A stretch of 54,300 nucleotides of DNA, taken from a virus. The DNA is taken from positions 1 through 54,300 of IMG/VR virus record IMGVR_UViG_3300047462_000784; one strand, given 5' to 3'. The position numbers and the translations under genes were made by a program. This document shows positions 1 to 54,300 of the stretch, in pieces. The notes below the pieces were generated by a model, which saw only the letters and a list, made by a program, of their open reading frames with translations, was not told the DNA's origin and did not search any database. Numbering within the stretch: the stretch's first letter is position 1; every line of letters begins with the position of its first letter.

Positions 1-1167
1 CACATCAATTAAGCTTGTCTTGGCTGACTCGTGCCTGTGAAGCGAAACTGGTTGCTGGGTTATCTTGGCATTACTCCCATATCGGCGGCTTTCTGAGCAT
101 GCCAGCCAATCACTGAAATAGTGTTCAACCCGCGCCAGGTTCATTTCATCAAGCAACATGAAATACCGAGGCGCATCTAGGCCATGATCTACGATCTTAA
201 GCGCGTGATCGGCGCGAAGCATCAAATCAAAAGCCTGCGTCGATTCATAACGTCCAGTCAAAGGATTGACGAAGCCCAAAATGGATTGGTTATCGATCCA
301 ATCAGGACGAACGGGAACCAGAGCAAATCTGGAACGATCCACCGCTCCTTTAGCAGCTGACTCAACAAACAAGAATTTACTGCCCGAAAGTGGTGCTGTA
401 GGAGTACTGGTGTCCGGCGCGTTGGCGGAGTCAACGCGAGAGTAAAATTCGGCAACTAGCTCCGCAATCTTAGATTTTCCGGTGCCGCTGACACCTGCTA
501 AGATAACAAAGGGTTTAGTGATGATCGATGCGACATATCGTGCCAGGATGTCGGGTTCGAAAAAAAAGCCTTGATCTACGCAATACTGCCAAAGCGAGGG
601 ATTATCAATTTTTGCTAAAACGCCATTTTTCTTCGTATCCATTTTTCCTTTCAAGAACGCATCGTGGTCGCGCAAATAAGTAGGCAGATATTCTGGAGTC
701 AAGGTCACAATTCCGGCTTCGCCAAAGCTTGTTGATATCTTCTTGAGGTAATGCATTCCCTCCTTGTGAGCCGCCTCAATGTCGCCAGTTTTTACCTGGA
801 CTGACGGCGAGCCTTCTCCTTTTTCCATCCGCTTCTCTAGCCATCGTCGATCATAAGCAACGACAACATTTTGCGAAGGTGAATAACCCATCAAAAGATC
901 TGTTGCTCCATCGTAGTCCAATCCGACGGCAGCCGATGGTGTATTGGTGATCTGAATTCGGAATTCATCTGCAGCACGAACGGTTGGGCCACCTCCACCG
1001 TGAGTCACCTCGTAAACCCAAAGGCGATATTTCCTGATACCTTGATGTGCATCATCCCATTCGATTCGAATCGGGTTGGTGGGCGATCCTGGTTGTTCTT
1101 TGCAATCGAATCCAGCAATTTTAAATCCGTTCATCATTCGACGGATTTCATCTAAAGTAAGCGCCAT
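1..1167 (-). CDS. McrB-like AAA+ restriction ATPase, partial
   Basis: Open reading frame of 389 codons from ATG at 1167 to the window edge without a stop, so the 3' end is missing. An N-terminal recognition-type domain (about residues 25-190) contains a Gly-rich HGGGGP motif followed by a DEFRIQIT motif. The AAA+ domain follows: Walker A GVSGTGKS near residue 227 and LLDEMNLARVEHYFSDWL near 337, the McrB-family Walker B signature. Known: McrB proteins are GTP/ATP-driven motors that work with an McrC nuclease to cut modified DNA. It lies downstream of the C5-methyltransferase on the same strand. The sequence is clearly richer in A+T than the phage genes, suggesting a different origin. The N-terminal domain resembles ones I have seen beside methylases, but I cannot name it with certainty. 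Confidence 0.8.
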   Translation of the reverse strand, partial: MALTLDEIRRMMNGFKIAGFDCKEQPGSPTNPIRIEWDDAHQGIRKYRLWVYEVTHGGGGPTVRAADEFRIQITNTPSAAVGLDYDGATDLLMGYSPSQNVVVAYDRRWLEKRMEKGEGSPSVQVKTGDIEAAHKEGMHYLKKISTSFGEAGIVTLTPEYLPTYLRDHDAFLKGKMDTKKNGVLAKIDNPSLWQYCVDQGFFFEPDILARYVASIITKPFVILAGVSGTGKSKIAELVAEFYSRVDSANAPDTSTPTAPLSGSKFLFVESAAKGAVDRSRFALVPVRPDWIDNQSILGFVNPLTGRYESTQAFDLMLRADHALKIVDHGLDAPRYFMLLDEMNLARVEHYFSDWLACSESRRYGSNAKITQQPVSLHRHESAKTSLIDV

Positions 1168-1381
1168 GTAGGTATGAGGATTTTGAATTGCCGTTGATCG
1201 AGGAAATCGTGATATGAAGCAATTATCTCAGATATCCTGAAATTGCGACATTCGTGAATTTCGACAATGTACTTCAAGCGGCACCATGTGTTGCTTGCAC
1301 AGAGCAGCGCCCCCAATCCATGAGGAAGAATTTCACAAATCAACGCAGAAAATTCAAAAAACTGGTCGTAAATGCTTAAGT
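1152..1381 (-). other. A+T-rich gap with an open frame lacking a start codon
   Basis: Between the methyltransferase stop and the McrB-like ATG there are 208 bases. One minus frame stays open from inside the methyltransferase end to a TAG at 1152, overlapping the McrB start by 16 bases. Its translation outside the methyltransferase looks protein-like (hydrophobic/aromatic mix, no low complexity), but no ATG lies in it. It may be the 3' remnant of a gene cut by a recombination event, or chance. No clear promoter or terminator was seen. Confidence 0.25.
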
Positions 1382-3274
1382 CGTCCCCGGTTGTATTGAT
1401 GCGGCGTCTAGAGACATATGAATTCGACTCCCGAGCCAGCGCATAACCGGCACTGCCATGGAGTTGCCACACGCCTTGTAGCGCGGACCATCAGCAGCGG
1501 GCTTGCCGCGCACAGGTATCAAGGTATAGTTGTCCGGAAAACCCTGCAAGCGCTCGCACTCCATGGGTGTCAGGCGACGCACTTGCATGCCGGTTGCGAC
1601 ATGCGGCGTGCTGTCTCCAGCCTTGCAATCTCGCATCAGCGTCATCGTGTTGCTCGGTGTTCCGCTCGTTTTGTTGTCCCGCGTGTAGTAGCGCGGCTCG
1701 AAAGCAACCCATTGCGCCACATAGCACGTCTGTTTCATCCCGGGCTGCGCGGCCAGCGCACCGACAATCTGGCCATCGCCACCCATCATTCTGACTTCAT
1801 CGCGCGTATTTTGAGCAAATGCATAAGCCAGCCCTTGCGTTGACGCCGCGTCCAGTGTGTAGCTGGCACCATCATCGCTCCACCCCTTGCCATTCTGGGC
1901 CTTGTCGCGGCCGGTTGTGTCTTGCAGGGCGATGGCCACCGCCACCTGTCCGCCAGCGTTGGCGTGGCTGGCAACATGCCCCATGGCGCGCAAGGTTGGC
2001 GATAATTCGGCGGCGGCGTCCGCGCCGTAATCCTTGCAGGAAAACGCAACAACCCCTTGATCGCTCCTGATCGAGATCTGAGGAGTGTCGCGGACAATCG
2101 CCACGCATGGTGCAGCATCCCCTTTTCCTGATTCGCCCGATCGTGCGCTCAGACAATTGACCAGATCGCCCATGTCGCCGCGCCCGTTGCGCCCGATTCG
2201 TGGTTGAAACGCATACGCGGCAACTGCCTGCACTTCGGCGCGCGCTTCGATCGTGTACGCAATATCGGGCTGAACGCCGATCCCATCGGGTCCACTTTGC
2301 GGATTGGTCCGCAATGCACCGGCCTGAATTGCATACGCGGCGATCGGCGCTTCATGGTTGCAGGTCAGCGTTGGGCAAGAGTCATGGCGTATTTCCGCAC
2401 CACCCTGACCGTGTGCCATGCAAATGATGGGGGTGCCGCGTCCCGTGCCATCCTCGCTGGCGTCGAATCCCTCGGCGCGCAGCGTGTGGGCAACATCGCC
2501 AGTCACGCCACATGCTACAGGCTGGATTCCTCCAGCGCATTCAAAGTCGGTGCCGAACCCGCCACCACTTGAAGTGCGTGCTCCAAGAGTGCCGGTAATT
2601 TCTTGCCTCGATTCGCGGCGCGGCGCAGTATCCCGGCGCACGCCGTTGAACTCAAAAAGTACCGCTGCGGCATCGAACCCGTCTCGAGCACTTGCGACAA
2701 CGAACACACGGCGGCGTCGTTGGGCCACTCCGACATATTGGGCATCGAGCACCCGCCACGCGATTGTTCGGCGGGGGCCATATACACAACCAGCGTTCGG
2801 CCAGCGCTCGAATCCACCGTTTTTCTTCCCTGGCGGGAGCAGCGGATCGTCTTCCCCTGCGAGCGCTCCCAGAAAGCAGCCGAAGGCATTATCCTTTGTT
2901 GTGAGGACGCCAGGCACGTTTTCCCAGACGATGATGGCGGGAACAGTTCGCATTGCGTCGATGGCATTGGCAAGATCCACAAATGAGAGAGTTAGCTGGC
3001 CGCGTGCGTCGTCCAGCGACTGCCGCAGTCCGGCAAAAGAAAAAGCCTGGCAGGGCGTGCCGCCGACCAGCACGTCCGGCGCTTCTACAGTGCCGGATCG
3101 TACCAATGCGGCGACCCCGGTCATGTCGCCCAGGTTCGGCACGTCCGGGTAGTGATGCGCCAGCACGGCGGAAGGGAAGGACTCGATCTCGCAAAAGGCG
3201 ACCGGCTCCCACCCAAGCGGATGCCAGGCGACGGTAGCGGCTTCGATGCCGCTGCAGACGCTCAGGTACTTCAT
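1376..3274 (-). CDS. DNA (cytosine-5-)-methyltransferase, phage type with long target-recognition insert
   Basis: 632 residues. C5-methyltransferase motifs are in order: motif I CSGIEAATVAW at residue 7 (SAM binding), motif IV GGTPCQAFSFAG near 72 with the catalytic Cys, motif VI WENVP near 116, and motif VIII QRRRRVF near 185. Motif IX LTPMECERLQGFPDNY is near 565 and motif X GNSMAVPVMRW near 605. Residues about 215-560 form an unusually long region of repeated Thr-Leu/Ala-Gly segments where the target-recognition domain belongs. Start ATG at 3274 has AGGAAAA upstream. Known: such phage enzymes protect DNA from host restriction. With the McrB-like gene downstream it could instead be half of a restriction-modification pair. 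It is the last phage-like gene before the A+T-rich left end. Confidence 0.93.
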   Translation of the reverse strand: MKYLSVCSGIEAATVAWHPLGWEPVAFCEIESFPSAVLAHHYPDVPNLGDMTGVAALVRSGTVEAPDVLVGGTPCQAFSFAGLRQSLDDARGQLTLSFVDLANAIDAMRTVPAIIVWENVPGVLTTKDNAFGCFLGALAGEDDPLLPPGKKNGGFERWPNAGCVYGPRRTIAWRVLDAQYVGVAQRRRRVFVVASARDGFDAAAVLFEFNGVRRDTAPRRESRQEITGTLGARTSSGGGFGTDFECAGGIQPVACGVTGDVAHTLRAEGFDASEDGTGRGTPIICMAHGQGGAEIRHDSCPTLTCNHEAPIAAYAIQAGALRTNPQSGPDGIGVQPDIAYTIEARAEVQAVAAYAFQPRIGRNGRGDMGDLVNCLSARSGESGKGDAAPCVAIVRDTPQISIRSDQGVVAFSCKDYGADAAAELSPTLRAMGHVASHANAGGQVAVAIALQDTTGRDKAQNGKGWSDDGASYTLDAASTQGLAYAFAQNTRDEVRMMGGDGQIVGALAAQPGMKQTCYVAQWVAFEPRYYTRDNKTSGTPSNTMTLMRDCKAGDSTPHVATGMQVRRLTPMECERLQGFPDNYTLIPVRGKPAADGPRYKACGNSMAVPVMRWLGSRIHMSLDAASIQPGTT

Positions 3275-3364
3275 GGAATTTTCCTGTGATTTACTTATCT
3301 GGATTGCCGAGGCATTGCCATGCGTGGTGCAGGCGATGCCGGGCGATCAGGCCGATGGCCTGGA

Positions 3365-4183
3365 TTACGCGAATGCAGCCAGCGTATTTTTGGTGGCTTC
3401 GTACCCGTCCTGCATCAGCCGGGTGCGGATGGCGGCGGGCATGTTGCGGTCGAGTCCCGATGCATAACCTGTTTCGACAAATGCAAACTTGGCACCATCC
3501 TGCTGGTCCAGTTCCACATGGGTGTTTTCGTTTGCGGACAGGATCAGGTCGATGACGCGCGGCGCGATGTCGAAGATCGAATGCGTGCCGGCACCGAGCG
3601 ACGACTGTTTGGCAACCAGCTGAATGCCGATCCGGGGTAGCGCGTCGACGGTCAACTTGTCGACCGGGATGTTGTTGACCATCCCGCCATCCATCAGCAA
3701 GACCGGCGTGTCGGCCGCGCTGGTCATGGTCACCGGCGCATAGACAAACGGGATCGATGCCGATGCGCGCGCAGCGAGAGCGACCGGCGCGTCCGGCGTG
3801 GCCGCCTTGCTGAACTCGAACGGCTGTTCGGTTGCCACGTTCGATGCCATGACGATCAGGTCGATGTCCAGATCCGCGAACGTCTTGCCGCCGGTGTTTT
3901 CCGTGATCCAGTCAAGCAATGCGTTGCCGGAACAGTACCCAAGGTTGGCTAGCAGCGACCATGGCGAGAACGACAGCATGCCCGACCAGTCGTGCGACAA
4001 GGTCAGGTCGCGCATGGCGTCGAGCGGCATGCCGCAGGCCGCCAGCGTTGCCACAATCGAGCCGCCGGATGTGCCGGCGATTTCAACCGGCGTGTAGCCG
4101 GCGTCCCGGATCGCGAGCAGCGCACCGACGTGCGCCGGGAACTTGAATCCCGAACCGCTGAGAGCAACCCGCAGCGGCTTCAT
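3365..4183 (-). CDS. patatin-like phospholipase
   Basis: 272 residues. Patatin hallmarks are visible: an oxyanion-hole-like SGSGFKFPAHVG at residues 9-20, nucleophile elbow GTSGG at 37-41 (Ser39), and the dyad aspartate in MDGGMVNNIP (Asp165). No signal peptide or membrane segment is evident. Known: patatin-like enzymes hydrolyse phospholipid acyl esters, and they also occur as membrane-degrading effectors of anti-phage systems. The gene overlaps the upstream 119-residue protein by ATGA and is the last gene of the lysis-region transcript. It could help release virions by attacking the inner membrane, or be lysogenic cargo. The oxyanion motif departs from the usual GGGxRG/K. Confidence 0.85.
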   Translation of the reverse strand: MKPLRVALSGSGFKFPAHVGALLAIRDAGYTPVEIAGTSGGSIVATLAACGMPLDAMRDLTLSHDWSGMLSFSPWSLLANLGYCSGNALLDWITENTGGKTFADLDIDLIVMASNVATEQPFEFSKAATPDAPVALAARASASIPFVYAPVTMTSAADTPVLLMDGGMVNNIPVDKLTVDALPRIGIQLVAKQSSLGAGTHSIFDIAPRVIDLILSANENTHVELDQQDGAKFAFVETGYASGLDRNMPAAIRTRLMQDGYEATKNTLAAFA

Positions 4184-4539
4184 TGCGCGGCTCCGGTTCC
4201 AGTCGGTGCAGTCTGTGCAACTGGATCGACGGGCGTTGCAGGCGTCGTAGGTAATGCGGGCGCTGCAGTTGGCGACACCGGCAACGGGAAGCCGCCAGAC
4301 GCGTTGTACGTGGCGACGATACCGGAAACGGCGCCGACAACGGCCGGCTTGATCTGCTCATACGTGACCACGGCCTGTCCGGTGGCGGTGAGCGCACCCT
4401 GCACGGTGTTCAGTACGGTATTCAACTTGCTTTGCCCCAGGTTCGGCCCGGGGTGAATCGCCTCCGCGGCAAGGACCAGCGAGTTCAGGGCAGGAAGAAT
4501 CTGGGCGATGGCTTCGAGTGTGGCTAGAAAAGTTAACAT
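4180..4539 (-). CDS. hypothetical phage protein with Pro/Thr-rich tail
   Basis: 119 residues, not recognised. The N-terminal third is hydrophobic and helical (MLTFLATLEAIAQILPALNS), possibly one membrane-associated helix. The last 35 residues are a Pro/Ala/Thr-rich tail. ATG at 4539 is preceded by GGAG at a good distance, and the stop overlaps the patatin start (ATGA), so the two are probably co-translated. Its position between a lipoprotein and the phospholipase suggests a lysis or envelope accessory role, which is inference only. Confidence 0.7.
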   Translation of the reverse strand: MLTFLATLEAIAQILPALNSLVLAAEAIHPGPNLGQSKLNTVLNTVQGALTATGQAVVTYEQIKPAVVGAVSGIVATYNASGGFPLPVSPTAAPALPTTPATPVDPVAQTAPTGTGAAQ

Positions 4540-4549
4540 GGTATGACTC

Positions 4550-4732
4550 CTAAAATTGACAGTGAAGGAAGGTGACAGATTCGATTCTGTCGAGGGTGGC
4601 CCGCACCGATTCGGTAGCGGGATGTTCGGTTGCAGGTTGAAAGACAGGTACGGCTTCGGGCCGGCATGATGCGCAGCCAGCCAGGATGAAAGAGGCCAGG
4701 ATGAGGACGACGACGTTATGACTTGTCCGCAC
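4550..4732 (-). CDS. small lipoprotein, possible Rz1-like outer-membrane spanin
   Basis: 60 residues starting at GTG, with a near-ideal GGAGG five bases upstream that decides the start. The first 20 residues form a signal peptide ending in a lipobox (LAGC, Cys near residue 20), so the mature protein would be an acylated lipoprotein of about 40 residues. The mature part is moderately Pro-rich. Known: Rz1 spanins are short Pro-containing lipoproteins encoded in phage lysis cassettes, usually nested in Rz. No Rz-like inner-membrane partner is nested here. The coiled-coil membrane protein at 5824 could be a distant partner. It overlaps the upstream membrane protein gene by 17 bases. Confidence 0.72.
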   Translation of the reverse strand: MRTSHNVVVLILASFILAGCASCRPEAVPVFQPATEHPATESVRATLDRIESVTFLHCQF

Positions 4733-4895
4733 CCTGACCTCCGTTTGGGTTGGTCATGACGGCATGGAACACGCCGCCGCCGACCAGGATGGCCTGCAGG
4801 GCGGCGATGAACGAGCCGGGATCAGCTTTGCCAATCACCACCAGAGCGAACCACATGGACAGCACTAGGCAAAAAATGAGCGTCTTCACGATCAT
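4716..4895 (-). CDS. small two-helix membrane protein, holin candidate
   Basis: 59 residues. Two hydrophobic stretches are clear, residues about 4-21 and 28-46, separated by a short GKADPGS loop, with a polar Gly/Asn/Lys tail. This is the size and shape of a class II holin. Start ATG at 4895 has AAGGAG seven bases upstream. It lies directly after the endolysin gene and a hairpin, and overlaps the lipoprotein gene. Known: holins permeabilise the inner membrane and set lysis timing. The assignment rests on topology and context, not on a recognised family. Confidence 0.65.
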   Translation of the reverse strand: MIVKTLIFCLVLSMWFALVVIGKADPGSFIAALQAILVGGGVFHAVMTNPNGGQGADKS

Positions 4896-4911
4896 TGCGA
4901 TCTCCTTATCG

Positions 4912-4936
4912 AAAAAGGCCGGTTGCCTGGCCGGTG
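4912..4936 (-). terminator. intrinsic terminator-like hairpin after endolysin
   Basis: Read on the minus strand: GGCC, a one-base bulge, GG, loop CAA, CC GGCC, then TTTTTC. It starts just after the endolysin stop and ends just before the ribosome site of the holin candidate. Confidence 0.55.
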
Positions 4937-4937
4937 G

Positions 4938-5399
4938 TCAGGCGGAATCGAAGCGCGTCAGCGAGTGCGCTCGAATCACGGCAATGATCTTGCTGGCGTA
5001 GTCGGGGTCGGTCGCATAACCGGCAGCCGCGACGGCGCGGGTAAATGCTTCGGCATCACCGCATTGCGCGAATGCAGGCTGGTAGCGCGGGTTGGTCAGC
5101 AGGAAGGCAGCGTGATCCGTGATGCAGGACAGCCAGTCCGGATACTTGCGCCAGTTGGCCGGCACGATGACCCATTCACCTTTGATGAACTCGCGCGTGC
5201 GCATCGAGAGAATGTCCCCATGCCACGCCGGGTCGGCCTTGACGCCAAACAGGTTGTGGCCGTCGACCGCGAGCTGCGACTTGCCCCAGCCGGATTCGAG
5301 TGCGCCTTCTGCGATGGCAAAGCTGGCCGGAATTTTCGTGTGCGCCATCGATGCCTGTGCGGCTGGCCCGATCGCCGCGATGAAGTCGTCCGGATTCAT
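4938..5399 (-). CDS. endolysin, glucosaminidase (GH73/FlgJ-like)
   Basis: 153 residues, a single compact domain. The family signature AEGALESGWGKS is at residues 30-41, with the expected catalytic Glu35. NLFGVKAD, Arg/Tyr-rich YPDWLSCI and a C-terminal GYATDPDYASKI segment match FlgJ-type N-acetylglucosaminidases. No signal peptide or SAR helix is seen, so export needs a holin, consistent with the membrane proteins on both sides. The start overlaps the upstream gene by ATGA. Known role: cleavage of the glycan strands of peptidoglycan during lysis. Confidence 0.9.
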   Translation of the reverse strand: MNPDDFIAAIGPAAQASMAHTKIPASFAIAEGALESGWGKSQLAVDGHNLFGVKADPAWHGDILSMRTREFIKGEWVIVPANWRKYPDWLSCITDHAAFLLTNPRYQPAFAQCGDAEAFTRAVAAAGYATDPDYASKIIAVIRAHSLTRFDSA

Positions 5400-5827
5400 G
5401 ATTTCACCTCATCGGGTGCATACACAAAATCGGCCCGCTGGTATTTCTGCATGTTCCAGATCGGCTCCGGCGTCAGATGTTTCCCATGCGGCGCCGGGCC
5501 GCGATGGTGCTTTTCGCACAAGGGCTCGGTGTTGTAGACGCTGTCGATGAAGTCAGCGGCGACATGGAACGTGGTCCAGTCGAAGTCTGGATGCGGGGCT
5601 TTGACCTTGTCCCAGTCAACGCCGTCGCTGTCGGCCCATTCAATGAACCGGTGATGAATTTCGATCCGCTCCGTTGACCCACAGACTCCGCAAGCGGCAT
5701 GTCGGGAGTGCCAGTGCAGCTTTGTCGCCCTGAAAACGGCGCTCTCGGTGCGCGGCGGATGGTCCGGGTAAAACACATCGATGGTGATGGTTTCGTGGAT
5801 GGCGTGTTCGTGTGCTGGTGTGTTCAT
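5396..5827 (-). CDS. HNH-like zinc-binding phage protein
   Basis: 143 residues. Pattern Cys46-x2-Cys49, then IEIHHRF (His58-His59), then Leu-Cys104-x2-His107-His108, is the Cys/His layout of an HNH/ββα-metal fold. The ATG at 5827 overlaps the upstream stop as ATGA, which decides the start over longer readings. It sits inside the lysis region between the coiled-coil membrane protein and the endolysin. I do not know a function. The acidic, Trp-rich middle (about residues 62-95) is unlike packaging-type HNH enzymes, so it may be a structural zinc protein rather than a nuclease. Confidence 0.75.
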   Translation of the reverse strand: MNTPAHEHAIHETITIDVFYPDHPPRTESAVFRATKLHWHSRHAACGVCGSTERIEIHHRFIEWADSDGVDWDKVKAPHPDFDWTTFHVAADFIDSVYNTEPLCEKHHRGPAPHGKHLTPEPIWNMQKYQRADFVYAPDEVKS

Positions 5828-6198
5828 AATGGATGTATCCCGAGGTGGTAAAGCAACATGGCTGCGCCGATCGCAAGGGCCGTTTTGATCAGCTCGCCGA
5901 TCCATTTGCTCTTTTCTTTCAGTGCGTCTTCCATGCGCTTTCGCTCAGCGGCGGCATGGGCTTCGACAATGGCGTCGGTCCTGGCCCAGAGGCGGGCGAA
6001 TTCCGCCTTGTCCAGTTCCAGCTGGCTGAAGGCGCGCTCCATGGCGCGCCGGTCTTCCGCCCGTTCGGCGTTGACCAGCGCCATGTGGTGCATGTCGTCG
6101 GCCAGGCGGAGCAATGCCGCCTGCAGCCTTTCATGGTCGCTCTCGAGAAACTCGACCTTCGACTCGACGCGGGTGATGCGTTCCTGATCTATTGGCAT
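5824..6198 (-). CDS. coiled-coil protein with C-terminal membrane anchor (XhlA-like)
   Basis: 124 residues from ATG at 6198, chosen because GAAAGGA lies seven bases upstream. Residues 5-100 are charged heptad-type helix (ERITRVESKVEFLESDHE and on). Residues about 104-119 form one transmembrane helix (IKTALAIGAAMLLYHLG). This layout matches XhlA/haemolysin-type phage proteins that associate with holins, and also resembles an inner-membrane spanin turned around. First gene of the lysis cassette, immediately downstream of a strong terminator hairpin. Its role in lysis is inferred from topology and position. Confidence 0.7.
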   Translation of the reverse strand: MPIDQERITRVESKVEFLESDHERLQAALLRLADDMHHMALVNAERAEDRRAMERAFSQLELDKAEFARLWARTDAIVEAHAAAERKRMEDALKEKSKWIGELIKTALAIGAAMLLYHLGIHPL

Positions 6199-6215
6199 GA
6201 CATTCCTTTCGCCCA

Positions 6216-6240
6216 TAAAAAAACCACCCGAAGGTGGTTT
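6216..6240 (-). terminator. intrinsic terminator between tail and lysis genes
   Basis: Minus-strand AAACCACC-TTCG-GGTGGTTT followed by TTTTA: an eight-base-pair stem with a stable UUCG tetraloop and a U run. It sits between the last fibre-region gene and the lysis cassette. Confidence 0.8.
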
Positions 6241-6264
6241 GATGGGGCATCGATTGTTGGTGGG

Positions 6265-6738
6265 TTACGGCGTGGCGGCAGCCGGTGCGCCATTCGCCAG
6301 AATGGCCGCAGCGCGTTCCGCCGTCAGCAAACCGGCAGATTGCAGTTTGCCGATGCCGGCGACAGTCGCGCTATTGGCCAGATCGATCACATCGGACACT
6401 TTCAGCTTGTCCAGATACACTTCGACTGCCACGACGGTTCTGGCTGCGGTATAGATCGCCTCCAGTTCGTCCGACGTGAACAGTTCCATGAATGCCAGTC
6501 GGGTCAGGACGGTTGTGGGTGGATTGTGCGTCGCCTCCAGTGCGGTCGTCAGCGCTACGTCATTCGCATGCAGCGCGGCGATGACATCGGCATCGGCTTT
6601 ACCCGGATACAGATCAGTCACGACGCCGTTGACCAGCTGGTAGCGGCAGGCAAGAGTCGAGCCGCCGTCCGGCAGCGGATAATCGCCGTCGACCTCGGAG
6701 ATCGAGGCACCGCCCTTGTCATGAAAAGTGATGTACAT
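6265..6738 (-). CDS. tail-fibre-associated protein
   Basis: 157 residues, family not named. The N-terminal 60 residues read like a short β-rich domain with DGGSTLACRYQL. Residues 75-145 are helical, with FMELFTSDELEAIYTAA and a LQSAGLLTAERAAAIL motif. Known: proteins with this helical half follow tail-fibre genes in many proteobacterial phages, where they are annotated as hypothetical. The gene is last in the tail transcript and ends 24 bases before a strong terminator. It could be a fibre chaperone or a fibre-tip subunit. Confidence 0.75.
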   Translation of the reverse strand: MYITFHDKGGASISEVDGDYPLPDGGSTLACRYQLVNGVVTDLYPGKADADVIAALHANDVALTTALEATHNPPTTVLTRLAFMELFTSDELEAIYTAARTVVAVEVYLDKLKVSDVIDLANSATVAGIGKLQSAGLLTAERAAAILANGAPAAATP

Positions 6739-6753
6739 ATTTGTGCTCCTTTA

Positions 6754-8175
6754 TTAGTAGGGCAATTCGGATTGCAGGGCGAACTCCCACACCTGGCTCA
6801 TGCCCGGGTAGTTCGTCGTATTCGGGGCGGTGGCGACCGGCAGGTACAGGTTGGCATTGGTCCACACCGGCGACGCGCCCGCAGTCACGCCGGGCGTGAC
6901 AACACCTTGGATGTATGCGCCCTGATTGTTGCTCGCGTAGTAGTTGCCGGCGAACCAGTTCGCGAAGCCATCGTCGCCATACGGCAAGACCTGACAGCCT
7001 CCGCTTGTCAGCGCATACTGGAAGCCGCGCGCCCAGGAACTGTTGCGCTTGTCGACCACGAAAGATTCGATCCCGGCGCCGTAGTAGTAATACGGGCAGA
7101 AGCAGATGACGAGCTGGCCGTTGCGCGACTGCATGGTTTTCATGCCATAGTCGCTACCCTGCTCCAGCCCGTAGCTGGTGGTCGTGCTGATGGAATCGAC
7201 CAATATGAAGGTGTTCGTCGTGTCGCCGCCGGTCCGCACCATCTTGAACAGGCGTATGGCGGCCGACGGGAAGAATGCCACCAGATAGATGTCACCGCTG
7301 TCGACCAGCACCGGCGTCACGCGGTACTGCGACTCGGTGGTATTCGATCCCCATCCGCTGACCGTGTTCATGTTCACGGTTTGCGCGACGTCCGGCACGC
7401 CTAGCGCGGTCACGTCCACTGCATCGAAGTTGATGTTCTTCCAGATCTTCACATCGTACTGGCCGGCGACGCTCGAGTTATAGGCGACCGTGACGAATTC
7501 CTTGCGCACGTTGTTGTAGGAAGCCGAGCCGAACTGGCTTGTGATCTGCGATCCGGCGCCGAACTGCGCGGCGATGGATTTGGTGCGCGTCTTGCTCTTT
7601 TGCAGCGCGAGCAAAGTAGGCGGCGTCGGGCGCCAGCGGCTGGTCAGCGACACCTGGCCGCCATTGAGCGTCAGGACCGTATTGCGGTCCTTGTGATCGC
7701 TGTTGATGTACGAAAAATTCGTCTGCGCCATGACGGTATTCGTGCCGGCGCGCTGGACCGTGTTGCCTTGCAGGCCGCGCTCGGATACCCAGGTATTGTC
7801 GTTGCCGAATTCGCCGCTATTGTTGGTGGCATTGACCCAGGCGCTGGTGGTGCCGTTGGAGCTGGGCTGCGTTTGTGTCGGCGCGCCGTTGTAGGCGCCG
7901 GAGGTCTGGGCATGATCCTTGTAGGTTGCGAGGAAGCGGTCAAACGCAGCAGACGCGCCGCCGCCCGTCGCCTGGCTCGCACCCACCGGTCCGGCGTTGT
8001 ATGGCGCAATGGCGCGAAACTCCGCGTCGAGGAACACGGTTTCATTGATCGTGCTGGACGAGTTGGCTGAAATGATCGCATACGACGCGCGCGGCAAAGA
8101 GGCGGCTGACATCTGGTGCGACGGACTGATCACATTGTTTACAGCTACCGGCATTGCGGTGATATTGCGTCCCAT
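6754..8175 (-). CDS. putative receptor-binding/tail appendage protein
   Basis: 473 residues, not recognised by family. It is rich in Ser, Thr, Asn, Gly and aromatic residues with alternating β-type sequence throughout, has no signal peptide and is Lys-poor, typical of an extracellular β-solenoid or propeller-like fibre tip. It contains local aromatic patches (FCPYYYYGAG near 375) that could contact glycans. It sits two bases after a 103-residue small tail protein and just before the final tail gene. Role as a distal fibre or spike is inferred from context. Confidence 0.7.
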   Translation of the reverse strand: MGRNITAMPVAVNNVISPSHQMSAASLPRASYAIISANSSSTINETVFLDAEFRAIAPYNAGPVGASQATGGGASAAFDRFLATYKDHAQTSGAYNGAPTQTQPSSNGTTSAWVNATNNSGEFGNDNTWVSERGLQGNTVQRAGTNTVMAQTNFSYINSDHKDRNTVLTLNGGQVSLTSRWRPTPPTLLALQKSKTRTKSIAAQFGAGSQITSQFGSASYNNVRKEFVTVAYNSSVAGQYDVKIWKNINFDAVDVTALGVPDVAQTVNMNTVSGWGSNTTESQYRVTPVLVDSGDIYLVAFFPSAAIRLFKMVRTGGDTTNTFILVDSISTTTSYGLEQGSDYGMKTMQSRNGQLVICFCPYYYYGAGIESFVVDKRNSSWARGFQYALTSGGCQVLPYGDDGFANWFAGNYYASNNQGAYIQGVVTPGVTAGASPVWTNANLYLPVATAPNTTNYPGMSQVWEFALQSELPY

Positions 8176-8177
8176 AC

Positions 8178-8489
8178 TTATTCCTCCAGCCCAAGGGCGA
8201 TAAAGTTGGTATTGGCGGTGTCCGACTGCACCGTGATCGCCTCGCTGGCCGTCAGCTGGATGCCAGTACGCTCGAACATGCCGTTGGCCGGAATCGGCGT
8301 GTCGTATTCGATATAACTTGCCGCGAGCGTCGCGTTTTCACCGACGCTGCGCAGTGCCACGCGGATCTTGACCGGTACCGCGTTCCTGTTGCAAACCTCG
8401 ACTGCCGCTAGCCCGTTCTTTCCCGCGCTGACTGTATAGAGAACGGCTTCGGTGGCCGCTGCGGGCGACTGCTTTCCTAGAATTGCCAT
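8178..8489 (-). CDS. small β-rich tail protein
   Basis: 103 residues from ATG at 8489, chosen because GAGGAA lies eight bases upstream; a longer reading has no ribosome site. The sequence has repeated short β strands (VLYTVSAGKNGLAAVEVCNR and a GIQLTASEAITVQSD segment) and ends LGLEE. The same pattern (start strand, NR/NK turn, ILLPGDQI-like strand, final SVLE) is seen in the protein at 10149. Probably a fibre-adaptor-like β-sandwich; function unknown. Confidence 0.7.
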   Translation of the reverse strand: MAILGKQSPAAATEAVLYTVSAGKNGLAAVEVCNRNAVPVKIRVALRSVGENATLAASYIEYDTPIPANGMFERTGIQLTASEAITVQSDTANTNFIALGLEE

Positions 8490-8517
8490 GCTTGTTTTCC
8501 TCGTTAAAATTGCGATG

Positions 8518-9876
8518 CTAAAATTGAGACGCATAAAATGCGGTTTTCATCCTGGACACCCCCTGTACCCAGAGCGGGTTGACGCCATCGTTGCCGAGCA
8601 CCAGCCCGGCCTTGCCTGTCATGTTGGGCAGCACGCTCTGGCCCAGCGCCAGCACCTGCAGGTTGGAAGCGGTGAGATCGGACGCGATCGACACGCCAGC
8701 CACGTGATCGACCAGTGCGATATAGGTGCTGATGTTGTCAGTGACGATGTCGTTCGCCAGATAGCTGGTGCCAGTCCCCCACACGCCGCGCCAGCGGATG
8801 CCGCCATTGAATTTCTGCCACCTGGCGGCGGCAAGGTCGGCCTGGAACGCGGCCGATGCGTGATAGGTCAGGGCGACATAGGTGTTGCCGCCATAGCTGA
8901 CGATGTCGTTGACGTAATACTGGGTAGCGGTTGCCCATGGTCCGATCAGCCGGAAACCTGAGACAACCAGCGACCAGTTGGCGGGGCTGGTCGGGTCGTT
9001 GCCGAGCGTGTCCTGCCTGGCCTGGTACAGACTGCCGCCGAATACCACCTGGTCGTTCATGTAATACTGGGTCGCGCCGGCATACGCGCCGCGATTGGCC
9101 ACGCTTTGCGTTAGCAGCGTCCAGAACGCTGCATTGGTCGGCAGGTTGCCCGTGGTGTCGCCTTTGGCGACATAGCAGTTCGCGCCATAGGAAACCATGT
9201 CGCCCTTGACGTAACCCGCCACAGCCGAATACGCTCCTTTGGGCGCTATGCCGGCAACGAATGCCTGCCAGTAGGTGGGATTGCTGGGCAGGTTGCCGGT
9301 GGTGTTGCCAAGCGCAATGTAGACGCTGCCACCGTAGGCCACGACATCGTTTTTGACATAGGCGGTGGCGGCGTTATAGATACCCTGTGGATTGATACCG
9401 GAAACAAAGGGCGTCCAGTAAGTCGCGTTGCTCGGCAGGTTGGCGGTCGTGTCGATATTGGCGATATAGACGCTGCCGCCATAGATCACCATGTCGTTCT
9501 TCTTGTAGGGCGTAGCGCCGGAGTACGCGCCCATGAATTCGACGCCGTCCGCGAACTGCGACCAGTAGGTGGCATTCGGCGGAATCTGTCCCGTGTTGTC
9601 GGCAACTGCGACATAGACCTTGCCGCCGTATGCGACCGCTTCGCCTACGTGGTAAGCCTGGGCCGGCAGGAAGGTGCCAGTGAAATTGAAGCCCTTGACC
9701 ATCAGCGCCCAGTGGGTGGTGTCGGTCGGCAGGATGCCGGCCTGGGCCAGCGCGAACGTGTAGCAATAGACGTTGCCGCCGTATTTCACGATATCGTTCG
9801 CCTCATAAATCGTGGTCGCGAGCCAGTCGCCGGCAAAATGAAAGCGCAGCTTGCCGAGATCAATGATTTGCGTCAT
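8518..9876 (-). CDS. tail fibre with eight tandem CBM5/12-like modules
   Basis: 452 residues made almost wholly of eight tandem modules of about 48-52 residues. Each follows the pattern G-x-[aromatic/A]-x3-T-x-Y-x2-ND-x-V-x-YGG-x-x-Y-x-A, then a Thr/Asn stretch and a W-x-x-F/L. Modules start near residues 12, 62, 111, 160, 209, 257, 307 and 359. Known: this Tyr/Trp pattern is that of chitin-binding type 3 (CBM5/12) repeats, which bind polysaccharides. A role in recognising a cell-surface glycan is inferred. The last two modules diverge most. Downstream lie a small β protein and the large spike-like protein. Confidence 0.83.
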   Translation of the reverse strand: MTQIIDLGKLRFHFAGDWLATTIYEANDIVKYGGNVYCYTFALAQAGILPTDTTHWALMVKGFNFTGTFLPAQAYHVGEAVAYGGKVYVAVADNTGQIPPNATYWSQFADGVEFMGAYSGATPYKKNDMVIYGGSVYIANIDTTANLPSNATYWTPFVSGINPQGIYNAATAYVKNDVVAYGGSVYIALGNTTGNLPSNPTYWQAFVAGIAPKGAYSAVAGYVKGDMVSYGANCYVAKGDTTGNLPTNAAFWTLLTQSVANRGAYAGATQYYMNDQVVFGGSLYQARQDTLGNDPTSPANWSLVVSGFRLIGPWATATQYYVNDIVSYGGNTYVALTYHASAAFQADLAAARWQKFNGGIRWRGVWGTGTSYLANDIVTDNISTYIALVDHVAGVSIASDLTASNLQVLALGQSVLPNMTGKAGLVLGNDGVNPLWVQGVSRMKTAFYASQF

Positions 9877-9894
9877 GTGTTCCTCAATGGATGG

Positions 9895-10149
9895 TCAATA
9901 AATAGTCAAAAGAAGATGGCCGTTGGCATCGAAAGAAAAGCCGAGCGTGTCTTGCGTCCACACGAATTGCCGGTAGTCGTCGGCGCGTATGACCGAGGGG
10001 TCTGGCATGGACACGACAGTGACGCCGTCGTTGATGACTTCGACGTTTAGGTGCCCGTTTTGCGGATTGAGCCGGAATCCGTAAAAACTCTTGTCGCCAA
10101 GGTCGGTGCCGGTCGTGTCGCCGCTGCCGACTGCATAGAATTCGGCCAT
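9895..10149 (-). CDS. small tail-region protein
   Basis: 84 residues, not recognised. β-rich with no signal peptide; SFYGFRLNPQNGHLNVEVIN and a C-terminal FSFDANGHLLLTIY look like two β-hairpins. Start ATG at 10149 shares one base with the upstream stop (TAATG), indicating translational coupling. Located between a small β protein and the modular fibre, so it is probably a minor fibre or baseplate component. Confidence 0.68.
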   Translation of the reverse strand: MAEFYAVGSGDTTGTDLGDKSFYGFRLNPQNGHLNVEVINDGVTVVSMPDPSVIRADDYRQFVWTQDTLGFSFDANGHLLLTIY

Positions 10150-10487
10150 TAGGACACCCCCTCGAGCACGGACACGCTGGCGTCAAATGCGTTGGCAAGC
10201 GCCGACTGCGCCATGATCTGGTCGCCGGGAAGCAGGATGCATTTCCTGCCCTGCGCGGGATCGACCGACTGGCCTCCCGCGACTTTGCCGTTGCGCAGCA
10301 GGTTGATGTCGCTGGCGCCACCACCTGCGGCGGGACGGATGAGTACCGTCAGCGGCAGCGCGCCGGGCGTCTTGTTGGTAAGGAGGCAGCCAACCAGCAC
10401 CGCCTTGGTGTTGGCTGGCGCCACGTAAAGCGGCATCAGCGCCGCGCCGATGTTTGCTGTCGCTGCACTGGTAAATGCGGTCGTCAT
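10149..10487 (-). CDS. small β-rich tail protein
   Basis: 112 residues, not recognised by name. Pattern of short β strands: PLYVAPANTKAVLVGCLLTN, a Gly-rich turn, then ILLPGDQIMAQS and a final SVSVLEGVS. It resembles the protein at 8178 in order and spacing of strands, suggesting a shared fold. It follows the Ala-rich fibre and is coupled to the next gene through TAATG. Confidence 0.68.
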   Translation of the reverse strand: MTTAFTSAATANIGAALMPLYVAPANTKAVLVGCLLTNKTPGALPLTVLIRPAAGGGASDINLLRNGKVAGGQSVDPAQGRKCILLPGDQIMAQSALANAFDASVSVLEGVS

Positions 10488-10515
10488 TCAGGTTCTTTCT
10501 GTCACGTGAAATGGG

Positions 10516-12189
10516 TCAGCTTCCAAAAACAAGCGCATACGCGATCGGATCCACGTACCCCGCCAGCTGGTCGACGCTGGGCCGGCCGGTGAGATCGACA
10601 TAGTTGCCCGATGTGGCAACTGCCGCCAGTCCGGAAATGTCGGCAGCGCCAAGCTGCACCGCGCCCTGCTTGCCGGCGACGGAAGTCACGAGATTGCCGG
10701 CGGTTGCCTGCTGTGCCGCCTGAGCGGCGATGGCGGCGGAAGCTGCGGCATCGTTGGCCTTGCCTGTCGCCGTTGCCGCCGCTGAGACTGCGGCGTCCCT
10801 GCTGGTTCCGGCCGTGGTTGCCGATGCTGCGGCACTGGCAGCGGAAGCATTCGCGCTGGTCGCCGCAGTGGTGGCGATGCCGGCTTCGGTCGTCGCGGTG
10901 GCGGCACTGGCCGCTGCCGCGCTTGCCTGCGTCGTTGCCACGCCCGCCTCAGTCGATGCGGTCGCGGCGCCATCTGTTGCGGCGCTCGCTTGCGTGGTCG
11001 CGATTCCAGCCTGCGTGGTGGCAGTGCCCGCGGCGGCAATCGCCGTCGAGGCTTGTGTCGTCGAAGTGGAAGCCTGAGTTGCGGCAACGGTGGCGCTGCC
11101 GGCAGCGGCATTTGCCTGGGCAGTGGCAATCCCGGCCTGAGCTGTTGCGGTGCCTGCGGCCGTGGTTGCCGTTGCCGACTGGGCCGTGGCGACCCCTGCC
11201 TGCGTGGTGGCGGAAGTTGCGGCAACGCCTGCGGTTGACGCCGATGTGGCTGCGCTGGCAGCGCTGAGGACGGCGTTGTGCGTCGCAGCCTGCGCGGTGC
11301 TGTCGTAGTCGCCCCACGTACTGCCGTCATAGACGCGCAGTTTGCTGGAGACGGTATTGAAATACTCGACGCCGGCAACCAGCGCATTGCCGTTTCCATC
11401 CACTGCGGGGTCCGCAGCGAAATGACCGAGAAACACGGACCGGAAGAAGCTGAGCGCCGCAGCAAGCGATGAAGCCGAACCCGCAGCGGACGAGGCGCTA
11501 CCCTGCGCCGCAGTGGCCGAGCTGGCTGCGGCAGTGGCGCTTGCCGACGCCGCATCGCGTGCAGCGAGCGATGTCGTCAATGCGGTATTCGCACCGCTGG
11601 CGGCCGTCTGCGCGGAAGTCGCTGCAGTGGTGGCAGTGCCGGCTGCGGTTAGCGCCGTGTTCTTGCTGTCGAGCGCGGATGCGGCAGCGGCCAGGTTGGC
11701 GGGATTGACATCGCCGACATCGCCTTTCGGTCCCTGGATCGAACTGGATTTCCATGTCGTCCCGACCCAGACATATAAACTGCTGCCGATCAGGTAGGCA
11801 TCACCCGTTGCGCCCGAAGCAGGCAACAAGCCGGGATCGGTCAGCACGCCTTTCAGTTGCAGCCCGGCGCCGACCAGATCGCCAGCGAGATAGGCATCCC
11901 GAAAGCTGCCGAAGGTGTTCAGCAGAGCGGAAGCCTGCGCGGCCAGATCGACGATGTAGGACTGCGTCGGTGCAATCGCATACGCCGCATTCGCCGTGGT
12001 TGGACCGGCATAGTCGGCGACGAGCGTCAATGCAGTCGCGCTGGTTACGCTGCCGACCTCGTAAATATGACCGTCCGGTGCGCAGAAAATGCCGCCCGGC
12101 GAAACATGCGTTACGAAGTCGGTGCCATTACCGGTGATGGCATTGCCGCCATTGACCAGCGAGACCGATCCTGTCTTGTACCAGGCCAT
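10516..12189 (-). CDS. long tail fibre with Ala/Thr heptad-repeat shaft
   Basis: 557 residues. The N-terminal 150 residues form a β domain (AWYKTGSVSLVNGG), probably the part attaching to the virion. Residues about 170-500 are a low-complexity Ala/Thr/Ser/Gln shaft with a seven-residue period (QAGIATT QASAATD type), like the fibre repeats of λ Stf. An interruption near 235-290 has an LRVYDGSTWGDYD element. The C-terminal VTSVAGKQGAVQLGAADISG is a common fibre segment before the tip. Known: such repeats make trimeric helical shafts. Starts two bases after the upstream stop. Confidence 0.85.
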   Translation of the reverse strand: MAWYKTGSVSLVNGGNAITGNGTDFVTHVSPGGIFCAPDGHIYEVGSVTSATALTLVADYAGPTTANAAYAIAPTQSYIVDLAAQASALLNTFGSFRDAYLAGDLVGAGLQLKGVLTDPGLLPASGATGDAYLIGSSLYVWVGTTWKSSSIQGPKGDVGDVNPANLAAAASALDSKNTALTAAGTATTAATSAQTAASGANTALTTSLAARDAASASATAAASSATAAQGSASSAAGSASSLAAALSFFRSVFLGHFAADPAVDGNGNALVAGVEYFNTVSSKLRVYDGSTWGDYDSTAQAATHNAVLSAASAATSASTAGVAATSATTQAGVATAQSATATTAAGTATAQAGIATAQANAAAGSATVAATQASTSTTQASTAIAAAGTATTQAGIATTQASAATDGAATASTEAGVATTQASAAAASAATATTEAGIATTAATSANASAASAAASATTAGTSRDAAVSAAATATGKANDAAASAAIAAQAAQQATAGNLVTSVAGKQGAVQLGAADISGLAAVATSGNYVDLTGRPSVDQLAGYVDPIAYALVFGS

Positions 12190-12191
12190 GG

Positions 12192-12518
12192 TTACCTGGC
12201 CGCTTGCACCAGCACTGCGCCGGCAAACACGTTCTGCGATGCGACAGCACCATCGGCACTCGCAGGCGCAGGCATGACCACCGCCGCATACAGCCAGTCG
12301 AGCGCGCAGGCGCCGTCAGGAATGCCCGGTACCTGGACGTTGTGATGCATCAGCGCGTTGCGCCCGGCCGCCTGCGCATCCTGCGAGACGTAGCCTTCAA
12401 GTAGCGCAGTGGAGAGCTGGTTGCTCACATCGACCGAGTAAAAATGGATGACGTGGAACGTCGCGTCGGCTCCGGTGTTCGGATCCTCGATCCGTGCGCT
12501 GATGCCCTTGATGGTCAT
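12192..12518 (-). CDS. hypothetical tail-region protein
   Basis: 108 residues from ATG at 12518, chosen because AAGGAAAT lies upstream and a terminator hairpin lies just before it. Longer readings run through the hairpin. MTIKGISARIEDPNTGADAT begins a β-rich domain with HVIHFYSVDVSN. The middle is helical (LEGYVSQDAQAAGRNAL). I do not recognise the family. It precedes the Ala-rich fibre gene by two bases, so it may be a fibre-attachment or chaperone protein. Confidence 0.68.
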   Translation of the reverse strand: MTIKGISARIEDPNTGADATFHVIHFYSVDVSNQLSTALLEGYVSQDAQAAGRNALMHHNVQVPGIPDGACALDWLYAAVVMPAPASADGAVASQNVFAGAVLVQAAR

Positions 12519-12550
12519 GATGGATTTCCTTGTTCTGTGAAGTCGAGACG

Positions 12551-12574
12551 AAAAAAAACCACCCGCAGGTGGTT
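12551..12574 (-). terminator. intrinsic terminator-like hairpin
   Basis: Minus strand AACCACC-TGCG-GGTGGTT followed by TTTTTTTTC. Seven-base-pair stem and a U run of eight, between the 55-residue protein and the 108-residue protein genes. Its stem is nearly the same as that of the hairpin at 6216. Confidence 0.75.
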
Positions 12575-12597
12575 GGTGATGAACGTGCAAATGCCGG

Positions 12598-12765
12598 TTA
12601 CGATTTTGGATAGCGCTGCTTGACCGCATCGCACCTGGCGAGATATGTGGCCATCTTTGATGCGTCCCCTTTCGCCTGCCAGTAAATCGCGTCGGCCAGG
12701 TCGGCGAGCGGTGGATATTCCTTTGCGCGCAGCACGCGATAGTCCTCGGTATGGTTAATGATCAT
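12598..12765 (-). CDS. XkdW-like small tail protein
   Basis: 55 residues. The stretch YRVLRAKEYPPLADLADAIY, followed by Trp, a charged Met-containing helix and a final VKQRYPKS, matches the short XkdW-type phage proteins found between tail-tip and fibre genes (EYP...LD...VK.KYPK pattern). ATG at 12765 overlaps the upstream stop (ATGA). Function in the family is not known; it may be a fibre assembly factor. Confidence 0.75.
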   Translation of the reverse strand: MIINHTEDYRVLRAKEYPPLADLADAIYWQAKGDASKMATYLARCDAVKQRYPKS

Positions 12766-13106
12766 TTTGTGATGGTAAAAACAGCGTCAAGAAACGGAAA
12801 CGCGATCACGGTGACCGTGTAGATTCCGGCAAGCGTCAGGTTGAGCGTCGCCGTGCCATCGGCGCACGGGTATTCGGATGCATTGATCCGGATTACGCAA
12901 GGCACCGGCAGGTTCGACAGCGTGGCGCCGGTCAGTGCGGCCGGGTTCGGCGGCCTCGGGTGCGCCACGCCATTGGCGACGTAGTGACGGTCCGTATCTG
13001 CTGTGCCGACGTAGATGTTGCCGTCCTGCAGCGCCAGCATTGCGGCAGGCATGCTGCCCGTCGCCAGTATCCGGCCCGTGTCGTCATATCTCGCAAAGTC
13101 CGTCAT
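12762..13106 (-). CDS. hypothetical tail-tip-associated protein
   Basis: 114 residues from ATG at 13106, which overlaps the J-homologue stop as ATGA. The N-terminus (MTDFARYDDTGRILATGSMP) and NIYVGTADTDRHYV fit a β domain often found after J in phages. The C-terminal half (TLNLTLAGIYTVTVIAFPFL) looks like an Ig-type β-sandwich strand set. Not recognised by name. Probably part of the distal tail tip. Confidence 0.7.
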   Translation of the reverse strand: MTDFARYDDTGRILATGSMPAAMLALQDGNIYVGTADTDRHYVANGVAHPRPPNPAALTGATLSNLPVPCVIRINASEYPCADGTATLNLTLAGIYTVTVIAFPFLDAVFTITK

Positions 13107-16100
13107 CGCATCGCTCCCAATACCGTCAACGACCAGTTGCCTAAATTCCAGGTGCCACCGCCGGGCCAGTCGTTGGCGAACCACAGCGTGAAAGAGTGGG
13201 CACCCGCCGCGAGGTTGACGACGGCAGACGCCACGTGCGACGTGGTGATACCGGACGGCGCCGTGTCCGACGCCGCCAGAACGGTATTGCCGTCCGCCCG
13301 AATTTCCACCCTCGTGTTGCCGCCATCGCTGGGCGCACCCGATTGCCACGTCACCAGCACGATCACCGGCGTTGGCACTGCATAACTGACGTTCAGCGTG
13401 GCGGAAAACACCTGCGACATCACGTAACTTCCGCTCCCGGAAAACGGTCCGGCACCGCCGTTGCCGCTGATCGATGCCGGGATCGTGACCGCGTTGCCGC
13501 CGATATTCAGCGTCCCGACCGCCGCCGAGGCAATCTTCGCATTCGTAATCCAGGCGGTGCCGATCAGCGCCTGGCTGATAAAGGTCTGCCCACCCTGGAT
13601 CACGAACGGCGTGGTCAGGGTGCCGCTGCTCTCGTCGATCATGGCGACGCGGTTGGCGGACAGCAGGATCTGCGATTCGACGATGCCGGTGCTGTTCGAG
13701 ACGCCGACGCCGATCGACGCCAGATAGGTCCGACCGCCGGTGGCAATCTGCGTCTTGATGGTGGACATCGCCGACAACTGGCCGTTGGTGGTGGCAAGCG
13801 CACTGGTGGCGGTCTGCGCCGACGCGCTGGCGTTGTTCGCGGTCGCCGCGACCGTCGTGATGTTCGACGACAGCGCGCTGTCGGCACTGGCGCGCGCCGA
13901 TGCTTCAGACTGGATTGCTGCCGCATTGCCGTTGGCAGACGCGACCACGCTGTCGATGCGCGTGGAGAGTGCGCCGTCCGCGCCGGCCCGCGCATTCTGT
14001 TCCGTCACAATGGCTGCGGTGTTGCCGCTGGCGGTTGCCACCACGCTATCGATGCGCGTGGACAGTGCGCCATCGGCGCTGGCGCGTGCATTTTGCTCGG
14101 AGACGATGGCAGCCGTATTGCCGTTGGCTGTCGCGGCGACGCTGTCGACCCGTGTCGATATGGCGCTGTCGGCATTGGCCCGTGCGCTTTGTTCGCTGGT
14201 AATGGCCGCCGTGTTGCTGTTGGCGGTTGCCGCCACGGTCGTCACCAGCGTCGAGAGCGCGCTGTCCGCATTGGCGCGCGCGGTTTGCTCCGAGAGGATC
14301 AGCGCGGTATTGCCGTTGGCCGTGGCCGACACGCCGCTGATCTGGCTGGCCAGTGCGTCGGTGGCGGTGACGCGCTGGGTCGCTTCGCTCGTCACCTGGG
14401 CGGCGACGCCGCCGATGGTCGACGTCAGGCTGTCGCGCGCAGCCTTCAATGCATTGTCTGCGGCGATCAGGCCGGTCAGCTGGGTTGCCGCCAGCTGGTC
14501 CTGCTGGCCGACGCCATTCAGCAATACGTCGATCTGCTGCAGCACCGGGCCGATGAGCGTTTCCGCATCCTCGATCGGTTTCAGGACATCCTGCCCGAGT
14601 TCCGTCTTGCCGATCTGGCCAGCGAGGTAGCTGAGAATATCGGACGCGTCGGTACTGGTGGTGGCCGACGCCGGTCCCGACCAGGCGCTGACATTGCCGC
14701 TGGTATCGACTACCCGCGCCCAGTAGGAGCGTGTGACGCCGGCGCCGAGGCCCTGTTGCGTCCATTGCGCGGTCGGGTAGGCGATCTCGGCCAGCTTGAC
14801 GGCGGTCGCCTGGTCGCTCGACACGCCGCCCCAGATTTCGAGCAGTTTGGTATCGACTGACGCTGCGTAGATCCAGGCCAGATGAATCTGGAGGATATCG
14901 CCGCTGGCCGACAGCGCGGTCAGCGGCAGTGGTGCCGTCGTCTTGGGGCTGACCACATAGGTGAGAACCGACGGGACGGATTCGCGCCCGATGGCGGACA
15001 CTGCCACCACGGAAAAGTAATACGTGGTCAGATCGACATTGTCGATATCGACCGAGGTTTGATGCACCTCGCGCGCGTCCTGCTGCCCGGACGCCGTGCG
15101 CCACGACACCCGGAAGGTCCCGGCGGACGACGCCCACGACAGGGTCAGCCGCAAACCGGCGACATGACCGGCGACGATGTAGGGCGATGTCATCGCAGAC
15201 AGGCTGCCGGGACTGTCCGGCGCGGTCTTGATGTTGCTGACCTGCGGCAGATCGAACCGGGCGCCGTTATCGACCAGATCGAACAGGCCGTCATAGTGCG
15301 CGATCGCCATGACGTCGACCACGTTGTTGTCGCTCTCCTGCACGCCCATCACGCGCCAGGTCTCGGCGGCGAGGTCGTTGGAGGCAATCACGTAGATCGC
15401 ATTGGTTTGTGGCGCCGCCGCCAGCGGCGGCATGATATGGACGGTGCGCGTGGTGACATTCATGCCAGCCGGACCGACGATCGCGCAGGCATTGGTGCTG
15501 CCATCGCTGCCGATGACATCGATCGAATAGGACTTGCCGTCTTCCAGCACGAAATCGGCGTCGAGCGTCAGCACCGAAGCGGTCGAGGGGCCGAGCCTGC
15601 CGCCCATGCGTTTGCCGGCGCGATTGAGGTCGGATGTCTTGATGATCGCGCCCGGATAGAGCGCGCAGCCGTCCAGCCCTGCCTTGAAGGCAACCGATTC
15701 GGTTGCGTATTTTTCGGTGGCCAGCAGCCAGTGTCCAAGCCGGTGCGCCTGTCCCTTCGACGTGCAGCCGAAGGCTGTCAGTTGCGTCTGCACGACGCCA
15801 AGCTGGCGGACACCTTCGTCGTCCTGCACATACTCGATCTTCTGGCGGTAGAAGTCGGCGGGGTCGTTCCAGCCGATCAGCGCGACGGTATGGCGCTGCT
15901 TGATCGAGGTGCCGGAGTAACTGAAAACACCATCGATCACATTCGCGTTGGTATACAGGGCGCTGGCGTCGGCCGGGCGATCCTGCATCGCAACGATGGT
16001 GCCGGCGCTCCAGAACGTGATCGCGCGGAAGATCGATGCGAAATTCTGGGCGACCGAATAGGCTTCGGCCCGCGTTTGCAGGTACAGGTTGCAGGTAAAG

Positions 16101-17191
16101 CGCGGCTCGAAGCCGCCGTATCCGTCCGGCACGGTCTGGTCGCAGTAGCGCGCGATCGCATACAGCGCCCACTTGTCGATACTGGATGGATCGATGAAAT
16201 CGCCCAGACCGTAGCGGCCATTGGTCAGCAGGTCGTAAAAGCACCAGGCCGGATTGTCCGACCATGCCAGCTTGAAAGTGCCGTCCCACAGATCACCATA
16301 GGTGCGCGCCACCGGATCGTAGTTGGTGGGAACGCGGATGATCAGACCTTTGATGCCGTAGGCCCGGCTCGGGATGGACGTGAACTGCGCAGCGTCGATC
16401 TGTGTGCCTACCAGTACCGAGTTCGGGTAGGCCAGGCGCGAACCGATGATGCCGGTATAACTGTCGAAGAAGGTCTTGTTGTTGACGGCGGAAGTCGTCG
16501 CGTCGCCTGTCACGCGGGTGACGCGCACATCCCACGGTCCGGCCCCTTCCAGCTTGATCAGGTACGCGCGTTGATAGCGGCTGCTGGTCTTGCCGGCGAT
16601 CGTGTCGCTGACCCTGTTGACATAGCCGCCGCCATTGGTCTGCACCTCGATCGTGATATCGACGGAACTGCCGGTGATATTGCCATTGGTCGTGTCTTGC
16701 GTAGTGAGGGCCGGCACCGACACGGTGACCCGCAGGCTGTCGAGATTCGGGTTCGTCAGCGTGCGCACGATCGGCACGCCATTCTTGACCTCGACGCCGA
16801 CTGCGGTTTCGTATTCGACGTCGGACACGCCATCGAGCGGCAACTGGTCCTGCGTGCCGTTGCGCCATTGCGCGGCGACATCGACGAAATTGAAGGTGCC
16901 GTTCGTATTCTGCAGTGGACCGCCCGATGCCTGCGTCGATCCATCCGGATTCTGCAGCGGCACCTCGTTCAGGTAGATCGATTGCAGTCCGTTGATCAGC
17001 CCGACGATCGGCCCTTCGCACAGCACATCGATCACCTTGGCGATCTGGCGGGAACGCAGGCTGTCCGACGCTTCGGTCGCGCCGGATCCACCGCCACCCT
17101 TGCCGCCACCACCGGCGCCGCGTATGGTTGGAGCACTTGCAACGGCAGCCCGCCTGACAGCAGAATCAATGGTAGGAATATCGCTGCTCAT
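13103..17191 (-). CDS. J: tail tip / host-specificity protein J
   Basis: 1362 residues from ATG at 17191 (ATGA overlap with the upstream gene). The near-N-terminal SDSLRSRQIAKVIDVLCEGP is the conserved start of λ gpJ-type proteins, followed by long β domains and fibronectin-III-like regions (about 700-900). Residues about 955-1120 contain near-identical tandem repeats of 32 residues (ANGNTAAIVSEQNARASADG type), a coiled-coil stem, and then a tip domain. Known: gpJ forms the central tail tip and binds the outer-membrane receptor. A Gly-rich GGGGKGGGG patch lies near residue 30. Divergence or copy-number change in the repeats would be expected to affect host range. Confidence 0.95.
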   Translation of the reverse strand: MSSDIPTIDSAVRRAAVASAPTIRGAGGGGKGGGGSGATEASDSLRSRQIAKVIDVLCEGPIVGLINGLQSIYLNEVPLQNPDGSTQASGGPLQNTNGTFNFVDVAAQWRNGTQDQLPLDGVSDVEYETAVGVEVKNGVPIVRTLTNPNLDSLRVTVSVPALTTQDTTNGNITGSSVDITIEVQTNGGGYVNRVSDTIAGKTSSRYQRAYLIKLEGAGPWDVRVTRVTGDATTSAVNNKTFFDSYTGIIGSRLAYPNSVLVGTQIDAAQFTSIPSRAYGIKGLIIRVPTNYDPVARTYGDLWDGTFKLAWSDNPAWCFYDLLTNGRYGLGDFIDPSSIDKWALYAIARYCDQTVPDGYGGFEPRFTCNLYLQTRAEAYSVAQNFASIFRAITFWSAGTIVAMQDRPADASALYTNANVIDGVFSYSGTSIKQRHTVALIGWNDPADFYRQKIEYVQDDEGVRQLGVVQTQLTAFGCTSKGQAHRLGHWLLATEKYATESVAFKAGLDGCALYPGAIIKTSDLNRAGKRMGGRLGPSTASVLTLDADFVLEDGKSYSIDVIGSDGSTNACAIVGPAGMNVTTRTVHIMPPLAAAPQTNAIYVIASNDLAAETWRVMGVQESDNNVVDVMAIAHYDGLFDLVDNGARFDLPQVSNIKTAPDSPGSLSAMTSPYIVAGHVAGLRLTLSWASSAGTFRVSWRTASGQQDAREVHQTSVDIDNVDLTTYYFSVVAVSAIGRESVPSVLTYVVSPKTTAPLPLTALSASGDILQIHLAWIYAASVDTKLLEIWGGVSSDQATAVKLAEIAYPTAQWTQQGLGAGVTRSYWARVVDTSGNVSAWSGPASATTSTDASDILSYLAGQIGKTELGQDVLKPIEDAETLIGPVLQQIDVLLNGVGQQDQLAATQLTGLIAADNALKAARDSLTSTIGGVAAQVTSEATQRVTATDALASQISGVSATANGNTALILSEQTARANADSALSTLVTTVAATANSNTAAITSEQSARANADSAISTRVDSVAATANGNTAAIVSEQNARASADGALSTRIDSVVATASGNTAAIVTEQNARAGADGALSTRIDSVVASANGNAAAIQSEASARASADSALSSNITTVAATANNASASAQTATSALATTNGQLSAMSTIKTQIATGGRTYLASIGVGVSNSTGIVESQILLSANRVAMIDESSGTLTTPFVIQGGQTFISQALIGTAWITNAKIASAAVGTLNIGGNAVTIPASISGNGGAGPFSGSGSYVMSQVFSATLNVSYAVPTPVIVLVTWQSGAPSDGGNTRVEIRADGNTVLAASDTAPSGITTSHVASAVVNLAAGAHSFTLWFANDWPGGGTWNLGNWSLTVLGAMR

Positions 17192-17754
17192 ACTGCAATC
17201 TGCTCCACCGACAGCCCGGCCGACACGACCTGCGATCCGACGATCATGGCGCCGTAGCAGATCGGCACGGGATTGCCCTGGGCGGTGGTGTTGACCGGGC
17301 CGTTGAAGCAATAGGATGCCTGGTTGTTGGGAGGCGTGGCAGGACCGGGAGGGCGTATCAGCATCTGCGAGATGCCGCCGACCATCATCGAAACGCCGAT
17401 ATTCACCAGCCACGACTGGTCGAAATAGGCGCCGACCACGACCAGCACCGCGCCCAGTATCGTCTGGAACACGCCGTGCCCGGCTCCGGCCACGACCGGC
17501 ACGATCCTGATGGTGGCATCATCGCTCGTCTTCAACAGATCCTTTTGCCCGATATTGGTCTTGCCGACAAATACATGAAAACCCGCCGCAGAATGCTGGA
17601 ACAGGTAAGCCTCGAATCCTTCCAGGTTGGCGCGCAGTGCGCGTATCGCTTCGGCCGGCGACCTGACGTCGAAGCGGAACACGCGCCCGAACCGCCTGCC
17701 GAGGTGACCGTAGAGCCGGACTTCACGCATACTGTTTTGCATCGTATTGTGCAT
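17188..17754 (-). CDS. I: tail assembly protein I
   Basis: 188 residues from ATG at 17754, selected by AGGAG eight bases upstream. MREVRLYGHLGRRFGRVFRF is a typical λ gpI start, then a ubiquitin-like β-grasp region, and a Gly/Val-rich hydrophobic stretch (about 95-135, TILGAVLVVVGAYF) predicted to enter a membrane or core. Overlaps the K homologue by 32 bases and J by ATGA. Known: I acts with K and L in tail-tip assembly. Confidence 0.9.
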   Translation of the reverse strand: MHNTMQNSMREVRLYGHLGRRFGRVFRFDVRSPAEAIRALRANLEGFEAYLFQHSAAGFHVFVGKTNIGQKDLLKTSDDATIRIVPVVAGAGHGVFQTILGAVLVVVGAYFDQSWLVNIGVSMMVGGISQMLIRPPGPATPPNNQASYCFNGPVNTTAQGNPVPICYGAMIVGSQVVSAGLSVEQIAV

Positions 17755-18487
17755 CAATCAAACTCCTGTGCCGGACCACCTTGACGGTGCTGCGCTGCCA
17801 GTAGCCGCCATAGATGTCGCGGCTCGACAGGCGATGCATGCAGTGTTGCAAGATGAGTCCGTCGCCGATATATACGGCCGCATGGTTTGGCACTTCCGCG
17901 CCGATCTGCATCAGCAGGCCATCGTGTTTCCGCATCGGCTGGTCGTTCGCGAGGGTGACGAATCCGGCTCGCTCGAAATTGTCCAGATAGAGATTGCCGC
18001 CGCTGGAATGACTGCCCTTCAGCCACCATTCCTCGTCGCGCTCGAAGTCTGGGAGGTCGAGCGCGAGTTCTTGCCGGTAGTAATCCCGGATCAGCGAATA
18101 GCAATCCAGGATGCCGTGCGAAAACGCGCGTCCGACCAGTGGCGCCTGGTAGCCGCTTGGCGCAAAGGTATGGATCGCGCCCGTCGGCCAGTTAACGATA
18201 ATCCACGGCAATCCCGAGCGCCCGCAGCTGACCAGATCGGCTTCCGACGGAAACGGGGGCATGCCGGGGTGGCTGTGAACGATGTGCGTGATCTCGCCGG
18301 TTTCCTCGGCTGCCGCATAGTCCTGCGGCCTGATCGCGAAGTGGCTGTTGCCGGGCGCGATGTTGGTGCAGGGGATATAGCGCTGCCTGCCGCGCGCAAC
18401 GACCACCACGCCGCAGCATTCGCGCGGGTAAGCGCGTTCGGCGTCGGCGCGGATCGCGGCAAGAACGGCGTCGCTGACCGGAATCAT
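17723..18487 (-). CDS. K: tail assembly protein K (JAB + NlpC/P60)
   Basis: 254 residues from ATG at 18487 (ATGA overlap). The N-terminal JAB/MPN metalloprotease-like domain carries HSHPGMPPFPSEAD near 72. The C-terminal NlpC/P60 cysteine-peptidase domain carries GILDCYSLIRDYY (Cys near 126) and NHAAVYIGDG. This two-domain plan is that of λ gpK. Known: needed for tail-tip maturation and possibly peptidoglycan penetration. Both sets of catalytic residues appear intact. Confidence 0.93.
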   Translation of the reverse strand: MIPVSDAVLAAIRADAERAYPRECCGVVVVARGRQRYIPCTNIAPGNSHFAIRPQDYAAAEETGEITHIVHSHPGMPPFPSEADLVSCGRSGLPWIIVNWPTGAIHTFAPSGYQAPLVGRAFSHGILDCYSLIRDYYRQELALDLPDFERDEEWWLKGSHSSGGNLYLDNFERAGFVTLANDQPMRKHDGLLMQIGAEVPNHAAVYIGDGLILQHCMHRLSSRDIYGGYWQRSTVKVVRHRSLIDAQYDAKQYA

Positions 18488-19203
18488 TGCACCAGCCCGC
18501 AGCCGGGAAAGCCGCCATACGGCAGCACGCCGGAACCGAAGCGCAGCTTGCAGTCGGTGAGCCGTTTGCCGCACAGATCGAGCGTGAGGTCGGTGGTGGT
18601 GGTGCCGTCTTCCTTTGCAACCGCGCCGCCGGCATAGCCGCACTCCGGCGAGCGGTAGACCCAGGCGCAGCAATTCTGGATCATCTGGCGCCGGGGCAAC
18701 GTGACGCCCTGCATGTCCAGGGCGGAAGCCAGCTCGAATTCCATCTGCGTGGGGTTTTCATTCGCCTTGCGGTCGATGATCCAGATGTCGTCGGGCAGCG
18801 CCTGGTTCGGATCGGCCTGTGGATTGCCGGATGCGAAATTCACCGCATCCAGGAAGCGCGCGAAGGTGCGCTTGCGAATGAATCTGCAACCGAGGAAATA
18901 GCCGAACTCGCGCGCCTGGGCGCCCATCAGGCCCTGCGCATTGGATACTTTGACGACTGGACGCGGCAGCGCGCCCGTGCTGCGCTTGTCGAAGCCAGTC
19001 GCCTCGATCGGGAAGCGCGCATAGGTCTGTCCCTGCCATATGACGTCGCCGGACAGTTCGTTGGTGCCGGCATGAAAATGGAACACACCACCGCCCTGTT
19101 TGCCGAGGTCCAGCACGAACAGTTCGATCAGTGCGGAGGGTGCGAGGCTCTGTATTTCAGTCTGGATAGTTTCAGACTGGATGGTGTCGGTTTGGAATGT
19201 CAT
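18484..19203 (-). CDS. L: minor tail protein L with Fe-S cysteines
   Basis: 239 residues. Similar to λ gpL throughout: PSALIELFVLDL start, then GCRFIRKRTFARFLDAVNF, ELASALDMQGVTLPRR and a C-terminal cysteine cluster (NCCAWVYRSPECGY, DLCGKRLTDCKLRFG). Known: λ gpL binds an iron-sulfur cluster through such cysteines and sits at the tail tip. The gene is preceded by a terminator-like hairpin and coupled to K by ATGA. Confidence 0.93.
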   Translation of the reverse strand: MTFQTDTIQSETIQTEIQSLAPSALIELFVLDLGKQGGGVFHFHAGTNELSGDVIWQGQTYARFPIEATGFDKRSTGALPRPVVKVSNAQGLMGAQAREFGYFLGCRFIRKRTFARFLDAVNFASGNPQADPNQALPDDIWIIDRKANENPTQMEFELASALDMQGVTLPRRQMIQNCCAWVYRSPECGYAGGAVAKEDGTTTTDLTLDLCGKRLTDCKLRFGSGVLPYGGFPGCGLVQ

Positions 19204-19210
19204 GGATGCA

Positions 19211-19235
19211 AAAATGCCGCCCGCAGGCGGCGTCG
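19211..19235 (-). terminator. terminator-like hairpin between M and L
   Basis: Minus strand GCCGCC-TGCG-GGCGGC followed by ATTTTTG: six G:C pairs, a four-base loop and a short U run. Lies seven bases upstream of the L start codon. Confidence 0.6.
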
Positions 19236-19256
19236 TGAATGTTGAATGACTAATGG

Positions 19257-19592
19257 TTAATTCCCGAAATCCTGCTCAAACGTGGCGGTGATCGTCCACA
19301 GCTTGTCGGTATTGATCTGCGCCGAATAATCAGCGCACTTGAAGCGGAAACTGGTCGTCTCGCCTGGCGGCTGCCAGTCGAAGGCCGTGACGCCGCCGGC
19401 TGCCCGCAGAAAGCCCATGATCGAGTCGCGCTCACTGGCTCGCTTGTTGGCGAAGGTGAGCGACCACGACTGCGGATTGGTGTTCAGGCCGAAGGCGGTG
19501 CGCTGCTCGTAGCCGTCGCCGAACTTTGCCACCACGACCCTTGGTTTTTCGGTCAGGCTGGCGTTGCTGGGCGGGAAAGTGAATGTCGTCAT
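19257..19592 (-). CDS. M: minor tail protein M
   Basis: 111 residues. MTTFTFPPSNASLTEKPRVV and KFGDGYEQRTAFGLNTNPQS followed by WSLTF are the well-conserved λ gpM-type start. The rest (VTAFDWQPPGE, W..TATFEQDF) fits phage minor tail protein M. Overlaps the tape-measure stop by ATGA. Known: M caps the tape measure at the distal tail. Confidence 0.92.
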   Translation of the reverse strand: MTTFTFPPSNASLTEKPRVVVAKFGDGYEQRTAFGLNTNPQSWSLTFANKRASERDSIMGFLRAAGGVTAFDWQPPGETTSFRFKCADYSAQINTDKLWTITATFEQDFGN

Positions 19593-22348
19593 GTCGCCAG
19601 CAAGCCTCCCGAGCGCTTCTCTGCCACGATCACCTCGCGCACTTTGGCGCCGATCATCGCTCCCAGTTGCGACATCTGGCGTGCGTTCCCGGTCGACGAG
19701 GTGGTGCTGTCGCCGGTCTGTGCATTCACCGTGATGTTGATGGAAACGTCGCCGCTGCCGGGGGATGGTTTGCCGGTGAGGCCGCGTATCACATCGGCCT
19801 GTGGCGCGGGCAGCACCATTTCCTTTTCGTGCAGTTGCGTCAGCGGGTTTACGCCGGACGGAATGTCATATCCGCCGGCAGCCGACATGATATCCATACC
19901 GCCACCGTCGCCGCCAGCCCACGAACCTGCCGATCCGGCGCCAGAGTCCGAGCCCGATCCGAAGCCAAAGCCGGACGAAAACCCGCCAACCGCCATGTCG
20001 ACGATCCCGGCGATCGCCTTCTTGATCAGGATGCGCTCGATATCGGCCAGGATGGATGTCGCCAGGCTCTTGAACGACAGTTTGCCGGTCTGCACAAAAC
20101 TGACGAAGGCGTCTTCGGCACCCTTGAATGCGTTGTCCATGGCATTGCCGATCTGCGCGCCGACATCATTGGCCGCTTCCCCATACTTGCGGATCGATTC
20201 GCGCGCGTTGAACCAGGGATCCTTCTGCTTGTCGTTTTGCTGCTGGATCAGGTCAATTGCCTTTTGCGTTTGCGCGGCCCCGGCCGCAACGGCGCCGGAG
20301 ACATCCGCATTGGGATCCTTCAGGTGCAACTGGCGGATCCGTTCCTGCACTTCCAGGTCGATCTTGCGCGCGGCGGTCAGCTTGGCGATCTCGAGCGTGC
20401 TCTTGCCCATCAGGTCGATCGAGAACTGCTGCTGGGCATTCGACAATTCCTGGTTGCGCGTCCATTCGATGGTGGCGCGGTCGAAGTCGGAATAGATCTT
20501 GAGTTGTTCGGAGCTGGTCTTGATCATGGCAGCGCTGGCCTCGGCTTCGGCTGCGGCGCGCTTGGCGGCAATTTCGATCAGCTTGACGTCGGCGGCGGCG
20601 ATTTTTACCTTGTCGGTATCCGTGCTGAGCGCCGCCTTGTACTTGTTGACCGCAGCGGCCTCCTTGTCGTAGGCGGCCAGCGTTTCCGTATAGTTGTCGG
20701 CGATGAGCTTGCGCTTCTCGTCGTAATAGGTGCGGGCATTGATGTACTCGCTGTCATACGACTGCTTGAGGAAACCCTGCCGCGTTTCCATGCTCTTCTT
20801 CTCGGCCGCGATCAGGGCATCCTGTGATTTCAGGTAGCCTTCGAGGATGGTCTTGGCGGGGTCATCGGCCGGGCCGTCTGGCTTGTCCTTCGGTTTCGGC
20901 ACCCATGTCTTGCCCTTGGCAGCGGCCACGCCGGATTCATTGCGATCGTCCAGCGCCCATGCCTGCTTCATCGCGTCTGAATTATGCCGTGCCTGCGCGA
21001 CGATGTTGTCGCCGATCTCCCCCAGCCGGCCCTTTGCGTCGGTCCAGCCGGCAATCAGTGCTTCCTTCGCGCCGGTAAAGTCGCCCTGGAGCACCTTGAC
21101 TCCCGCAGCCGCGACGCCGCCCAGGCCGGAGCCTATCGCCGAGACGCTGCCAACGATCGATTCGGCTACGATGTAGGCGACGGTCTTGAGCCCATAGAAC
21201 AGCGAGGTGATCGTTGCGATGCTGTAGCGGAAGGTATTCACAGCAAACGGAAAGCCTTCCTTGAAGAATTCCGCGAGATCGGTCAGGATCGGCATGATGT
21301 TGTCGGCCCAGGCGCGCTTGAATCCCTCCGAGGTCAGTTCGGTTTCACGATTGAAGTCGCGCATCGCGTCTTCATAGCGCTTGACCGCTGCCTGCGAATC
21401 AGCGCCGATGCCGAGGTTATAGTCGTTCAGGCGCGCAGCCGCCGCAGCCATCGCCTCCTTGGTAACTGTCGCAGCGGCAGCGACCTGAGCTGCGGTCCCG
21501 AGTCCGATTGCGGAGGCTGCCTGGTTGCGATCCCATCCGGACGTGTATTCATTGAGAACCGCATTCGCATTCTGGATGGTGTCCGTCAATGGCAGCAGGT
21601 TGCCGTTGACGTCCTTGTATTTGACGCCGAGCCGGTCGAGCTCATCGGTATTCGTGTGGATCGCACCGGCAGCGCTGGTGAACACCGATGTGTAGTCCGA
21701 TTTGTTCACGCCCAGTGCAGCGATCGCAGCGTTGGTGGCGGACGCCTGCTGGGCCGTCAGGTTGAGGGAATTCTGGATTTCCTTGATTTCGTTGTTGGTC
21801 GTGATCAGCGCATCGATGCTCTCGCTCTTGTAACTTTCTCCGGTGAACAAACCGGCGATGAAGCCTATTGCTTCCTTTATCACTTTATAGGTGACGTAGA
21901 TGGCAGACAGTGCTGCGGCGCTGACGCCGGCGATCAATGCGATACCGGTGATGACCAGCCGGGTCTTGACGTAGGATTTGAATCCTTCGATCGCCTTGTC
22001 TGCAGTTGTTGCGCCGGCACCAACACCCGCACCGAATGCTGCCGCGAATTTCTCGGATGTCGAGGTGAAGTCGACGTTATCGGCTGCATTTTGCAAATCG
22101 TCAATCGCAGCGGTCGACTTTTCGGTGCTGGAGGCAATCGCATCGTTGGCTGCTTCCATGTTGCTGCTCATCGCCTTGGCAGCGCGTTCCATTTCGGCAG
22201 CGGCCTGCATCAGGCTGGTCTGGAACTGCTCGACCGATGCAGCCGACTCGCCCATGCCAGACTGGGCTGCGCGCGAAGCCGTATCCATGTTGCTGATAAA
22301 TCGGGATACGTCCGCGTTGACGGTGATGGATAAATTGCCAAGAGCCAT
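19589..22348 (-). CDS. tail tape measure protein
   Basis: 919 residues, the longest helical protein of the tail cluster. The N-terminal half is Ala-rich coiled coil (ADVSRFISNMDTASRAAQSG), with a hydrophobic block near 140-190 (VITGIALIAGVSAAALSAIY) as in proteins that reach the inner membrane during DNA entry. The middle is charged helix (TRQGFLKQSYDSEYINARTY). The Gly-rich C-terminus ends GAKVREVIVAEKRSG. Length in this family sets tail length. ATG at 22348 lacks a good ribosome site. The gene lies directly behind the plus-strand AbiE insertion, so its transcript must cross that cassette in antisense. Confidence 0.92.
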   Translation of the reverse strand: MALGNLSITVNADVSRFISNMDTASRAAQSGMGESAASVEQFQTSLMQAAAEMERAAKAMSSNMEAANDAIASSTEKSTAAIDDLQNAADNVDFTSTSEKFAAAFGAGVGAGATTADKAIEGFKSYVKTRLVITGIALIAGVSAAALSAIYVTYKVIKEAIGFIAGLFTGESYKSESIDALITTNNEIKEIQNSLNLTAQQASATNAAIAALGVNKSDYTSVFTSAAGAIHTNTDELDRLGVKYKDVNGNLLPLTDTIQNANAVLNEYTSGWDRNQAASAIGLGTAAQVAAAATVTKEAMAAAAARLNDYNLGIGADSQAAVKRYEDAMRDFNRETELTSEGFKRAWADNIMPILTDLAEFFKEGFPFAVNTFRYSIATITSLFYGLKTVAYIVAESIVGSVSAIGSGLGGVAAAGVKVLQGDFTGAKEALIAGWTDAKGRLGEIGDNIVAQARHNSDAMKQAWALDDRNESGVAAAKGKTWVPKPKDKPDGPADDPAKTILEGYLKSQDALIAAEKKSMETRQGFLKQSYDSEYINARTYYDEKRKLIADNYTETLAAYDKEAAAVNKYKAALSTDTDKVKIAAADVKLIEIAAKRAAAEAEASAAMIKTSSEQLKIYSDFDRATIEWTRNQELSNAQQQFSIDLMGKSTLEIAKLTAARKIDLEVQERIRQLHLKDPNADVSGAVAAGAAQTQKAIDLIQQQNDKQKDPWFNARESIRKYGEAANDVGAQIGNAMDNAFKGAEDAFVSFVQTGKLSFKSLATSILADIERILIKKAIAGIVDMAVGGFSSGFGFGSGSDSGAGSAGSWAGGDGGGMDIMSAAGGYDIPSGVNPLTQLHEKEMVLPAPQADVIRGLTGKPSPGSGDVSINITVNAQTGDSTTSSTGNARQMSQLGAMIGAKVREVIVAEKRSGGLLAT

Positions 22349-22433
22349 GTGTTTTTAGCAAAAGTGCGTGAAACGGGTTGACCGATTCATAAGGTGTGAC
22401 GCCAGCATCGGACAGCTACGGAATCGGGATTTG

Positions 22434-22442
22434 TGCTACAAT
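22434..22442 (+). promoter_or_regulatory. extended -10 promoter of abiE operon
   Basis: TGC-TACAAT is an extended -10 element 29 bases before the AbiEi start codon; the matching -35 is weak. Two close ATGAAA words (around 22447 and 22459) follow the -10 and could be operator half-sites for AbiEi autoregulation. Confidence 0.45.
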
Positions 22443-22470
22443 TTGCATGAAACTTCAATGAAAATCCATT

Positions 22471-23082
22471 ATGACTACTAGCTTGCGACACCATCCCGCC
22501 GCCGTTAAGGGCGGCTCTGCCGGCCTTGCCAGCACCCTGCGCGCCGGCCGGGTCTATCGTCGCGAGGATTTGGCGCAGGTATCGAAGGCGGTGGATCGCG
22601 ATCTGCGCGAACTGGTGGTACGCGGGCAATTGAAGAAGCTGGCGCAAGGTTTGTACTACGCCCCGCGGCAATCGGACTTCGGTACCGTTCCCCCTGACGA
22701 TCAGGATTTGATGGAAGCATTCCTGCGCGACAAGGATTTTTTGGTTTTTTCGCCGTCCGCATATAACACGCTCGGACTGGGAACGACCCAGCTATACAAT
22801 CGCACCCTCGTCTACAACCACAAGCGGCACGGAGTGTTTGCCTTGGGAAACCGTCAGTTCGACTGCAGGGTCAAGCCGCGTTTTCCGAAGAAACTCACGC
22901 CGGAATTCCTGTTTGTCGACATGCTCAATAATCTCGACGAACTGGCCGAGGACAAGGCGCTCGTTTCCGCAGAAGCGCAACGCAAGGTCGGAGAATTCGA
23001 CCGCGCACGCCTGCTGCGGGCCTTAACCAGCTATGGCTCGGTGGCAACCAGGAAGCGCGTAGCGGGATGGTTGCATGCCTGA
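22471..23082 (+). CDS. abiEi: AbiEi-family antitoxin / transcriptional regulator
   Basis: 203 residues. The N-terminal wHTH (about 30-75: VYRREDLAQVSKAVDRDLRE, then KLAQGLYYAPR) and the C-terminal domain with FVDMLNNLDELAED match the type IV AbiEi/DUF6088 antitoxins. Known: AbiEi represses its own promoter and counteracts the AbiEii nucleotidyltransferase. Its last eight bases overlap the toxin gene. It lies opposite to the tail operon, so it is probably expressed from its own promoter in the lysogen. Confidence 0.88.
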   Translation: MTTSLRHHPAAVKGGSAGLASTLRAGRVYRREDLAQVSKAVDRDLRELVVRGQLKKLAQGLYYAPRQSDFGTVPPDDQDLMEAFLRDKDFLVFSPSAYNTLGLGTTQLYNRTLVYNHKRHGVFALGNRQFDCRVKPRFPKKLTPEFLFVDMLNNLDELAEDKALVSAEAQRKVGEFDRARLLRALTSYGSVATRKRVAGWLHA

Positions 23083-24019
23083 GTTCTTGCATGACCATCG
23101 CGATTTTTCCCAATTGATCGCTATCCTGGCCGAGCAGCGTGGCATCGACCCCGCGTTGGTCGAAAAAGACTACTGGATCATGCATTGCCTTTGGGGACTC
23201 CAGACACAGGGATTTCGCTTCGAATTGAAGGGCGGCACATCGCTCTCGAAGGGTTTTGGCGTTATTCACCGTTTTTCGGAGGATATCGATATACGGATCG
23301 AACCGCCGGATGATCTGCATGTCAAATTTGGGCGCAACCATGACAAGCCGGCGCACGTCGCCTCGCGGCGTAATTTCTATGACGGGTTGGCCACCCAGAT
23401 TCGCATCCCGGGCATTGAGCGGGTTGAGCGCGACACCTTCTTCGACGACGACAAGATGCGCAGCGCCGGGATACGCCTGATCTATCCTAGCAGCATTCCG
23501 GCCCTTGCCGGTCTCAAGACGGGTATCCTGCTGGAACTGGGTTTTGACGATACGACGCCGAATCGACCCGTCGCGATTTCGTCCTGGGCCTTCAATCTTG
23601 CAGACGAGCGCAAAGTCGCAATGGTCGACAACCGTGCCCTGGACGTTGCCTGTTATGTGCCAACGTATACATTTGTCGAGAAACTGCAAACCATTTCAAC
23701 CAAGTATCGGCGGCTGGTCGAGTCAGGTACGTTTTCATCCAATTTCCTGCGGCATTACTACGATGTCTATTGTCTGCTTGAACTGCCCGAGATTCAGGCA
23801 TTCATAGGCACGCCGGAATATGCTGCACGCAAGGAACAGCGTTTTCGCACTGGCGACGAGCAGGTGATCGCCAGAAATCAGGCTTTCCTGCTTGAGGATC
23901 CGACCGAACGCGCGCGATTTGAATCCGAATACAAGAAGACGACAGCTTTGTATTATGAAGGTCAACCAGAGTTCAATGCGATACTGGATCGCATAGGACA
24001 GCATATTGGTGCGCTCTAG
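23075..24019 (+). CDS. abiEii: AbiEii-family nucleotidyltransferase toxin
   Basis: 314 residues. Nucleotidyltransferase motif KGGTSLSKGFGVI at residues 52-64 and the acidic pair SEDIDIRI (Asp70, Asp72); a VEKDYW motif precedes them at 29-34. Downstream segments (DVACYVPTYTFVEKLQTIST, RHYYDVYCLL) match AbiEii/AbiGii toxins. Known: these block growth and abort phage infection, apparently by modifying tRNA. The catalytic residues look intact. Pairs with the overlapping AbiEi. Confidence 0.92.
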   Translation: MPEFLHDHRDFSQLIAILAEQRGIDPALVEKDYWIMHCLWGLQTQGFRFELKGGTSLSKGFGVIHRFSEDIDIRIEPPDDLHVKFGRNHDKPAHVASRRNFYDGLATQIRIPGIERVERDTFFDDDKMRSAGIRLIYPSSIPALAGLKTGILLELGFDDTTPNRPVAISSWAFNLADERKVAMVDNRALDVACYVPTYTFVEKLQTISTKYRRLVESGTFSSNFLRHYYDVYCLLELPEIQAFIGTPEYAARKEQRFRTGDEQVIARNQAFLLEDPTERARFESEYKKTTALYYEGQPEFNAILDRIGQHIGAL

Positions 24020-24056
24020 CATTCTTGGCTATATATAGCGGCATCAGGAGAAAAAC

Positions 24057-24368
24057 ATGATCAAATTCAAGAACGGCATGCGCCCGATTCATCCGGGCGA
24101 GATCCTGCGCGAGGACTATCTGAAGCCGCTCGATATGAGCGCACACGCGCTGTCCAAGGCTTTACATGTTCCCCCGGACCGGATCAATAATATCGTGCTG
24201 GAGCGGCGCGGAATCTCGCCGGACACAGCGCTGCGGCTGGCACGGTACTTCGGCGGTGATGCACGGTCATGGCTCAATTTTCAGCAGGCTTACGATCTGA
24301 AAATAGCCGAGCAAGAAGTGCTGCCAAGAATCATCAAGGAAATTCAGCCGATGGCACGTGCGGCGTAG
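24057..24368 (+). CDS. higA: HigA-family antitoxin (HTH)
   Basis: 103 residues. MRPIHPGEILREDYLKPLDM, HALSKALHVPPDRINNIVLE and TALRLARYFGGDARSWLNFQ make a complete XRE-type HTH of the HigA/VapI family. Start ATG has AGGAG upstream. Usually such a gene follows a HigB RelE-type toxin; here the preceding gene is AbiEii and no HigB is present, so it is an orphan or has joined the AbiE operon as an extra regulator. A TATATATA stretch in the 37-base gap could be a promoter. Confidence 0.88.
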   Translation: MIKFKNGMRPIHPGEILREDYLKPLDMSAHALSKALHVPPDRINNIVLERRGISPDTALRLARYFGGDARSWLNFQQAYDLKIAEQEVLPRIIKEIQPMARAA

Positions 24369-24417
24369 CACAGCAATAAACTACAAGATTCGTCTGACCT
24401 ATCGCAACTACGGTTCG

Positions 24418-24795
24418 TTAGCCGTTTTCTGCATCCAGTTTTTGCTTTAACGCCTCGAATCCCATCAGCAGCTTGTGCTGCTCCGCCGTCAGTCCGTTGA
24501 CGCGTACCGGCTCTTCCTGACTGGTTTTCTGTTCCTTATGAAGATCAGCAAATATCAGGAAATCGCTTAATGCATAGGGTACCGGTCGCTTCCCACTGTC
24601 ACGGTTTACGTTCGCCAGAATCGACGCCAGATGGGCCTGCAATGCGTCCTGCACGGACAGTCCCCATGGTTCGACGCTGTAGAATTCCTGCCAGTTCAAA
24701 TATTCCGCCATCGGCATGGCTTCGATGTCGCCCAATGTCTTTCCGAGAGCGAGCGCCAGCCTGTGTTTGAACCTGCGCTCTGGGCAATCCCTCAG
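24418..24795 (-). CDS. tail assembly chaperone T extension (made only by -1 frameshift as G-T)
   Basis: 125 codons read in the -1 frame after the slippery site. The frame opens at the slip with LRDCPERRFKHRLALALGKT, followed by LGDIEAMPMAEYLNWQEFY, a typical tail-chaperone T start. It has no credible start of its own; TTG at 24735 lies within the conserved region. The fused G-T product would be about 235 residues. Known: in λ and relatives the GT fusion and free G bind the tape measure in a fixed ratio during tail tube assembly. Confidence 0.88.
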   Translation of the reverse strand: MRDCPERRFKHRLALALGKTLGDIEAMPMAEYLNWQEFYSVEPWGLSVQDALQAHLASILANVNRDSGKRPVPYALSDFLIFADLHKEQKTSQEEPVRVNGLTAEQHKLLMGFEALKQKLDAENG

Positions 24796-25124
24796 TTTTT
24801 TGCGTCGACAACCTTCTTGAAGCCGTTGACTTCCAGTGTCTTGCCGACCAGCGCGTCCATAGCGGCGTTGCTGGCCGCCTTCAACGCCGGCATGTCTTCA
24901 TCCGCGAAGACGCGATTTCCGTCGCTGTCCACGACGGACAGCATGACCATGTTCAACCCGAACTGATCTGTCTTGTCATCGCTCTTGAGCACGGACCGAA
25001 GGCTATCGACCTCCGCCACGCTCAACTGCACGATGCCGATGTCGCCAAAGCCATCAATGGCAAGCGAAGTGGTTTTAGGCTTCAGCGCCAGCAGCAGCGC
25101 CGCTTTGTCAATTTGAAGTGCCAT
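24792..25124 (-). CDS. tail assembly chaperone G
   Basis: 110 residues ending VVDAKN-stop. Position between the tail tube and tape-measure genes and the frameshift site at its 3' end identify it as the G chaperone. The sequence is a small α/β domain (VQLSVAEVDSLRSVLKSDDK). ATG at 25124 lies 12 bases after the tail tube stop. Free G is the majority product; a fraction of ribosomes shift to make G-T. Confidence 0.85.
   Translation of the reverse strand: MALQIDKAALLLALKPKTTSLAIDGFGDIGIVQLSVAEVDSLRSVLKSDDKTDQFGLNMVMLSVVDSDGNRVFADEDMPALKAASNAAMDALVGKTLEVNGFKKVVDAKN
24795..24801 (-). promoter_or_regulatory. programmed -1 frameshift slippery site
   Basis: On the minus strand the zero frame reads GCA AAA AAC TGA. 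A-AAA-AAC is a canonical X-XXY-YYZ heptamer placed directly before the G stop codon. Slipping back one base continues with CTG AGG GAT into the T frame. Confidence 0.88.
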
Positions 25125-25136
25125 GGTTTTCCTTAT

Positions 25137-25556
25137 TTAGGTCGTAATGGAAACGCCGGTGATCTTCAGGCTGATGGCGAGATCGAGCTTGCCATCCACC
25201 TTGGCGGTCGGTCCGTCGTACTTGGTGACATAGGCGTTAAAGCTGATCGTGATCGGTGTCGCTGAGCCGCCGAGTATCAGCTGGTAGGGCGACGTCCTTC
25301 CTGCCAGCACGTCGGCGTACAGCGCCTTCTGCACCGCTCCACCCGTGTAGTTGCAGGTCAGCGTAATCGTGCCGGGGTCGAGCAGGCCAGGCACCGATTC
25401 CTTGCCGTCCGACAGCAGGTGCGTGACATCCACCACGGCGACGCTGACACCGCCGAGCTGAATATCGGTGCATTCCTCAATGTCGGCGAAGACGACAGGG
25501 CTGGCCCCGGTACCGTGTTGCAGCCTGGTACCCTGGCTGCGGATGGCATTGGTCAT
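25137..25556 (-). CDS. major tail tube protein
   Basis: 139 residues. N-terminal AIRSQGTRLQHGTGASPVVF with a DIEECTDIQLGG segment and PGLLDPGTITLTCNY are typical of λ-gpV/SPP1-type tail tube proteins. β-rich, ends with SLKITGVSI. Sits between the tail terminator gene and the G chaperone, the standard place. Preceded by a terminator-like hairpin, suggesting that its message is processed or regulated separately. Confidence 0.9.
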   Translation of the reverse strand: MTNAIRSQGTRLQHGTGASPVVFADIEECTDIQLGGVSVAVVDVTHLLSDGKESVPGLLDPGTITLTCNYTGGAVQKALYADVLAGRTSPYQLILGGSATPITISFNAYVTKYDGPTAKVDGKLDLAISLKITGVSITT

Positions 25557-25572
25557 AAATGGCTCCTAAAAT

Positions 25573-25595
25573 GAAAAAGCCGCCCATAGGCGGCC
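25573..25595 (-). terminator. terminator-like hairpin before tail tube gene
   Basis: Minus strand GCCGCC-TATG-GGCGGC followed by TTTTTCAT: six G:C pairs and five U, 16 bases upstream of the tail tube start. Confidence 0.65.
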
Positions 25596-25615
25596 ATCGG
25601 TAGAAAACGAAATGT

Positions 25616-25975
25616 TCAGTCGTAAAACCAGAGCGAAAAATCGGTGCGCTCCCGAAACAGTTTGGTATCAGGTTCGTATGTCGCGCCTTCCGCGATGTGA
25701 ATCGCGCCCAGATCGGGGTTCGCCAGCATGGCTTTCCTGACTTCGTCGCGCAGCACAATGGCGGCAGCCCGCGTATCCGCGTAGACATCAATCTGGAAAT
25801 GCGGATTGGCCAGCCCACTATCGCCTTGCAGGGAATGGACACGCGCACCAGTAATTTTCTGAAAAATGACATACGGCGGCGCGTCGTTTTCCTCCACCCG
25901 GTCCGCACTGATTACGACGTCAGCGAGTGCTGGCCAGCCGCTCAGCGTCTGGAAGATCGCTGCTTCGACGCTCAT
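25616..25975 (-). CDS. tail terminator / completion protein (DUF3168)
   Basis: 119 residues. SVEAAIFQTLSGWPALADVV, an APPYVIFQKI strand, FQIDVYADT and RDEVRKAML are the DUF3168 pattern found in tail terminators (λ gpU role). Overlaps the HK97-gp10-like gene by ATGA. Known: caps the growing tail tube and joins it to the head. Confidence 0.88.
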   Translation of the reverse strand: MSVEAAIFQTLSGWPALADVVISADRVEENDAPPYVIFQKITGARVHSLQGDSGLANPHFQIDVYADTRAAAIVLRDEVRKAMLANPDLGAIHIAEGATYEPDTKLFRERTDFSLWFYD

Positions 25976-26364
25976 TGGGCGTCCCCGATAATGGATGCGA
26001 TGCGCTCGACCATCAATTGCTGGGCCCTGGGTGCGGCCGCCTGCACGCCTGGACGGAAGAAAGGCCGCGCCGGTTGCTTCGACGTGCCGAATTCATCAAA
26101 TATCGCGTAATGCTCCTGCTGGCCTTGCGCACTGTCGTCGACCTGCACAATGGCCGAGGCAGCGTCAATGCTGCTGGTTTCAATGGTGTCGATCGCGCTG
26201 GCGAGGTTGCCGCTTCGTACCGGCGCACGCGCCCGGATTTCAGCTTCGATGACCGTCGCGCCATCAAGGACAATGTCCGGCAACGCGCCCCGCAATTCGT
26301 TGTGCAAGGCGTCGATGCTCGCAGCAAAATCGTCCAGTCCAGTGATTTTCGCTACGTCAGCCAC
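25972..26364 (-). CDS. HK97 gp10-like tail/head-tail protein
   Basis: 130 residues from GTG at 26364, preferred because TTGGAG lies six bases before it and it overlaps the upstream stop by eight bases. GLDDFAASIDALHNELRGAL, AEIRARAPVRSGNLASAI and PARPFFRPGV are the HK97 gp10 signatures. Known: this family works at the head-tail connection. A longer reading adds 11 residues from ATG at 26397 without a ribosome site. Confidence 0.88.
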   Translation of the reverse strand: MADVAKITGLDDFAASIDALHNELRGALPDIVLDGATVIEAEIRARAPVRSGNLASAIDTIETSSIDAASAIVQVDDSAQGQQEHYAIFDEFGTSKQPARPFFRPGVQAAAPRAQQLMVERIASIIGDAQ

Positions 26365-26689
26365 GATTGGCTCCAATGGCAACCGCCAGATCCACATACT
26401 CGCGCCCCTGCGTGTCTGGCAATACCGCGGCGATGTTGTAGGTCGCGCCGCGGTACACTACCCGCATTGCGGCCGTGACGTCCTCGCGGTACCGGATGCG
26501 GATACTGGCAATCGCCTTGCTCACTTCAACCTGCCCGGCCATGTATTCCTTGCCACTCAGGTAACGGATATTCGCCCACACCAGCGCAAAGTCAACCCAG
26601 GCAGGCGCGGACTGGCCGAGGCCATCCTTGTCGCCGGATTTGCGTTGTATGGTCACCAGCCGATTGAGACTTCCGGACTGCAGGGTCAT
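26357..26689 (-). CDS. head-tail joining (head closure) protein
   Basis: 110 residues. GSLNRLVTIQRKSGDKDGLG, WVDFALVWANIRYLSGKEY and IRIRYREDVTAAMRVVYRG are typical of the phage head-tail joining family (SPP1 gp16-like). β-barrel pattern. Lies between the connector and HK97 gp10-like genes, as in HK97-type phages. Known role: closes the portal after packaging. Confidence 0.9.
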   Translation of the reverse strand: MTLQSGSLNRLVTIQRKSGDKDGLGQSAPAWVDFALVWANIRYLSGKEYMAGQVEVSKAIASIRIRYREDVTAAMRVVYRGATYNIAAVLPDTQGREYVDLAVAIGANRG

Positions 26690-26711
26690 ACGTAGAGGTC
26701 ACACATAAAGG

Positions 26712-27290
26712 TTACACATAAGAGCGCACGCGATATTCCGCGATCAGGCTGTCGAGGAACGGGTTTGTGACCAGCGCATGCTTGCTCGACACCTCGCTTG
26801 CCGCATCGCGGTTGGCGAACCAGTTGCCGATCTGGAGCTTCATCCAGCGCTTGATGCTGTCAGGGACATCGGACGGCTTGCCGAATCCGGAGACATATTC
26901 AACGGTGACAGCGTCGGGACGCGTTGTGACATCGGGGAATTTGTCGACGCCGGCTCCCGGCGAGATGATCGCGAGTCCGCATGACTCTTCCACGGTGTAA
27001 GCAGCGAGCGTCTGCAGGTTGTTGGCGGCGTCAAAATACTGGATCGACGCAATCGACTTCACACGGCCACGATTCAGATACCATCGGGAGGCCGGGAATC
27101 CCGACAGGGTTTCACGATAGCTGGTGTCGGTCAGGCCGCAGCGCAATTCCGATTCAGCCATCGACTGCACGTCGCTCAGCAGTGCAGTCAGGTCGGCATC
27201 GTGTTCATGCTCGTCGGCGGTCAGGCGTACCTGCAGCCTGGCGTCGTCGAGCGTGAGCGCCGGCACCGGGATGTCAGTCCGGTTGAGCAT
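26712..27290 (-). CDS. gp6-like head-tail connector
   Basis: 192 residues from ATG at 27290, overlapping the upstream gene by 17 bases. PALTLDDARLQVRLTADEHE, then LLSDVQSMAESELR and IKRWMKLQIGNWFANRD match the HK97 gp6-type connector (helical bundle). Known: forms the ring under the portal. The ribosome site is weak and translation is probably coupled to the 75-residue gene before it. Confidence 0.88.
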   Translation of the reverse strand: MLNRTDIPVPALTLDDARLQVRLTADEHEHDADLTALLSDVQSMAESELRCGLTDTSYRETLSGFPASRWYLNRGRVKSIASIQYFDAANNLQTLAAYTVEESCGLAIISPGAGVDKFPDVTTRPDAVTVEYVSGFGKPSDVPDSIKRWMKLQIGNWFANRDAASEVSSKHALVTNPFLDSLIAEYRVRSYV

Positions 27291-27501
27291 TGGCTGTCTT
27301 CGGTTGCACACGCTTTTCCGGCTTGCCGGATTTGCTATCGCTTGATTCAGTCGCAGCGGTTGTTGCTGCCGCTGTGGTCAACGTGGCTGGATCGACAGCG
27401 ACGCCGGCCGCAATCAGTTTGTCCGCAACATCAATTGCGAAATGCGCTGTTTCGCCGGGGTTGTAACTGCGATAGTGCTTCTTGAACTGGATAGATTTCA
27501 T
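27274..27501 (-). CDS. small phage protein between HNH and connector
   Basis: 75 residues from ATG at 27501. KSIQFKKHYRSYNPGETAHF and IDVADKLIAAGVAVD form a short domain, followed by a Thr/Ala/Lys-rich tail. I recognise this type from head-tail regions of other phages but know no function. It overlaps the connector start. The start has a poor ribosome site. Confidence 0.65.
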   Translation of the reverse strand: MKSIQFKKHYRSYNPGETAHFAIDVADKLIAAGVAVDPATLTTAAATTAATESSDSKSGKPEKRVQPKTANAQPD

Positions 27502-27590
27502 GTCTGGTTGGTCGCTTGATGGATGGCTATGCCGGTATGCAATGACGTTGGCGGAACGGTAGGTTGAATCTGTTGATGGTGACGACGTGG

Positions 27591-28154
27591 TCAACCGCAC
27601 TGCGAATTCATTGGTCTGGCCTCGTGTTCGTCTGGGTTGAATTTATTGCTCTTCCTGAAATTTTCCACCGGTGCGAGCAATTGAAGATTCTCTGGTACAT
27701 GCAAGCCGCAAACCAATCGTCCGCACAGCGGAATAAGGTGATCGACATGCATGCCGGTTCTCTTCGCACGCGCATAGATTTCTTTGATTGCGTCCAGATC
27801 TGACCAAGGTGGGGTCGCCTTGTGCTTCATGGCCCTGCGCTTCGCGGTATTGGCGTTGATGATGCCGGCGCTTTTTCGCTTCGTTTCTTTGACTCTTTCT
27901 GGATGCTTCGCCCGATAACGAGCGGCTTTGGTGCTGCCTACCTCGGGTCTTCGTTTCGCATATTCGGCGTTTCGTCTCAGGATGTTTTCCTGGTTGTTGC
28001 GATAATGGGTGGCCCTGTGGATCTTGTGGCATTCGCAGCAGCCAGCATTCATCGTGAATCGCTCGCAAATGTGGCCTCTGCGACATGGCTTTCCGGTGAA
28101 ATACCGGGTCGCGCCGATGCACTTGGCACCCGTCCTGGAAAGGATTTCTTGCAT
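27591..28154 (-). CDS. free-standing HNH homing endonuclease
   Basis: 187 residues. Near the N-terminus YFTGKPCRRGHICER and CCECHK form a zinc site. The middle is very basic and helical (RYRAKHPERVKETKRKSAG). The C-terminal MHVDHLIPLCGRLVCGLHVP and NLQLL...NF..SNKF are the HNH motif of phage homing-type nucleases. It separates the capsid gene from the connector genes, with more A+T-rich codons than its neighbours. Known: such nucleases spread by cutting homologous sites in related phages. Not an essential head gene. Confidence 0.88.
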   Translation of the reverse strand: MQEILSRTGAKCIGATRYFTGKPCRRGHICERFTMNAGCCECHKIHRATHYRNNQENILRRNAEYAKRRPEVGSTKAARYRAKHPERVKETKRKSAGIINANTAKRRAMKHKATPPWSDLDAIKEIYARAKRTGMHVDHLIPLCGRLVCGLHVPENLQLLAPVENFRKSNKFNPDEHEARPMNSQCG

Positions 28155-28267
28155 GAAAGGTAGTCGAAGGCGATTATTTGATCGGGTAGCAGCTAGCGGC
28201 CACCCGACCAGTTATCCGAGGGAGACCTACATCACATATTTAAGACAAAGGGTGTTTGGCGGGACCT

Positions 28268-29668
28268 CTAGCGGTACCACGAGACCCCGTCCAAAATCGC
28301 GATCGCTTCCGCATGGCGCGGCCCGAAATCGTTCTCGGTGATGATGCGGATCAAGGTGAGGTCGCGCTGGAAGGCGGAGACGGTATTGCCGGTCGCGGGA
28401 TCCGTGTACGCAGCATCCATCGATATCGCGACCGACATGTTCATCGATTCGCCGATCACCATTTCGGCGAAGTCGACAAAATAGATTTCGCTTCCGTTGC
28501 CGACTGCACCGGACGAGGACAGGTTGGTCGGGATCTCGGTGGTCATGCCGATCGGGAAGCCACGGAACATGCCGTCGGCGACTTCCGGAAACACCTTGTT
28601 GCCGGTTGTGGTCAGCAAATCTGCAAGGAACTGCACGGAGTCGGGATGCATCAGCCAACCCGGCTTGCGCAAGCGAATATTTGCGCGGCGCAGCGCCAAA
28701 ACGCAACGACCGGCATCATGCATGATGGCTTGCACGAGATCGGAAGCGGCAAGTCCGGTCGTGGGTGTTGCCTTCAGGACGTTTTGTGGCAGACACCAGG
28801 TGCGTAAACCCTTCGGCGTGCTGTTGGTGCCGTCGCCGCGAATGAAGGCGACGTCCTCGGCGTTGGCCATGGAAAACGCCGTATCCTCCACGATCAGCGT
28901 ATCGACACGGGTATCGATGCCGGCGAAACGGATCAGGTCATTGCCGATCGGCACGAGGCAAGCCAGTTTCTTGGCCACCAGTTGCACGTCGTCGAAGCTT
29001 TGCTGCGATACCGGCGCGTCATTGTCGCGTCCAATATAGCCAGCAATTGCGCCGCCAGCCAGGCGCGGGATGGTCAGGTTGCCGTTATTCAGAGGCAACG
29101 ACAGTGGCCCCATGCCGCGCACCACGGCGTTGGGGATCAGACGCTCGATCACGGTTTGCGCCAGCACGGACGGGATCAGCACCGCGCCGCCGGAGGCATT
29201 CACGGAAGACAGCGCCATGGCGACGCCGTCACCGACGCCGTTGGCGCGCATGGTCTTTTTGGCAAACTCGGCGCCGGCCACCAGATTACCTGGCGAATGC
29301 TTGAGCGCAGCGACGATTCCCGAGAATACGCTCATGTTATGAGTGGCCTGCGCAGCGTGGTCCTTTGGTCGCGCATAGGTCTGGCCATAATCTGTTGGCG
29401 CCGCCAGGCCAGCGGCCAGTGCCATAGCTTCGGCCTGCGCCTGTTTGCCGGTTTCCACGCTATCGACCGGGACGGCCGATGCCATGGCGATGCGCTCTGC
29501 GCGATCAAGGGTATCGATCTGCGCGGAAAGCACGGTGAAACGTGCCTCCAGGTCGGCAAATTCAGCGGTTTCCGCCTCGGACAGCAGGGTGGTTTGCGCC
29601 TGGACGGCAAGCTCCTGCACTCGGGTGTTCAATTGGGTGCGTTCGCGTTTCAGTTTCTGGATACTCAT
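28268..29668 (-). CDS. major capsid protein, HK97 family
   Basis: 466 residues from ATG at 29668 with GGAG upstream. Residues 1-110 are helical coiled coil (QKLKRERTQLNTRVQELAVQ), the delta/scaffold domain. From about 150 the HK97 fold is clear: SGGAVLIPSVLAQTVIERLI, LTIPRLAGGAIAGYIGRDND, VPIGNDLIRFAG and PKGLRTWC. Known: the scaffold part is removed by the prohead protease after assembly. Follows the S49 protease gene with two hairpins in the gap, a layout that could raise capsid message stability. Confidence 0.93.
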   Translation of the reverse strand: MSIQKLKRERTQLNTRVQELAVQAQTTLLSEAETAEFADLEARFTVLSAQIDTLDRAERIAMASAVPVDSVETGKQAQAEAMALAAGLAAPTDYGQTYARPKDHAAQATHNMSVFSGIVAALKHSPGNLVAGAEFAKKTMRANGVGDGVAMALSSVNASGGAVLIPSVLAQTVIERLIPNAVVRGMGPLSLPLNNGNLTIPRLAGGAIAGYIGRDNDAPVSQQSFDDVQLVAKKLACLVPIGNDLIRFAGIDTRVDTLIVEDTAFSMANAEDVAFIRGDGTNSTPKGLRTWCLPQNVLKATPTTGLAASDLVQAIMHDAGRCVLALRRANIRLRKPGWLMHPDSVQFLADLLTTTGNKVFPEVADGMFRGFPIGMTTEIPTNLSSSGAVGNGSEIYFVDFAEMVIGESMNMSVAISMDAAYTDPATGNTVSAFQRDLTLIRIITENDFGPRHAEAIAILDGVSWYR

Positions 29669-29683
29669 CGGGACTCCGTTAAA

Positions 29684-29720
29684 AATAAAAAACCCGCCTG
29701 GGCTTGCGCCATAGCGGGTT
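29684..29720 (-). terminator. terminator-like hairpin upstream of capsid gene
   Basis: Minus strand AACCCGC...GCGGGTT stem with a partly paired middle, followed by TTTTTATTTTT. It lies just before the capsid ribosome site. Confidence 0.7.
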
Positions 29721-29766
29721 GGGAATGCCTGACACGCGAACGCGGTCATGGCGAAATCTGGTAAAT

Positions 29767-29800
29767 GAAAGCCGTTAGATCGGTCGAACTGACGGCTTTC
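29767..29800 (-). terminator. second hairpin between protease and capsid genes
   Basis: GAAAGCCGT / ACGGCTTTC arms enclose a 16-base middle that can pair one step further (AG/CT). On the minus strand it is followed by ATTTACC, so the U run is poor. It may be a processing or stability hairpin rather than a terminator. Confidence 0.4.
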
Positions 29801-29811
29801 AGGACAGCGGA

Positions 29812-30783
29812 CTACATGTGAACGCGCAGATTCATGGCGCTTGCTCTGAGGTGTAGCGCCTGGCGCTGCATCTGCATGCGGAAAGCCTGCTGGGTTTGCA
29901 CCGCTCTGGCGTCAACGATGCCTGACGCGATCCGATCAATCGCCTCTTGCGGAGTCTCCAGTCGGTCGGCAAGGCCGGCATCGAGCGCGTCCTGTCCGAA
30001 GTAGAGTGCAGCTTGCGTGTCGATCACCTGTTGCTGGGGTATGGCGCGAAACTGCGCGACGGCACCCGTGAATTGCTGGTAGCTTCTGTTCACCATCTCG
30101 GTCAACTGCTGCAGCGAAGCGTCGGTGAGCGGTTCGTTGGGTGTGAGGTTGTTCTTCATGTCGCCGCAATAAACGGCAGTGATCTTGATACCCATCGCCT
30201 CGTTCATTTTCGAGACATCCATGTGCTGCGCGATCACGCCGATCGAGCCGACGCCGCTGGACTGGCTGACACTGATGTCGTTGCAGGCGGCAGCGAGCAG
30301 GTAGGCGCCGCTCATCGCACTGAAATGAACGATCGCGGTGGTCGGCTTGATCTGGCCAGCGGCGCGGATCTGGTCGGCCAGTTCAAACGCTCCGGTCGCG
30401 GCGCCGCCCGGGCTGTCGATGTCGAACACGATGTGGGCAACGTCCGGATCGGCCAGCGCTGCATTGACCTGCGCGGCAACCGATTCATAGGCAGTCATTT
30501 GCTGGCACAGCTTCAGGTTGCCGGTGCGCGGCACCAGCGGTCCGGCAATCGATATCATCGCGATGCCGGAAGCGGTATCGTCGTCTTCACCATCATCGTC
30601 TTCATCATCGGGGCCGGCGCCCTGCATGGCGGTCCGCGGCAACATCGACGCCGAAGCGTCGGGAAGCAGGTGCGACCGTGCCAGTTCGACGGCCAGTGCC
30701 ATCAGTTCGGGCGTCATCATGTGCGCCCGGTTAAAAATCTGGGAGAGAAGATGCGGGTACATAGGGGAATAAATGCGATTCAT
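29812..30783 (-). CDS. S49-family prohead protease
   Basis: 323 residues. The S49/SppA protease core is clear: FDIDSPGGAATGAFELAD near 120, nucleophile segment FSAMSGAYLLAAACNDI (Ser158), SGVGSIGVIAQHMDVSK near 176 and general-base Lys in CGDMKNNLTP (Lys210). Residues 58-70 are an acidic linker of Asp/Glu. Known: S49 phage proteases trim the capsid scaffold domain. Overlaps the portal stop by ATGA and precedes the capsid gene as expected. Confidence 0.93.
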   Translation of the reverse strand: MNRIYSPMYPHLLSQIFNRAHMMTPELMALAVELARSHLLPDASASMLPRTAMQGAGPDDEDDDGEDDDTASGIAMISIAGPLVPRTGNLKLCQQMTAYESVAAQVNAALADPDVAHIVFDIDSPGGAATGAFELADQIRAAGQIKPTTAIVHFSAMSGAYLLAAACNDISVSQSSGVGSIGVIAQHMDVSKMNEAMGIKITAVYCGDMKNNLTPNEPLTDASLQQLTEMVNRSYQQFTGAVAQFRAIPQQQVIDTQAALYFGQDALDAGLADRLETPQEAIDRIASGIVDARAVQTQQAFRMQMQRQALHLRASAMNLRVHM

Positions 30784-32081
30784 GAGAGCATGGCCTCAAT
30801 GGCGGCAATCTGTTTGTCGGTGGCCCGCGCCGGTTGACCGGCAAGTTGATTGCCAGGCTGCGGCATCCGCGCGTCGGCCATGTTCAGCGGCTGCAGGTAA
30901 ATATCGCCGCCGGCAACCGGCGGCAGGTTCTCCATGCGGCGAATGTCGTTGATCGACATCCAACCCCACTGGCGTGCCTGGGCATAGGCTGCGTAGCGCG
31001 ACGTGATGTCGCCGCGCAACAGGCCGGCGACGCTGAACTGGATGATCATCCCCGCCAGCCGCTCTTCGTCAGACAGGAAGTCCCGCTCCATCGCTTCCTC
31101 GTGGCGTTTCAGCCACGGCATCAGCGTGTAGATCACGAATTCCAGCGACTGTTGCTCGATATTCGAGTGCGTCGCCCGGTCGAGGTCACCCAGCATGTGC
31201 GCCGGGATGCCATAGATGCGGGCAATATCGCGCACGCCGTACTGGCGTGCGGCGATCAGCTGCGCATCCTCGTTGCTCATCGAGAGCGGCTTGAAATCCA
31301 TGCCTTCCTGCAGCAGCGCGACCCGGCCTGCGTTGTCGGTCCCGGCGTATTTCGCGGCCCATTCAGTGGTGATCCGCTCGATACCAGCGGGATCCTTGAT
31401 GGCCGGTGCGCTGGCCGGCCGCGTGATCACGCCCGACAGGTGCGTGCCGTTGCCGAACATCTTGCCGGTATGGCGCTCGGTGCTCAGTGCCACGCCGATG
31501 GCGTCGCGATGCAGCGACACCGGCGAGAGGCCGGTATAGGCATTGTCCGAAATCCAGCGCACATGGTGGATGTCGCGCAAGGGGAACAGTCCCTCGATGC
31601 CGTCCGGTGCGCGCAGGATGCGGTAATACGGCATGCGGTCGACCGGGCTCACCATCACCTGCACGCGGTCGGCGTTGAGCGGATAAAGGCTGTTGACCCG
31701 GCCGCTGCGATCGTAGAATTTCAGTGCGAAGGCATTGCCGCGCAGCCCCAGCGACAGCTGCTTGAATTCGTTGAACTGGAATGGTGTCTGGAACGCGTTC
31801 GGTGCCACGCGCAACAGCGCATAGGCGGGATGATCCCTGACGATCGTGCGGCCATCGTCCGGCGTGGTCTGGTAAAAATTCACTGGTAGTTGCGCCACCG
31901 CTTCGGCCAGGATCGTCACGGCGCGCTGCACGGCGGTGAGCGCAAGCGCAGTCTGCGGCGTCACTACCGCGCCGGAATCGGCGCGGATGCCCCAGCCGCC
32001 AAGAGCGGAACCCAGCCAGCCGCCACTGCCTTGCTGCGTGACGTTGCCGTTGCCGGCAAATACGATGTCGGAAAAGAACAT
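30780..32081 (-). CDS. portal protein, HK97 family
   Basis: 433 residues. ALTAVQRAVTILAEAVAQLP, LNADRVQVMVSPVDRMPYYR, DIHHVRWISDNAYTGLSPV, SNEDAQLIAARQYGVRDIAR and IYGIPAHMLGDLDRATHSN are standard HK97 portal sequence. ATG at 32081 overlaps the preceding small membrane protein stop by one base. Known: forms the dodecameric portal for DNA entry and exit. Confidence 0.95.
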   Translation of the reverse strand: MFFSDIVFAGNGNVTQQGSGGWLGSALGGWGIRADSGAVVTPQTALALTAVQRAVTILAEAVAQLPVNFYQTTPDDGRTIVRDHPAYALLRVAPNAFQTPFQFNEFKQLSLGLRGNAFALKFYDRSGRVNSLYPLNADRVQVMVSPVDRMPYYRILRAPDGIEGLFPLRDIHHVRWISDNAYTGLSPVSLHRDAIGVALSTERHTGKMFGNGTHLSGVITRPASAPAIKDPAGIERITTEWAAKYAGTDNAGRVALLQEGMDFKPLSMSNEDAQLIAARQYGVRDIARIYGIPAHMLGDLDRATHSNIEQQSLEFVIYTLMPWLKRHEEAMERDFLSDEERLAGMIIQFSVAGLLRGDITSRYAAYAQARQWGWMSINDIRRMENLPPVAGGDIYLQPLNMADARMPQPGNQLAGQPARATDKQIAAIEAMLS

Positions 32082-32299
32082 CAGTGATCCTGCATCTTTC
32101 TGGCGCTACGCGCAGCGACCGCCCGTGCGGCCATGAACGACCACATGAGCAGTCCCGCACCCGCGACAATCAATGCCGCAGGCCAGTAGATGAAACCGAT
32201 ACCGGCGACGAACAACGCAAAGCCAGTCAATCCGACCAGAAATGCAATGAGATCGAGATGCGCATTGACCCATGTGGCCAGCTTTTGGTCGGGACTCAT
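32081..32299 (-). CDS. small two-helix membrane protein
   Basis: 72 residues with two strong membrane segments, about 16-35 (LIAFLVGLTGFALFVAGIGF) and 39-56 (PAALIVAGAGLLMWSFM), and a basic C-terminus (ARAVAARSARKMQDH). Starts inside the upstream 32-residue gene (ATGA) and shares a base with the portal start. Not recognised by name. Small membrane proteins are frequent between terminase and portal genes; a role in superinfection exclusion or capsid-membrane contact is possible but unproven. Confidence 0.75.
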   Translation of the reverse strand: MSPDQKLATWVNAHLDLIAFLVGLTGFALFVAGIGFIYWPAALIVAGAGLLMWSFMAARAVAARSARKMQDH

Positions 32300-32394
32300 T
32301 CGACTGTTGCTGCGATCGACGTCGGTACCTGGATAATCCGCCTGCCGGGCAGCCTGTGAAGCCAGCGCAGCACGGTGTACTTGAACTTGCTCAT
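32296..32394 (-). CDS. very small basic protein
   Basis: 32 codons, MSKFKYTVLRWLHRLPGRRI and a short tail. The start at 32394 has GGAG seven bases upstream and the stop overlaps the next start (ATGA), good signs of real translation. Basic and amphipathic. It may be a real small protein or a coupling leader for the membrane protein that follows. Confidence 0.5.
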   Translation of the reverse strand: MSKFKYTVLRWLHRLPGRRIIQVPTSIAATVE

Positions 32395-32429
32395 GATTTC
32401 ACTCCAGGCGCCAGGCAGGCGGAACACAA

Positions 32430-32750
32430 TTACGCCAGCGTGACGGTGATCGACTGTGGCGCGTCGTAGGTCGCGACGGACGGATGCGGTACCGTGAAGG
32501 ACTGCGTAATGGCAGTGCCGATTGCCGTGCCGGTGGTATCCAGACGAACCGCGTTGGCCAGATAGTCGCCAGCAGGAACATTGGCAAATGTTGCTTGCGT
32601 ATCGGTACCCACTTGAGCAGGAATCGGATTTCCGGCGGCGTCGTTGACCGGCTTGCCCGCAGGGTCGGTGATCGACAGACTCAGTTGACCGGCGGTGATG
32701 CCGGTTGGCAGGGCGAGCGGGCTGGTGGTGATGTTCAGAATTACATTCAT
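32430..32750 (-). CDS. Ig-like β-domain protein
   Basis: 106 residues from ATG at 32750. Pattern of a β-sandwich: MNVILNITTSPLALPTGITA, then LSLSITDPAGKPVNDAAGNP, TFANVPAGDYLANAVRLD and SITVTLA. This resembles carbohydrate-binding or Ig-like add-on domains of phage structural proteins. It lies between the terminase and portal genes behind a terminator hairpin. It may decorate the capsid; no family name is claimed. Confidence 0.7.
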   Translation of the reverse strand: MNVILNITTSPLALPTGITAGQLSLSITDPAGKPVNDAAGNPIPAQVGTDTQATFANVPAGDYLANAVRLDTTGTAIGTAITQSFTVPHPSVATYDAPQSITVTLA

Positions 32751-32776
32751 GCTTGATCCTCTTTGGCAGTGCAGTT

Positions 32777-32812
32777 GAAAAAGCCCGCACCAGGCAATGC
32801 CTGGACGGGCTG
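32777..32812 (-). terminator. strong terminator after large terminase
   Basis: AGCCCG, two bases, CCAGGC-AAT-GCCTGG, one base, CGGGCT: a 12-base-pair interrupted stem followed on the minus strand by TTTTTCAAC. It ends the terminase message, 27 bases before the Ig-like gene. Confidence 0.78.
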
Positions 32813-32841
32813 AAAAAAATGAAACGGGTGCGAAAGTGCGC

Positions 32842-34551
32842 CTAGATGCCGACGCCCTGGTCATAGATCGATTCCATGACAGCGCCCGGCAGGTTGGCGC
32901 GGGCAAGCGCCATGATCAGGGCGACAATGCCGTCGATCTTGTTTTCGGGACGTTCCTTGCGCGGATAGATGTTGTCTTTTGCGTCCAGATGGGCGACCAC
33001 GTTGGAAACCATCCAGGCCAGCACTGGATCGCCGTCATGGATCAGTTTCCTTTGCAATACCAGCGCTTCGAGCGTCTTCATCGGCTCCGAAAAATTGAGC
33101 ACGGTGGGACGTACCTCGATCATCGGCAAGCCCTCGGCGATCATGCGCGTCGACAATTGCGTAGCCTGAAACGGATCGAACGCCACAGCCTGGATGGCGA
33201 AACGCGACACCGCATCAATCAGATCTGCCTCAATCCAGCCGAAGTCGATCACATTGCCGGGGGTAACGGTCAGACGTCCGGTGCGCATCCAGCCGGGGTA
33301 CTGGCTGTTGCCGGTCGCCATCACAGTGTCTTCAGGCAGGTAATAGCGTCCAAAGACGGCAAAGCCACCTACGATCTCCGGATGAACAAACACCATGAGC
33401 AGCGCTGCGATGTCGGTCTTGCTCGCAAGATCCAGCCCGATCCAGCACGGTTGCCCTGCGAATGTTTCCAGATTCAGTGCAGGATCAGCGCAGCGATCCC
33501 AGGCGCGCATGTCCATCCAAGCGGTATCGGCATTGACCCATTCGTTCAGGTGCTTGGTCTTGAAGTTGTTGACCGCGCTGGGTAGTTGCATCGCCTTGGC
33601 CTGCAGCGGCAGCAGGATTTCTGCCCGCACCGAGATACCCCAGTTCGGATTGGCTTTTATCAATGCTGCTTCGCTGGCCCAGTCGTCGCCGTCATCCAGC
33701 CCAAAAATGATGCCGAACTGGCTGTCATCCTCAAACACGCGGTCCAGCAGCTTCGTCACGAAGGTGCGGACCTCGTAACAGATGCCGGCGCGATTGCTGC
33801 CAGCGGTGGTGATCACCCACAGCAGCGAATTGTCACGCTTGCCGGTACCGGTTTCGACCACGTCATAGACGGTGCGGGTCTTGTGGGCGTGCAGTTCGTC
33901 GACGCAGCCGAAGTGGATGTTCAATCCATCCAGGGTCGAGCCTTCAGCAGACAGCGCCTCGAATTTGGAACCGGTCGCCAGAACGTGCATGTTGTGCGCG
34001 CCGACGGCAACGCCAAAGCGCGACCGGAAGCCGCTGGACTTGCGCGCCATCGTCTGCGCATCGCCAAATACAATGCGGGCCTGGTCGCGCGTGGTGGCCA
34101 GTGAATACACTTCGGCGCCGCCCTCGCCATCTGCCGCCAGCATGTACAGAGCAACCGCCGACGACAGCGTCGATTTGGCATTGCCGCGTGGTACCTCAAT
34201 ATAGGCGCGGCGGAAACGCCGTGTCCCGTCCGGCTTGACCCAGCCGTACACGGTAGACAGGATGAAGACCTGCCATGGCTCCAGCGTGATCGCCGTTCCG
34301 GCCAGCGGCCCCTTCACATGCGGCAGCCGCTCGATGAAGGCGCACAGGTTGTCCGCCGGAGCGTAGGTCTTGCCGGTGCGATCCGTCAGCTTCGGGTTAA
34401 AGCGGTACGGACTGCCTTTGCCTTTGAAGCGCGCCAGATCGTCCAGCTGCCTTTGGCACGCGAGCTGCACCCAGCGGCAGGCCGGAATATCTTTCGCCAC
34501 CACGGCTTCGGCATATTGACGGGCGCGCACAATATAGGATGCAGCCGTCAT
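32842..34551 (-). CDS. terminase large subunit
   Basis: 569 residues. The ATPase has Walker A-like PRGNAKST at 121-128 and Walker B CVDELHAHKT at 216-225. A C-terminal nuclease domain has WIGLDLASKTDIAALLMVF near 370, and AFDPFQATQLSTRMIAEG lies near 456. This is the Terminase_1/HK97-type large subunit. Known: drives DNA into the prohead and cuts concatemers. It is normally adjacent to the small subunit; here a plus-strand toxin-antitoxin cassette separates them. The ATG at 34551 has a weak ribosome site and no clear promoter. Confidence 0.95.
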   Translation of the reverse strand: MTAASYIVRARQYAEAVVAKDIPACRWVQLACQRQLDDLARFKGKGSPYRFNPKLTDRTGKTYAPADNLCAFIERLPHVKGPLAGTAITLEPWQVFILSTVYGWVKPDGTRRFRRAYIEVPRGNAKSTLSSAVALYMLAADGEGGAEVYSLATTRDQARIVFGDAQTMARKSSGFRSRFGVAVGAHNMHVLATGSKFEALSAEGSTLDGLNIHFGCVDELHAHKTRTVYDVVETGTGKRDNSLLWVITTAGSNRAGICYEVRTFVTKLLDRVFEDDSQFGIIFGLDDGDDWASEAALIKANPNWGISVRAEILLPLQAKAMQLPSAVNNFKTKHLNEWVNADTAWMDMRAWDRCADPALNLETFAGQPCWIGLDLASKTDIAALLMVFVHPEIVGGFAVFGRYYLPEDTVMATGNSQYPGWMRTGRLTVTPGNVIDFGWIEADLIDAVSRFAIQAVAFDPFQATQLSTRMIAEGLPMIEVRPTVLNFSEPMKTLEALVLQRKLIHDGDPVLAWMVSNVVAHLDAKDNIYPRKERPENKIDGIVALIMALARANLPGAVMESIYDQGVGI

Positions 34552-34571
34552 TCAATATCGACCATAGTTTC

Positions 34572-34619
34572 GTGTACATCCATGTATTTACTTTTTGTGC
34601 GATATGCACTAGGATGTAC
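34572..34619 (+). promoter_or_regulatory. vapBC promoter with flanking inverted repeat operator
   Basis: TTTACT (34587-34592), 17 bases, TAGGAT (34610-34615) form a σ70-like promoter. It is bracketed by GTACATCC (34574-34581) and its inverted copy GGATGTAC (34612-34619), the second covering the -10. This fits a VapB(C) autorepression operator. Confidence 0.6.
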
Positions 34620-34644
34620 GTGTACACACATAAGGAGTTAAGCC

Positions 34645-34881
34645 ATGGCAATGACCAAAGCTTTCAAAAACGGCAATTCGCAGGCGGTGCGAATCCCGTC
34701 CGAACTGGCTTACGAGCGTTCCGACCTGGATCTGGAAATCGAGCGCATTGGCGACGAAATTCGGATCCGTCCGGCGCGTCGGCGTCTGGACCGCGTGTTG
34801 TCCAAGTTCAGCCAATTTTCTGCGGAATTCATGGAACAGGGCCGCGGTGATAACGAGGAAGCGGAGCGGGATTCTGTATGA
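34645..34881 (+). CDS. vapB: VapB-family antitoxin (AbrB-type)
   Basis: 78 residues. TKAFKNGNSQAVRIPSELAY is the swapped-hairpin AbrB DNA-binding domain of VapB/MazE antitoxins; the C-terminal DRVLSKFSQFSAEFMEQG is the toxin-binding tail. AAGGAG precedes ATG. The stop overlaps the VapC start by ATGA. It represses its own promoter with VapC (known of the family); an inverted repeat spans the promoter here. Confidence 0.92.
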   Translation: MAMTKAFKNGNSQAVRIPSELAYERSDLDLEIERIGDEIRIRPARRRLDRVLSKFSQFSAEFMEQGRGDNEEAERDSV

Positions 34882-35288
34882 CGCCAAAATTCATGCTCGA
34901 CACGAATATGTGCATCTACCTGATGAAGCACCATCCGCCCGAAGTCGCGGAGCGTTTTGCGCAGTGTTATGTTGGCGAAGTCGTGATTTCCGCCATCACG
35001 CTGGCAGAACTGGAGTACGGCGTTGCCTGTTCCGGCGATAATCAGGTCAAAAACCAGCTGGCGCTGACGTCCCTGCTAGAAGACATCGCTTTGGCGCCAT
35101 TTGACGCAGCGGCGGCCAAAGCTTACGGCCCGGTTCGTGTTGCGACCCGGGAACGAAAACGCGATGCGCTTGATAAATTGATCGCGGCACATGCGATCGC
35201 TCTCGGGGTCGGGCTGGTGACCAATAACGAATCGGATTTCACCAGCTATCCCGGGCTGACCGTCGAAAACTGGGTTAATAGTCACTGA
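34878..35288 (+). CDS. vapC: VapC toxin, PIN-domain ribonuclease
   Basis: 136 residues. PIN acidic residues Asp8 (FMLDTNMCIYLM), Glu44 (TLAELEYGV), Asp99 (DALDKLIAAHA) and Asp120 (TNNESDF) are all present. Known: VapC cuts initiator tRNA or rRNA; with VapB it stabilises genetic elements and can respond to infection. The pair lies opposite to the terminase genes and probably keeps the prophage from being lost. Confidence 0.94.
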   Translation: MTPKFMLDTNMCIYLMKHHPPEVAERFAQCYVGEVVISAITLAELEYGVACSGDNQVKNQLALTSLLEDIALAPFDAAAAKAYGPVRVATRERKRDALDKLIAAHAIALGVGLVTNNESDFTSYPGLTVENWVNSH

Positions 35289-35374
35289 TAATCTGCATTG
35301 CATGCGTGATGACAACAGCTTTACGTCGATGCAGCATGAGTATAGTTATTGCGCATGCAGCAAGGGAGAAATTT

Positions 35375-35653
35375 ATGCATGATGTCACCATCAACCTGCG
35401 CGCTCTTGCCGAACAGCGGGATATCATCGACCGCGCCGCGCAATTGCTTGGCAAGACCCGTTCGGACTTCATGCTCGAGGCCGCCTGCGACAAGGCGCAG
35501 GCGGTGGTGATCGACCAGGTATTTTTTGACCTGGATGCCGACAAGTTCCACAAGTTTATCCAGCTACTGGATGCGCCGCCCGCCCACAATCTGGGTCTCG
35601 AGCGCCTCATGGCGGTCGGCGCATTATGGAAAACTAAAGCCAATATGGGATAA
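35375..35653 (+). CDS. DUF1778 / TacA-type antitoxin, apparently orphan
   Basis: 92 residues from ATG at 35375 with AAGGGAGAA upstream. INLRALAEQRDIIDRAAQLL, GKTRSDFMLEAACDKAQAVV and FFDLDADKFHKFIQLLDAPP are the ribbon-helix-helix domain and toxin-binding segment of DUF1778 antitoxins. Such genes normally precede a GNAT-family acetyltransferase toxin (TacT). Here only a short toxin-like remnant follows and the terminase gene begins 88 bases on. A TATAGT (35341) could be its -10. Confidence 0.88.
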   Translation: MHDVTINLRALAEQRDIIDRAAQLLGKTRSDFMLEAACDKAQAVVIDQVFFDLDADKFHKFIQLLDAPPAHNLGLERLMAVGALWKTKANMG

Positions 35654-35655
35654 GT

Positions 35656-35700
35656 TTGCAGTGCCGCGCGCCCGAGCCGCTATCGACACACATCGCCTGA
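35656..35700 (+). pseudogene. possible remnant of a TacT GNAT toxin start
   Basis: Three bases after the TacA-like stop, TTG opens a frame reading LQCRAPEPLSTHIA-stop. APEPLS..H is the usual N-terminus of TacT toxins. The frame then stops, and a neighbouring frame continues with a plausible DADAIPEQHAFL. Only about 45 bases remain, so this is a suggestion. Confidence 0.3.
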
Positions 35701-35740
35701 CGCTGATGCTATACCTGAACAGCACGCATTCCTGACAGCG

Positions 35741-36205
35741 TCATCCGGCGATATCCGCCCACGGATCACGCTCATTCCCTGTTTCAGCTGGCATTGAGAT
35801 ACGCGAGCGCGATGCCGGCGTGAACCCCATATCCGATTCATACCCCTTCATTTCCTGCGCCAGGTCGCGGATCACATCCATCAACGGCGAGCGACGCAGA
35901 ATCCCGCTTGGCGTCTTGTGCAGCATCGCGGATACGCCTGCGCGGTTGATCTTGGCCAGCGCTTCGCGGTACATGCCAGCGCAGTTGGCCCAGCGCTCCA
36001 GCACTGCGCCATCCAAGGCGGAGAGCAGGCCGTTGGGAGAATGGCCGACGGCATACCTCCAGGCATCCTTGGCTGCGTCCGACATGTAATCGGGCGGATC
36101 GCCGAGTTGTCCGCGCGGCTGGGGTTCGTCGGCATTGGTGCGGCACTTCTGCAGCGTGCCCTTGATCTTCTTGACGGCGGTGGGCAGCGGTTTGCGTCCA
36201 GCCAT
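35741..36205 (-). CDS. terminase small subunit, P27 family
   Basis: 154 residues from ATG at 36205. AGRKPLPTAVKKIKGTLQKC is the standard P27-type start, then DPPDYMSDAAKDAWRYAVGH, ALDGAVLERWANCAGMYREA and the C-terminal LMDVIRDLAQEMKGYESDMG. Known: binds the packaging site and recruits the large subunit. It lies 1.1 kb from its partner because of the intervening vapBC/tacA cassette. The upstream 700 bases are non-coding apart from the repeat element. Confidence 0.92.
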   Translation of the reverse strand: MAGRKPLPTAVKKIKGTLQKCRTNADEPQPRGQLGDPPDYMSDAAKDAWRYAVGHSPNGLLSALDGAVLERWANCAGMYREALAKINRAGVSAMLHKTPSGILRRSPLMDVIRDLAQEMKGYESDMGFTPASRSRISMPAETGNERDPWADIAG

Positions 36206-36571
36206 TGAGTTATCTTCTATTGGTAAAGCCGCGCCGGTATTGGGTTGATACCGGATTTTCGGTAAAAAAAGTTTTTCATTTTGCACGCGCAGAAATTTGA
36301 CTTGGCGCACGCATCCGCGAATCGCAAATCCTACAAAAGAGAACCTCCCCCACCCCCTCGGCGGGAGCGATTTCGGTCGTCAACGCCTTGCTGAGTGGCA
36401 CGGCCAGACGAATATCGCGCAATCAACGCCGCCTACCCGACACTCATCGGTATATCGAACTCCTGCCACCTCACTGCACCTGATAGTTGGTGACGAGCGT
36501 GATATCAAATTGACAGCGTCGACAAACGGGTGGTATGTGTCCGCGCCGCCAACCACATCCATCGAATCGAT
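36206..36571. other. intergenic region between small terminase and repeat element A
   Basis: About 370 bases without a convincing gene. A run AAAAAAAG near 36264 and A+T-rich sequence precede the small terminase. The DNA-packaging (cos or pac) site would be expected near here because the small terminase and the HNH gene flank it, but I see no specific cos-like site. Confidence 0.35.
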
Positions 36572-36775
36572 GAGGGGATGCATTCCCAATGCTCCCCTCT
36601 CTCTTTAGAGACAAACGCCGGGAACCCGGGAACCCGCGCCAATGCTGGGTTTGCGCCTTCCCGGCAGGGTGTTGGGAACGATATGGCCGGGAACGCAGAA
36701 AACCCGCATGGGTGCTGGCTCCAATCGTTCCCGGACATGAGTCGTTCCCGGCGGGAATCCGGGAAGGCGGGAACG
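36572..36775. repeat. structured repeat element A (GGGAACG words around a conserved core)
   Basis: Order on the plus strand. H1: GAGGGGA...TCCCCTC hairpin (36572-36599), 12 pairs with one bulged base. H2: TCTC-TTTA-GAGA (36600-36611). Then words GGGAAC at 36620, 36628, 36674 and 36689, the core at 36695-36719, inverted words CGTTCCC at 36726 and 36743, and direct words at 36753, 36760 and 36769. CCGGGAACG (36687-36695) and CGTTCCCGG (36726-36734) pair perfectly, putting the core in the loop. The core shares 20 of 25 bases with element B. It lies 3' of the HNH gene and 5' of the small terminase. It is not a CRISPR: word spacing is irregular and there are no spacers. Confidence 0.75.
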
Positions 36776-36903
36776 ATTGTGCTGACCGGTATTTGCCAGC
36801 GGAAGGAATATTCCATGCAAGCTGAACGCGCAAGGCAACTCCGAAAAGCGGATCCTCCCGCCAAGCACTCACTGACCCTCATGCACCAACAATACGTTCG
36901 TAT

Positions 36904-37284
36904 TTAGCGCGCACGCCGCGCATTGCCAAAGCCGCCATCGTGTTTTGCGGTAAGGAGGGAATGGCAGGATGCACAGGTGGGAGCCAAATTGGATCGTTCA
37001 TTGTTATGGCTGTCGCCATCGACGTGATCGACCACCGAGGCCGGCGTGACCACGCCTTGTCGTTGGCATTCCCGGCACAGCGGCTCATCAAACAGCACTT
37101 GTGCCCGTAGCGCCCGCCATGCCGCGCTGTTGGTCGGCAAGGCACGGCTTTGCTGCCGTTGCCGTTTGCGTGCCGGGTTGTCCCACTGACGGCGATCTGC
37201 GCGATGCGCCTGGCAATAACCCGGCGTGTCCAGCACGGCGGCACAGCCGGGATGTCGGCACGGAGTTAGGGCAGAGCGGGGCAT
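36904..37284 (-). CDS. HNH endonuclease (packaging-associated type)
   Basis: 126 residues. An N-terminal zinc site (CRHPGCAAVLDTPGYCQAH) is followed by a basic region (RKRQRQQSRALPTNSAAWRA). LCRECQRQGVVTPASVVDHV and HNNERSNLAPTCASCHSLLT carry the HNH motif. Known: HNH proteins of this class beside small terminases are needed for specific packaging in HK97-like phages. Ends GGFGNARRAR, typical of the family. Confidence 0.92.
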   Translation of the reverse strand: MPRSALTPCRHPGCAAVLDTPGYCQAHRADRRQWDNPARKRQRQQSRALPTNSAAWRALRAQVLFDEPLCRECQRQGVVTPASVVDHVDGDSHNNERSNLAPTCASCHSLLTAKHDGGFGNARRAR

Positions 37285-37337
37285 GTGTTGATTTTACCGC
37301 GATCTAGTCGCAACTTTTTACAAAAATCATCGATTAC

Positions 37338-37424
37338 GTACTTGGCTTTTGATCGGAATGAAGCGTTCATGTCGTTGTCGCGATTGGCGACGCAACCAGA
37401 CCAAGCCGAGGAGAAACAGCATGA
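37338..37424 (+). pseudogene. degraded copy of a small SVH-motif gene
   Basis: The frame reads VLGF-stop-SE-stop-SVHVVVAIGDATRPSR and ends with TGA overlapping the next ATG. GTACTTGGCTTTT (37338-37350) and AGCGTTCATG, with the same 11-base spacing, recur at 52395-52428. The stretch 37360-37398 matches 38564-38602 at 36 of 39 bases. Two in-frame TGA codons show it is broken. GTTGTCGC...GCGA.GCAAC can form a small hairpin in the two close copies. Confidence 0.6.
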
Positions 37425-37666
37425 CCAGAGACAGCAACGAGATCGCCCAACACGCCAAGGACTACCTGCGTGGATTCGGATCAACCGGCAACAACGCATT
37501 GCAGCAACTCGCCGCCTTCAAGGACTGGCAGCGAATCGCGCAGCAAGAACTGGAACGCCGCGCCTGCCGCGTGATCGGGTGTTTCGACGATGACATCCTG
37601 CAAGCGATTGCGTCCGGTCAGATCGACCTCCCGGCGCTGGCCAACGAAGTGGCCGCAACCAAGTAA
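37421..37666 (+). CDS. hypothetical protein of the accessory plus-strand cluster
   Basis: 81 residues from ATG at 37421 with GAGGAG upstream. Mostly α-helical and polar: NEIAQHAKDYLRGFGSTGNN, LQQLAAFKDWQRIAQQELER, ending DLPALANEVAATK. Not recognised. The ATG overlaps the stop of the degraded SVH frame. A CCCCGCC-AACC-GGCGGGG hairpin (37677-37694) lies between it and the next gene. Confidence 0.7.
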   Translation: MTRDSNEIAQHAKDYLRGFGSTGNNALQQLAAFKDWQRIAQQELERRACRVIGCFDDDILQAIASGQIDLPALANEVAATK

Positions 37667-37721
37667 AGCAATTCACCCCCGCCAACCGGCGGGGATCATC
37701 CAACCTTAAGGAAACAGAACC

Positions 37722-38231
37722 ATGACTACCACGATCAAACTCACCGATACCCAACGCACCGTATTGCTGCAAGCAGCAGAACGTCCCGACGGCAACATCG
37801 AACCTCTGCCACCGCAACTGAAAGGCGGTGCGCGCCAGAAGGTGATCGACGGCTTACTGAGTCGCGACCTCGCCAAGAAAAAGCGCAAGGACATTGTGAT
37901 CACAGACGCGGGCTACGCAGCGGTCGGTTGCAGTCGCCCACAAGCGGCAACACCAACCGATCCCGCGCTGGACGCCGCAGTCACGGCGGTCGAGGCAACG
38001 TGGCAAGGCGATGGCCAGCCTCGAGACAAGAGCAAACAGACGCAAGTGATCGCCATGCTGAAACGTCCGGAAGGCGCGACGATCGCGCAGATCGTTGAGG
38101 TCACTGGCTGGCAGGCGCACACGGTGCGCGGCACATTCGCCGGTGCGTTCAAAAAGAAACTCAAGCTCGACATCACCTCCACCAAGGAGCCCGGCGCCGA
38201 TCGCGTCTACACGATCAGCACAGGAGCATAA
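37722..38231 (+). CDS. DUF3489-domain protein
   Basis: 169 residues. N-terminal helix-turn-helix-like half (KLTDTQRTVLLQAAERPDGN, GLLSRDLAKKKRKDIVITDA) and a C-terminal half with KQTQVIAMLKRPEGATIAQI, TGWQAHTVRGTFAGAFKKKL and GADRVYTIS, the DUF3489 signature. AAGGAA precedes ATG. Known: DUF3489 genes commonly travel with DUF2924 and a serine recombinase; in this window those two lie 14 kb away at the right edge. DNA binding is likely, but its target is unknown. Confidence 0.85.
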   Translation: MTTTIKLTDTQRTVLLQAAERPDGNIEPLPPQLKGGARQKVIDGLLSRDLAKKKRKDIVITDAGYAAVGCSRPQAATPTDPALDAAVTAVEATWQGDGQPRDKSKQTQVIAMLKRPEGATIAQIVEVTGWQAHTVRGTFAGAFKKKLKLDITSTKEPGADRVYTISTGA

Positions 38232-38233
38232 GC

Positions 38234-38512
38234 ATGGCGGACGACTTATTTGCGGGAATCGCGCTCAACCGCTTCGAGACCGTTCGCTTCTGCGAGGGAG
38301 CGGATGGGCGATTTCGGCTGATGTGGCAAATCAACATCCCGACCGCGCTGTTTGCCGGTCAGTGGTTCGACTACGGCCTCACCGTGTTGCGGTTGGCCGA
38401 CGACGAACAGCAACGTTACACCTTCATCGCACCGCGCCAGCTGATCAAGCTGCGGTTTTACGAATCGGCGATCGATGCCATGCATGCGGCCATCGACGCG
38501 TTGCCGAAATAG
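38234..38512 (+). CDS. hypothetical protein following DUF3489
   Basis: 92 residues starting two bases after the DUF3489 stop, so co-translated. Compact α/β pattern (FETVRFCEGADGRFRLMWQI, FDYGLTVLRLADDEQQRYTF, ESAIDAMHAAIDALPK). No domain recognised. Belongs to the plus-strand accessory cluster between two minus-strand phage modules. Confidence 0.68.
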   Translation: MADDLFAGIALNRFETVRFCEGADGRFRLMWQINIPTALFAGQWFDYGLTVLRLADDEQQRYTFIAPRQLIKLRFYESAIDAMHAAIDALPK

Positions 38513-38520
38513 TGGCGAAC

Positions 38521-38622
38521 ATGCGCGACATCCATCAATCATCGCTTGATGTTTCCTGTGAACGAAGCGTTCATGTGGTTGTCGCGATGAGCGACGCAAC
38601 CATCAAGGAAACTGAAAAATGA
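38521..38622 (+). CDS. small SVH-motif protein
   Basis: 33 residues, MRDIHQSSLDVSCERSVHVV and a short tail. LDVSCERSVH aligns with LGFSGDQSVH at the end of the protein at 52248, and its DNA nearly repeats 37360-37398. Stop overlaps the next start (ATGA), as in the other two copies. No ribosome site is obvious. Could be a truncated member whose main effect is translational coupling. Confidence 0.5.
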   Translation: MRDIHQSSLDVSCERSVHVVVAMSDATIKETEK

Positions 38623-38969
38623 CCATCACTATTGAACGCACACCTCGCACGCTGACCGTCTGCGGCAACACCATCCAGGTCGAGGAGCTCGGCCTGCGCC
38701 TGCCATTCTCCCGCAAGCCTGCCGATCTCAGCGAGGTCGGCGGATCGGGAAGCTACCGCGTCTTCGTCACCGAAACGCGGGAGATGAGCGCGATTGAATT
38801 CGATGCATTTGCCGCGCAATTATTATTGTCGCGCGAATGGTTGAGCGGCAAAGGCGGTTATGCCGAGGACGGCAGGCTGTGTGTCGAAATCAGCGCGCCG
38901 GGCCGGCCCATCCTGCTCGTGGATCCGTCAGGCAGCGACTACGCCCGTTACGTCGCACGTCTAGGCTGA
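38619..38969 (+). CDS. hypothetical protein of the accessory cluster
   Basis: 116 residues. MTITIERTPRTLTVCGNTIQ, VFVTETREMSAIEFDAFAAQ and a C-terminal EISAPGRPILLVDPSGSDYA form a mixed α/β protein without a recognised domain. The start overlaps the SVH frame. Its end overlaps the minus-strand methylase by nine bases (convergent), which suggests a cassette joined tightly to the phage gene. Confidence 0.68.
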   Translation: MTITIERTPRTLTVCGNTIQVEELGLRLPFSRKPADLSEVGGSGSYRVFVTETREMSAIEFDAFAAQLLLSREWLSGKGGYAEDGRLCVEISAPGRPILLVDPSGSDYARYVARLG

Positions 38970-40232
38970 AGCGACGATACCGGCAACCATATCGAATTCC
39001 AACCCGTCGGACTGACGGGTTGCTTTCTTGCCGCTCCATTCCTGCCAACGCTTGACGATCACGTCCACGTATTTCGGATCGAGTTCCATCAGGCGCGCAT
39101 GACGCCCGGTTTTTTCGGCGGCGATCAGGGTGCTGCCGGATCCGCCGAAGCAGTCCAGCACGGTGTTGCCGGGGCGGCTTGAATTGCGGATGGCACGCTC
39201 GACCAGTTCGACCGGCTTCATGGTCGGATGCAGGTCGTTTTTCTGCGGCTTCTTGACGTTCCAGACGTCGCTCTGGTCGCGGTCGCCGCACCAGTGGTGC
39301 TTCGCGCCATCGCGCCAGCCATACAGAATCGGCTCGTATTGCCGTTGGTAATCGGAGCGGCCGAGCGTGAATGTGTTCTTGGCCCAGATGATGAAGGTGG
39401 ACCACTTGCCGCCTGCGGCGCGGAAGGCCGTTTGCAACGCGTCGAGTTCGGAGGAACTCATTGCGATGTAGATTGCGCCGTCGCAGCGTGTCACGGCAGG
39501 CGCCAGCGCCGCAAGCAGGAAGCCGCCAAAAGCGTCGCCCAGATTGTCGTTCATGATGGCGCGGTTTTTGCCGCGCAGCTTGTCCTTGGCGCTGTTGGCA
39601 TAGTCGACATTGTAGGGAGGGTCTTGCCAGATCATGTCGACATGCGATTCGCCCAGCAGGGCATCGTAGCTCTCGGGCGCGGTCGCGTCTCCGCACAGCA
39701 GGCGGTGATTGCCGAGGATCCACACATCGCCGGAAACAGACACCGGGGTTTCGGCAACGCCCGGCACGTCGTTCTCGTCGGTCATTCCTGCGTTTTCTGG
39801 CTCGCCGCCGTTGATCAGTGCATCCCATTCGTCAGACGAAAAGCCGGTCAATCCCAGGTCGAATCCTCCGTCCTGCAATTCGGCCAGTTCAAGACCAAGC
39901 AGTTCGTTATCCCAGGTGGCGTTCTCGCCGATCTTGTTGTCAGCCAGGATCAGGGCCTTGCGCTGGATTTCGGTCAGATGCGTCATCGGCACCACAGGCA
40001 CTTCGCTCATGCCGAGCTTGCGTGCGGCGAGTAGACGACCGTGGCCGGCAATGACATTGTCTTCGCCATCGATCAGTATCGGCGCACCCCAGCCGAATTC
40101 GACGATGCTGGCGGCAATTTGCGCTACCTGTGCGTCGGAGTGTTGCTTGGCATTTTTGGCATACGGGATCAGGGCATCGACCGGCCGCAGCACAATCTGG
40201 ATGTCGGCAATGGACGAACGCAATTCAGGCAT
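38961..40232 (-). CDS. DNA methylase with N-terminal ParB-like domain
   Basis: 423 residues from ATG at 40232. Residues 10-110 are a ParB/Srx-type domain (PYAKNAKQHSDAQVAQIAAS, APILIDGEDNVIAGHGRLLA). The catalytic motif IWQDPPYNVDY is near 200 and the SAM motif DCFGGSGSTLIAA near 360, the β-class order of N6-adenine/N4-cytosine methylases. Known: phage versions protect DNA; the ParB-like part may bind nucleotide or DNA. A terminator hairpin sits directly upstream. Together with the C5 enzyme the phage carries two DNA methylases. Confidence 0.93.
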   Translation of the reverse strand: MPELRSSIADIQIVLRPVDALIPYAKNAKQHSDAQVAQIAASIVEFGWGAPILIDGEDNVIAGHGRLLAARKLGMSEVPVVPMTHLTEIQRKALILADNKIGENATWDNELLGLELAELQDGGFDLGLTGFSSDEWDALINGGEPENAGMTDENDVPGVAETPVSVSGDVWILGNHRLLCGDATAPESYDALLGESHVDMIWQDPPYNVDYANSAKDKLRGKNRAIMNDNLGDAFGGFLLAALAPAVTRCDGAIYIAMSSSELDALQTAFRAAGGKWSTFIIWAKNTFTLGRSDYQRQYEPILYGWRDGAKHHWCGDRDQSDVWNVKKPQKNDLHPTMKPVELVERAIRNSSRPGNTVLDCFGGSGSTLIAAEKTGRHARLMELDPKYVDVIVKRWQEWSGKKATRQSDGLEFDMVAGIVASA

Positions 40233-40243
40233 GGGGTCCGGGA

Positions 40244-40283
40244 AATAAAAAACCCGCGAGAAGCAATGCTCGTCGCGGGCTGT
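40244..40283 (-). terminator. terminator upstream of ParB-methylase
   Basis: Minus strand CCCGCGA-C-GAGCA-TT-GCT-T-CTCGCGGG followed by TTTTTTATTTCC. Long interrupted G:C stem and six U, between the DUF6362-like gene and the methylase. Confidence 0.78.
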
Positions 40284-40440
40284 TGAATGTGGTTTGGTGT
40301 GAGATTCAGCAGAGATTCTGTTGAGATACAGCTTTCGCAACCATAGCCGAAATAATAGACCAATTTTCCTGAAACGCGTCACGCCATGTTGATCCCACTT
40401 TCCGCAATTGCCCTCATGCGCCAGCATTGACGCGCAGAGA

Positions 40441-40839
40441 TCATCCACTTCCAGCAATCTCTCTTGGCTGATTGAGCCGCTTGCAGAGCACCGACAGGGC
40501 GGATTGCCAGCGGCGTTGTGCGGTGCTGACCGAACAGGCATTGCGTTTGGCGATGTCTGACCATGGATAGCGCTGGGCTCGCATCCACACCAGATGCCGC
40601 TGCTCCTGCTCGAGCCACTGCATCCAGTTCATCGTCTCCAGCATGCGGTCGACGGCTTTCGGATCCGGCGGGAATCGCCGGGGTGGGGGATCGTCGCCTG
40701 CCATGCGTTCGTATTCGGTGCGCACAAATAGCGGCCAGACGTTGTAGTAACCCTGCACGCGGACGGGTGGCAGGCGGCGGGCAATCTGGTCGGCGTCGGT
40801 AAGCCGTTCGGCCACTGCTTCGATGGTCCAGTCAGTCAT
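40441..40839 (-). CDS. HTH-containing phage regulator (DUF6362-like)
   Basis: 132 residues from ATG at 40839. The first half (TDWTIEAVAERLTDADQIAR, PPVRVQGYYNVWPLFVR) and the C-terminal helix-turn-helix (RYPWSDIAKRNACSVSTAQR) match small phage proteins known as DUF6362. Last gene of the early operon before the terminator, in the place often taken by a late-transcription activator. That role is an inference from position. Confidence 0.8.
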   Translation of the reverse strand: MTDWTIEAVAERLTDADQIARRLPPVRVQGYYNVWPLFVRTEYERMAGDDPPPRRFPPDPKAVDRMLETMNWMQWLEQEQRHLVWMRAQRYPWSDIAKRNACSVSTAQRRWQSALSVLCKRLNQPREIAGSG

Positions 40840-41047
40840 GCTGCCCTCCGTTGCCAGCCAAGCCATACAGCCGCTGGCCCAGACGGCGCACGAATTCCCG
40901 TTCGACGAAATCGAGGCGCTCGTCGGTCTCCGACACCACCAGAATGCGCTGATCACGCCAGCCGCTTTGCTTGATCGCGTCCAGATCGGTGGACTGCGCA
41001 AGTTGCCGATCCAGCGGACAGCGGTAGGATTGTTTGGGGATTTTCAT
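40832..41047 (-). CDS. small conserved phage protein
   Basis: 71 residues: KIPKQSYRCPLDRQLAQSTD, LDAIKQSGWRDQRILVVSET and LDFVEREFVRRLGQRLYG. I recognise this as a common small protein next to RuvC-like and DUF6362-like genes in Burkholderiales-type phages; function unknown. Overlaps both neighbours (ATGA upstream, eight bases downstream), so it is part of a tightly coupled set. Confidence 0.78.
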   Translation of the reverse strand: MKIPKQSYRCPLDRQLAQSTDLDAIKQSGWRDQRILVVSETDERLDFVEREFVRRLGQRLYGLAGNGGQHD

Positions 41048-41517
41048 GTGAGTTCCTCCTGTGTATCGATGGCCCAGTGCAGCAGCGCCAGCGCATCGGC
41101 TTCGTTGTCGTCGGCCGGTGTGTAGCCTTTCCGTTGCATGGTCGCGATCATGTCGTCCTTGCCCGCATTGCCCTTGCCGGTCGCGTGCTTCTTGATCGTG
41201 CCTACCGGTATGCCCTGATACGGGATGTTGTGGTGTTCGCACCAGGCGGTGAGATGCGCCATGAAGCCACCATAGGCATGGGCAGCGTCGACGCCCGCGT
41301 GATTGCGTACCTCTTCGAAATACACGACGTTGATGCCGTCAACCGATTGCTTGACTTCGGTGAGCCAGCGCTTGAACCGCAGGAAGCGCATGCCGCCACC
41401 TTCGAAGCGTTGGGGTTTGAACGATTGCGTGCCACTGGTGATGCCGTTGTCGCGTGTGCGGACAGCCCATCCGGTGGTCGTGCCCAGATCAAGTGCGAGG
41501 ATAGTGAGTTTAGTCAT
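41044..41517 (-). CDS. RuvC-like Holliday-junction resolvase
   Basis: 157 residues. RNase H fold acidic residues: Asp10 (ILALDLGTTTGWA), Glu68/Glu69 (VVYFEEV) and Asp137/Asp141 (ADDNEADALALLHWAI). GTIKKHATGKGNAGKDDM is the basic segment typical of phage RuvC-like resolvases. Known: resolves branched DNA during replication and packaging. Overlaps the preceding gene by eight bases. Confidence 0.9.
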   Translation of the reverse strand: MTKLTILALDLGTTTGWAVRTRDNGITSGTQSFKPQRFEGGGMRFLRFKRWLTEVKQSVDGINVVYFEEVRNHAGVDAAHAYGGFMAHLTAWCEHHNIPYQGIPVGTIKKHATGKGNAGKDDMIATMQRKGYTPADDNEADALALLHWAIDTQEELT

Positions 41518-41806
41518 GACGTTTCCCTTTTGACGGCTGCGCTGCGATCAGGATGCGTTGACCACGCACCCGCTTGCCGCCTTTCCTGTGCAGTTCGCAA
41601 CGGCGATTGACGTGCGTGATCGTATGGCCGGTCGTAAAGATGAAAGACGCTCCACAGTCGGGGCAATGACTGCGCCAGTTCAGCAGCGTTGTCATAAAAC
41701 CGTCCTGGCGGCGATGGGAGCGAACTTCGTCCAACCGATAGGGCTGACCGTTGACCAAAAATGCGGTACCGATTTCCGGTGGCATGGCAAACTTGATGGG
41801 TGTCAT
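41510..41806 (-). CDS. small zinc-binding phage protein
   Basis: 98 residues from ATG at 41806. A Cys-x2-Cys (SHCPDCGASFIF) followed by CELHRKGGKR makes a probable zinc finger; the C-terminus is basic. Not recognised by name. It directly follows repeat element B and overlaps the RuvC-like gene, so its message leader would include the element's hairpins. Confidence 0.7.
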   Translation of the reverse strand: MTPIKFAMPPEIGTAFLVNGQPYRLDEVRSHRRQDGFMTTLLNWRSHCPDCGASFIFTTGHTITHVNRRCELHRKGGKRVRGQRILIAAQPSKGKRHD

Positions 41807-41845
41807 GCTGCAACCTCCATCCGGCATGCCAAACGCCTACGAACC

Positions 41846-42085
41846 GAGAGAGAGTGTGAGCCCCGCGCTAGCGGGGTCTCACTCTCTCTCCCTTTAGGGA
41901 GAGGTGAACTACTGGATTCTGGAACAGGCTGCAAACCCGCATGGAGTCTGGCCTTTTCCAGAATCCACAGAATCCAGCCCAGAATCCGCCGGATTCTGGA
42001 ATCTGAGCCAAGTGCCTGATTTGATTGGGTTTGGCTGTCTGGACAGAATCCAGAATCCACGGATTCTAGAAAGGCTGGATTCTGG
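41846..42085. repeat. structured repeat element B (GGATTCTGG words around a conserved core)
   Basis: Plus strand. H1: very long hairpin (41846-41890), GAGAGAGAGT.GTGAG-CCCCGC with loop GCTA and its complement. H2: CTCTCCC-TTTA-GGGAGAG (41886-41903), sharing bases with H1 so that the two compete. Word GGATTCTGG at 41914, core 41928-41952, inverted CCAGAATCC-type words at 41958, 41968 and 41979, a direct word at 41991, inverted words at 42044 and 42051, and direct words at 42061 and 42077. TGGATTCTGG (41913-41922) pairs perfectly with CCAGAATCCA (41958-41967), placing the core in the loop as in element A. It lies 3' of the primase-helicase and 5' of a zinc protein. Confidence 0.75.
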
Positions 42086-42097
42086 ATTTCGGTGAAA

Positions 42098-44314
42098 TCA
42101 TGCATAGGTGTCATCGTTTTCATGCTCCTTTTCTTCATCGTTGTGTTCGTCCTGGTATATCCAGACGCTGGGGTTTTCAACCGGCAGTACTGCGCCGCTC
42201 TGGCGGCATTTGTAATGGGTAGGCAAGACAGGCACCTGGGCCTCGTGAATCTCGCCTGTGTCGGGGTCGGGCGGCCCTGTTGGCCGCAACAGCGACATGC
42301 CTTCCACGCACAGGTAGCCGAACTTGCTGCGCGTCGGCGCCGTCAGCCCGTAATCGCGCGGATTCTGGAAAAACTTCACATAGCCCTTGGTGGCGAGCAC
42401 GCCGATGCGCTCGGCAACCGTTGAGCGGCCACCCAGGCCTGCCTGATTCTCGAAGCTTTCCGCGAACTGGACGACCGTGTAGGCACGCCCCTTCTGCGCT
42501 TCGTCGAACAGCATCTGCAGGATCACGTCGTGCTTGCGCCGGCGTTCTGCATCGAGCTTGTCGCCATAGTCCTGCTTCACCAGGCGTTCGACGTTCGGAT
42601 CCTGCTCGCACCACGCGCCGGTAACCTTGTCGACATGCTTGGTCGGAATACCCGGGCCATTGCGCAGCTCGAAAATCAGCTGGCGCGTTGTCCGGCTTTC
42701 GTCGGGGCGGAACAGCAGCATCCCCGTGGTGTAATACCCGCGCAGGCTACCGGCACCAGCGAGCGCCTGGAACGGATCTTCCTCAAACTGTTTCTTCGAT
42801 AGTTTTTTGGTGTGGTGGGCGAGGATGATCCCCGCTTCGGGATTGACGGCGTCGCGCAAGCGCTCGACGCGCTGCGACAGGAAGTACAGCATCGCGGCGT
42901 TGTCGTTCTCGCCGCCTTCACCGCCGCCGTCGAACACGTTGCGGATCGGATCAATCACGATGATGTCCGGCTTCCCACCGCCGAAGGCGTTAGCGATCGC
43001 CGGTATGATCTGCTGCAGGCCATGGTCGTCGAGCACCATGCGCAACTGCGACGTGACCATCAGATTGCGGCGGGCCTCCAGCATGCGCGATGCCGGCAGC
43101 CTGATGTCGCGCATCCGCTCGCGCAGATAGTGGTATTGCACCTCTGCCTGCAGGTAAAACACGCGCAGCGGACGCGGCGGCCGCATGCCAAGAAACGGTG
43201 CACCGGCCGCCATGTGGGCCAGCCAGGACAATAGGAAATCGCTCTTGCCGACCTTGGGAGCACCGCCGAACACCAGCATGCCGCCCGGCGTGAGCACGCG
43301 CGGGTGGATGATGTCGTCAGGAATCGGGCTGAGATCGTCCAGCATCGCGCCGAGCGAAAACACTGGCAGCGAGGCAGGCGCGGCCTTGATCGTTGCGCGC
43401 TCACCCGTTGCGATGAATGCATGGCAATCGAATCCGTCGGCGATCGCATCCGCCGCATCCCACTTTTCCGGCATGGCGTCGGGCGGCAGCAGGATCGAGA
43501 CCGACAGCGCGCCGGCAGCCACGATGGCCTGGGCCGCAGCTTCGGCATAATCCCAGCCTGGGCCATCCTTGTCCGGCCAGATCAGCACATGCTTGTTGCG
43601 CAGCGGCGACCAGTCGGTTTTGTCGACCGGCGCCTTGGCCCCATTCATCGCCGTCGTCGCGCAGATGCCTGATCCGATCAATGCCTGCGCACACTTTTCG
43701 CCTTCGGCCAGCACGACGGTTGTCGACTTGACGACCGCCGGCAGGTTGTAGAGCGGGCGCGGATCGGGCGTGCGCCAGGCGCGGGCACGGACATCCCATG
43801 GCCTGAATTCCTTGCCGGTCGGCGGGTCGTAGCGATAGACGCAGGCGATCAGCTCGCCGTTGGCCGTGGTGTAGTTCCACTTCGCCGTGTAGGGGCCGAG
43901 CTCATCGATGGCCGGACTGCGGGTATCGGTCCGGAGTATCGGCGCGGTCGGACGCATACCCAGCCACTGACCAATCTCGGTCGCGACAGCAGGAAAATCC
44001 CTCTCGATCGAATAGCCCCGGATTCTTGCCCACAGGTCGAACAGGTCGCCGCCCTCGCCAGAGGCAAAATCCTTCCACAGCCCGGTATGCTCGCCGACCA
44101 GTTCCACCACGAGACTCTTGCCGGGATTGCCGTCAGTGTCGCCGACATAGAATTTTCCGCCGCGCACCCGACCCTGCGGCAACAGATAATGCAAAACCGC
44201 ATCGATGCCTGCCAGCAGCCCATGCCGCAATGCAGCCGTGTCCTCCCGCTGCATGCGCGGTTTGAGCTGGCCGCCAGCATCGTTGAAATCGAACCAGTCG
44301 ACGCGATCGGTCAT
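42098..44314 (-). CDS. primase-helicase (TOPRIM + RepA/RecA-like)
   Basis: 738 residues from ATG at 44314. A TOPRIM-like part near 200-250 (VVLAEGEKCAQALIG, LIWPDKDGPGWDYAEAA) precedes a RecA-like helicase: Walker A VFGGAPKVGKSDFLLSW near 350 and Walker B IIVIDPIRNVFDGGG near 455. A C-terminal winged-helix-like region follows. This matches phage replication proteins that combine primase and RepA-type helicase. Its stop is 12 bases before the repeat element B array. Start overlaps the nuclease gene by ATGA. Confidence 0.9.
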   Translation of the reverse strand: MTDRVDWFDFNDAGGQLKPRMQREDTAALRHGLLAGIDAVLHYLLPQGRVRGGKFYVGDTDGNPGKSLVVELVGEHTGLWKDFASGEGGDLFDLWARIRGYSIERDFPAVATEIGQWLGMRPTAPILRTDTRSPAIDELGPYTAKWNYTTANGELIACVYRYDPPTGKEFRPWDVRARAWRTPDPRPLYNLPAVVKSTTVVLAEGEKCAQALIGSGICATTAMNGAKAPVDKTDWSPLRNKHVLIWPDKDGPGWDYAEAAAQAIVAAGALSVSILLPPDAMPEKWDAADAIADGFDCHAFIATGERATIKAAPASLPVFSLGAMLDDLSPIPDDIIHPRVLTPGGMLVFGGAPKVGKSDFLLSWLAHMAAGAPFLGMRPPRPLRVFYLQAEVQYHYLRERMRDIRLPASRMLEARRNLMVTSQLRMVLDDHGLQQIIPAIANAFGGGKPDIIVIDPIRNVFDGGGEGGENDNAAMLYFLSQRVERLRDAVNPEAGIILAHHTKKLSKKQFEEDPFQALAGAGSLRGYYTTGMLLFRPDESRTTRQLIFELRNGPGIPTKHVDKVTGAWCEQDPNVERLVKQDYGDKLDAERRRKHDVILQMLFDEAQKGRAYTVVQFAESFENQAGLGGRSTVAERIGVLATKGYVKFFQNPRDYGLTAPTRSKFGYLCVEGMSLLRPTGPPDPDTGEIHEAQVPVLPTHYKCRQSGAVLPVENPSVWIYQDEHNDEEKEHENDDTYA

Positions 44315-45069
44315 GCCTGTTTGCTCCAGCAGCGTCCGTGCCAGTTGCACCAGCGGCATTCGTAGTGGGATGAGTCATGCGCGATGCGCGGCAGCAGTTC
44401 GCCGGCATCGGTGGCTTGCAGGATCTGCACCGCACGGTCGGATCCACGTTGCGCCAGCGCAGCGTCAAACGGCACCAGCTCGAAATACAGTTCCTGCGTA
44501 TCCTTGTTGATTGCAGTGAACAGCGCCGGGTGCGCCGAGATGCCCGGCACTGCCGGTTCCATGTACGCCTGGTAAATCGCGATCTGGGTCGCATAGACGG
44601 GTTTTGACAGGGCCACGCCGCGCTTCACGCAATCGCGCCAGTTCTTGTCGTTCATCGTCTTGCATTCCCAGAGCGCCGGGTAGAGCATGCCGAGCGCCAC
44701 TGGGCCGGCTGCGAGGATGCCGTCGACGTGGCCGCGCACCCGTCCACGGGCAACGGAGAATCCGAACTGGTCGCCACCTTGCCTGCGGGTGTAGATTTCA
44801 AATCCGGCCAGCCGCAGCCAGCGGATCGCGAGATCCTCCAGCGTATGGCCAACCTCGAAAATGCGCAGCGTGCGCCCGGGGAGTTCACGATCCGGATCGA
44901 CCGGCGCCTGCACAAACTCGTATTGCAATGCCCGCGCGCAGGCGACGCCCAGGCGCGATGCGCCGAGGTAGGCGCGCGCCGTCTGCAAATCGCGCTCGGC
45001 CTGCAGCGCAGCGTCCAGTACGGCGGAGACGCGCTCGTGAAATTTTGGTTGGGAGTTATAGTCCAGCAT
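44311..45069 (-). CDS. Cas4/RecB-like Fe-S exonuclease
   Basis: 252 residues from ATG at 45069. The PD-(D/E)XK core has GHVDGILA near 112 and WECKTMNDKNW near 131. Four cysteines in the AddB/Cas4 arrangement, Cys44 ... Cys238-x2-Cys241-x5-Cys247, should hold a 4Fe-4S cluster. Known: such phage nucleases resect DNA ends for recombination. No CRISPR array or cas genes are in the window, so it works with the Sak4/SSB set. Shares one base with the upstream stop (TGATG). Confidence 0.88.
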   Translation of the reverse strand: MLDYNSQPKFHERVSAVLDAALQAERDLQTARAYLGASRLGVACARALQYEFVQAPVDPDRELPGRTLRIFEVGHTLEDLAIRWLRLAGFEIYTRRQGGDQFGFSVARGRVRGHVDGILAAGPVALGMLYPALWECKTMNDKNWRDCVKRGVALSKPVYATQIAIYQAYMEPAVPGISAHPALFTAINKDTQELYFELVPFDAALAQRGSDRAVQILQATDAGELLPRIAHDSSHYECRWCNWHGRCWSKQA

Positions 45070-45527
45070 CAAAACGGCACTCCCGGCCCACGCACCGGTC
45101 GCGACCCATGTTGCAATTCATGATGCGAAGTCGCCAGCCTCTCTTCCAGGAAAGCGAGATCACGCTTCGCCATCTGCTCATGCGCGTCGATCATGTATTC
45201 CTGATAGGCGCTGATGATGGTTTCGATGAGACCTTGCACTTCGCGCTTGCTGTAGTCGGCTAGCGGCCGGTCCATGCCGAGCGCGCCGACGTAGTCACCT
45301 AGCGGTGCCAGGCAGCTTTGCAGTGCTGCCATTTCCAATTCAGACGGATCAATCATGCGACCCTCCGTTCTGGTGACGATGCGCGAAAATGCGGCCTGGC
45401 AGCGCATTGAGCAGAAAGTGAAACGCTGCCGAAGCGCGGGTGCCATGTCGATCTGCAGATGAATGCGGTTGTGCGGCGCCTGCCAGCCGAAACCCTTTGC
45501 TTGCCGATAACAGATTGCGCATCTCAA
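45069..45527 (-). CDS. DUF6511-like zinc protein
   Basis: 152 residues. MRCAICYRQAKGFGWQAPHN and FTFCSMRCQAAFSRIV give two Cys-x2/3-Cys pairs, the layout of DUF6511-type phage proteins. The C-terminal half is helical (REVQGLIETIISAYQEYMID, ERLATSHHELQHG). Overlaps the helicase stop by ATGA. Function unknown; zinc finger in a replication operon. Confidence 0.8.
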   Translation of the reverse strand: MRCAICYRQAKGFGWQAPHNRIHLQIDMAPALRQRFTFCSMRCQAAFSRIVTRTEGRMIDPSELEMAALQSCLAPLGDYVGALGMDRPLADYSKREVQGLIETIISAYQEYMIDAHEQMAKRDLAFLEERLATSHHELQHGSRPVRGPGVPF

Positions 45528-47200
45528 GCCGCCTCCCGTTGCGCAGCATTGGCGGCGAACACCAGATTCTTGATCTGCGGCTTGCTGAAGTGGAAGGCCA
45601 GCATCGCCGATGCCTGGTAGCGTGTCAGACCGTAGTCGTTGCGATGCTGGAGCGGCAGGTATTTCATTTGCGCCGGGGTCGGCGGCTCGTTGAGCCAGCG
45701 CTTGGTCTTGTGTGCGGAGTCTGCGCTTTCATGGTCGTTCAGCCAGTCGTCGGCTTGCGCCAGGCAGACCGAACGCTCACCGATGCCGAGCAGGCGCGTC
45801 GGAAGGGACTTGCCGCCACCCAGCGCATGCCAGCGCCCACTCAGATAAAACACGCCGCCCCAGGCGAGAAAACCTGTGGCCACCAGCGCGCAGTCGTCGC
45901 CGAACAGGTCGCACCAGCGGAAATTGGAACGTGCGAGCAGGTCGACCTCGGTCATGATGAAATCGGTCAACGCCTCGGCCCCGTCGTCGCAGCGCTCCCA
46001 GACAAAGCCGCACAATGGGCACTCGCGGCACGCGGCCGGCACGTCGGCCTCGCAACCAGGACATTCCTTGACCGGCGCATCACCGGACGAAGTGTCGCGG
46101 CCGTCGAGGTTCGCCTCCTGCTCAAGCTGGCCGTGCATCAGCGTCGCGGTGCCGAAATCCAGCACAATGCAATCACTCTTGAAGACGCCGGGAAATTCGG
46201 CCGGATCGACGGTCCGCAAGCCACGTCCTATCATCTGCATCAGGGTCGACTTGTGCGAACTCGGACGCAGCAGCACGATGCAGGAAGTCGGTGTGTAATC
46301 GTAGCCTTCCGTCAGCACCGCGACGTTGACGACGATCTGGGCGGCGCCGGACTCGAAAGCGGCGAGGCGCGTTTTGCGCTCGGCTTCCGACAGGTCGCCA
46401 TGCACCAGCACCGCCGCGATGCCGGAGTCATTGAACGCCTGGCATACGCTGTCGGCGTGCGCGACCGTCGAACTAAAGACGATGGTCTTGCGGCCGGAAG
46501 CCTTTTCGCGCCAGTGGCGGATCACCGCGTCTGTGACCGGCGTCTTGTTCATGATCGCTTCGACCTCGCTCATGTCGAAGTCGGAAGCCGTTCGCTTGAC
46601 CTGCGACAGCGCGTCGGCGGTACCGACGTCGACCACGAAGGTGCGCGGCGGCACCAGGTGCCCGGACGAGATCAGTTCGCCGAGACGGATCTGGTCAGCG
46701 ACGTTGGTGAATACCTCACGCAATCCCTTGCCATCGCCACGCATCGGAGTCGCGGTGACTCCGAAGACCTTGGCTTTTGCATTCTTCTGCAGCACGCGGT
46801 CAATCACGCGACGATAGCTGGCCGAGGCCGCGTGATGCGCTTCATCGATCACCAGCAGGTCAAGCACCGGCATCGTGTCGAGATGGTTGTCGCGCGATAG
46901 GGTCTGCACCATCGCGAAGATGGCGCGGCCATCCCACGATTTGGTTTTGGCGTCGAACACCGAGGTGCTGACTCCGGTGTTGATGCGTTCGAACTTGGCA
47001 CGGTTTTGCGAAACCAGTTCGTCGCGGTGCGCCAGAATGCAGGCTTTGGCGCCGGGGTCGGCCAGCATGCGGCCGGTGGTGGCCGACAGCATGACGGTCT
47101 TGCCGGCGCCGGTCGGCGCCACGCCCAGCGTGTTGCCGTGGGCGTCGAGCGCAGCCACCGAGCGCTCGACAAAGATGTGTTGTCGTGGTCTGAGCATCAT
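45524..47200 (-). CDS. SF2 DEAD/DEAH-box helicase with zinc ribbon
   Basis: 558 residues. Motif I APTGAGKTVM (28-37), motif II VIDEAHHAAS, motif III VFGVTATPMR, motif V/VI LTEGYDYTPTSCIVLLRPSS and IGRGLRT are complete. A Cys4 ribbon (CPGCEADVPAACRECPLCGF) lies near 395. AGGAG lies ten bases before the ATG. Known: phage SF2 helicases of this kind support replication or recombination. Codons are as G+C-rich as those of neighbours. Confidence 0.92.
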   Translation of the reverse strand: MMLRPRQHIFVERSVAALDAHGNTLGVAPTGAGKTVMLSATTGRMLADPGAKACILAHRDELVSQNRAKFERINTGVSTSVFDAKTKSWDGRAIFAMVQTLSRDNHLDTMPVLDLLVIDEAHHAASASYRRVIDRVLQKNAKAKVFGVTATPMRGDGKGLREVFTNVADQIRLGELISSGHLVPPRTFVVDVGTADALSQVKRTASDFDMSEVEAIMNKTPVTDAVIRHWREKASGRKTIVFSSTVAHADSVCQAFNDSGIAAVLVHGDLSEAERKTRLAAFESGAAQIVVNVAVLTEGYDYTPTSCIVLLRPSSHKSTLMQMIGRGLRTVDPAEFPGVFKSDCIVLDFGTATLMHGQLEQEANLDGRDTSSGDAPVKECPGCEADVPAACRECPLCGFVWERCDDGAEALTDFIMTEVDLLARSNFRWCDLFGDDCALVATGFLAWGGVFYLSGRWHALGGGKSLPTRLLGIGERSVCLAQADDWLNDHESADSAHKTKRWLNEPPTPAQMKYLPLQHRNDYGLTRYQASAMLAFHFSKPQIKNLVFAANAAQREAA

Positions 47201-47213
47201 CGCAGCGGTTCTC

Positions 47214-47870
47214 CTATTGCGCCCAGCTTGGGCGGCCGGGTGCGTTGGCGGGAGCCGGTGTTGGCGTCCGCGATGGTTGAGTAGCTGGTGCCAGAGGTGT
47301 CGGCGCTGCCGGAGCCGAGCCTGCGGACGGGTTGGGCGCGCGGGACGTCAGGCCCATCAGTCGCGCATAGTCCTTGTGGTCCGGCTGGATCGCGACCTTG
47401 ATGACATTCTTGGGTTCGTCGTTCTGATCTTTCTCGACGTCGATCTTCGCCAGGAATTCGATGCCGTCGAGATCGGCGAATCCCTGGATCCGGCGCGCCG
47501 CAGCGGCCTGCTGACCGTTGTCCTGCGGCTGCAGGTTGCGCGATGAATTCAGCAATGCGCGCACAAAGGCGCGGCCGATGTTGGCCCAGTCCGGGCCTTT
47601 CGGGCTGTACAGGCCGATCAGGCTCCAGATCTTGCGCTTGGCGAAATCGCCTTCTGTCACGACGAATTCGGCATTCAGGTAGACCGAGCCGGTCTTGTCG
47701 GAGAGGGTTGCGTAACCGCCGGTCCAGCCTTGTTCCGGCTGGTCGTAGCCGCCCGGTTTGATGGTCATGCGTACCCGCGCCAGCGTGCCCTTCGGGATCA
47801 CGTCATAGGATTGCTGGTTCTGGGCGTCGTTGAAATCGGCCCAAGGATTGGTGTGGATGTAGTTGTTCAT
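47214..47870 (-). CDS. single-strand-binding-like phage protein
   Basis: 218 residues. NPWADFNDAQNQQSYDVIPK, GTLARVRMTIKPGGYDQPEQ, LNAEFVVTEGDFAKRKIWSL and KIDVEKDQNDEPKNVIKVAI resemble the OB-fold-type phage SSBs that accompany Sak4 ATPases. The C-terminal 45 residues are a Pro/Ala linker ending in RPSWAQ, as expected for a flexible partner-binding tail. It follows the Sak4-like gene by three bases. Assignment by context and pattern. Confidence 0.72.
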   Translation of the reverse strand: MNNYIHTNPWADFNDAQNQQSYDVIPKGTLARVRMTIKPGGYDQPEQGWTGGYATLSDKTGSVYLNAEFVVTEGDFAKRKIWSLIGLYSPKGPDWANIGRAFVRALLNSSRNLQPQDNGQQAAAARRIQGFADLDGIEFLAKIDVEKDQNDEPKNVIKVAIQPDHKDYARLMGLTSRAPNPSAGSAPAAPTPLAPATQPSRTPTPAPANAPGRPSWAQ

Positions 47871-47873
47871 GGA

Positions 47874-48758
47874 TCAGATTCCTTGCGATGAAGTGGATTC
47901 GGTGTTTTGCGGGATTTGTGTCGATGGCAATGCGTCGAAGCGCAGGCGCTCGGCGGCGGGACGCACCGGGCCGGCCATCTTGTGCAGCAGGCGGCCGAGA
48001 TGCGGCTCTTCCGTGAGGTCGAGCCGGCCAGAGCGATCCTTGGCTGGATAGCCCCATGGATTGAGCGTATGGCAGACGAAGGCGCGATAGAGACTGCCGT
48101 CGTCGGATTTCAGCGCCGTCATCGTGATCACCTGATCGACGATGCCGGGCAACTCCAGGCCGGTCTTGCTGCCGTCGATCTGCGGCACGAACACCTTGCG
48201 GTTGAAGTCGTCTGTCTTTTCGTCGAGGATGCCGACCAGCACCACGTTCTTGTCGCGGGTGTGCTGCAGGTGGGTCAGCGCGCCGATCAGTTCCTGTCCC
48301 AGCAGGCCATAGGCGCCGCGACTGTCCGGCTTGCCGGTTTTTTCGGAGAAGGCTTGCGGCTGGCCCTTGCACCACTGGAAGCACAGACGCGCCAGCACCG
48401 TGATGCTGTCGATGAAGTAGGTGTCGTATTTCGCCAGCGAGGCCGGATCGCCGAACTGCTCGCAGACGAAGCGGTGGTGCGCCGTCGAAAACGGCTGCTC
48501 GTCGCGCAGCGCCGGATTGGGGCCGCCCAGGAACACCGCGAAATCGCGGAATTCCTGCCAGGTCTGCGGACGGATCGCGTCGCCCGTCCAGTCCTGAACG
48601 GCCAGGTCGCCAGCTTCCAGGTCGACGAACAGGGTGCGTTCGGCCGGCAGGGTGTTGAGCAGGCTGGTCTTGCCGATGCCGGACGGGCCGAAGATCACCA
48701 GCTTGCTGCCGCGCTTTTCGGCAAGGCGCTGGTCTGCGGAAATGATGGGCAGGCTCAT
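47874..48758 (-). CDS. Sak4-like RecA-fold ATPase
   Basis: 294 residues. Walker A VIFGPSGIGKTSLLNTLPAE (22-41), FVDLEAGDLAVQ, and Walker B YFIDSITVLARLCFQW near 114 are those of the AAA_24/Sak4 family of phage recombinases. LVGILDEKTDDF follows. Known: Sak4 anneals single strands with the help of an SSB, and the SSB-like gene is adjacent here. Overlaps the next upstream gene by ATGA. Confidence 0.85.
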   Translation of the reverse strand: MSLPIISADQRLAEKRGSKLVIFGPSGIGKTSLLNTLPAERTLFVDLEAGDLAVQDWTGDAIRPQTWQEFRDFAVFLGGPNPALRDEQPFSTAHHRFVCEQFGDPASLAKYDTYFIDSITVLARLCFQWCKGQPQAFSEKTGKPDSRGAYGLLGQELIGALTHLQHTRDKNVVLVGILDEKTDDFNRKVFVPQIDGSKTGLELPGIVDQVITMTALKSDDGSLYRAFVCHTLNPWGYPAKDRSGRLDLTEEPHLGRLLHKMAGPVRPAAERLRFDALPSTQIPQNTESTSSQGI

Positions 48759-49237
48759 TGCGCGTCTCCCCCATCGATCAGCGCCAGGCGGAAGCCGGGT
48801 TTGCCGGTTTTCATGGTGCGGGCAGGCGTGAACTGTTCCTGCAGGACTGCGGGCCAGGCGCAGTATTTCGTCTCAGCTACGCGATAGCTGACGTCGACGT
48901 ATTGGGCCGGGTTGTCGCCAGCGGCGACAATGCGCGACACGATTTCGGCCAGCTTGGCCTGATCCCACTCGATTTTCTTGGGGAGGTCGGCGGTGACGCG
49001 TACCGCGCCATCGGTGAAATGCACGACGCCGGTATCCTTGCCGGCTGCGAAGCGGATGGTCTGCGCCTGCTCGGCGAACCGCAGTTCGACGGCAGCGTCG
49101 ATATGTTCGATGAGCCCCTTGGCGGCAGTCAGGATATCGGTCGCTTCGGTCTTCAGGGAAAACAAGGCGTCAGCCGGCAACTGGGCAAGTTTGGTGACGG
49201 GCGTGGTGATCGCCTGGTCGAGGGTGAGGCGGCTCAT
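48755..49237 (-). CDS. conserved early phage protein
   Basis: 160 residues. LFSLKTEATDILTAAKGLIE, LRFAEQAQTIRFAAGKDTGV, VVHFTDGAVRVTADLPKKIE and VSYRVAETKYCAWPAVLQEQ. I have seen this kind beside Sak4 ATPases in betaproteobacterial phages but know no function. Helical N-terminus and β-rich middle. ATGA overlaps at both ends couple it to the HTH gene and the ATPase gene. Confidence 0.75.
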   Translation of the reverse strand: MSRLTLDQAITTPVTKLAQLPADALFSLKTEATDILTAAKGLIEHIDAAVELRFAEQAQTIRFAAGKDTGVVHFTDGAVRVTADLPKKIEWDQAKLAEIVSRIVAAGDNPAQYVDVSYRVAETKYCAWPAVLQEQFTPARTMKTGKPGFRLALIDGGDAQ

Positions 49238-49518
49238 GCTGCACCTCCGGCGTGAGCCGCTTCGGAAGTGCTTTGGCGCAGGGAATGCCGTTCATACGCC
49301 TCGACATCTTCGAGCCGGTAGACGACCTTGCCGCCCAGCTTCAGGAAACAGGGGCCGATGCCGAGCACGCGCCAGCGTTCCAGCGTTTTGGAAGAAATGC
49401 CCCAGCGTGTAGACAGGTCGTTCTGGGCGAGCCGGGTCTTTGGGGCAGAAGTTGATTCCGGCGAAAGGGAGACCGCTGCTGCGGTGCCTTGCCGGCTGGA
49501 TGCGGAAGAGATGTGCAT
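49234..49518 (-). CDS. HTH DNA-binding protein (MerR/excisionase-like)
   Basis: 94 residues. After a 25-residue Ser-rich start, RLAQNDLSTRWGISSKTLER, WRVLGIGPCFLKLGGKVVYR and LEDVEAYERHS form a complete winged HTH of the AlpA/excisionase type. AGGAAT precedes ATG. First gene of the early recombination operon. It may be an excisionase for the recombinase at the right edge or a transcriptional regulator; a 16-base repeated site lies just upstream. Confidence 0.8.
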   Translation of the reverse strand: MHISSASSRQGTAAAVSLSPESTSAPKTRLAQNDLSTRWGISSKTLERWRVLGIGPCFLKLGGKVVYRLEDVEAYERHSLRQSTSEAAHAGGAA

Positions 49519-49594
49519 TTTGGGTATTCCTAAGTGTGTTTAAGGAAACCCGAATCCTCCGGATATGAATTGAGACGCTCTATACCGAAAACTT

Positions 49595-49690
49595 AGACGC
49601 TCGTTAGACGGGGTGAACCCGCAAATGGAAACGGGCCGCACTGTGGCGGCCCGTTGGGGAGGTTAAAACTGATGAGACGCTGGTTAGACG
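49595..49690. repeat. 16-base direct repeat flanking a hairpin
   Basis: AGACGCTCGTTAGACG (49595-49610) and AGACGCTGGTTAGACG (49675-49690) differ at one base and are 80 bases apart; a partial copy GAGACGCTC lies at 49572. The terminator-like hairpin lies between them. Candidate operator for the adjacent HTH protein. Confidence 0.5.
49628..49656 (-). terminator. hairpin after the 731-residue early gene
   Basis: ACGGGCCGC/GCGGCCCGT nine-pair stem with a six-base loop, followed on the minus strand by TTCCATTT. The U run is interrupted, so termination may be partial. Confidence 0.55.
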
Positions 49691-51879
49691 AGCAGCATCC
49701 ACGCGCCGCGTTTGCCGACAGTGCCGATATAGGTATCGGCGATGACATTCCAGTTACGGAATGCCTGCCTGGGGCTGTGCGAGCCGGATCCATCCATCAG
49801 ATCCTTGGTGGCCACTGCCGGATTGCCCGAGCGATAGGCGTCGACAAGACGCTGGATGATCTTGATCTGCTTCTCGCCGACGACCGTCAGGGCAGGCTTG
49901 CCGGGGACGAACAGCGTGGCGGTGCGATTGCCTTCGACCGCAAAATCGACGGTCAATCCACCGCGCGCCAAGGTCTTGTTCTGAACATAGACGCTCTTGA
50001 GACGGGTAATGTCGATGGTGACCGCGGCGGTACCGGTGGCGAGCATAGACGTGAGCGGCACCACCACATTGATGCCGAGGAAGGACGGATGCGTATTGCC
50101 GGCGCAAAGAACGATGCCGGTGCCAGCGTCATGTCTGGCGCGCAACTGGGTGTCGTAGTTGCTCACCACGCGGCCGTCGTGCAATTGCCGGGCGAGGTAG
50201 CCTGGCACTTTTTCAGAATCGAGATTCAGTTCCCCAAGATAGATCAGTCCGTCATCGTGGAGCGGCTGTCCGACCGGCTTGAGCGAAGCGCGCAGGCCAT
50301 TGACGACCCGTTCCTCGATCCAGTCGCGCTTGATCTCGAAATATTCCAGCATCAGGCCCGGGATTTCAATCGGCCGCCCGGCCTGCGGGCAGTCGTACTT
50401 GACGTGGCCCGGCGTCGAAGATGGCGAGACGGGCACCATTTGCACCTGCCCGTCGTCCAGATCGATATCGATGGAATTGTGGCGACCGCGGCGCACCAGG
50501 AACCCGCCGTCCAGCAGCGGATCGACAGGGATTCCGCGGGTGTGCAGGTACTTGCGGGAAATCTGGTCTTCCCGCTGATCATAGAGGGCAAGTAGCGCAG
50601 GAAAGATCGTGTTTTCTTCAACGGCGTCCAGTTGCCGCACCGTCTGCAGGATTCCCCAGTGCGCCAGCAGCGCGAATCCGAAATCCCGCTGCCGTGGATC
50701 CCGGTTACTGCGCAGGTTGCAGCGGTTGGGATCGCTGAGCGTGATGTTTAGTGTTTTGGTTTTGCCTTCGCCGTCCATCGAATAGCGCACGGCAATCACC
50801 ACCTTGCTGATGACGGCGGCGCGCCGGAAAATGTTATCCGGCCCGAACAGCTCACTGGCGACGGTTTCGATATCGTCGCCAGGCGAAACCTTGAGCGAGG
50901 CACGATGCCTGAGATTCTGGGGCCGGGCTTCGGCTTCCACGATCGTCACGAACTCGATGTCAAATCCGGGAATGCTGGGCACGTCGAGCTTGAGCGAATC
51001 CAGGAAGCGTGCGAGGTTGTATTGCTTGAGGGTGAGCGGTTTGTCCGAGAGGTCATGTTTCAGTCCGACCACGGCAAACGCCGATGCAACCACCGGCCTG
51101 ACGCCAGCGCTTTCCGCGAACACCTCGACCACGCCATCCTGCGGAGAAAACATCAGCGTCGCCTCGATCGCCGGACGGTAGTAGAGCGGTTTCTTGCGTC
51201 CGTCTTTCAGAGCGGCGACGCTCGATAGCGGTCCGGCATGTCGAACGATGAGGAGGTGCGATTCGTATTCGGTGCCGTCGTCCCGCGTGTTGCTGACCCG
51301 GATGTGGTCGATCTTGCAGGGCTCGGCAAGTTCAAGCTCTTCCTGCAGTTTTTGCTCGAGCGCCGCCTTGGTGGTGGCGTTCCAATCGAAATCGGTACTG
51401 CCGTTGGTGTCGACCTCGAACGCCTCGTACATCTTGCCCAGATTGCGATAGTGATCCGCGTAGAACAGATTCTCCGCCTCGTCGAACAGTGTTTCCTCAT
51501 TGAGGTACAGCCAGCCAGCGCGGCCGTAGCCGTCTCGCTGCAGGTTGAACGCGGCGAGTTTTTCGGTATCGAAAATCCGGCCCGAGACCTTGCCTATCGC
51601 TTCTACCCCTCGCCCTTCCGACAGGGTGAGGATCCGCAGCGCGTGCTGCTCCAGCGGGATCGCGGTTTCTGGTTTTAATCCGAGTGCTACTTCGAGCGCG
51701 GCATGCCGGGTGGTGTCGATCTGCGCGTCGTCGGCATCGTCTTCCGCCCATGGCACGCCGGCGAAGCACCCGGCATGTTGTGCTTCGTCCACGTCAAGCA
51801 CGAGCGTTTTGATGGTTTCGACTGGCGCGGACTCCAGCAATCGGTGCAGTGATGGGATTCCTTTAAATGTTCTTGCCAT
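49684..51879 (-). CDS. large early phage protein of unknown function
   Basis: 731 residues from ATG at 51879 with GGAG four bases upstream. No known domain recognised. The N-terminal third contains ETIKTLVLDVDEAQHAGCFA and a charged helical DEAENLFYADHYRNLGKMYE. The middle is α/β with no P-loop. FEIKRDWIEERVVNGLRASL lies near 555. A possible C-terminal DNA-binding fold (SHSPRQAFRNWNVIADTYIG) ends in GAWMLLV. First gene of the early transcript, followed by a hairpin and the HTH gene. Possibilities include an early regulator or replication factor; none is supported directly. Confidence 0.85.
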   Translation of the reverse strand: MARTFKGIPSLHRLLESAPVETIKTLVLDVDEAQHAGCFAGVPWAEDDADDAQIDTTRHAALEVALGLKPETAIPLEQHALRILTLSEGRGVEAIGKVSGRIFDTEKLAAFNLQRDGYGRAGWLYLNEETLFDEAENLFYADHYRNLGKMYEAFEVDTNGSTDFDWNATTKAALEQKLQEELELAEPCKIDHIRVSNTRDDGTEYESHLLIVRHAGPLSSVAALKDGRKKPLYYRPAIEATLMFSPQDGVVEVFAESAGVRPVVASAFAVVGLKHDLSDKPLTLKQYNLARFLDSLKLDVPSIPGFDIEFVTIVEAEARPQNLRHRASLKVSPGDDIETVASELFGPDNIFRRAAVISKVVIAVRYSMDGEGKTKTLNITLSDPNRCNLRSNRDPRQRDFGFALLAHWGILQTVRQLDAVEENTIFPALLALYDQREDQISRKYLHTRGIPVDPLLDGGFLVRRGRHNSIDIDLDDGQVQMVPVSPSSTPGHVKYDCPQAGRPIEIPGLMLEYFEIKRDWIEERVVNGLRASLKPVGQPLHDDGLIYLGELNLDSEKVPGYLARQLHDGRVVSNYDTQLRARHDAGTGIVLCAGNTHPSFLGINVVVPLTSMLATGTAAVTIDITRLKSVYVQNKTLARGGLTVDFAVEGNRTATLFVPGKPALTVVGEKQIKIIQRLVDAYRSGNPAVATKDLMDGSGSHSPRQAFRNWNVIADTYIGTVGKRGAWMLLV

Positions 51880-52247
51880 GTCGCTCCGTTTGTTGAATGT
51901 TGTTATCAGAAAAGCATGCATGGGTGATCCGTGGCCAAAAGCCGCCTTGGATGCCGTCCGTTGGGCTTGGCTGAACTGCGTTTCCAGATTTTTTATGAAA
52001 ACACGGACAAGTGAGGGTCTGTGAGTAGTATTTCAAGAAAGCAATCGTTCAAAAGTAGTAAATATTTCATCGGATGTCCAGCCTCCGGCGGCGTAAGCAT
52101 TCGTGCAAAAAATTGGAGCTGTCGCTGAGGAGATCCCGCAATGCTTGGCTTTCACCCTAATGACTACGCAATTCCGGGATTACGCGCGGACGGGTAGATT
52201 TGGATAATCGTGGATCACACGAGTTTGAAACTATAAAGGGCTACCCA
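51880..52247. other. control region between divergent early and recombinase operons
   Basis: About 370 bases with no gene I can support. It separates the minus-strand early genes from the plus-strand recombinase operon and should hold both promoters. On the minus side TTGAAC and TACTAC are spaced 16 bases apart. A TATAAA lies 16 bases before the plus-strand ATG at 52248. No repressor gene lies in this gap. Confidence 0.45.
52025..52052 (-). promoter_or_regulatory. candidate early promoter
   Basis: On the minus strand TTGAAC (52052-52047), 16 bases, TACTAC (52030-52025): a fair σ70 match, giving a leader of about 140 bases before the 731-residue gene. Confidence 0.35.
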
Positions 52248-52463
52248 ATGAAAGACGTCAACCAGACGCCGCCGTCCAGAATGACCGCCGAACAGAGATG
52301 CAGCGAGGTCGCTCTCTATCTGGCGCGCGGGATTGTCCGCTTACGCGACACTAATCTCGTCAAGTCCACAAATCGGGGTGTAGAGAGCGAATTTGTACTT
52401 GGCTTTTCGGGTGACCAGAGCGTTCATGACAACCCGTCAACCAGAAAACCGGAGTTCAAATGA
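52248..52463 (+). CDS. small SVH-motif protein of recombinase operon
   Basis: 71 residues from ATG at 52248, preceded by AAAGGG. MTAEQRCSEVALYLARGIVR forms a helix, and VLGFSGDQSVHDNPSTRKPE is the C-terminal motif. Small proteins with this FS..QSVH.NPS end are regular companions of DUF2924 and serine recombinase genes. The stop overlaps the next start as ATGA. Function unknown. Confidence 0.75.
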   Translation: MKDVNQTPPSRMTAEQRCSEVALYLARGIVRLRDTNLVKSTNRGVESEFVLGFSGDQSVHDNPSTRKPEFK

Positions 52464-52948
52464 AAGCAACACCCAGTATTCCCGTCATGCCGCCCACATT
52501 GGTCGCGCAGATTTCCAGCCTGTCCCAATTACACATGGATGACATCAAGTCGCTCTGGCGCCGCCTGTTCGCGGCCGAGACGCCTACACACAACCGGCAA
52601 TTTCTGGAGCGCCGGATTGCCTACAAGCTGCAGGAGGTCGAGTGCCGCAAAAGCAATGCAGCTCTACTGGAACGCAACCGGCGGCGCGTCGCCGCGCTGG
52701 TGGACACGGGCAAGCTCAAGAAGCGCGACCGCGATTACCGGCCGGTAGCAGGCACCGTCCTCACACGCGAATACCAGAAGGTCGAATACCGGGTTACGGT
52801 TACCGCCGACGATCAATACGAATTTGAAGGGCGGCTCTATCCGAGCCTGTCCGTGATTGCCCGGGAAATCACCGGCACGCGCTGGTCCGGTCCACTGTTC
52901 TTCGGCCTCAAGATGCCGTCCAAGCCGAAGAAGGGAGCGGCAAAATGA
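52460..52948 (+). CDS. DUF2924 protein
   Basis: 162 residues. LHMDDIKSLWRRLFAAETPT, FLERRIAYKLQEVECRKSNA and GTVLTREYQKVEYRVTVTAD then LYPSLSVIAREITGTRWSGP with FFGL are the DUF2924 pattern. Known: it accompanies large serine recombinases in phages and other elements; it may assist DNA binding or recombination direction. ATGA overlaps on both sides make it part of a three-gene operon. Confidence 0.9.
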   Translation: MKATPSIPVMPPTLVAQISSLSQLHMDDIKSLWRRLFAAETPTHNRQFLERRIAYKLQEVECRKSNAALLERNRRRVAALVDTGKLKKRDRDYRPVAGTVLTREYQKVEYRVTVTADDQYEFEGRLYPSLSVIAREITGTRWSGPLFFGLKMPSKPKKGAAK

Positions 52949-54300
52949 GCGAAATACTCAAGCGTCGCCTGCGTTGCGCCGTCTATACACGCAAGTCCAG
53001 CGAGGAAGGTTTGGACCAGGAATACAATTCGATTGATGCCCAGCGCGATGCTGGCCACGCGTATATAGCCAGCCAGCGCGCCGAGGGCTGGATTGCGGTG
53101 GCCGACGACTACGACGATCCCGCTTTTTCCGGCGGCAACATGGAGCGGCCTGGGCTGAGACGCCTGATGGCGGATATCGAGACCGGGAAAGTCGATATCG
53201 TGGTGGTTTATAAGATCGACCGCTTGACGCGCAGCCTTGCGGATTTTTCCAAGATGATCGAGGTCTTCGACCGGCAGGGAGTGTCGTTCGTTTCGGTGAC
53301 CCAGCAATTCAATACGACGACCTCGATGGGACGGCTGATGCTCAACGTCCTTCTGTCATTCGCCCAGTTCGAGCGGGAAGTCACTGGTGAGCGCATCCGC
53401 GACAAAATTGCTGCAAGTAAGCGCAAAGGCATGTGGATGGGCGGCGTGCCGCCGCTCGGCTACGACGTCGAGAACCGGAGGCTGGTGGCCAATGAGCGCG
53501 AAGCCAAAATCATCCGGCATATTTTCAAACGATTCGTCGAGCTGGGTTCGTCGACGTTGCTGGTCAAGGAACTGCGCCTCGACGGTGTGACGTCGAAAGC
53601 CTGGGTCACGCAGGACGGCAAGGTGCGCGACGGCAAACCTATCGACAAGAGCCTGATCTACAAACTGCTTGGCAACCGGACCTATCTCGGGGAGCTGCGG
53701 CACAAGGAACAGTGGTATCAGGCGGAGCACCCGCCAATCGTTGACCGCAAGACATGGGATGACGTGCAATCGATCCTGGCCAGCAACAGTCATGTGCGCG
53801 CCAATGCGACCCGGGCGACGGTGCCGTTCCTGCTCAAGGGTATCGTGTTCGGCAATGACGGGCGCGCGTTGTCGCCGTGGCACACGACCAAGAAAACCGG
53901 ACGCCGGTACCGCTACTATATTCCGCAACGTGACGCGAAAGAGCATGCGGGAGCATCGGGCTTGCCGCGCCTGCCCGCAGCCGAACTGGAATCGGCGGTG
54001 CTGGATCAGTTGCGCACGACCCTGCGTTCACCCAGCCTGCTGGGCGACGTTGTCACCCGGGCCGTCGAACTGGACGCAACGCTTGACGAGGCGCGGGTCA
54101 CGGTGGCCATGACGCGGCTCGACCAGGTCTGGGATCAACTATTTCCCGCGGAGCAGATTCGCATTGTGCGGCTGCTGGTGGAAAAGGTTGTGGTTTCGCC
54201 CGACGACATCGAGCTCAGGTTGCATGCAAATGGCATCGAACGACTGGTGCTGGAATTGCGCCCGGAGCCGGTGGAACACGTTGAGAAGGAAATGGCATGA
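52945..54300 (+). CDS. large serine recombinase
   Basis: 451 residues. Resolvase domain with nucleophile Ser18 in AVYTRKSSEEGLDQE, then VVVYKIDRLTRSLADFSKM and FAQFEREVTGERIRDKIAAS. The recombinase domain is near 160-250 (GGVPPLGYDVENRRLVANER, FKRFVELGSSTLLVKELRLD), followed by a zinc-ribbon-like domain from about 290 lacking clear cysteines. Ends with TGA at the window edge, where GGCATGA could begin an overlapping next gene. Known: large serine recombinases integrate and excise phages. Likely the prophage integrase, though it may belong to a separate cargo operon. Confidence 0.9.
   Translation: MSEILKRRLRCAVYTRKSSEEGLDQEYNSIDAQRDAGHAYIASQRAEGWIAVADDYDDPAFSGGNMERPGLRRLMADIETGKVDIVVVYKIDRLTRSLADFSKMIEVFDRQGVSFVSVTQQFNTTTSMGRLMLNVLLSFAQFEREVTGERIRDKIAASKRKGMWMGGVPPLGYDVENRRLVANEREAKIIRHIFKRFVELGSSTLLVKELRLDGVTSKAWVTQDGKVRDGKPIDKSLIYKLLGNRTYLGELRHKEQWYQAEHPPIVDRKTWDDVQSILASNSHVRANATRATVPFLLKGIVFGNDGRALSPWHTTKKTGRRYRYYIPQRDAKEHAGASGLPRLPAAELESAVLDQLRTTLRSPSLLGDVVTRAVELDATLDEARVTVAMTRLDQVWDQLFPAEQIRIVRLLVEKVVVSPDDIELRLHANGIERLVLELRPEPVEHVEKEMA

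Follow-up and report, generated by a model that had tools for sequence, protein, structure and literature searches.

Within the window, by which we mean the whole 54,300-nucleotide stretch of viral DNA analysed here, two non-coding elements each lie 3' of a minus-strand gene, as the first-pass annotation had placed them. Element 1 follows an HNH gene and has no initiator gene alongside, and element 2 follows a primase-helicase gene (Rep) whose stop codon is about 160 bp away. The GC skew of the window showed no clear switch at either element. The features are listed below, with cores scored against the 23-bp family consensus, RAACCCGCATGRWTRCTGGSTTT.

36617–36778, unstranded: word array of element 1, CCGGGAACG / CGTTCCCGG, proposed iterons
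36630–36652, plus strand: second, diverged core of element 1, GAACCCGCGCCAATGCTGGGTTT, 20/23, flanked by CCGGGAAC and TTCCCGG words
36700–36722, plus strand: core of element 1, 20/23, with exact AAACCCGCATGGNNNCTGGC
41846–41903, unstranded: H1 and H2 hairpins adjoining element 2, not a family-wide feature
41912–42088, unstranded: word array of element 2, GGATTCTGG / CCAGAATCC, proposed iterons, with 8 exact 8-mer copies in both orientations
41933–41955, plus strand: core of element 2, 20/23, with exact AAACCCGCATGGNNNCTGGC
42098–44359, minus strand: primase-helicase, AAA_25, PHROG DNA primase/helicase (Pfam PF13481, 5e-23; phrog_239, 5e-68), proposed initiator of element 2
42200–42577, minus strand: predicted C-terminal winged helix of the primase-helicase (from a model), containing a word-class-specific segment, proposed word-binding domain

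The claimed likeness of the two 25-base cores (36695–36719 and 41928–41952) was borne out, with 20 of 25 bases identical and both AAACCCGCATGG and CTGGC invariant. No score above 18 of 23 arose in ten shuffled windows, against 20 for all three window cores. One core per element had been proposed, which describes element 2, with its one clear core; element 1 has two in direct orientation, that at 36630–36652 having been missed. The words are element-specific, as had also been claimed: exact copies of CCGGGAAC number five in element 1, none in element 2 and three in the rest of the 54 kb, and exact copies of GGATTCTG number eight in element 2, none in element 1 and four elsewhere. The words nearest the core are complementary in both elements; perfect pairing over 9 and 10 bp had been described, and the 9 bp of element 1 (CCGGGAACG/CGTTCCCGG) stand, while element 2 (TGGATTCTGGAA/TTCCAGAATCCA) pairs over 12 bp. 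The observation of two elements with a common core and different words is thus confirmed.

The helicase domain of Rep (residues 362–557) resembles RSF1010 RepA (profile A1 versus 1g8y/1nlf/1olo, E 2e-7), and its primase part matches phage DNA primase PHROGs. Models of the protein had a mean pLDDT of 58 at full length (poor) and 78 for the C-terminal domain alone, for which structure matches were weak (E > 0.1) and included many winged-helix regulators.

A core family beside primase and helicase genes

The family core is an interrupted inverted repeat, AAACCC-GCATGRWTRCT-GGSTTT, its internal conservation inflated by the search pattern, and often occurs as two copies about 145–170 bp apart in either direct or inverted arrangement. 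The exact 17-base core pattern is present in 104 viral stretches, and the core was found in hundreds of phage contigs, in D3-like phages and in Chaseviridae, in the last within a long gap after the RNA polymerase gene, amid TTGTGACAATATTG words. It is rare in sampled host genomes; Clostridial matches of the genome scan, several of which have identical flanks, were set aside. When the whole elements were searched against phages by nucleotide BLAST, no match was obtained beyond the core and a few bases. A 7-mer repeated at least five times within 200 bp on each side accompanies 31% of viral core matches versus 2.1% of positions drawn at random from that DNA; a decoy-motif control of 6 sites was too small for use. 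No published description of the core was found in open-licence papers.

Word-rich elements show a marked position relative to long genes. After deduplication, the 3' end of an ORF of at least 450 amino acids faces the element within 450 bp in 24 of 57 cases (control intergenic points, 12%), and the 5' end of such an ORF lies within that distance in 2 of 57 (control, 11%). In 31 of the 57 this Rep arrangement was not seen, some contigs ending early and the automatic ORF choice sometimes falling on an antisense frame. The facing ORFs represent at least six unrelated primase/helicase types: PriCT_2 with DUF5906, VapE-like, Toprim with DUF927, DUF927 with HTH_56 (Cch), AAA_25 with PrimPol or Toprim, DUF3631, and DnaG-type zinc ribbon with Toprim. 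The first-pass annotation had proposed a functional non-coding family in which the core is constant and the words vary, situated close to phage replication genes and frequent in Burkholderiales, and had predicted that new members would not keep the words; both proposals held. Its H2 hairpin with a TTTA loop is not a family trait, as among 107 word-rich core copies (window included) 4 have any such hairpin with a 6-bp stem.

The core also recurs on plasmids. In a 4.07-kb MOBQ plasmid of the pIGWZ12 kind, iterons and a DnaA box accompany it at a position 385 bp upstream of rep; in a Massilia plasmid it sits among repeats between rep and parAB, and in IncFIB it lies 375 bp 3' of the repB gene. 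The origin of pIGWZ12 is reported to precede rep and to contain both iterons and DnaA boxes (PMC6856555). Three kinds of motif, DnaA-like, IHF-like and ATATATA, are overrepresented in the elements: IHF-like sites occur in 31 of 227 (3.7 expected), TTATNCACA in 10 (2.6 expected) and ATATATA in 32 (9.6 expected), the IHF and DnaA expectations coming from a simple first-order shuffle.

Word classes, Rep proteins and pairing across the core

In the DUF5906 family, pairs of Reps with the same word and pairs with different words (L294 left aside in the latter) have the same mean identity, 49%, in the N-terminal primase; for the helicase the respective means are 81% and 50%, and for the last 100 amino acids 69% and 40%. 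The two identity ranges overlap in the N-terminal part only. Two members with the same word, L062 and L349, are 87–100% alike in the C-terminal half and 14–23% in the aligned N-terminal half. By these comparisons, the word appears to track the helicase/DNA-binding half of Rep, not the primase half. Within the AAA_25 family, L323 has the GGATTCTGG word in common with the window, together with the segment GGRSTVAERIGVLATKGYVK, in place of which the AGTTGGC group carries GG[ED]RTIR[ED]R[LI]SAL[AS]TQGYIK. This segment falls within the winged helix predicted by the model, and the two groups also differ outside it, less strongly. Most of this correlation comes from two families with two word classes each, and physical linkage of the 3' end of the gene to the origin could produce it without binding.

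Some copies weigh against an origin role by their position: those of D3-like phages and Nankokuvirus lie within a small-gene cluster, those in RaK2 between structural genes and those in Methylospira between IS66 genes. The scattered occurrence, with its IS66 and structural settings, would suit a palindromic repeat of the selfish kind, inserting in the vicinity of replication genes and having no role in replication. We regard this as very improbable, because the core occupies the same place beside unrelated Rep genes, words and Rep change together, and host genomes rarely contain it.

If instead the words were operators, bound by a repressor or a late-gene regulator of the phage, and the core a host-protein site that controls the boundary of replication and late genes, no initiation would occur at the elements. 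Regulators also use inverted words, and the DUF5906-class element lies between the Rep gene and a terminase-containing operon, which speaks for this explanation. It is nevertheless unlikely, since the words follow the helicase half of Rep, DnaA-like and ATATATA motifs are enriched, and plasmids carry the core next to replication genes without phage regulators.

The words, which differ from phage to phage, are spaced by about 8–12 bp and inverted around the core. An inverted match of at least 8 nt across the core (25-nt flanks) is found in 39% of word-rich elements, versus 2% for a direct match and 1% in swapped controls, and with 30-nt flanks the folding energy of word-rich elements has a z of about −13. 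The flanking words had been taken as covariation-type evidence for a fold, and the pairing across the core is real. However, the words are multi-copy and also repeated in direct orientation, which makes the element an array as well as a stem, and inverted iterons explain most of the pairing. Because the pairing arms lie at different registers among elements, the flanks are not meaningfully alignable, and pairing was tested by permutation. Immediately next to the core, the excess of pairing is modest for all matches (z about −4) and falls short of significance for word-rich elements when the shortest flanks are used; covariation in columns −3 to −1 is slight. A covarying inner extension of the hairpin (CTG/CAG, CGC/GCG) failed for word-rich elements.

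A structured RNA, in which the core is the loop of a regulatory or antisense RNA and the word-built stems are conserved as pairing alone, would account for the folding energy and for arms that pair far above swapped controls. Against it stand the direct copies of the words at their regular spacing, the varying stem registers and the presence of the core at plasmid origins. Moreover, the core is oriented with the Rep gene in 12 cases and opposite to it in 12, which counts against an RNA transcribed from the Rep operon, and no Rfam family reached its gathering score within the window. We therefore consider a structured RNA quite unlikely. The suggestion that short dubious proteins starting Met-Arg-Val are translations of the core is consistent with the minus-strand ATG, which reads MRV in 107 of 107 word-rich core copies, but it is not evidence for a gene; the frame then stays open for anywhere from 3 to at least 70 codons.

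Proposed replication origins and the role of the core

We consider it likely that each element is an origin of DNA replication composed of iterons for an adjacent Rep helicase and a conserved core that may be recognised by the host. The iteron part of this reading is well supported by sequence comparison. The C-terminal half of the phage's own primase-helicase would bind the words as double-stranded iterons, the initiator gene usually ending within a few hundred bp of the element. The oppositely oriented iterons flanking the core may then load the helicase there and open the duplex. Less certainly, the core would act as an ssi-like hairpin read by a host factor common to beta- and gammaproteobacteria, perhaps a priming or primosome factor; a host-read core would explain the use of a single core by replicons whose helicases are unrelated. 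Element 2 of the window would be the origin cognate to the helicase encoded at 42098–44359, and element 1 a second, orphan copy with other words.

We infer that the core is probably hairpin-forming, host-recognised and ssi-like, the single-strand hairpin role resting on modest energy evidence. Within the origin reading, the core may alternatively work in double-stranded form, as a site for a host protein with an initiating or architectural function. Its AAACCC/GGSTTT arms are conserved in sequence rather than covarying, and IHF-like and DnaA-like sites are enriched nearby. Yet the inverted repeat is extended in some members, reaching 10 bp in Methylospira (GCTGAAACCCGCATGAATGCTGGGTTTCAGC), flank pairing over all matches exceeds permutation, and a search of open-licence papers gave no known host site with the core sequence. 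A double-stranded site is accordingly the less probable role, though one to be taken seriously.

Several known systems share parts of this arrangement. In the origins of SaPI Rep and SCC Cch/Cch2, the iterons lie immediately downstream of the initiator helicase gene and are bound by the C-terminal domain of that helicase (PMC7581432). Element 2 likewise has short, element-specific iterons directly 3' of the initiator helicase gene, and one member of the present family, L239, bears a Cch-type HTH_56 domain. Unlike those systems, the present family has proteobacterial hosts and an invariant 23-bp core across unrelated helicase types and plasmids, which is absent from the published accounts consulted. 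The RSF1010 (IncQ) origin works with the RepA helicase and the RepB' primase and has an ssi hairpin on each strand (PMC4434180). Similarities are the RepA-like hexameric helicase domain of the window Rep and the combination of iterons with short hairpin elements, often two per origin; in contrast, the primase part was annotated by similarity to phage DNA primase PHROGs, not RepB', and the present cores, compared with the RSF1010 ssi by description, are paired in direct or inverted arrangement. Small plasmid origins of the pIGRK/pHW126 and pIGWZ12-like kinds have annotated ssi or iterons (PMC6854812, PMC6856555); there, too, iterons and DnaA boxes adjoin rep, and the pIGWZ12-like plasmid has the same core.

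The phiX174/ColE1 and G4-type DnaG origins, as single-strand hairpins near origins that engage host priming proteins, offer a hypothesis for the core. Its sequence differs from the n'-type primosome assembly sites compared, the top score being 13/23 for the phiX174 stretch and 17/23 for ColE1, and from the G4-type DnaG origin, with 16/23 at most over the whole of G4 and alpha3. No connection with AAGCGG primosome sites was supported, this motif being unenriched near cores (47 observed versus 47.9 expected).

To our knowledge, replication origins have yet to be mapped in most temperate phages that fall outside the well-studied groups. If the origin reading is true, putative origins in many phages of beta- and gammaproteobacteria, and in some plasmids, would be located by one short motif, and the binding site of the initiator would be given by the words beside that motif. 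More tentatively, the core may be an undescribed and widely used single-strand initiation or host-recognised module, with proteobacterial phages and plasmids that have unrelated helicases changing only the iterons and the matching half of the helicase. Origin specificity would then be swappable among replicons that keep the same core, which raises the question of which host factor reads a core kept by replicons with SF3-like, RecA-like and MCM-like helicases.

Cores and words in the window

According to the first-pass annotation, elements 1 and 2 have matching cores (36695-36719 and 41928-41952) set among unlike words, the short element-specific repeats that we propose to be iterons. Sequence comparison bore this out, with 20 of 25 core bases identical. 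A family consensus derived later, from other phages (RAACCCGCATGRWTRCTGGSTTT), matched the window three times, whereas ten shuffled windows gave a maximum of at most 18. Element 1 therefore contains two cores.

Core copies in the window, scored against RAACCCGCATGRWTRCTGGSTTT
36630-36652, core copy in element 1, 20/23
36700-36722, core copy in element 1, 20/23
41933-41955, core copy in element 2, 20/23

The word CCGGGAAC occurs in five exact copies in element 1 and three beyond both elements in the 54 kb window, and GGATTCTG in eight in element 2 and four outside. Element 1 (36572-36776) is flanked by an HNH gene and a small terminase gene, and its words are unrelated to those of element 2, whose proposed initiator is the window Rep (42098..44359, minus strand). 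For element 1 no initiator gene of its own was identified, nor does one adjoin it; this element may represent a second origin or a relic one.

Spread of the core

The exact pattern AAACCCGCATGGNNNCTGGC was found in 104 IMG/VR stretches, and the slightly narrower AAACCCGCATGGNNDCTGGC had at least 117 matches in GTDB genomes, with Burkholderiales in many of the titles listed; related core patterns gave at least 120, 39 and 45 matches. Since many matches are due to chance or coding DNA, especially in GTDB, words were scored around each core as a 7-mer repeated at least five times, 200 bp on each side. This score was reached by 31% of viral core matches, 11% of GTDB matches and 2.1% of random positions. 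The words vary by phage (AACAGGGTTAAC, ACCCTGCA, AGGTTGG, AGTTGGC, GTCCCAC, CGTAAGA, CCGGACCATGA, GTTCTAA and others) and are frequently spaced 8–12 bp apart. A second core, direct or inverted, commonly lies 145–170 bp from the first. Five stretches (L009, L018, L027, L046, L079) have alternating GC/AC tracts between paired cores, such as GCACGCACATACACG and GCGCATGTGTGCGCGCGG; in another (L336, 11569-11844), three cores follow one another at 128-bp distances in nearly identical contexts, and GTTCTAA occurs 14–17 times within 200 bp.

Named phages with the core include PAJU2, D3, YMC11/02/R656, the Chaseviridae phages phiEcoM-GJ1, Y2 and SKA49, as well as RaK2. Whole-genome scans, two of the five centred on a genome already known to carry a match, found the core in 7/250 genomes of Janthinobacterium's order and in 1/229, 0/240, 2/246 and 3/249 of four other groups; a reversed control pattern had no match in these scans. 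The core, rare in whole genomes, looks like a mobile-element motif rather than a housekeeping site. A search of open-licence papers found no description of the core string or of conserved phage origin hairpins.

Genomic position and putative origin signals

An ORF of at least 450 aa faced the core within 450 bp with its 3' end in 24 of 57 word-rich elements and with its 5' end in 2, compared with 12% and 11% at random intergenic points; 31 of the 57 fell outside the Rep criterion. The facing genes, where scanned, are mostly primase-helicases of unrelated kinds, and core orientation relative to them is even (12:12). A 4.07-kb MOBQ plasmid has the core between its mobC and rep genes, adjoining iterons and a DnaA box (most of this query was covered by 429 plasmid records, many of ~4.07 kb). 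The core is located between rep and parAB amid GTCCCTG...CTCACC repeats on a Massilia plasmid, 375 bp 3' of repB in IncFIB, and in the long non-coding gap following the RNA polymerase gene in Chaseviridae. Within 200 bp of the core in 227 elements, IHF-like sites (31 elements versus 3.7 expected), TTATNCACA (10 versus 2.6) and ATATATA (32 versus 9.6) were enriched. Gene position, plasmid contexts, the Chaseviridae gap and the enriched motifs together point to replication origins.

Cores without evident origin context occur in D3-like phages, Nankokuvirus, RaK2 and an IS66 copy. In the D3-like phages and Nankokuvirus Ab03 (L224, L225, L421, L434, L436, L437), the core precedes a 147-bp ORF by ~100 bp as a recurring pair. 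Klebsiella jumbo phage RaK2 (L433) has core-like sites at two places, one of them (2501-2521) intergenic among structural genes.

Proposed Rep specificity and possible role of the core

The words nearest the core on opposite sides are inverted: an inverted match of at least 8 nt, within 25 nt, was present in 39% of word-rich elements, versus 2% for direct matches and 1% for swapped controls. Among DUF5906 Reps, same-word pairs share 49% N-terminal (17–83) and 81% helicase identity (70–97), and different-word pairs (L294 left out) 49% (17–67) and 50% (49–51). The Reps of stretches L062 and L349, which have a common word, match near-completely in the C-terminal half, and their aligned N-terminal halves are 14–23% identical. 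Among AAA_25 Reps, those of the window and of L323 have the same word and the same GGRSTVAERIGVLATKGYVK segment, and the AGTTGGC group has another segment there, conserved within the group; this region of the window Rep is a winged helix in a structure model, with weak structure matches. On the best account, the C-terminal half of Rep would bind the word, much as SaPI Rep and SCC Cch2 bind iterons through their C-terminal domain (PMC7581432). The main alternative is that the correlation arises because the 3' end of the gene is physically linked to the origin.

The core itself is an interrupted inverted repeat, with arms AAACCC and GGSTTT around a conserved 11-base centre. The search patterns fix most positions, so that conservation is informative only at the unfixed ones: 95% of 74 elements have T at position 13, while position 14 is mostly A or G and positions 20–22 are mostly T. 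Extra pairing beyond the arms is modest: flank pairing gave z of about −4 across all 240 distinct matches and, at the shortest flank length, was not significant in the word-rich elements; covariation in columns −3 to −1 is low. A perfect 10-bp stem is present in some members; one such core, GCTGAAACCCGCATGAATGCTGGGTTTCAGC, is flanked by IS66 genes on a plasmid of Methylospira (L426, 3001-3031). The H1 and H2 hairpins beside the window elements are a local feature: a 6-bp stem with an H2-type loop is present at just 4 of 107 word-rich copies of the core, counting the window. In sequence comparison, the core differed from the priming regions of phiX174, ColE1 and G4/alpha3.

Because the core is common to phages with unrelated helicases and to several plasmids, we infer that a host factor would read it. 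We prefer an ssi-like priming hairpin as its form; a double-stranded protein site for the host reader is the main alternative. The RSF1010 scheme of iterons, helicase and ssi (PMC4434180) offers a sensible analogy for the window, since the helicase domain of the window Rep matches RSF1010 RepA; no membership is claimed.
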